This document shows, one piece after another, positions 1 to 20,251 of a stretch of DNA of 20,251 nt (the first letter of the stretch is position 1; each line of letters starts with the position of its first letter). Both the position numbers and the translations under genes were made by a program. The notes under the pieces are model-generated. The model had not been told where the DNA came from and did no database searches. It was given only the letters and a program-made list of their open reading frames with translations. This DNA is from a virus, in the IMG/VR virus record IMGVR_UViG_3300035698_011628, positions 1 to 20,251 of that record; one strand, given 5' to 3'.

Positions 1-75
1 AAAGAGATGCAAGCGACGATAGAGGAACCAGAGACATCTCCTCCATCATTTTGGCAGAAACTCTTGGGCATTTAG
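1..75 (+). CDS. 3' end of an unknown upstream gene
   Basis: The frame is open from the first base of the window and stops with TAG at 73-75, giving 24 C-terminal residues (visible end WQKLLGI). The peptide is acidic and proline-containing, with no recognisable domain. It could be the tail of any upstream phage gene. It does not look like a terminase N-terminal part or an intein N-fragment, so it does not supply the missing half of the terminase further downstream. That it is coding is inferred only from the open frame, the good spacing to the next small gene and the same strand. Confidence 0.4.
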   Translation, partial: KEMQATIEEPETSPPSFWQKLLGI

Positions 76-109
76 AAGTTGTAAGATGAGACCACTTTGA
101 GAAGAGAGA

Positions 110-181
110 ATGATATCATTCTTTTGTGCCTTCATGTTCGGGGGCGTTCTCGGCTACATTTTTGCGGATATGTTGGAGTAA
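110..181 (+). CDS. 23-residue predicted membrane peptide
   Basis: A short frame starting ATG at 110 and ending TAA at 179-181 encodes a very hydrophobic peptide with a single membrane-spanning stretch containing small-residue turns (FGGVLGYIFAD). The Shine-Dalgarno match is weak (purine-rich GAGAAGAGAG just upstream). The last codons contain the GGAG at 175-178 that serves the next gene, so the two are tightly spaced and probably translationally linked. Very small single-helix proteins are common in T4-type phages. No function can be assigned, and it could be a chance frame. The hydrophobic composition and tight packing are the support. Confidence 0.4.
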   Translation: MISFFCAFMFGGVLGYIFADMLE

Positions 182-188
182 CCCGAAG

Positions 189-701
189 ATGCCTAACGGA
201 ACAGAAACAGACAACAAATGGACTGATGAGAAATTCCTCTTTGGTGGCCCTACCTTTGGGAGTTCTCTCACAGACAAGGATTGGGCTGGAATCTTCAGGA
301 TCATTCGAGAGAAGAATGTGAAGAGCGTTCTAGAGTTTGGCTCAGGTCTTTCGACACTGCTATTCTCTGAGATGGATTTTGGTGAATTCGTCTCCTATGA
401 GACAGAAGATGAATGGATCGGCAAAGTCTCTGAGGCTGCTCTGAGTCCTCTGAAGATTCTCAAGTGGGATGGGATGACTCCTCCAAGTGATCTTGGGCAC
501 TATGACCTTGCCTTTGTGGACGGCCCTGGAGAGGGATTTCAGAGGAAGATCTCAACAGAGACCGCCGCTAAACATTCACCCATTGTCATTGTCCATGATT
601 GTGATAGAGAATGGGAACGAAAGTGGCAGATTCAGTTTCTTGAGACAAACTTCGCGCTTCGAGAGGACATTGGAGATTGTGCAAGGATGTTCGCTAAATA
701 G
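189..701 (+). CDS. Small SAM-dependent methyltransferase-like protein
   Basis: This encodes 170 residues when started at ATG 189, which has GGAG at 175-178 ten bases upstream. A GTG at 126 is in frame but lies inside the preceding small gene and has no better ribosome site. Residues 46-56 (SVLEFGSGLST) look like glycine-rich motif I of class I (Rossmann) methyltransferases. YDLAFVDGPGE near 105-115 fits the later acidic strand, followed by IVIVHD near 132-137, a pattern seen in methyltransferases of sugar and polysaccharide modification clusters. The protein is small for a full enzyme, has no separate substrate domain, and its substrate is unknown. It may modify a sugar, a small molecule or a virion component. 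It sits in a run of small genes before the terminase fragment. Confidence 0.6.
   Translation: MPNGTETDNKWTDEKFLFGGPTFGSSLTDKDWAGIFRIIREKNVKSVLEFGSGLSTLLFSEMDFGEFVSYETEDEWIGKVSEAALSPLKILKWDGMTPPSDLGHYDLAFVDGPGEGFQRKISTETAAKHSPIVIVHDCDREWERKWQIQFLETNFALREDIGDCARMFAK
694..700 (+). promoter_or_regulatory. CTAAATA late-promoter-like motif
   Basis: CTAAATA overlaps the end of the methyltransferase-like gene and lies 26 bases before the next start codon at 727. It matches the motif found before other late genes here (5119, 8540, 10110, 14220, 14897, 17890, and 5019 on the minus strand). It resembles the T4 late promoter TATAAATA. Assignment is by sequence resemblance and repeated position only. Confidence 0.4.
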
Positions 702-726
702 AAATGAAGAAAGGACTTAGAGAACC

Positions 727-945
727 ATGAAATATCGAATGGGTGCCATAGTCGTAATTGCGACAGTGATCTTTTTCCTCTCATTCATCATAGGCATTTC
801 CATTGCGTTGCAGTTTCCTTACTTAGTTCCCATCAGCCCCTCGATATTGGAGGGTGTGTTTGCGGGGACACTACTGGCGACGGTGATTGCAAGCGCTTGC
901 GTTCTTGGGTGGACATTTTGGATGATCTATCAGGTCGAGGAATAG
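727..945 (+). CDS. Small two-helix membrane protein (72 aa)
   Basis: The 72-residue product has two hydrophobic stretches, roughly residues 6-29 and 43-67, separated by a proline-containing loop, with a short basic N-terminus and acidic C-terminal end. This predicts a hairpin in the inner membrane with both ends on the same side. It follows a CTAAATA motif and an AAAGGA-type ribosome site, and is followed after 6 bases by a second gene of the same general build. Size and topology would suit a small holin, antiholin or another membrane effector, but no family is recognised and function is not claimed. Being placed before the terminase fragment suggests late co-expression. Confidence 0.6.
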   Translation: MKYRMGAIVVIATVIFFLSFIIGISIALQFPYLVPISPSILEGVFAGTLLATVIASACVLGWTFWMIYQVEE

Positions 946-951
946 AGGCAA

Positions 952-1209
952 ATGAAGAAATCTAAGAGGATAGCGAATTACTTCGAAGACCGAGCAGCAA
1001 AGATAGCGATTATTTTCCTCGCTCTTGTGGCGTCCATAGAGATTTTGATAGTGGGAGCGACGATACTTGCCAAGATTCCCCCATCGTTCGAACCTCATTG
1101 CGTTGCATTGTTCGATGTCCTCATGATCGCTCTATCTGTGCTGTTCCTGATAAGTGTTCCCGCAGCGATAGTAATCTACATGATTTGGCTATGGCGAAAT
1201 ACTCCTTAA
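952..1209 (+). CDS. Small two-helix membrane protein (85 aa)
   Basis: The 85-residue product begins with a basic, amphipathic stretch (KKSKRIANYFEDR) and then has two long hydrophobic segments, about residues 16-42 and 51-79, ending in a tryptophan-rich tail (IWLWRNTP). GAGG at 945-948 just before the ATG gives a ribosome site overlapping the stop of the preceding membrane gene, so the two are probably translated together. The pair may act in one membrane complex, but there is no recognisable family. The stop at 1207-1209 is in the same frame as the terminase fragment that begins seven bases later, so that gene cannot be extended upstream. Confidence 0.6.
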   Translation: MKKSKRIANYFEDRAAKIAIIFLALVASIEILIVGATILAKIPPSFEPHCVALFDVLMIALSVLFLISVPAAIVIYMIWLWRNTP

Positions 1210-1215
1210 ATAACT

Positions 1216-1584
1216 ATGCTTTCAGAGACAACACAACGCAAATTCGCCGAGACCATTCATATAGATGAATGGGAGATACTGACAGATACGGGCTTCGAGG
1301 ATATTGAGACTATCTCGAAGACTGTTCCATATTCAGTCTTCAGTCTTCAAACCTCTGGTGGGAAATCCCTCGATTGTGCTGATACTCACATTCTTTTCGA
1401 TCATGATGGAAATCAGATCTACGCCAAAGACTGTATTCCAGGTAAAACTCAGATTATGACTGAGGATGGTATCGAAGAGGTTTCAAGTCTGATCGGGGTT
1501 GATGGGGAGAAGGAAGAGATGTATGATCTATCTCTGAACTCTCTGAATCATCGCTACTACACAAATGGCATTCTCAGTCATAAC
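1216..1584 (+). other. Split intein C-fragment (AceL-TerL-like, atypical split site)
   Basis: This encodes 123 residues. WEILTDTGFEDI at 19-30 matches the strand that normally lies some 25 residues inside an intein. Block B is represented by CADTH (54-58) with His58, then a region like KDCIPGK (71-77). Block F is near 111-118, and block G is GILSHN (118-123) followed by Ser. No N-terminal catalytic Cys1 is present, so the split falls unusually early, leaving only a short N-fragment to be supplied in trans. AceL-TerL, from a metagenomic terminase, is known to have a 25-residue N-fragment and a C-fragment of about 104 residues at this kind of site. No homing nuclease domain lies inside. Confidence 0.85.
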
Positions 1585-2940
1585 AGCACTACGGTTATTG
1601 GATATTTCCTCCACCAAGTCAATTTCCGCCCCGATTATAATATTGCCATACTTGCTAACAAAGCACCAACAGCTAGAGAACTGTTGAGTAGATTGAAGCT
1701 TGCTTACTCCCATCTTCCTAAGTGGATGCAGCAGGGTGTGTTGGAGTGGAATAAGGGGAGCATAGAGTTGGAGAATCGTAGCAAGATTCTCGCAGCCGCT
1801 ACTAGTTCCGCCGCTATCAGAGGGCAGGCGATGAACAGTGTCCTTCTTGATGAATTCGCATTTGTTCCCATGAACATTCAAGAGGAGTTCTTCGCTTCTG
1901 TCTTCCCCACAATTTCTTCTGGACAAACTTCGAAGATCATAATCTCCTCTACTCCGAACGGCCTAGACATGTTCTACAAGATGTGGCAAGAGGCCTCTAA
2001 GGGTAGAAGTAAATTCATCCCCTACGAGATCGCCTGGAATGCTATTCCAGGAAGAGATGAGAAGTGGAAAGAAGAGACTCTGAAGAACATGACACCTGAG
2101 GCCTTCAGGCAGGAGTTTGAGGGAACATTTCTTGGTTCTTCACACACTCTGATTAGTCCTAAGAAACTCGGTACCATGACATTCTTCGATCCTATCTATT
2201 CGGAAGATGGTTTGAAAATCTATCAACAGCCTATTGATGGACATGAATATGCGATGACGGTAGATGTAGCTCAGGGAAAGAGAATGGACTATTCGGCATT
2301 TGTCGTATTCGATATTTCAGAAATTCCCTATAAGCAGGTGGCAACCTACAGGGATAATTCAGTCACCCCACTTGCCTTCCCACCGATCATTGAAGATATC
2401 GCCTCAAAGTACAATACGGCCTCTCTCTTGATCGAGGTGAATGATATGGGATCACAGGTAGCATACTCCATCTACAACGATTATGAGTATGAGAATCTTC
2501 TCACAACGACGTCTCGTGGTAGAGCAGGAATTAAACTTGGAAGTGGATTCTCGAAGAATCCAGTTCTTGGCCTGAAGATGACTTCTGGAACTAAACGAAT
2601 CGGCACATCAATTCTCAAAACGTTAATAGAAAATGACAAGTTAAGAATTGTTGACTTCGAGAATATTAGCGAGTTTTCCCATTTTGTTTCAAAGGGAAAA
2701 AGTTTCGAGGCAGAAAGCGGGCATCACGATGATCTAACGATGTGTTGTGTTGCTTTCAGTTGGCTGATTAACCAACCGAACTTCAAGGATATTAGTGGTA
2801 CGGATATTCAGAAGAGTCTTAGAAGTAATTATGAGAAGGCAGCGGAAGATGATTTATTGCCCATAGGATTTTTCCCAGACAATTTGAGTGGGGGAATTGA
2901 CTTTGTGGACGGCGGCGGAACTCCCTGGTTCAAAGCCTAA
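1216..2940 (+). CDS. terL (gp17, C-part): Large terminase C-terminal part preceded by split-intein C-fragment
   Basis: The product is 574 residues. Residues 1-123 are the C-fragment of an intein ending TNGILSHN. Residues 124-574 are the terminase gp17 from just after Walker A lysine onward (STTVIGYFLH). Walker B is VLLDE at 209-213, the coupling motif SSTPNG at 244-249, and the C-terminal nuclease carries Asp350 (VDVAQG), Glu407 (LLIEVND) and Asp505/506 (HHDDLTM), matching the Asp-Glu-Asp triad of T4 gp17. A stop in the same frame at 1207-1209 and the absence of Walker A show that the N-terminal half is encoded separately. After trans-splicing, Ser124 would become the junction residue in the ATP-binding loop. 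No clear Shine-Dalgarno precedes ATG 1216, so translation may be coupled to the upstream gene. The enzyme packages DNA into proheads through the portal. Confidence 0.93.
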   Translation: MLSETTQRKFAETIHIDEWEILTDTGFEDIETISKTVPYSVFSLQTSGGKSLDCADTHILFDHDGNQIYAKDCIPGKTQIMTEDGIEEVSSLIGVDGEKEEMYDLSLNSLNHRYYTNGILSHNSTTVIGYFLHQVNFRPDYNIAILANKAPTARELLSRLKLAYSHLPKWMQQGVLEWNKGSIELENRSKILAAATSSAAIRGQAMNSVLLDEFAFVPMNIQEEFFASVFPTISSGQTSKIIISSTPNGLDMFYKMWQEASKGRSKFIPYEIAWNAIPGRDEKWKEETLKNMTPEAFRQEFEGTFLGSSHTLISPKKLGTMTFFDPIYSEDGLKIYQQPIDGHEYAMTVDVAQGKRMDYSAFVVFDISEIPYKQVATYRDNSVTPLAFPPIIEDIASKYNTASLLIEVNDMGSQVAYSIYNDYEYENLLTTTSRGRAGIKLGSGFSKNPVLGLKMTSGTKRIGTSILKTLIENDKLRIVDFENISEFSHFVSKGKSFEAESGHHDDLTMCCVAFSWLINQPNFKDISGTDIQKSLRSNYEKAAEDDLLPIGFFPDNLSGGIDFVDGGGTPWFKA

Positions 2941-2963
2941 GTAGGAAATCTCAAAGTACAGCA

Positions 2964-2992
2964 TTGACATGTTCGATCAAATGGACTATAAT
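2964..2992 (+). promoter_or_regulatory. Consensus sigma70-like promoter
   Basis: TTGACA at 2964-2969 and TATAAT at 2987-2992 are both exact consensus hexamers, separated by 17 bases. The promoter stands directly after the terminase gene and before the ankyrin-like gene at 3018. It should be active with the unmodified host polymerase, that is, early after infection, unlike the surrounding late genes. A start near 2999 would leave a leader of about 19 bases containing TTAGGAG. Confidence 0.85.
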
Positions 2993-3017
2993 AAGTTTGA
3001 AAGGTTAGGAGTAAAAG

Positions 3018-3194
3018 ATGCTATTTGGATTGACTTTGGAAGATGCTAATCATGTAATAAGAGAAGCCGCGTTTCGTGGCTCACTCGATCTTGTGAAATC
3101 TCTCATATTCCACGGTGCCGACGTTCACAGTGAGGATGACTGGGCACTCAGATTTTCTTCTATGTGTGGTCAAAGTCCTCAAAGAATGGAGTGA
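3018..3194 (+). CDS. Single-ankyrin-repeat protein (58 aa), probably a remnant
   Basis: ATG at 3018 follows TTAGGAG (3005-3011) at good distance, and TGA is at 3192-3194. Residues 16-50 fit one ankyrin repeat and the start of the next: EAAFRGSLDLVKSLI, then HGADV, then DDWALRFSSMCGQ. Ankyrin proteins usually need three or more repeats to fold stably. A single repeat ending abruptly in SPQRME suggests the 3' part of a larger gene was lost, although a very small functional protein cannot be excluded. It is driven by its own near-perfect early promoter. Ankyrin repeats bind other proteins, so an intact ancestor could have targeted a host factor. Confidence 0.6.
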   Translation: MLFGLTLEDANHVIREAAFRGSLDLVKSLIFHGADVHSEDDWALRFSSMCGQSPQRME

Positions 3195-3223
3195 AAAAAA
3201 GATAAAATAATCGAAAATAAAGC

Positions 3224-3252
3224 TTGACACAGAGACACTCTTGAGGTAGAAT
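3224..3252 (+). promoter_or_regulatory. Sigma70-like promoter with A-rich upstream element
   Basis: TTGACA at 3224-3229 and TAGAAT at 3247-3252 are separated by 17 bases. An A-rich tract (3193-3221) lies immediately upstream and could act as an UP element. The segment TTGAGGTAGAAT around the -10 box is repeated in the promoter at 8557-8585. It precedes the 88-residue gene at 3308. Confidence 0.8.
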
Positions 3253-3307
3253 GTGGCTGTAAGGTGAGATTGAGATAGACTACTTCGAGATAAGGAGAAT
3301 TTGAAAA

Positions 3308-3574
3308 ATGACAGATCGCCAACTTAAAGCCTATATAAAATGGTGTCAACATATTATCGATCAGGATAATGTGTATCCTCCGAGTATGGGAGGTGGCGTT
3401 GAGGATTGGGAAGAGGTCTTACAAGAGCATAAAGCGAACGGATGTCTGATTTGTAAAAGATATCGCATCGCAAGGAAAAACTGGGACCGCCGAAATTGGA
3501 AAAAGGAAATAGCAGAATCACTTGGGTTGGTGGCAGTTAAGGGTGCGGTGAGTGGAAGGACTTATTACGAATAG
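3308..3574 (+). CDS. Conserved-looking small protein of unknown function (88 aa)
   Basis: The start at 3308 has AAGGAG (3292-3297) ten bases upstream and a sigma70-like promoter 56 bases upstream, so early expression is likely. The 88-residue product is soluble and rich in Trp, Lys and Arg. It has one CLIC pair at about residues 46-49 followed by KRYRIARKNWDRRNWKK, a strongly basic helix that could bind nucleic acid. A lone CxxC is not enough to call a zinc site. The last 38 bases overlap, tail to tail, the 3' end of the minus-strand endonuclease gene. I do not recognise a family. Together with the ankyrin gene it forms a small early-type island between late genes. Confidence 0.6.
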   Translation: MTDRQLKAYIKWCQHIIDQDNVYPPSMGGGVEDWEEVLQEHKANGCLICKRYRIARKNWDRRNWKKEIAESLGLVAVKGAVSGRTYYE

Positions 3575-4943
3575 AAGTTGAACACGAGAGGGAGATGAAT
3601 GAGAGGATTTCTTGGAAGACCTTCTCACCATCTCCCTCTGAAAAATCTCTCTGATCTGATATATCGATTCTCTTCAAGTTGATATTCAGGTTCTCACAGA
3701 GAGCGTTCTTAGTGATATCATTCTTTCTTTGACGCCTGAAACGTTCATCGCCGAAAATTGGCTTGTAGTGAAAGATTCCATCGATCTCCACAGCCTTCTC
3801 AAGCAGTGGAAAGTGAATATGAAGTTCGAGACCATCTAGGGTATTTCGGTCGTTGAAGATGACATTCAGGTCTGGATAAGATTTCCTGAAACGTTGCTCT
3901 ATGTAGATTTCCATTTTGGATCTTTTTCCAAGGCCCATCATCTTGTGTTCATGTTTGAAGTGAGAAGCACAAGATAGTGAGCAGAAATGATGGTTTCCTT
4001 TTAATCCGCTCGGCAAACGTTCTATTATCAACCCACAATACTCACATCCCACTTCTATCCTAGGCTTCATTTGAGACTCATTATTACACTTATTGGAACA
4101 GAAGCGCAAGGTCTTGTGAGAATTGGTATTGAGGATATCGAGAATCCGATTTCTTGACGCCTTGAAGATACCTCCACACTGCTCACATTCAACGTCCAAT
4201 TCCCTACCTGCTGCGCTGGCATTATCGAACTCCTTTTGAGTAAACTTGTAGTTGAAGGTGAATGTAGAAATATCTATGTCAGTTTTTCGAGAATTACTCG
4301 AACATTTTCGAGAACAAAACTCTAGTGATAGCGCTGAGATTTCATTGAGGGAGGTGAAGACATCTTGCCTTCTCACCTTGAACATTTTCTCACAGTTCAG
4401 ACATCTCATGGGGAGACATCTCCCATCCTTATTCTTGGTGTTATTGAATATCTCTTGAGTGAAGAGTTTATTGGGAAGAACCTCGCCGATATCAAGATAT
4501 TCGGAATGACAATGTTTGGAGCAATAGAGGATCGATTTCTTAGAGTTGGGATTTAGGTGATTAAGGACTCTTCCCCTACTTACGAGAAAGTCCTTACCAC
4601 ACCTAAGACATTTCACAGGTAACAATTTCTTATAGATATCCTTACTTGGAATCTTATCAAAGAACTCCTGAGTAAAGAGGATATTATCTGGAAGGTTATT
4701 GACATCGACCTGGGTTATCTTAGAATTGTTCTGACATCTCGCTGAACAGAATTTGAGGGTTCCATGAGAATTGGGATTCATTGCGTTATTGATAGACCCT
4801 CTCTTCACGAGAAAAATCTTGTTACATTGAAGACAAAGAACCTTCAGAGTCTTCTCTTGCCAATGTGCCTCATTGAACTCATCTAAAGTGAATCTTATGT
4901 TGTTTGGGAAGTCTTTCAGTGATTGATAAATACGTTTAGCCAT
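3537..4943 (-). CDS. Multi-zinc-finger Vsr-like (EDxHD) homing endonuclease, minus strand
   Basis: The product is 468 residues from ATG 4943. This start is chosen because AAGGAG precedes it and because the bases around it match those at the start of the gene at 7694; an upstream ATG at 4991 falls inside the leader hairpin. Residues 32-330 hold five CxxC...CxxxC modules (Cys37/40/66/70, 112/115/141/145, 181/184/210/214, 253/256/282/286, 300/303/321/325), the first four about 70 residues apart and each preceded by an FT-type motif. Residues 340-450 are a Vsr-like nuclease with Glu345, His392 (FHYKP) and Asp409. At 375, within LELHIHFP, His replaces the expected Asp, which may cripple catalysis. 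Such genes spread by cutting phages that lack them and being copied in by repair. It sits between the terminase and sheath genes, against the direction of its neighbours. Confidence 0.8.
   Translation of the reverse strand: MAKRIYQSLKDFPNNIRFTLDEFNEAHWQEKTLKVLCLQCNKIFLVKRGSINNAMNPNSHGTLKFCSARCQNNSKITQVDVNNLPDNILFTQEFFDKIPSKDIYKKLLPVKCLRCGKDFLVSRGRVLNHLNPNSKKSILYCSKHCHSEYLDIGEVLPNKLFTQEIFNNTKNKDGRCLPMRCLNCEKMFKVRRQDVFTSLNEISALSLEFCSRKCSSNSRKTDIDISTFTFNYKFTQKEFDNASAAGRELDVECEQCGGIFKASRNRILDILNTNSHKTLRFCSNKCNNESQMKPRIEVGCEYCGLIIERLPSGLKGNHHFCSLSCASHFKHEHKMMGLGKRSKMEIYIEQRFRKSYPDLNVIFNDRNTLDGLELHIHFPLLEKAVEIDGIFHYKPIFGDERFRRQRKNDITKNALCENLNINLKRIDISDQRDFSEGDGEKVFQEILSFISLSCSTSIRNKSFHSPHP
3587..3639. 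repeat. 11-bp inverted repeat at the convergent gene ends
   Basis: AGAGGGAGATG at 3587-3597 is exactly complementary to CATCTCCCTCT at 3629-3639, with 31 bases between. It lies just beyond the stop of the + strand 88-residue gene and inside the last codons of the minus-strand endonuclease. It lacks a U-run, so a simple terminator is not evident. It may instead limit transcription or stabilise message ends between convergent genes. Confidence 0.5.
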
Positions 4944-4973
4944 TTCGTAAATACTCCTTATGAATTTGGTTAG

Positions 4974-5019
4974 GAGAGATGAGAAGCTCACTACTTCTCA
5001 TCTCTCTGTCTTTATTTAG
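4974..5019 (-). promoter_or_regulatory. Late-promoter-plus-hairpin leader of the minus-strand endonuclease
   Basis: On the minus strand CTAAATA (5019-5013) is followed by AAGACAGAG and then a perfect 13-bp hairpin: arms at 5006-4994 and 4986-4974 with a 7-base loop. After the hairpin come CCTAACC and, 30 bases further, AAGGAG and the ATG at 4943. The same arrangement precedes the genes at 7694 and 17966. The promoter part resembles a T4 late promoter. The hairpin lies between promoter and ribosome site, so it is part of the transcript's 5' leader. Confidence 0.7.
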
Positions 5020-5050
5020 ACATTCCGATATTTTGACTTGTTAGGTTTCT

Positions 5051-5084
5051 CTGTTGGTAGAAAATGGCCCTTAACTACCAACAG
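5051..5084. repeat. Stem-loop element copy A (10-14-10)
   Basis: Arms CTGTTGGTAG (5051-5060) and CTACCAACAG (5075-5084) pair perfectly over 10 bp around the loop AAAATGGCCCTTAA. This is the best-paired of eight related elements. It lies upstream of the tail sheath gene and of the minus-strand endonuclease leader. Confidence 0.85.
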
Positions 5085-5118
5085 GAATTTCTTGGGGAAA
5101 GTGGAAATCCAGAAAAGT

Positions 5119-5125
5119 CTAAATA
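5119..5125 (+). promoter_or_regulatory. CTAAATA late-promoter-like motif for the tail sheath gene
   Basis: CTAAATA stands 116 bases before the sheath ATG at 5241, between stem-loop copies A and B. A transcript starting just after it would carry copy B in its 5' leader. The motif recurs before most late genes of the window. Confidence 0.55.
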
Positions 5126-5162
5126 TCAGTGAAATAGGTTAAGAACACCTATAAGTCGTCTG

Positions 5163-5196
5163 TTGTTTGTCGAAAATGGGCCTTAACTCCCAACAA
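5163..5196. repeat. Stem-loop element copy B (10-14-10)
   Basis: Arms TTGTTTGTCG (5163-5172) and CTCCCAACAA (5187-5196) flank the loop AAAATGGGCCTTAA. Pairing is imperfect, but arm length, loop length and loop ends match copy A. It lies 45 bases before the sheath start codon. Confidence 0.75.
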
Positions 5197-5240
5197 GGTG
5201 AAAAAATGGACGAAAACACTAAGAAAAAAGGAGAAAAACC

Positions 5241-7343
5241 ATGGGTTTCCAGCTCTCGCCAGGAATTGCCGTGCGCGAATTCAACTACACGAGTATAATT
5301 CCTTCGGTCGCGACGACAGATGCGTGTATCTGCTTGCCTTTAGCCACAGGGCCAGTAGATAAAATCGTTCTGATAGACCAAGAGGACTCTTTAGTTCAAA
5401 TTTTTGGCCCTCCAGTAAATGAAAGTCTGGTGCCAAATTCAACAGGTGCCGCAGCTCAATGGCTAACCGCCTCAAGTTTCCTAGCATACGGAAATAAACT
5501 TCATGTTATCAGATGTGTTGGGAATACTGCAAGAAACTCAGTAGCCACAGTGCCAGCACTGTTAATCAAGAATGAAGATGTATGGGATAACAACTATTCA
5601 AATGGAGAAGCTTCAGTAGGTGCATGGGCTGCTCGTTATCCAGGTAAGGAATATGGAGATGCTCTTGAAATCTCTTTCGTAGGTGCTGGTGCAGCAGGTG
5701 GAGCCTCTGCATTCAATTCTACTACTAATGTTACTGCAAACGTAGATACTACAATTGCTACTCCGATTGCAGATTCAGCGATCCTAAATATCTCAGTGAC
5801 CTCAGATCTCCTGACTGGTAATACTACAGTTTTCGGTGGGGTACCTACAACTTTCGCTGCTACTTCTGCTAACCTAATTGCTAACATTAGCAGTATTCTC
5901 ACGATTGGCTCAAAAGTTACCTTCCCAACTTCTGCTAACTTTACGGGTAAATATGAAGTTCTGAACTATGGTGTAGCAAGAACACATCCAGGTACTCTAG
6001 GTCATACATGGTTGCAGATTACTCCAAATCCATCAGCAGCTGCTGGTAACTTGACAGCCTCAGTTATCTCTAATGAGTGGAAACATGCTGATAGTTTCGT
6101 GGGTGCTCCTGGAACATCTCTCTATGTTGCAGCCAGAAGTGGTTCCAACGATGAGTGTCACATTGCAGTTACGGATGCCACGGGAATCTACACTGGTACC
6201 TCTAACACTCTCCTGGAAACCTACGCAGGTCTCTCAGCAGCCAGAGATGCCAAAAACGAAGATGGTACTAGTAATTATTACAAGGATGTTATTCGACAGA
6301 GTTCCAGATATATCTACTGGATGGATCATCCTACAGGTACTCAAGGTTATGGAGAAACTGCTGCTGGTACAAAGTTTGTATCTCCGAGTTCTCCAGTGAC
6401 AAATCGCTTAACTGGTGGAATAACAGATAATGATGATGATAACTCAATGTTGTCAGCAAGAGTTGCAGCATATCAGCAGTTTGCAGATGCCGAGACTACT
6501 GATATCTCTCTGATTCTTACTGGTAATGGATCAACAACAAGAGCGATTCATACAACTCTGGTTCAACAGGTGATTGATAATGTCGCCCTTGCACGTCTAG
6601 ATTGTGTCGCATTCTTCTCACCAATTCCATCTGATACGGTTGGACAGTCTACTCAAGCTTCCGCTAAAGATGCTGTCATTGCTACTAAGAATGCTGTTGA
6701 CAGAAGTACCTCTTATGCTGTCATGGACTCAGGACACAAGCAGATGTATGATCGTTACAATGATCTCTACAGAGCAGTTCCGCTCAATGGAGATATTGCA
6801 GGTCTCTGTGTTCGTACAGACGATCAGCGTGATCCTTGGTGGAGTCCAGGTGGCTTGAATCGCGGTCAATTGAAGAATGTTACATATCTCCACTTCTCTC
6901 CGAGAAAATTTTTCAGAGATGAGTTGTATAAGAACAACATCAATCCTGTAGTGTCACTTCCAGGAGAAGGCCCAATCCTCTTCGGTGATAAGACACTTCA
7001 GACAAAACCATCTGCGTTTGATAGAATTAACGTTCGAAGACTCTTCATAGTTCTTGAGAAAGCCATTGCAAGAGCTGCGAAGTATACTTTGTTCGAGTTT
7101 AATGACTCATTCACAAGAGCACAATTCCGAAATATGGTTGAGCCTTTCCTAGAAGATGTTAAGGGACGGCGAGGTATCTACGACTTCAAGGTTGTTTGCG
7201 ATGAATCTAACAACCCAGGTGTAGTGGTGGACAGAAACGAGTTTATCTCGGATATATTAATTAAGCCAGCGAGGAGCATCAATTTCATAACATTGAATTT
7301 CGTGGCCTTGGGAACCTCAGTATCTTTCGAGGAGATTGGTTAA
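5241..7343 (+). CDS. gp18: Contractile tail sheath protein
   Basis: The 700-residue product is close to the 659 residues of T4 gp18. The N-terminus (LSPGIAVREFNYTSIIPSV) is the typical sheath start, with the SPG.xVxE signature, followed by ATGPVDKIVLIDQED and IFGPP. The C-terminal third holds the conserved core (RRLFIVLEKAIARAAKYTLFE near residues 595-615) and the terminal strands with VVCDESNNPG and ISDILIKPARSINFI that knit neighbouring subunits together. The protein polymerises around the tail tube and contracts to drive it into the host. AAAAAAGGAG just upstream is a strong ribosome site. A CTAAATA motif lies upstream and a strong terminator directly downstream, so it can be transcribed as a single highly expressed unit. 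Confidence 0.95.
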   Translation: MGFQLSPGIAVREFNYTSIIPSVATTDACICLPLATGPVDKIVLIDQEDSLVQIFGPPVNESLVPNSTGAAAQWLTASSFLAYGNKLHVIRCVGNTARNSVATVPALLIKNEDVWDNNYSNGEASVGAWAARYPGKEYGDALEISFVGAGAAGGASAFNSTTNVTANVDTTIATPIADSAILNISVTSDLLTGNTTVFGGVPTTFAATSANLIANISSILTIGSKVTFPTSANFTGKYEVLNYGVARTHPGTLGHTWLQITPNPSAAAGNLTASVISNEWKHADSFVGAPGTSLYVAARSGSNDECHIAVTDATGIYTGTSNTLLETYAGLSAARDAKNEDGTSNYYKDVIRQSSRYIYWMDHPTGTQGYGETAAGTKFVSPSSPVTNRLTGGITDNDDDNSMLSARVAAYQQFADAETTDISLILTGNGSTTRAIHTTLVQQVIDNVALARLDCVAFFSPIPSDTVGQSTQASAKDAVIATKNAVDRSTSYAVMDSGHKQMYDRYNDLYRAVPLNGDIAGLCVRTDDQRDPWWSPGGLNRGQLKNVTYLHFSPRKFFRDELYKNNINPVVSLPGEGPILFGDKTLQTKPSAFDRINVRRLFIVLEKAIARAAKYTLFEFNDSFTRAQFRNMVEPFLEDVKGRRGIYDFKVVCDESNNPGVVVDRNEFISDILIKPARSINFITLNFVALGTSVSFEEIG

Positions 7344-7365
7344 AACAGTTGATTCTAAAGGACTT

Positions 7366-7395
7366 AGAGGGGCCGAGTTTTGGCCCCTCTTTTTT
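7366..7395 (+). terminator. Intrinsic terminator after the tail sheath gene
   Basis: A 9-bp GC-rich stem, AGAGGGGCC (7366-7374) with GGCCCCTCT (7382-7390), encloses a 7-base loop and runs into six consecutive T residues. It starts 23 bases after the sheath stop codon and fits a Rho-independent terminator. Confidence 0.95.
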
Positions 7396-7420
7396 CTGCT
7401 CCTTGATTTTTGAGGAGTCT

Positions 7421-7454
7421 CTGTTGATAGAAAACAGCCCTTAAAAACAAACAG
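7421..7454. repeat. Stem-loop element copy C (10-14-10)
   Basis: Arms CTGTTGATAG (7421-7430) and AAACAAACAG (7445-7454) flank the loop AAAACAGCCCTTAA. With flanking bases, the outer 7 bp (CTCTGTT with AACAGAG, 7419-7425 and 7450-7456) pair fully while the inner arm does not. Confidence 0.8.
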
Positions 7455-7466
7455 AGAGAAACTTCC

Positions 7467-7500
7467 TTGTTTGTAGAATTCGGCCTCTAAATACCAATAG
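7467..7500. repeat. Stem-loop element copy D (10-14-10)
   Basis: Arms TTGTTTGTAG (7467-7476) and ATACCAATAG (7491-7500) flank the loop AATTCGGCCTCTAA. Pairing includes wobble pairs. A CTAAATA sequence arises at 7487-7493 across the loop and 3' arm, and may be coincidental. Confidence 0.65.
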
Positions 7501-7564
7501 TGATTAACTGAAGAAGAGATAAAGAAAACTCTATGTGTTTGAGGAGTAAGTAAGACAGAACTCT

Positions 7565-7598
7565 CAGTTGGTAGAAACAGGCACCTAAAAGTAAACAG
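7565..7598. repeat. Stem-loop element copy E (10-14-10)
   Basis: Arms CAGTTGGTAG (7565-7574) and AAGTAAACAG (7589-7598) flank the loop AAACAGGCACCTAA. It is followed by AGAGAAAC, as copy C is. Pairing is the weakest of the family. Confidence 0.65.
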
Positions 7599-7623
7599 AG
7601 AGAAACTCGATGAGTAAGAGATA

Positions 7624-7664
7624 CTAAACAGAGACAGAAGAAGTCTTAATCTTCTTCTGTCTCT
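7624..7664 (+). promoter_or_regulatory. Late-promoter-like motif plus hairpin leader
   Basis: CTAAACA (7624-7630), one base off CTAAATA, runs into a perfect 14-bp hairpin with arms 7630-7643 and 7651-7664 and a 7-base loop. TTAACC follows, then ATCATAAGGAG and ATTTACGAAATGGCTAA at the start of the gene. The layout and the bases around the start match the leader of the minus-strand endonuclease at 4943. Confidence 0.65.
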
Positions 7665-7693
7665 TAACCAAGATCATAAGGAGGATTTACGAA

Positions 7694-8539
7694 ATGGCTA
7701 ATGATATTTATACAGACTTGAAAGAGCGCGTAAGACAAACATTCAGACGAGGTAGATATTGGATCAAAAAGAGATGTCAAGGAGATGTTTGGAATGAGGT
7801 CATTGAAGCGACTAAGTTTCTCCCCAGTTCTGCAACCCATCTCGAACGAATTTATTGTGTTCTACATGAGGTAAAGGAGAAGCCACAGTGTCAGTGGTGT
7901 GGTGAAGAAAATCATTACATTAGACAAAATGTAGCCTATTCTGATTATTGTTCTGGGAAATGTGCTGTACAAGCAACCAGAGAAGATGTGATGAAGAAAC
8001 ATAAAGAGACTTGTAAGAGAAGGTATGGCGGTCATCATCGACAGAAACATTACACTGACTATCAAAGAGAAAAACTCAACGATAAACTATGGCTTACTGA
8101 ACAACATCATCAGGAGAAGAAATTCATAAAGGAAATAGCGAAGGACTTAGGGGTCTCTCAAGATACTGTCTCAAAGAGTTTTCATCAGTTCAATATCGAG
8201 ATTCTTACTCTACCATCTTCAATGCCTGAAAGAGCCTTAGCAGCATTCGTCAAAAGTATCTATGGAGGAGAAGTTTTAACTAACAACAGACAGATTATCA
8301 AACCCAGAGAGCTCGATATCTATCTTCCAGAACTCTCGAAGGCGATAGAATTTGATGGAACATATTGGCATTCAGAGGAGATGAATAAGACTCGGAGTTA
8401 CTTTCCAAAGACCAAAATTGAAGAGTGTTCCGAATTGGGCATAGAGTTGATTCACGTGCTTGAAGAAGACTGGAATCATGATCGAGAAGGAATTCTAACA
8501 CGCTTAGAGGACTTCATTGAAGAGACAGTTCCCGAATAA
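7694..8539 (+). CDS. Zinc-finger, helix-turn-helix, Vsr-like homing endonuclease
   Basis: The product has 281 residues. AAGGAG lies 9 bases before the ATG. One zinc module is formed by Cys66/69/86/90. FIKEIAKDLGVSQDTVSKSF at 144-163 is a helix-turn-helix. The C-terminal part, about 174-278, is a Vsr-like nuclease: Glu179 (MPERAL), Asp208 (ELDIYLPEL), IEFDGTYWHSEE with His226, and GIELIHVLEEDW. All the main acidic and histidine positions are present, so this is the most likely active member among the three zinc-finger endonuclease-like genes here. Such proteins are common free-standing mobile genes in T4-type phages and move between genomes by cutting near their insertion point. It stands between the sheath and tail tube genes, which are adjacent in T4. 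Confidence 0.85.
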   Translation: MANDIYTDLKERVRQTFRRGRYWIKKRCQGDVWNEVIEATKFLPSSATHLERIYCVLHEVKEKPQCQWCGEENHYIRQNVAYSDYCSGKCAVQATREDVMKKHKETCKRRYGGHHRQKHYTDYQREKLNDKLWLTEQHHQEKKFIKEIAKDLGVSQDTVSKSFHQFNIEILTLPSSMPERALAAFVKSIYGGEVLTNNRQIIKPRELDIYLPELSKAIEFDGTYWHSEEMNKTRSYFPKTKIEECSELGIELIHVLEEDWNHDREGILTRLEDFIEETVPE

Positions 8540-8546
8540 CTAAATA
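8540..8546 (+). promoter_or_regulatory. CTAAATA late-promoter-like motif
   Basis: CTAAATA begins two bases after the stop codon of the preceding endonuclease (its stop is at 8537-8539), 120 bases before the next start at 8666. It overlaps the region of an early-type promoter at 8557, so the downstream gene may be expressed in both phases. Confidence 0.5.
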
Positions 8547-8556
8547 GAATTAGCCC

Positions 8557-8585
8557 TTGAGTTTCTCACCTCTTTGAGGTAGAAT
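8557..8585 (+). promoter_or_regulatory. Sigma70-like promoter
   Basis: TTGAGT (8557-8562) and TAGAAT (8580-8585) are separated by 17 bases. TTTGAGGTAGAAT around the -10 box nearly repeats the sequence at the promoter 3224-3252. It should give early transcription of the gene at 8666. Confidence 0.65.
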
Positions 8586-8665
8586 ATGAGCAAGAGGATG
8601 GAAAAAAAGAAGACCCACAATAACTCATCAAGGAGAATCATAGATAAAGAAAGGTCTTTGACTAC

Positions 8666-9934
8666 ATGAAGTTGATAGTAGAGATAGATCTCAGAGAATG
8701 GATCAGAGGAGTATTATTCAATTCCACTGGTAAGAGGCTGAAGAAGCGGTGGAAGAGAGATTGGTTTGAGGATATGGGACTCATTAAGTTCTATGATCGG
8801 ATTCTCATACTCACCAAGTTTCTTCCTAAGTCTGTATCTCTTGAACAGAGAATCTACACAATCGCTCTCGGCCTCTCAGAGATTCCAAGATGCAAGATCT
8901 GTGGGAAGAAGACTAAGTTCCAGGAAGCCAAGAAGGCCTACACACAATACTGTGGAAGGACTTGTGCCATTGCTGGATGTAGAGGAAATAGCATAGGAAA
9001 GCCCAAGAAGACAACGAAGAAGAGAAAGAAGCAGGTCACTGCTACCAAAGTGGTCTTCCAGCAGAGTGGTCAGAAGGTCGGAATAGATGATGTAGTCAAG
9101 TTCATTCAAGATGATCTATGCTATTCAAATGAGATCATTAGTACCAGTGACTCAAACATTTATCTACCCGATCAGAAGATGGCGATTGAGTTTATTGATC
9201 TCGCAAAAAGGTCATTTAGAGACATCGAGTCTAAGGAGCAGAGGAGAGAAGTCCTCGATAGCCTTCTTGAGAATGAGTCTAAGGGAATCAGACTCATTCA
9301 GATCTTCGAGAATGAATGGATAGACCCGAAGAAGCGAGAGATTTGGAAGTCGATCATAAGAAACAAGTTAGGAAAGAATGAGAGACGAATCTATGGAAGG
9401 CACTGTTATATAGATAAGCCAAATCAACAGGAGAAGAGGCTCTTCCTGAATAGGAATCATCTTCAAGGTTTCGTCGGCTCTTCAATTGACTATGGATTAT
9501 TCTATGAGGGACAACTTGTTTCCTTAATGACGTTTGGTAAGGCACGATTCACGAAAAATGGAGGGTATGAGTTAATTAGGTTTTGCAGTTTGCTAAATAC
9601 TTCTGTACTTGGTGGTGCTCAGAAGCTCTATAAGGCGTTTCTGAGAGATCATTCAGGTTTTTCGATAGTTTCCTACTCTGATAAGAGATTCTCAGATGGA
9701 AACCTTTATAACGTCCTCGGTATGGAGAAGAAGAGAGATTCGAATCCAAACTACTTCTACTTCAAAGAGGATGACTTGAGTAAGTTGCACAGTAGGGTGG
9801 CCTTTCAGAAGCACAAATTAGCAGGGAAGATCCCTCTATACGATTCTAAGAAGACTGAATCAGAGAATATGTTCGCCAACGGATGGAGAAGAATCTGGGA
9901 CTGTGGAAACGGAGTCTTTGAAGCAACACAATAA
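8666..9934 (+). CDS. Homing-endonuclease-like protein with degraded nuclease centre and C-terminal acyltransferase-like domain
   Basis: The product has 422 residues. A zinc module is formed by Cys76/79/96/100. Residues 110-125 are a lysine-rich linker. Residues 160-235 align with a Vsr-like nuclease (NIYLPDQKMAIEF, GIRLIQIFENEW), but Asn164 stands where Asp is expected and the usual GxYWHSE stretch is replaced by IDLAKRSF, so the cutting centre looks lost. Residues 250-385 are the region often found behind such nucleases in T4-type phages, resembling an N-acetyltransferase fold: FLNRNHLQG, YGLFYEGQLVSLMTFGKAR, YELIRF, LGGAQKLYKAF, VSYSDKRFSDGNLYNVLG, PNYFYFK. It may bind DNA without cutting it, or act through the C-terminal domain. 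An early-type and a late-type promoter precede it. AAAGAAAGG lies about 11 bases before the start. Confidence 0.75.
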   Translation: MKLIVEIDLREWIRGVLFNSTGKRLKKRWKRDWFEDMGLIKFYDRILILTKFLPKSVSLEQRIYTIALGLSEIPRCKICGKKTKFQEAKKAYTQYCGRTCAIAGCRGNSIGKPKKTTKKRKKQVTATKVVFQQSGQKVGIDDVVKFIQDDLCYSNEIISTSDSNIYLPDQKMAIEFIDLAKRSFRDIESKEQRREVLDSLLENESKGIRLIQIFENEWIDPKKREIWKSIIRNKLGKNERRIYGRHCYIDKPNQQEKRLFLNRNHLQGFVGSSIDYGLFYEGQLVSLMTFGKARFTKNGGYELIRFCSLLNTSVLGGAQKLYKAFLRDHSGFSIVSYSDKRFSDGNLYNVLGMEKKRDSNPNYFYFKEDDLSKLHSRVAFQKHKLAGKIPLYDSKKTESENMFANGWRRIWDCGNGVFEATQ

Positions 9935-9954
9935 CTAAAGGAGAATCATTCAAG

Positions 9955-10113
9955 ATGTTTGTAAACACCAGAGACCAAGATGCAATTAGAGATGTCGCTG
10001 AAGCTTATAAGCAGATGAAGGTGGATGAGAGTACGAATCGCCAAAATCAACAAGTGGATAAAAACAAACCAAGATATGCTTCAATAGAGAAGATCAAAAA
10101 TCCCAAAGACTAA
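9955..10113 (+). CDS. Small protein of unknown function before the tail tube gene (52 aa)
   Basis: ATG at 9955 has AAAGGAG (9937-9943) eleven bases upstream, and the stop is TAA at 10111-10113. The 52-residue product has a helical N-terminal half (DQDAIRDVAEAYKQMK) and a basic, asparagine- and glutamine-rich C-terminal half (NRQNQQVDKNKPR). The stop codon lies inside the CTAAATA motif serving the tail tube gene. The helix pattern with DVAEAYKQM is of a kind I associate with small phage proteins near structural genes, but no family can be named. The good ribosome site and the packed arrangement support it as real. Confidence 0.6.
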   Translation: MFVNTRDQDAIRDVAEAYKQMKVDESTNRQNQQVDKNKPRYASIEKIKNPKD

Positions 10114-10116
10114 ATA
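10110..10116 (+). promoter_or_regulatory. CTAAATA late-promoter-like motif for tail tube and portal genes
   Basis: CTAAATA overlaps the stop of the 52-residue gene and is 40 bases before the tail tube ATG at 10156. No terminator is visible between here and gp21, so it could serve the run 19-20-67-21. Confidence 0.6.
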
Positions 10117-10155
10117 GAAAGGAACCGTTTAATAAGCACATAAGGAGAGTAAAAC

Positions 10156-10740
10156 ATGCCTTTCAGCGTTACAGATTTCAAAGCCCAACTCTCAGGTGGT
10201 GGGGCAAGACCTAACCTATTCGAAGTGGTTTGTACACCGCCCCCTGGATTGGCCCTCGGAAGAGGAAATGCAAGTGCAGGTGCTCAGAAATTTCGTTATA
10301 TGTGTAGAGCCGCATCCCTGCCTGGAGTCACTGTCGGCGTAGTGGATGTTCCTTATTTTGGCCGTCTCATTCCATATCCTGGAGACAAAGTGTTCCCCGA
10401 TTGGACTACAACAATCACGAATGATGAAGATTTCGCAGTCCGTGATATGATCGAGGATTGGGTTTCTGCTATGGGTGAGAATGCCAGCAATCTCGCTACA
10501 GGTGGTAGCAATCCAGCAAATTATTCAACAAACATTGATGTCTTCCAATATGGTCGTAGTGGTAATCTACTTAAACACTACAAACTAATTGGTGCATGGC
10601 CAATGGAAATTCCGTCAATCGAGATTGGCTGGGACAATAACGATGCAGTTGAGATGTTTGACATTACTTGGAAGTACTCTCATTGGGAAGCTCGGACAAG
10701 TGATGGTGGTGTAAGTATCAGCGTTAACGTTTCACTATAA
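10156..10740 (+). CDS. gp19: Tail tube protein
   Basis: The product has 194 residues, against 163 in T4 gp19. The N-terminus (MPFSVTDFKAQLSGGGARPNLFEV) is the typical T4-type tube start, in which 'F..xL..GGARPN.F.V' begins the first strand. YMCRAASLPG near residues 48-57, then IPYPGDKVFPDWTTTITNDEDF, and the C-terminal segment with YKLIGAWPMEIPSIEIGWDNN, are all standard tube features. The protein stacks as hexameric rings inside the sheath to form the DNA channel. AAGGAG lies 10 bases before the ATG. The gene is followed after 12 bases by the portal gene, in T4 order. Confidence 0.95.
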   Translation: MPFSVTDFKAQLSGGGARPNLFEVVCTPPPGLALGRGNASAGAQKFRYMCRAASLPGVTVGVVDVPYFGRLIPYPGDKVFPDWTTTITNDEDFAVRDMIEDWVSAMGENASNLATGGSNPANYSTNIDVFQYGRSGNLLKHYKLIGAWPMEIPSIEIGWDNNDAVEMFDITWKYSHWEARTSDGGVSISVNVSL

Positions 10741-10752
10741 AGAAAGTAGGTA

Positions 10753-12294
10753 ATGATGCGTAACATATTTGGGTTTAAGCTCAAGAAAAAACTGAAGCCT
10801 GTCGATATTGACATATCGAACAAGATTCCTGTACCTATACCAAAGGCTGTAGAAGAGGAAGAGATGCGTATTTCGGGTGGATTCAATATGAATCTACCTG
10901 GAGTCCTGGGGCGAGCCTATAATGCTTCTGGTGGTGCTCAGGACTGTGATGAGAAAGGACTCATTGAGACCTATCGAGATATTGCTGGCTTCGGTGACAT
11001 GGAAAAGGCCATTGACGAAATTGTCAATGAGGCTATTGTCGTCGAACCCGAACGAGATTCAATAGAGCTCTATCTCGATGATCTGAAGTTCAGTGATGTA
11101 GTTAAAGAGAAGATCAGAGAAGAGCATAAGAACATTCTGAATCTCCTGAATTTCAAAATCTATGGTCAAGACCTCTTCAGAGAGTGGTACATTGACGGTA
11201 GATTACTTCTCTATCTCGTTGTAGATGAAAAGAGAATGAAGAGTGGTATCTTGGAGATTCGTAAAGTTGATCCAAGATTCATTCGGAAGATTGTCGCGGT
11301 AGAGAAGAAGACTGAAGAGAACAATACTGTTACGGAAATAGTCACAGATGAGTTCTATCAGTATGAACCAGATGATGGAGGCGTCTCTAATCTTGGTGGT
11401 GGAAACTTCCTCACACAAGCATGTGTAATTCAGCCCGATTCAATCGTCCAATCAAATTCTGGTTTAGTAGACCATAAGAACAAGAGAATTCTTGGCTTTC
11501 TCAACAAGGCTATCCGCCCATTCAATCAACTTCGGATGATGGAAAATGCCATTGTGATCTATCGTATTTCGAGAGCTCCTGAGAGAAGAGTCTTCTATAT
11601 CGATGTTGGTTCTCTGCCTAAGAATAAGGCCGAAGAGTACCTAAACAGCATCATGAGACAACATCAGAACAAACTCATGTACAATGAGACTACTGGTAAA
11701 TCTTCTAATGATCGAAATCAAATTTCGATGCAAGAAGACTATTGGCTTCCTCGCAGAGAAGGTGGTCGTGGTACTGAGATTAGTACACTTCCTGGTGGAA
11801 ATTCTCTCGATGAAATCTCCGATATTTTATACTTTCAGAAGAAATTGTATGAATCTCTCCATGTACCTATGGGACGACTTGACTCAGAAAGTTCATTTGC
11901 CATCGGTCGTTCTTCTGAGATCAGTAGAGAAGAACTCAAATTTGGCAAGTTTATCACAAAACTCCGCAACAGATTCAGTCAAATCTTTGAACAACTTCTA
12001 AGAGTTCAACTTATTCTTAAAGGGATTATTAAGGAGGATGAATGGGATGAGATCAAATACCAAATCCGTTTTGACTTCATTCGTGATACCAATTTCATCG
12101 AATTCAAAGAATCTGAGGTGCTCGCGAACCGTCTTGAAATGCTGAGCAATGCAAATGAATATTCCGATAAATACTTCTCGAAAGAGTGGATTCGGAAAAA
12201 CATCTTGAAGCAGTCCGAAGAAGAGATAGAAGAGATCAAGAAAGAGATTGAGGCAGAAAAGAAGACCGAACCCTCTGATGAGGAAGACGACTAA
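10753..12294 (+). CDS. gp20: Portal vertex protein
   Basis: The 513-residue product is close to T4 gp20 (524). Recognisable segments are ETYRDIAGFGDMEKAIDEIV (residues about 73-92), YGQDLFREWYIDGRLLLY, IRKVDPRFIRKI, AIRPFNQLRMMENAIVIYRI, SRAPERRVFYIDVGSLPKNK and DYWLPRREGGRGTEISTLPG. The C-terminal tail is long, charged and Glu/Lys rich. Twelve copies form the ring at the unique vertex through which the terminase pumps DNA and to which the neck attaches; it also nucleates prohead assembly. Two ATG codons in tandem (10753 and 10756) follow AGTAGG; either could be the start. Confidence 0.95.
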   Translation: MMRNIFGFKLKKKLKPVDIDISNKIPVPIPKAVEEEEMRISGGFNMNLPGVLGRAYNASGGAQDCDEKGLIETYRDIAGFGDMEKAIDEIVNEAIVVEPERDSIELYLDDLKFSDVVKEKIREEHKNILNLLNFKIYGQDLFREWYIDGRLLLYLVVDEKRMKSGILEIRKVDPRFIRKIVAVEKKTEENNTVTEIVTDEFYQYEPDDGGVSNLGGGNFLTQACVIQPDSIVQSNSGLVDHKNKRILGFLNKAIRPFNQLRMMENAIVIYRISRAPERRVFYIDVGSLPKNKAEEYLNSIMRQHQNKLMYNETTGKSSNDRNQISMQEDYWLPRREGGRGTEISTLPGGNSLDEISDILYFQKKLYESLHVPMGRLDSESSFAIGRSSEISREELKFGKFITKLRNRFSQIFEQLLRVQLILKGIIKEDEWDEIKYQIRFDFIRDTNFIEFKESEVLANRLEMLSNANEYSDKYFSKEWIRKNILKQSEEEIEEIKKEIEAEKKTEPSDEEDD

Positions 12295-12321
12295 AAACTA
12301 CAGAAGAAAGTAGGAGAAAAC

Positions 12322-12501
12322 ATGAGTACTAATAAGCAAGAAAGTATTAAGGATGTAGTAAAGGGAGTCATTCTAAATGATCCCATCAAAATCAAAGATG
12401 CTACAGCCAAAGTCTTGAAGATGAAGACTTTAGAAACTATGGATATTTTGAGACCTATGGTAGCAAGTCAAATGGTACAAACAGAAACATTCGGAGAATA
12501 G
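12322..12501 (+). CDS. gp67-like prohead core protein (59 aa), candidate
   Basis: ATG at 12322 follows TAGGAG, and TAG is at 12499-12501, giving 59 residues. Its place right after the portal gene is that of gene 67 in T4. The sequence pattern also agrees with the N-terminal half of T4 gp67: a helix, then ILNDPIKIKDATAKVL (compare IKSNDLVAARKLF), then a second helix ending MVASQMVQTETFGE. T4 gp67 continues into a long acidic tail, which is absent here. In this phage a long acidic segment is instead found in the scaffold protein at 14967. gp67 shapes the prohead core and is cut by the protease. The assignment rests on position and weak similarity. Confidence 0.55.
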   Translation: MSTNKQESIKDVVKGVILNDPIKIKDATAKVLKMKTLETMDILRPMVASQMVQTETFGE

Positions 12502-12507
12502 ACCACT

Positions 12508-12783
12508 ATGAGTTTTGACGGCCCACTAAAGAAAACCACGAGGACAAATGCTTATTTGCATCAGGCCATTGATAACAATGTCTTTACGGCGAATAATCGT
12601 CCTAACGCAATCTTCATTCCCACTGCTGGTAACTTGACAGTAATTCTTAGTGGGGATGTCGCTTCTAACGGAGTAGTTAATTCATCACAATCTGTGACAT
12701 TTACGAATATCCAACCTGGACTACACAATATTCAGTGTGCTAAGATCATTTCAGCACCTGCTGGTAGTGTCGCCCTGAAATAA
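12508..12783 (+). CDS. Small beta-rich virion-type protein, first of a tandem pair
   Basis: The 91-residue product is rich in alternating hydrophobic residues, Thr, Ser and Asn, as in beta-sandwich proteins. Shared blocks with the next gene are LTVIL, DVASNGVV, SSQS, TFTNI, HNIQ and VALK at the end. The arrangement (a glycine turn, then a LTVIL strand, then TFTNIQPGLHNIQCAKI) resembles the small 'spike base' type proteins known from gene transfer agents and phages, but that link is from memory of the pattern and is not certain. Placement between portal and protease suggests a capsid accessory, decoration or head-fibre protein. The GGAG at 12493-12496 lies at good distance from the ATG. Confidence 0.65.
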   Translation: MSFDGPLKKTTRTNAYLHQAIDNNVFTANNRPNAIFIPTAGNLTVILSGDVASNGVVNSSQSVTFTNIQPGLHNIQCAKIISAPAGSVALK

Positions 12784-12803
12784 AACGTAGGAGTATCATA
12801 GAA

Positions 12804-13079
12804 ATGAGTTTCGATTATCCGATTCGACAAGCAGTCAGAGCAAATACCGATACTTACCTTACGGTGAATAATACTTCTTTTGCGTCTAACAATAAACCTT
12901 CGGTGTTATACATTGCATACTCAGATGATCTTACAGTAATCCTTACTGCTGATGTTGCCTCCAATGGTGTTGTTGACTCCTCACAGTCAACAACATTCAC
13001 GAATATCCCAGTTGGATTTCACAATATTCAAGTGGCTAAGATCATCACAGCACCACCAGCCACTGTAGCGCTCAAATAA
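12804..13079 (+). CDS. Small beta-rich virion-type protein, second of a tandem pair
   Basis: This product also has 91 residues and starts MSFD like its neighbour. The two agree along the whole length without gaps, the second half being most alike (DVASNGVV, SSQS, TFTNI, HNIQ, AKI, VALK). The region around residues 9-36 differs most. The equal length and close order indicate a gene duplication followed by divergence. TAGGAG stands before the ATG. Two copies with a shared core and a varied front part could form mixed oligomers or occupy two positions on the virion. Function is unknown. Confidence 0.65.
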   Translation: MSFDYPIRQAVRANTDTYLTVNNTSFASNNKPSVLYIAYSDDLTVILTADVASNGVVDSSQSTTFTNIPVGFHNIQVAKIITAPPATVALK

Positions 13080-13101
13080 CATAACTAGGAGATTAAGAAC
13101 T

Positions 13102-13599
13102 ATGTTTCAGAAAACGAGAGATCAGATATCACGAGCATATTCACATATGCTCGTTGAAGCATCACAGACACCAGAGGATAGAAAAGAGCTAGAGATACAG
13201 AATGCCAAGGTGAGAGATGTTGCTATTAAATCACTGCAAAAAGGTATTAAGGGTAAACATAAGATTACCCCATGGCCCAATCCACTACTGCAAAGTAATA
13301 TTGTGATAGAATTTGGCACCACCGCTGGTGATAAAAGTATGCCAAATGTGGTACTTTTTCTAACTGCTGAGAATTCTAAAACTCCTGGATTATACCAGTA
13401 TAAGAATGGTAGTATGTATCAAGCGAGTACTGATGCTGGAATCGCCGCTGACTTCGATGAACAAAAGTACAAAAATATACCTGATGCAATCAAGAGAATT
13501 AACCAATGGCTCACAGAGCGAAAAGATTGGTGGTGGACAGGTGTAGAGCCACATGACGGCTACAAAAGACCGAAAAGAGTATCATATAAGATCCGATAA
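13102..13599 (+). CDS. Protein with probable head-targeting N-terminus, unknown function (165 aa)
   Basis: The product has 165 residues. The N-terminal part holds AYSHMLVE followed by AS at residues 12-21. The LVE|A at 17-20 matches the L/I-x-E cleavage rule of T4-type prohead proteases, whose gene is the next one. The body contains a beta-rich stretch with NIVIEFGTTAG and VVLFLTAEN, and a C-terminal region with several Trp (ERKDWWWTGVEP). It ends with basic residues. It may be a core or internal head protein, taking the place of T4 gene 68, but is not visibly related to gp68. The stop codon overlaps an ATG of the protease frame by one base. TAGGAG precedes the start. Confidence 0.6.
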   Translation: MFQKTRDQISRAYSHMLVEASQTPEDRKELEIQNAKVRDVAIKSLQKGIKGKHKITPWPNPLLQSNIVIEFGTTAGDKSMPNVVLFLTAENSKTPGLYQYKNGSMYQASTDAGIAADFDEQKYKNIPDAIKRINQWLTERKDWWWTGVEPHDGYKRPKRVSYKIR

Positions 13600-13613
13600 T
13601 GGGAGAAAGGCTA

Positions 13614-14234
13614 ATGCGTCTACTAATAGAAAGTTCTGATAGGGTAGAAATCAATAAATCAAAAGGAACGTACTGTCTTGAAGGTATTTTCATGCAGTGC
13701 GATAAGAAGAACCACAACAACAGGCTCTACCCGAAGAGCGTGGTAGAGCCTGAAATAGATCGCTATGTTATTGAGATGATTAACGAGAATAGAAGTGTTG
13801 GAGAATTGGGCCACACAGATTCCCCTAATGTGAATCTTGAGAGAGCATCTCACATAATTACAAGTCTCATAATGGAGAAGAGTGATATTGTCGGTTGTGC
13901 TACTGTTGGTAACATGCCTATGGGTAAGATCGTCAAAGACCTCATGGATTTGGATGTGAAACTCGGAGTATCTTCAAGAGGTCTTGGAGAAGTGAAAAAG
14001 GAGAACAAGGTTGATATTGTTACAGGTGGATTTCATCTCTCTACAGTAGATATTGTCCATGATCCTTCTGCTCCCGAAGCATTTGTCAAGGGCATTATGG
14101 AATCTACTGAATGGATTCTAAATGAACATGGAGAGTTTGTAGAACGAGCCAAGAAAGTTATCAATAAGGCCAAAAGGGAGGATTTTGAGGATGTCAGTCT
14201 TCGGATCTTCCAATCGTTTCTAAATAGACTGTGA
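13614..14234 (+). CDS. gp21: Prohead maturation protease
   Basis: The product has 206 residues when started at ATG 13614, chosen because GGGAGAAAGG lies at the right distance; an in-frame ATG at 13599 overlaps the previous stop and has no such site. The family is the herpesvirus-type serine protease (S78/U35-like). GELGHTDSPNVNLERASHII at about 63-82 carries the catalytic His67. LGVSSRGLGEV near 117-127 carries the catalytic serine. YCLEGIFMQCDKKNHNNRLYP near 20-40 is the typical front part. The enzyme sits inside the prohead and cuts the core, scaffold, internal proteins and capsid protein after L/I-x-E. Its gene is flanked by likely substrates: the 165-residue protein, the repeat protein, the scaffold and the capsid protein. 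Confidence 0.93.
   Translation: MRLLIESSDRVEINKSKGTYCLEGIFMQCDKKNHNNRLYPKSVVEPEIDRYVIEMINENRSVGELGHTDSPNVNLERASHIITSLIMEKSDIVGCATVGNMPMGKIVKDLMDLDVKLGVSSRGLGEVKKENKVDIVTGGFHLSTVDIVHDPSAPEAFVKGIMESTEWILNEHGEFVERAKKVINKAKREDFEDVSLRIFQSFLNRL
14220..14226 (+). promoter_or_regulatory. CTAAATA late-promoter-like motif for the pentapeptide-repeat gene
   Basis: CTAAATA lies within the last codons of the protease gene and 44 bases before the next ATG at 14271. It touches the 17-bp direct repeat at 14224-14240. Confidence 0.5.
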
Positions 14235-14240
14235 AAATAT
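14224..14240 (+). repeat. 17-bp direct repeat, left copy, flanking the pentapeptide-repeat gene
   Basis: ATAGACTGTGAAAATAT spans the protease stop codon. An identical copy is at 14872-14888, right after the stop of the repeat-protein gene. The two copies bracket that gene. Confidence 0.9.
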
Positions 14241-14270
14241 TAGAATACAAACAAAAGGAGTATTACAAAA

Positions 14271-14870
14271 ATGTCAGATCAACTAGCAAAGACCTACAGA
14301 GACTTCCTCAAGGAAGCAGCAGAAGTCAATGAAGCCAAAGAAGTAGACAAGAGTAATTGGCCTGATTGGTTGAAGAAGGCTAAGACCAAGAATGCTAAGG
14401 TTACTATAGACAAGAGGGGAAATGTTATTTGGCATTCTGGTACATGGCTTTCAGGAACTTGGAAAAATGGAAACTGGGAAGATGGCACTTGGAAAGGTGG
14501 GACTTGGGAAGATGGAACCTGGGAATCTGGAGACTGGAAAAAAGGAACATGGGTAAAGGGAACATGGTATAGTGGAGACTGGAAAAATGGAACATGGGGA
14601 GATGGAGACTGGGAAGAAGGTGACTGGGAAAATGGAGTTTGGGAAGGTGGGACTTGGGAAGATGGAACTTGGGAAGATGGAACCTGGAAAGGGGGGATTT
14701 GGGGAGATGGAACCTGGGAATCTGGAACTTGGCAAGGTGGAAAGTGGCAAAGTGGAACTTGGGAAGATGGAATCTGGAAAAATGGAACTTGGATAGATGG
14801 AACTTGGGAAGATGGAACCTGGAAAGAGGGCAAAATCAATGGCAAGAAATCCTCAACACCACCAAAATAA
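14271..14870 (+). CDS. GxWxx pentapeptide-repeat protein with T4 internal-protein-like targeting peptide
   Basis: The product has 199 residues. The front KTYRDFLKE|AA (residues 7-17) closely resembles the capsid targeting sequence of T4 internal protein III (KTYQEFIAE|A), with the L-x-E site of the prohead protease at residues 13-15. Residues 18-56 form a charged linker with two Trp. Residues 57-186 are 26 uninterrupted five-residue units of form G-x-W-x-x (mostly GTWED, GTWKG, GTWES). The end is basic with Pro and Lys. A five-residue period with regular aromatic positions suggests a beta-solenoid. Sites near the protease and scaffold genes fit a protein packaged in the head. It differs from classical A(N/D)LxX pentapeptide proteins. 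AAAGGAG precedes the ATG. Function is unknown; DNA mimicry or an injected effector are possible. Confidence 0.85.
   Translation: MSDQLAKTYRDFLKEAAEVNEAKEVDKSNWPDWLKKAKTKNAKVTIDKRGNVIWHSGTWLSGTWKNGNWEDGTWKGGTWEDGTWESGDWKKGTWVKGTWYSGDWKNGTWGDGDWEEGDWENGVWEGGTWEDGTWEDGTWKGGIWGDGTWESGTWQGGKWQSGTWEDGIWKNGTWIDGTWEDGTWKEGKINGKKSSTPPK
14439..14828 (+). repeat. 26 tandem 15-bp units coding GxWxx
   Basis: The 390 bases are built from 15-bp units with the recurring form GGA-ACT-TGG-GAA-GAT. Several units are identical or differ by silent changes. Such a tract can gain or lose units by slippage or recombination, so length variation between relatives is expected. Confidence 0.95.
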
Positions 14871-14871
14871 C

Positions 14872-14888
14872 ATAGACTGTGAAAATAT
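14872..14888 (+). repeat. 17-bp direct repeat, right copy, flanking the pentapeptide-repeat gene
   Basis: This is identical to 14224-14240 and begins one base after the stop codon of the repeat-protein gene. Confidence 0.9.
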
Positions 14889-14896
14889 CAAAATGA

Positions 14897-14903
14897 CTAA
14901 ATA
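14897..14903 (+). promoter_or_regulatory. CTAAATA late-promoter-like motif for scaffold and capsid genes
   Basis: CTAAATA lies 63 bases before the scaffold ATG at 14967 in an otherwise non-coding, AT-rich gap. It likely drives the scaffold-capsid pair up to the terminator at 17684. Confidence 0.6.
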
Positions 14904-14966
14904 ATTGCTAAGTGATCTGATAATAGGAACTTAACGAGTAGGTAAAGAGAAATAGGAGATACAAAA

Positions 14967-16244
14967 ATGACTAAAGCAGAGAAGACACAAACTCTCGCTG
15001 AGATGGCGCGGGAACTTCTTGAGTCTAAAAAGGCAGAAAAGACTGAAGACATCGCTGAAGAGACTGAAGAGGAGGAAGAAGAGGTTACAGAAGCAAAGAA
15101 GGGTGTCAAAGAAGAAGAGGAGGAAGAAGAGGTTACAGAAGCAAAGAAGGGTGTCAAAGAAGAAGAGGATGATGAAGAGGACGATGAAGATGATGAAGAG
15201 GTTACAGAAGAGAAAGATGATGAAGATGAAGAAGAAGAAGACGAAGAAGAAGAGGACGATGAAGAAGAAGACCAGATCGATGAAAAGACAGAGAAGAAAG
15301 TTCGAAATGGTAAAGTTGTCCGAATCAAAAAGAAAGTAATGAGCTCCAAGGAGAAGATGAATCGCTCCAAGGCAGCTAAGAAATCCGCCAAGACCAATAA
15401 GGCTGCACGCGCACAAGCAGCCAAGTCACCAGCGGCCAAGAAAAAGAGAGCCAAGAGCATGAAGATTGCACTGAAACAAGAGAATGATCCTACTGTCACA
15501 AGTGAAGATGTTGACAGCATTCTTGAAAAGGTTTTCGCAGAAGAGCAGTTCTCGACAGAGTTTTTCGAGAAGGCTCGCACAATTCTCGAAGCCTATCTCG
15601 GCTCAAAAGTTGTAGAGATGCAAGAGGATAATGAGACAATCCTTGAAGCCCGTCTAGAAGAGGCAGTGACCACTGTTAATGAAGAACTTGAAACTAATGC
15701 TGATAAGTACCTCTCATATGTCGCGGAACAATGGATTGCTAAAAACGAGCTCGCAGTTGAGAAGGGTCTACAGACTCAAATCTCTGAGAGCTTCATAGCA
15801 GGTCTGAAGAATCTATTTGAAGATCATAATATTAGTCTACCAGAAGAGCAGGTTGACGTTCTTGAAAAACAGGCTGAAGAGATTCAAAGACTAGAAGAGA
15901 ACCTTTCCGAAGAGATCAACCAGAATGCGAAACTCGCACTCAAGGTTCAAGATCTCGATAAGAAAGCAATTCTCGCAGAGGCATCTGAAGAACTGTCACT
16001 AACTGAAACAGACAAACTTCAGAAGCTTGCAGAAGCAGTAGAGTTCAAGTCTGCTGAAGAATTCTCTGATAAGGTAGAGATTATCAAAGAAAGCTTCTTC
16101 GACAATCACAGCAAATCTACTGTTGTTACAGAAGAGTCAGTATCTGATGCAGACGCTGAGGATAAACTCGATGCAGAAACAAAAAATCGCATGGATCTGT
16201 ACAACTTTGTTATTTCGAAGAAATCACAATTCAATCAGAAATAA
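14967..16244 (+). CDS. gp22: Prohead scaffolding core protein with long acidic and basic N-terminal extension
   Basis: The product has 425 residues, against 269 in T4. The C-terminal half, from about residue 178, has the T4-type scaffold features: DKYLSYVAEQWIAKNELAVE, ESFIAGLKNLFEDHNISLPE and the coiled-coil stretch QAEEIQRLEENLSEEINQN, ending in the RMDLYNFVISKK tail. The N-terminal part differs: a helix with LLE|S (17-20) as a likely protease site, then residues about 20-105 nearly all Glu, Asp and Lys, then about 105-172 strongly basic with RNGKVVRIKKK and KKKRAKSMKIALK. The basic part recalls lysine/arginine-rich phage internal head proteins, so the gene may be a fusion of a core protein with the scaffold. 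The acidic region includes an exact 48-bp tandem duplication. TAGGAG precedes the ATG. Confidence 0.9.
   Translation: MTKAEKTQTLAEMARELLESKKAEKTEDIAEETEEEEEEVTEAKKGVKEEEEEEEVTEAKKGVKEEEDDEEDDEDDEEVTEEKDDEDEEEEDEEEEDDEEEDQIDEKTEKKVRNGKVVRIKKKVMSSKEKMNRSKAAKKSAKTNKAARAQAAKSPAAKKKRAKSMKIALKQENDPTVTSEDVDSILEKVFAEEQFSTEFFEKARTILEAYLGSKVVEMQEDNETILEARLEEAVTTVNEELETNADKYLSYVAEQWIAKNELAVEKGLQTQISESFIAGLKNLFEDHNISLPEEQVDVLEKQAEEIQRLEENLSEEINQNAKLALKVQDLDKKAILAEASEELSLTETDKLQKLAEAVEFKSAEEFSDKVEIIKESFFDNHSKSTVVTEESVSDADAEDKLDAETKNRMDLYNFVISKKSQFNQK
15073..15168 (+). repeat. 48-bp perfect tandem duplication in the scaffold gene
   Basis: Bases 15073-15120 and 15121-15168 are identical, encoding two copies of a 16-residue unit with EVTEAKKGVKEEE. 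The perfect match at the DNA level implies a recent duplication and expandable length of the acidic region. Confidence 0.95.
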
Positions 16245-16282
16245 CCTAAAAAGAGAAAAAATTCAAAAAGGAGAAGCACACA

Positions 16283-17605
16283 ATGTATACAGATAATAGC
16301 TCACAGATGCTTGCTGAAGCTCTGACATCAAAGTGGAAGAGTGTTCTAGAAAATGATTCTCTTCCAGACATCAAAGATGAATATCGGCGAAATTGTACCG
16401 CTATTCTTCTTGAGAACCAGGAACGCTTTCTACAGGAATCCGCTCCCGTTAATAACATCAGTGGTGGAAATATTGGTACATGGGATCCAGTGCTAATCAG
16501 CATGATTCGGCGCTCAATGCCCCAACTAATCGCCTATGACATCATGGGTGTGCAGCCAATGACAGGCCCCACAGGTCTTATTTTCGCACTCAAGAGTAAG
16601 TACACTTCTCAAAGTGGTGATGAAGCTGGCTTCAATGAAGCTAACGCAGCCTTCTCTGCAACAAATGCTGGCGGAACATTCGGTAACGCTCAGGTTGGTA
16701 CTGACTTCTCGAATATCACATCAGCAGGTTGGAGTTCTCCAACAGCAACTAACCATCCATTTAATGCACCTGAGGGCATGACTACAGCTCAGGTAGAAGC
16801 ACTTGGCGACTCCGCTTCTAACTACATTAACGAAATGGCATTCTCAATCGACAAGGTTACAGTGACAGCACATTCACGCGCTTTGAAGGCTGAGTACACT
16901 ACGGAACTTCAGCAAGACCTTAAGGCCATCCACGGTCTTGATGCAGAAACTGAGTTGGCTAACATGCTCTCTCAGGAAATCCTTAATGAGATTAACCGCG
17001 AGATCGTTCGCGCAATCTACATTAACGCTAAGATCGGTTGTGAAACTGGTACTACAACTACTCTTGGCATCTTCGACATGGACACTGACGCTAATGGTCG
17101 TTGGGCTGTTGAGAAGTTCAAGGGTCTTCATTTCCAGATCGAACGTGAAGCTAATAAGATTGCTGTTGAAACACGTCGAGGTAAAGGTAACCTAGTTATC
17201 TGTTCCGCGGATGTGGCTTCTGCACTATCCCTTGCTGGCATTCTTGATTACAATCCAAGTATGGCCAATGACTTGAATGTTGATACGGCTACTTCTACTT
17301 TTGCTGGTATTCTTAACGGCAAAATGAAAGTTTATGTTGATCCATTCTTCACAGTTGGTTCAAATGGTTATCAGTATGCAACAGTTGGGTACAGAGGTAA
17401 CAGTGCTTATGACGCAGGGATGTTCTACTGCCCTTATATTCCAATGGAAATGATTAGAGCTGTAGGCGAAAACACATTTACGCCTAGAATAGCTTTTAAG
17501 ACACGGTATGGTTTGGTAGCAAACCCATATGTTAATTCAACTGGAGCTATTGGTCATAACGAGTCCACTTATTATCGAAGAATTCAAATACGCAACCTAA
17601 TGTAG
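16283..17605 (+). CDS. gp23: Major capsid protein
   Basis: The product has 440 residues, shorter than T4 gp23 (521). The N-terminus (QMLAEALTSKWKSVLE) is a helical propeptide ending in FLQE|SAPV with the L-x-E site at Glu52, so the mature chain would start at Ser53. The HK97-like fold is indicated by IRRSMPQLIAYDIMGVQPM, GPTGLIFALKSKY, the segment around AETELANMLSQEI, GNLVICSADVASALSLAGIL and VGYRGNSAYDAGMFYCPYIP, all typical of T4-type capsid proteins. AAAAAGGAG lies 8 bases before the ATG. The gene follows the scaffold after 38 bases and ends before a strong terminator, so the pair is probably co-transcribed from 14897. Confidence 0.96.
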   Translation: MYTDNSSQMLAEALTSKWKSVLENDSLPDIKDEYRRNCTAILLENQERFLQESAPVNNISGGNIGTWDPVLISMIRRSMPQLIAYDIMGVQPMTGPTGLIFALKSKYTSQSGDEAGFNEANAAFSATNAGGTFGNAQVGTDFSNITSAGWSSPTATNHPFNAPEGMTTAQVEALGDSASNYINEMAFSIDKVTVTAHSRALKAEYTTELQQDLKAIHGLDAETELANMLSQEILNEINREIVRAIYINAKIGCETGTTTTLGIFDMDTDANGRWAVEKFKGLHFQIEREANKIAVETRRGKGNLVICSADVASALSLAGILDYNPSMANDLNVDTATSTFAGILNGKMKVYVDPFFTVGSNGYQYATVGYRGNSAYDAGMFYCPYIPMEMIRAVGENTFTPRIAFKTRYGLVANPYVNSTGAIGHNESTYYRRIQIRNLM

Positions 17606-17648
17606 GCAAAGGGTTTGAGTTTATTGGACTTATAGCCTCCTTTTTCTT

Positions 17649-17682
17649 CTGTTTGCAGAAAACAGAGGCTAACTATCAACTA
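17649..17682. repeat. Stem-loop element copy F (10-14-10)
   Basis: Arms CTGTTTGCAG (17649-17658) and CTATCAACTA (17673-17682) flank the loop AAAACAGAGGCTAA. It lies between the capsid stop codon and its terminator. Pairing is imperfect, and a competing hairpin of TTCTGTT with AACAGAG is also possible. Confidence 0.75.
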
Positions 17683-17683
17683 A

Positions 17684-17714
17684 GGGAGTCCCGTTCGGGA
17701 CTCCCTCTCTTTTT
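17684..17714 (+). terminator. Intrinsic terminator after the major capsid gene
   Basis: A 9-bp stem, GGGAGTCCC (17684-17692) with GGGACTCCC (17697-17705), closes a GTTC tetraloop and is followed by TCTCTTTTT. It lies 79 bases after the capsid stop and fits a Rho-independent terminator. Confidence 0.95.
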
Positions 17715-17755
17715 GTCTTCAATATCAGAAGGATTTCAGAGGATTCTCTAACTCT

Positions 17756-17789
17756 CTGTTTGCAGAAACAGAGCCTTAATTACAAACAG
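17756..17789. repeat. Stem-loop element copy G (10-14-10)
   Basis: Arms CTGTTTGCAG (17756-17765) and TTACAAACAG (17780-17789) flank the loop AAACAGAGCCTTAA. Compared with copy A, a T-A pair replaces a G-C pair in the arm, a compensated change. The outer CTCTGTTTG with CAAACAGAG pairing extends the stem. Confidence 0.85.
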
Positions 17790-17802
17790 AGTTCTTCCTT
17801 CT

Positions 17803-17836
17803 CTGTTGGTAGAAAACAGAGGCTAACTATCAACAG
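17803..17836. repeat. Stem-loop element copy H (10-14-10)
   Basis: Arms CTGTTGGTAG (17803-17812) and CTATCAACAG (17827-17836) flank the loop AAAACAGAGGCTAA. With two further outer pairs the stem is 12 bp with one G-U pair (17801-17812 and 17827-17838). Its loop is identical to that of copy F. Confidence 0.85.
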
Positions 17837-17889
17837 AGAATCTTTCTCAACTATTTTGTCTTTTAGAGGTATTTCAGAGAAACAACGTG

Positions 17890-17935
17890 CTAAATAAAGA
17901 CAGAGAGACAAGAAGTTATCAGCTTCTCATCTCTC
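17890..17935 (+). promoter_or_regulatory. Late-promoter-plus-hairpin leader of the GIY-YIG pair
   Basis: CTAAATA (17890-17896) is followed by AAGACAGAGAGA and a hairpin of 17903-17915 with 17923-17935 around a 7-base loop; two pairs in the middle are lost. Most of its bases match the leader of the minus-strand endonuclease (4974-5019), including CTTCTCATCTCTCCTAACC. The ATG is at 17966. Confidence 0.7.
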
Positions 17936-17965
17936 CTAACCTAGAGCAAAAAGGCAGTTTCACTC

Positions 17966-19039
17966 ATGGCTGTTATCTATTTAGTAAATAATCGTATCAA
18001 CTTTAAGAAGTACGTAGGTCAGACAAAGGACTCTACATTCTCTGGACGGAGGCACTGTCACCAGAGTAGATCTCGGAATGGATCATCCCAATTATTCCAT
18101 CAAGCCCTAAACACCTATGGTATAGAGAACTTCGATTGGTACATAGTTCATGAATGTGATCGAAAGTCTTTGGATTCGTTTGAGACCTTCTTCATTCGTG
18201 AATTTGAGACGTATTACGAAGACCACGGCTATAATATGACCAGAGGAGGTGCTGGAACCGTTAATTGTTCTCTCCAATCGCTCAAGGAGATGGGTAAGAA
18301 ACTTTCTGCTCATTGTCGCAAACTTCGAATAGAAACGAATCTTCAGAAGAATGTCGCGGGATTCCAACTCACACATCCAAATGGCTATTTTGAGTACTTC
18401 GAAGACATTAGAGACATCTCCAACTCCTTTGGACTTCGGCCTGATGTTCTCCTCGATCTCTCGGATGGGAAATATGTCCACCACCATTACTATGACATTG
18501 ATACGATTTACTGGGATAAATGCCGTCAAGGGAGTTATATCACACCTAAAAACAACCCTTCACCTCTCTATGAGATTATCTACCCAAACGGATTCATCTG
18601 TCAAATTAGATTTCTGCACCAATTTTGTGTAGAGCACAACATATCTCATGCTGGACTACTTCAGTGCGCCTCAATCGATCCGAGATATGTCCACAAGACT
18701 GAGAACAGGGGTTATATGATTAAGATTGTCACGGATACCCCAGTGACACTCAATCGAACAGAGATTATAGATGAGTATGCCAGAGGAAAATCTTATGGCG
18801 AGATCGCAACGCATTTGAGAACAACCCCGTTTGAAGTGAAGAAAGCCCTCATCGAAGAATCTATTCCCCTCAGAGGACTTCGATTGTATGGAGATATTCC
18901 GAACGATGCGGAACTAATGCAGAAATTGAATGTGGAAAATCTCTCCAAGGAAGAAATTGCAAGACATTATTCGGTTTCTGGAAGTACAGTTCGGAGATGG
19001 TTTCGCTCAATCTCTCCAATCATTCAGAAGGCTCTCTAA
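17966..19039 (+). CDS. GIY-YIG homing endonuclease with C-terminal helix-turn-helix units
   Basis: The product has 357 residues. The N-terminal nuclease of about 95 residues shows VIYL (3-6) and KKYVGQT (14-20) as the GIY-YIG strands, Arg28/29 with RRHCH, and Glu73 in SFETFFIREF as the likely metal-binding acid, ending HGYNMTRGG. Two sections with THPNG (136-140) and YPNG (206-209) resemble repeated recognition modules of phage homing proteins. Residues 265-300 (IIDEYARGKSYGEIATHL) and 326-346 (LSKEEIARHYSVSGSTVRRW) are helix-turn-helix units for DNA recognition. It belongs to the Seg-type free-standing nucleases of T4-like phages. AAAAAGG lies some 13 bases before the ATG. The next gene begins two bases after its stop and is a paralogue. 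Confidence 0.9.
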   Translation: MAVIYLVNNRINFKKYVGQTKDSTFSGRRHCHQSRSRNGSSQLFHQALNTYGIENFDWYIVHECDRKSLDSFETFFIREFETYYEDHGYNMTRGGAGTVNCSLQSLKEMGKKLSAHCRKLRIETNLQKNVAGFQLTHPNGYFEYFEDIRDISNSFGLRPDVLLDLSDGKYVHHHYYDIDTIYWDKCRQGSYITPKNNPSPLYEIIYPNGFICQIRFLHQFCVEHNISHAGLLQCASIDPRYVHKTENRGYMIKIVTDTPVTLNRTEIIDEYARGKSYGEIATHLRTTPFEVKKALIEESIPLRGLRLYGDIPNDAELMQKLNVENLSKEEIARHYSVSGSTVRRWFRSISPIIQKAL

Positions 19040-19041
19040 TC

Positions 19042-19869
19042 ATGGCTGTTATCTATTTAGCTCAAAATTGCATCAACTTCAAAAAGTATGTAGGACTTAC
19101 TTCTCTTTCACTTCAGGAGAGAAAGCACCGCCATATTCTGGCTTCAAGGTCTGATGATAAGAATCGCCTCAAGGCATTTCAACTCGCACTCAAGAAGTAT
19201 GGCCCAGAGAATTTTAAATGGTATGAGGTGATTGAATGTTCGCAGGAGCAGGCCGAAACATTTGAAAGATTCTTCATCAAACACTTTGAATCGCGATATG
19301 AAAATCATGGATACAATCTAACAGATGGCGGTGAAGGTAATCAGAAGATGAGCAAAGAGTGTTTATGTAGAATGGGAAAGAAACAGTCTGTGAGAGTGAG
19401 AAAGAGAAAGATCGAAGAGAATCTCAAGAAGAACATCATTGGTTATCAAGTTACCCATCCCAATGGACAACCTGAATATGTTGAGTTCATTGCTGAGTTT
19501 GCAAAGGAACATGGCCTTAGCGCGTTTTCTATGAATCAACTATCACAGAAGAAGATGTTTTCATGTAATGGTTATCTTTGTGACACAATCTATATTGACA
19601 CCAAGACTAATAGACCATATATTGTTGAGAGAGAACCCTCTTCAACTTCAAAGAAACTAAGAGAGTTCGAGATTACTCATTCAAATGGTTTTAAGATGAG
19701 AACGAGGTTTCTCACGAGGTTCTTCGAAGAGCATAATCTTGATCCAGAAATTAGGAGAACATTCAATGGGACAAGCAACTACGAGAGAACATTCATAGTC
19801 TCAGACTATCAGATCAAGATTCTCAAACCGAATGTTAAATGTGGCATCAAAAAGAAAAATCTCAAATAA
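19042..19869 (+). CDS. GIY-YIG homing endonuclease, shorter paralogue
   Basis: The product has 275 residues from ATG 19042, chosen because the MAVIYL start is the same as in its neighbour; an ATG at 18997 in frame lies within the previous gene. KKYVGLT (14-20), Arg27 with RKHRH, and Glu75 in TFERFFIKHFE give a complete-looking GIY-YIG centre, closing with HGYNLTDGG. THPNGQPEY and THSNGFKM mark two recognition-type modules in the same order as in the first copy. The C-terminal helix-turn-helix part of the first paralogue is missing. The chain ends in a lysine-rich tail (CGIKKKNLK) shortly before bacterial-looking DNA begins, but the stop codon is natural in context. Translation is likely coupled to the upstream gene. 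Confidence 0.88.
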   Translation: MAVIYLAQNCINFKKYVGLTSLSLQERKHRHILASRSDDKNRLKAFQLALKKYGPENFKWYEVIECSQEQAETFERFFIKHFESRYENHGYNLTDGGEGNQKMSKECLCRMGKKQSVRVRKRKIEENLKKNIIGYQVTHPNGQPEYVEFIAEFAKEHGLSAFSMNQLSQKKMFSCNGYLCDTIYIDTKTNRPYIVEREPSSTSKKLREFEITHSNGFKMRTRFLTRFFEEHNLDPEIRRTFNGTSNYERTFIVSDYQIKILKPNVKCGIKKKNLK

Positions 19870-19958
19870 TCTGGAGCACCCAGAAAGGAGCCAATTGCCT
19901 TCCTGGATGTCACTCATGGGATCCTCCTATAGATCGGCCAGTGCCTTCTGGATTGCTT
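19870..19958. other. Junction of phage DNA with GC-rich bacterial-type DNA
   Basis: After the phage stop at 19867-19869 the base composition rises visibly. On the minus strand GGAGGATCCC precedes an ATG at 19917-19915, which opens a short frame (MSDIQEGNWLL) that runs out towards the phage part, as if the start of the next bacterial gene was cut off. The exact join is probably between 19870 and 19905. No integrase, attachment site or tRNA is seen. Confidence 0.6.
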
Positions 19959-20251
19959 TCAGTTCGGTGTCGCTGATGCCCCTTCCTTCGGTTCATTCGC
20001 GTCCACCAGCCCGCGCACGTCTATCTTACCCGTCACCGCGTGCGATATCAGCGACGAACGGTATTCTTCCAGCACTTCGAGCTGACGACGACGCACCTCC
20101 AGCAACCGATCTATCTTCTCCGTTTCGCGGTCGATGTGGGCGACGATGGCTTGTTGTTCGACAGGGGGTGGGACTGCCATTGTATGATTACTCAAGTCCT
20201 GTTGAGTCATGCTGGGCAATGCGGTTTGCGTTGAGTAGAAACCAAATGGAA
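19959..20251 (-). CDS. hsdS: C-terminal part of type I restriction specificity subunit, 5' end off the window
   Basis: The minus-strand frame is open from the window edge (20251) to TGA at 19961-19959, about 96 residues. It has the classical end of a second target-recognition domain and coiled coil: TQTALPSMTQQDL, then PPPVEQQAIVAHIDRETEKI, then RRRQLEVLEEYRSSLISHAV and TGKIDVRG. HsdS selects the DNA target of a type I restriction-modification complex. The end may be frameshifted: in another frame, just before the stop, ISDTELKAIQKALADL followed by TAG (minus-strand stop near 19932) reads like the natural C-terminus, and one extra G in the GGGG run at about 19980 would join them. It is unlike the phage genes in base and codon use. 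Confidence 0.85.
   Translation of the reverse strand, partial: PFGFYSTQTALPSMTQQDLSNHTMAVPPPVEQQAIVAHIDRETEKIDRLLEVRRRQLEVLEEYRSSLISHAVTGKIDVRGLVDANEPKEGASATPN

What the first reader, a model, noticed from the sequence alone, without database searches (positions are those of the whole stretch)
1216..1584. Terminase gene split by an AceL-TerL-type intein with a very early split site
The gene opens with an intein C-fragment that lacks only the first segment with Cys1, then continues as terminase exactly after the Walker A lysine position. AceL-TerL, a known rapid split intein from a metagenomic phage terminase, is built the same way with a 25-residue N-part. Here the C-fragment is 123 residues, longer at both the start (about 8 residues more before the first conserved strand) and the middle. 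The phage cannot package DNA without trans-splicing, so the partner gene must exist elsewhere. It is a new candidate member of a small class of atypical split inteins.
Basis: partly seen in the sequence, partly recalled or inferred. Interest (0 to 1): 0.8.

Follow-up and report, generated by a model that had tools for sequence, protein, structure and literature searches.

The report
Split-intein C-half on phage terminase
The DNA-packaging motor gene of this uncultivated T4-like phage starts with the back half of a protein-splicing element, so the motor must be joined from two separately made proteins; this is a clear new example of a kind already known, and related phages show what the missing front half looks like.

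Summary
ORF 1216-2940 encodes 123 residues of an intein C-fragment fused in frame to a T4 gp17-type terminase that starts just after the Walker A lysine. The fragment folds as a HINT domain lacking its first ~20-40 residues (AlphaFold pLDDT 92; best solved matches VidaL, then DnaB inteins, Cat and gp41-1). The interpretation, an atypically (early) split intein, is well supported: 41 of 43 relatives with at least 2 kb of upstream sequence carry the matching N-part within the fetched locus, usually 0-1.8 kb upstream. Its pattern is '...RQxGK|C..(D/N)T.V.VRNKKTGEI..TIGDFY', a 29-66 residue tail with Cys1, often with a Vsr-like nuclease gene in the gap. The window's own N-part is not in its 20,251 bp. 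Only 1,215 bp lie upstream, and all eight relatives with under 1.6 kb upstream also lack it, so contig truncation is the simplest reason. In two relatives the N-part is far away (172 kb; about 24 kb on the other strand). The class is neither small nor confined to metagenomes: 245 viral contigs and 322 phage records match, including contiguous copies at the same site in Ackermannviridae. Verdict: a new member of a known kind. Trans-splicing itself is inferred.

The parts
1216..1584 (+). Intein C-fragment (IntC), 123 aa, HINT domain without its N-terminal Cys1 segment; ends ...GILSHN
1585..1587 (+). Ser+1, the expected C-extein nucleophile; first residue after the Walker A Lys position of terminase
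1585..2940 (+). Terminase large subunit C-extein (T4 gp17-like ATPase after Walker A, plus RNase H-like nuclease); Walker B LLDE and nuclease D/E/D residues kept
1..1215 (+). Upstream region where the N-part would be expected: one methyltransferase-like ORF (126-701) and two small ORFs (727-945, 952-1209); no IntN, no terminase N-extein, no recognisable homing endonuclease

Best explanation
The ORF is the C-terminal precursor of a naturally, atypically split intein in the terminase large subunit of a T4-like phage. A second gene, off this contig, is expected to encode the terminase N-terminus ending ...RQxGK, followed by a roughly 30-45 residue IntN that starts with Cys1 (pattern C..(D/N)T.V.VRNKKTGEI..(T)IGDFY). 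The two halves associate, the short IntN completes the HINT fold, and standard class-1 splicing joins ...GK to STT..., restoring the Walker A motif that ATP hydrolysis for DNA packaging needs. Steps: Cys1 N-S shift, transfer to Ser124, Asn123 cyclisation. The sequence anatomy, the insertion site, the fold of the C-half and the existence of matching N-parts in relatives are shown. Splicing, and the window's own N-part, are inferred.
For: Profile and structural match to VidaL, gp41-1 and Cat; AlphaFold model pLDDT 92. Conserved block-B His, block-F His and C-terminal Ser-His-Asn invariant in 48 homologues. 79 of 80 intein-free terminases have GK directly before Ser124. N-parts found in 41 of 43 relatives with >=2 kb upstream and in 0 of 8 with <1.6 kb upstream, the latter being the window's own situation. 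Terminase catalytic residues kept over a 574-codon open frame. Split and contiguous versions exist in named phages.
Against: The N-part is not in the 20,251-bp record. The 1.2 kb upstream lacks the nuclease gene that usually fills the gap in relatives. No overlapping contig was found. No splicing data exist for this sequence. The ATG at 1216 has no clear Shine-Dalgarno sequence.
Confidence: 0.9

Rival explanations
1. The upstream contig end or a local error hides a contiguous intein: the IntN is normally fused in the same gene, and the window shows a broken or mis-assembled copy.
For: Contiguous inteins at the same Walker A site occur in Ackermannviridae (Det7, VAP7, Kuja, Magnus) and in L034 and L059. 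The record is a fragment.
Against: Immediately upstream is an unrelated ORF ending at 1209, and no frame in the 1,215 bp upstream carries IntN. The fragment starts with the same M(L)SxTxxRKF segment as the starts of split relatives.
Confidence: 0.05
2. A decaying remnant: the N-part was lost and this terminase is dead, with another terminase taking over.
For: No partner seen in the record.
Against: 574-codon open frame with all intein and terminase catalytic residues intact; it sits in a complete-looking T4-like structural gene order with sheath, portal, protease and capsid.
Confidence: 0.04
3. The terminase halves are joined at RNA level (intron), as reported for the ICP1 terminase (PMC10448857).
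For: RNA splicing of a phage terminase transcript is documented.
Against: The 123 residues are a conserved protein HINT domain, and N-parts in relatives end in a conserved Cys-led IntN, not at an intron boundary.
Confidence: 0.01

Closest known systems
VidaL (atypically split intein, IntN 16 aa; PDB 6vgv)
   Same: Best solved match by sequence profile (E 6e-19) and structure (VIA-align Z 15.0, rmsd 2.2 over 108 residues, Foldseek rank 1); short IntN, long IntC
   Different: IntN in this family is about 30-45 aa and extends past the first helix; VidaL splits after strand 2 (PMC13014065)
AceL-TerL / GOS-TerL and their consensus Cat (PDB 6dsl)
   Same: Terminase host, short IntN (25-37 aa) and long IntC; splits after the first helix (S2; PMC13014065); Cat Z 14.1, profile E 1e-10
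   Different: More distant in sequence than VidaL and gp41-1; Cys+1 in AceL (table in PMC11766414) against Ser+1 here; IntC 123 vs 104 aa
Contiguous terminase inteins of Ackermannviridae (Det7, ViI, LIMEstone, VAP7, Kuja; annotated as 'intein' in Klebsiella phage Magnus)
   Same: Same terminase site (GK|C...HN|T), homologous intein, 36-43% identity over the C-part
   Different: One gene, not split; about 158-180 aa intein
Fractured genes with split inteins and free-standing nuclease genes (Dassa et al. 2009, NAR 37:2560; known here only from citations)
   Same: Relatives show N-part, Vsr-like nuclease ORF, C-part in that order
   Different: In the window the first 1.2 kb upstream has no nuclease gene and the N-part is not visible
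Split terminase of Salicola phage SCTP-2
   Same: C-part starts with a homologous IntC; N-part ends ...RQLGK|CVDYETNITVRHKETGEE...
   Different: Partner lies 172 kb away, and the C-part itself ends in a second IntN-like tail near Walker B

Membership tests
Intein (HINT splicing domain), class 1 | HINT fold with block-B His, block-F His and C-terminal His-Asn followed by Ser/Thr/Cys+1 | tested here: met
   ends SHN|S
Intein (HINT splicing domain), class 1 | Cys1/Ser1 nucleophile at the intein N-terminus | tested here: inconclusive
   Not in the record; present as Cys1 in the N-parts of relatives
Atypically (N-terminally) split intein, AceL-TerL/VidaL type | Gene break close to the intein N-terminus, leaving a long IntC that starts its own gene | tested here: met
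   ATG 1216 opens the IntC; model residue 10-12 aligns with residues 18-28 of whole inteins; relatives split at the same place
Atypically (N-terminally) split intein, AceL-TerL/VidaL type | Separate N-part gene with a short IntN | tested here: inconclusive
   Absent from this 20-kb fragment; present in 41/43 relatives with enough upstream sequence
Atypically (N-terminally) split intein, AceL-TerL/VidaL type | Protein trans-splicing activity | not testable with these tools
   needs an experiment
T4-type terminase large subunit (gp17) | ATPase with Walker A/B and RNase H-like nuclease with its acidic residues | tested here: met
   C-extein carries Walker B and nuclease residues; the Walker A Gly-Lys must come from the N-part
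Fractured gene (N-part, homing nuclease gene, C-part) | Free-standing nuclease gene between the two halves | tested here: inconclusive
   None in the 1,215 bp available; the contig ends there

The most novel reading that the evidence does not exclude
The window's N-part is not linked to the C-part at all: as in SCTP-2 (172 kb) and L053 (about 24 kb, opposite strand), the two terminase halves have moved apart in the genome and other genes replaced the nuclease. The split intein would then be fixed as an obligatory trans-splicing system rather than a homing cassette.
Probability: 0.25. Interest if true: 0.5.

Novelty: new member of a known kind. Interest (0 to 1): 0.35.

Why it matters
Only a few naturally atypically split inteins are named in the reviews read here (AceL-TerL, GOS-TerL, VidaL, PolB16), and their short IntN is prized for labelling proteins. 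The relatives gathered here give dozens of matched N/C pairs across non-homologous P-loop ATPases (terminase, gp46-like, DnaB-like, Clp-like, RFC-like), always cut after the Walker A Lys. They come with contiguous cousins at the same terminase site. That makes the path from contiguous intein to fractured gene to unlinked trans-splicing open to study.

Tried and rejected
Pattern, tblastn and HMM searches for an N-part in the window, both strands, gave nothing above chance, while the terminase N-extein HMM gave 37 hits at E<=1e-3 in the relatives. Searches for contigs overlapping the left end, by the 126-701 protein and by an exact 25-mer, found nothing. The bacterial/archaeal genome scan with the IntC alignment found no relative. 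The tree of IntC sequences is mostly unresolved: TerL and gp46 copies mix in a weakly supported group (88/58) and no nearest relative of the window copy can be named. T4 gp17 itself misplaces the junction by one residue (GKTT against GKSTT), so the site was set from closer relatives. Dassa 2009 and Bachmann and Mootz 2015 are not held as full text.

Full report
WHAT IS THERE. The window is a complete 20,251-bp IMG/VR record with T4-like gene content: terminase, sheath, portal, head maturation protease and major capsid protein. ORF 1216-2940 encodes 574 aa. Residues 124-574 are a gp17-type terminase (E 2e-79) with Walker B and the nuclease D/E/D residues conserved. Residues 1-123 are not terminase. 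They match the C-terminal part of inteins, weakly as a single sequence and strongly as a profile of 48 homologues: VidaL 6e-19, gp41-1 4e-16, Cat 1e-10. The AlphaFold model of the fragment alone (pLDDT 92) is a HINT fold that aligns from about residue 10-12 with residue 18-28 of whole inteins, and is nearest to VidaL (Z 15.0; Foldseek rank 1).

THE JUNCTION. In 79 of 80 intein-free terminase relatives the residues in frame directly before the homologue of Ser124 end in GK; the 80th is cut by the contig end. The intein therefore sits exactly between the Walker A Lys and the next Ser. T4 gp17 has one residue fewer here (GKTT), which would misplace the site by one.

THE MISSING HALF IN RELATIVES. 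A scan of viral contigs with the IntC gave 245 relatives; 80 were read. In the close subfamily the IntC opens or nearly opens its gene and runs into a P-loop ATPase cut after Walker A. Judged from the C-extein sequences, these are terminase, gp46-like, DnaB-like, Clp-like and RFC-like proteins. Upstream lies the N-part, '...RQxGK|C(F/V)xx(D/N)T.V.VRNKKTGEI..TIGDFY'. Of 51 distinct relatives, 43 have at least 2 kb upstream and 41 of these carry an N-part in the locus; none of the 8 with less than 1.6 kb does. The gap between the halves is 0-1.8 kb and often holds one ORF of a shared family with a C-terminal Vsr-like/DUF559-like nuclease region. This is the 'fractured gene' arrangement of Dassa et al. 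2009, known here from citations and memory.

THE WINDOW'S PARTNER. No IntN or terminase N-extein is in the record by tblastn or HMM; the terminase N-extein HMM gave 37 hits at E<=1e-3 in the relatives as positive control. The window has 1,215 bp upstream, so it falls in the class of relatives where the N-part is off the contig. The upstream ORFs (a methyltransferase-like protein and two small proteins) have no match in PHROGs, and the first of them none in viral contigs or cultivated phages. Two relatives show that the partner can be far away. In Salicola phage SCTP-2 (440 kb) the C-part is at 256.4 kb (+) and the N-part at 429.4 kb (-). In L053 they are about 24 kb apart on opposite strands.

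CULTIVATED RELATIVES. 322 phage records match the IntC. In Ackermannviridae (Det7, VAP7, Kuja) the homologous intein is contiguous at the same terminase site, and it is annotated as an intein in Klebsiella phage Magnus. Split forms occur in Agrobacterium phage Atu_ph07 (adjacent genes, Ser1) and in Yersinia phage phiR1-RT (at Walker B, with an endonuclease gene between the halves).

MECHANISM. Inferred from established intein chemistry: IntN docks on the pre-folded IntC, then Cys1, Ser124 and Asn123 carry out trans-splicing and restore GK|STT. Without it the C-part has no Walker A lysine, so the terminase should be inactive. This was not tested.

PLACE AMONG KNOWN THINGS. Naturally atypical split inteins with IntN of 15-37 aa are established (AceL-TerL, GOS-TerL, VidaL, PolB16; PMC13014065, PMC11766414, PMC10189870). 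This is a new member of that kind, with a split in the same region. It understates the size of the class, picks AceL-TerL where VidaL and gp41-1 are closer, and calls the split earlier than it is.

Noticed in passing
window 19959-20251 (-): The right end encodes the C-terminus of a type I restriction S subunit (best plasmid match 53% identity). The last ~280 bp have 55.5% GC against 41.8% overall, and no 280-bp window before 19.9 kb exceeds 50%: possible chimeric join or a host-derived end.
   Followed up: partly
L165 4001-4885 (Salicola phage SCTP-2): The terminase C-part ends near Walker B in a second IntN-like tail (CLDGETTVKLRDKESGEVKEETLSGLYNELE...), so this terminase looks fractured into three pieces.
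   Followed up: partly
L166 2531-5380 (Yersinia phage phiR1-RT): Terminase split right after Walker B (IYIDE|C...), with an endonuclease ORF between and an IntC-like start on the second half: an atypically split intein at a second terminase site in a cultivated T4-like phage.
   Followed up: partly
L009 6641-9743 and L059 7716-9700: In-frame TAG codons inside both terminase and intein parts, suggesting TAG is read as sense in these large phages.
   Followed up: partly
L045 2346-5354: Terminase, intein and a ~330-residue insert form one long open frame, while an HNH-like ORF lies in another frame of the insert.
   Followed up: no
window 3537-4991 (-), 7694-8539 (+), 8666-9934 (+), 17966-19039 (+), 18997-19869 (+): Five free-standing homing-endonuclease-like genes (two GIY-YIG) around the sheath and capsid genes.
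   Followed up: partly
window 14271-14870 (+): Protein made largely of tandem ~5-residue Trp/Gly repeats (G-T/D/N-W-x-x).
   Followed up: no
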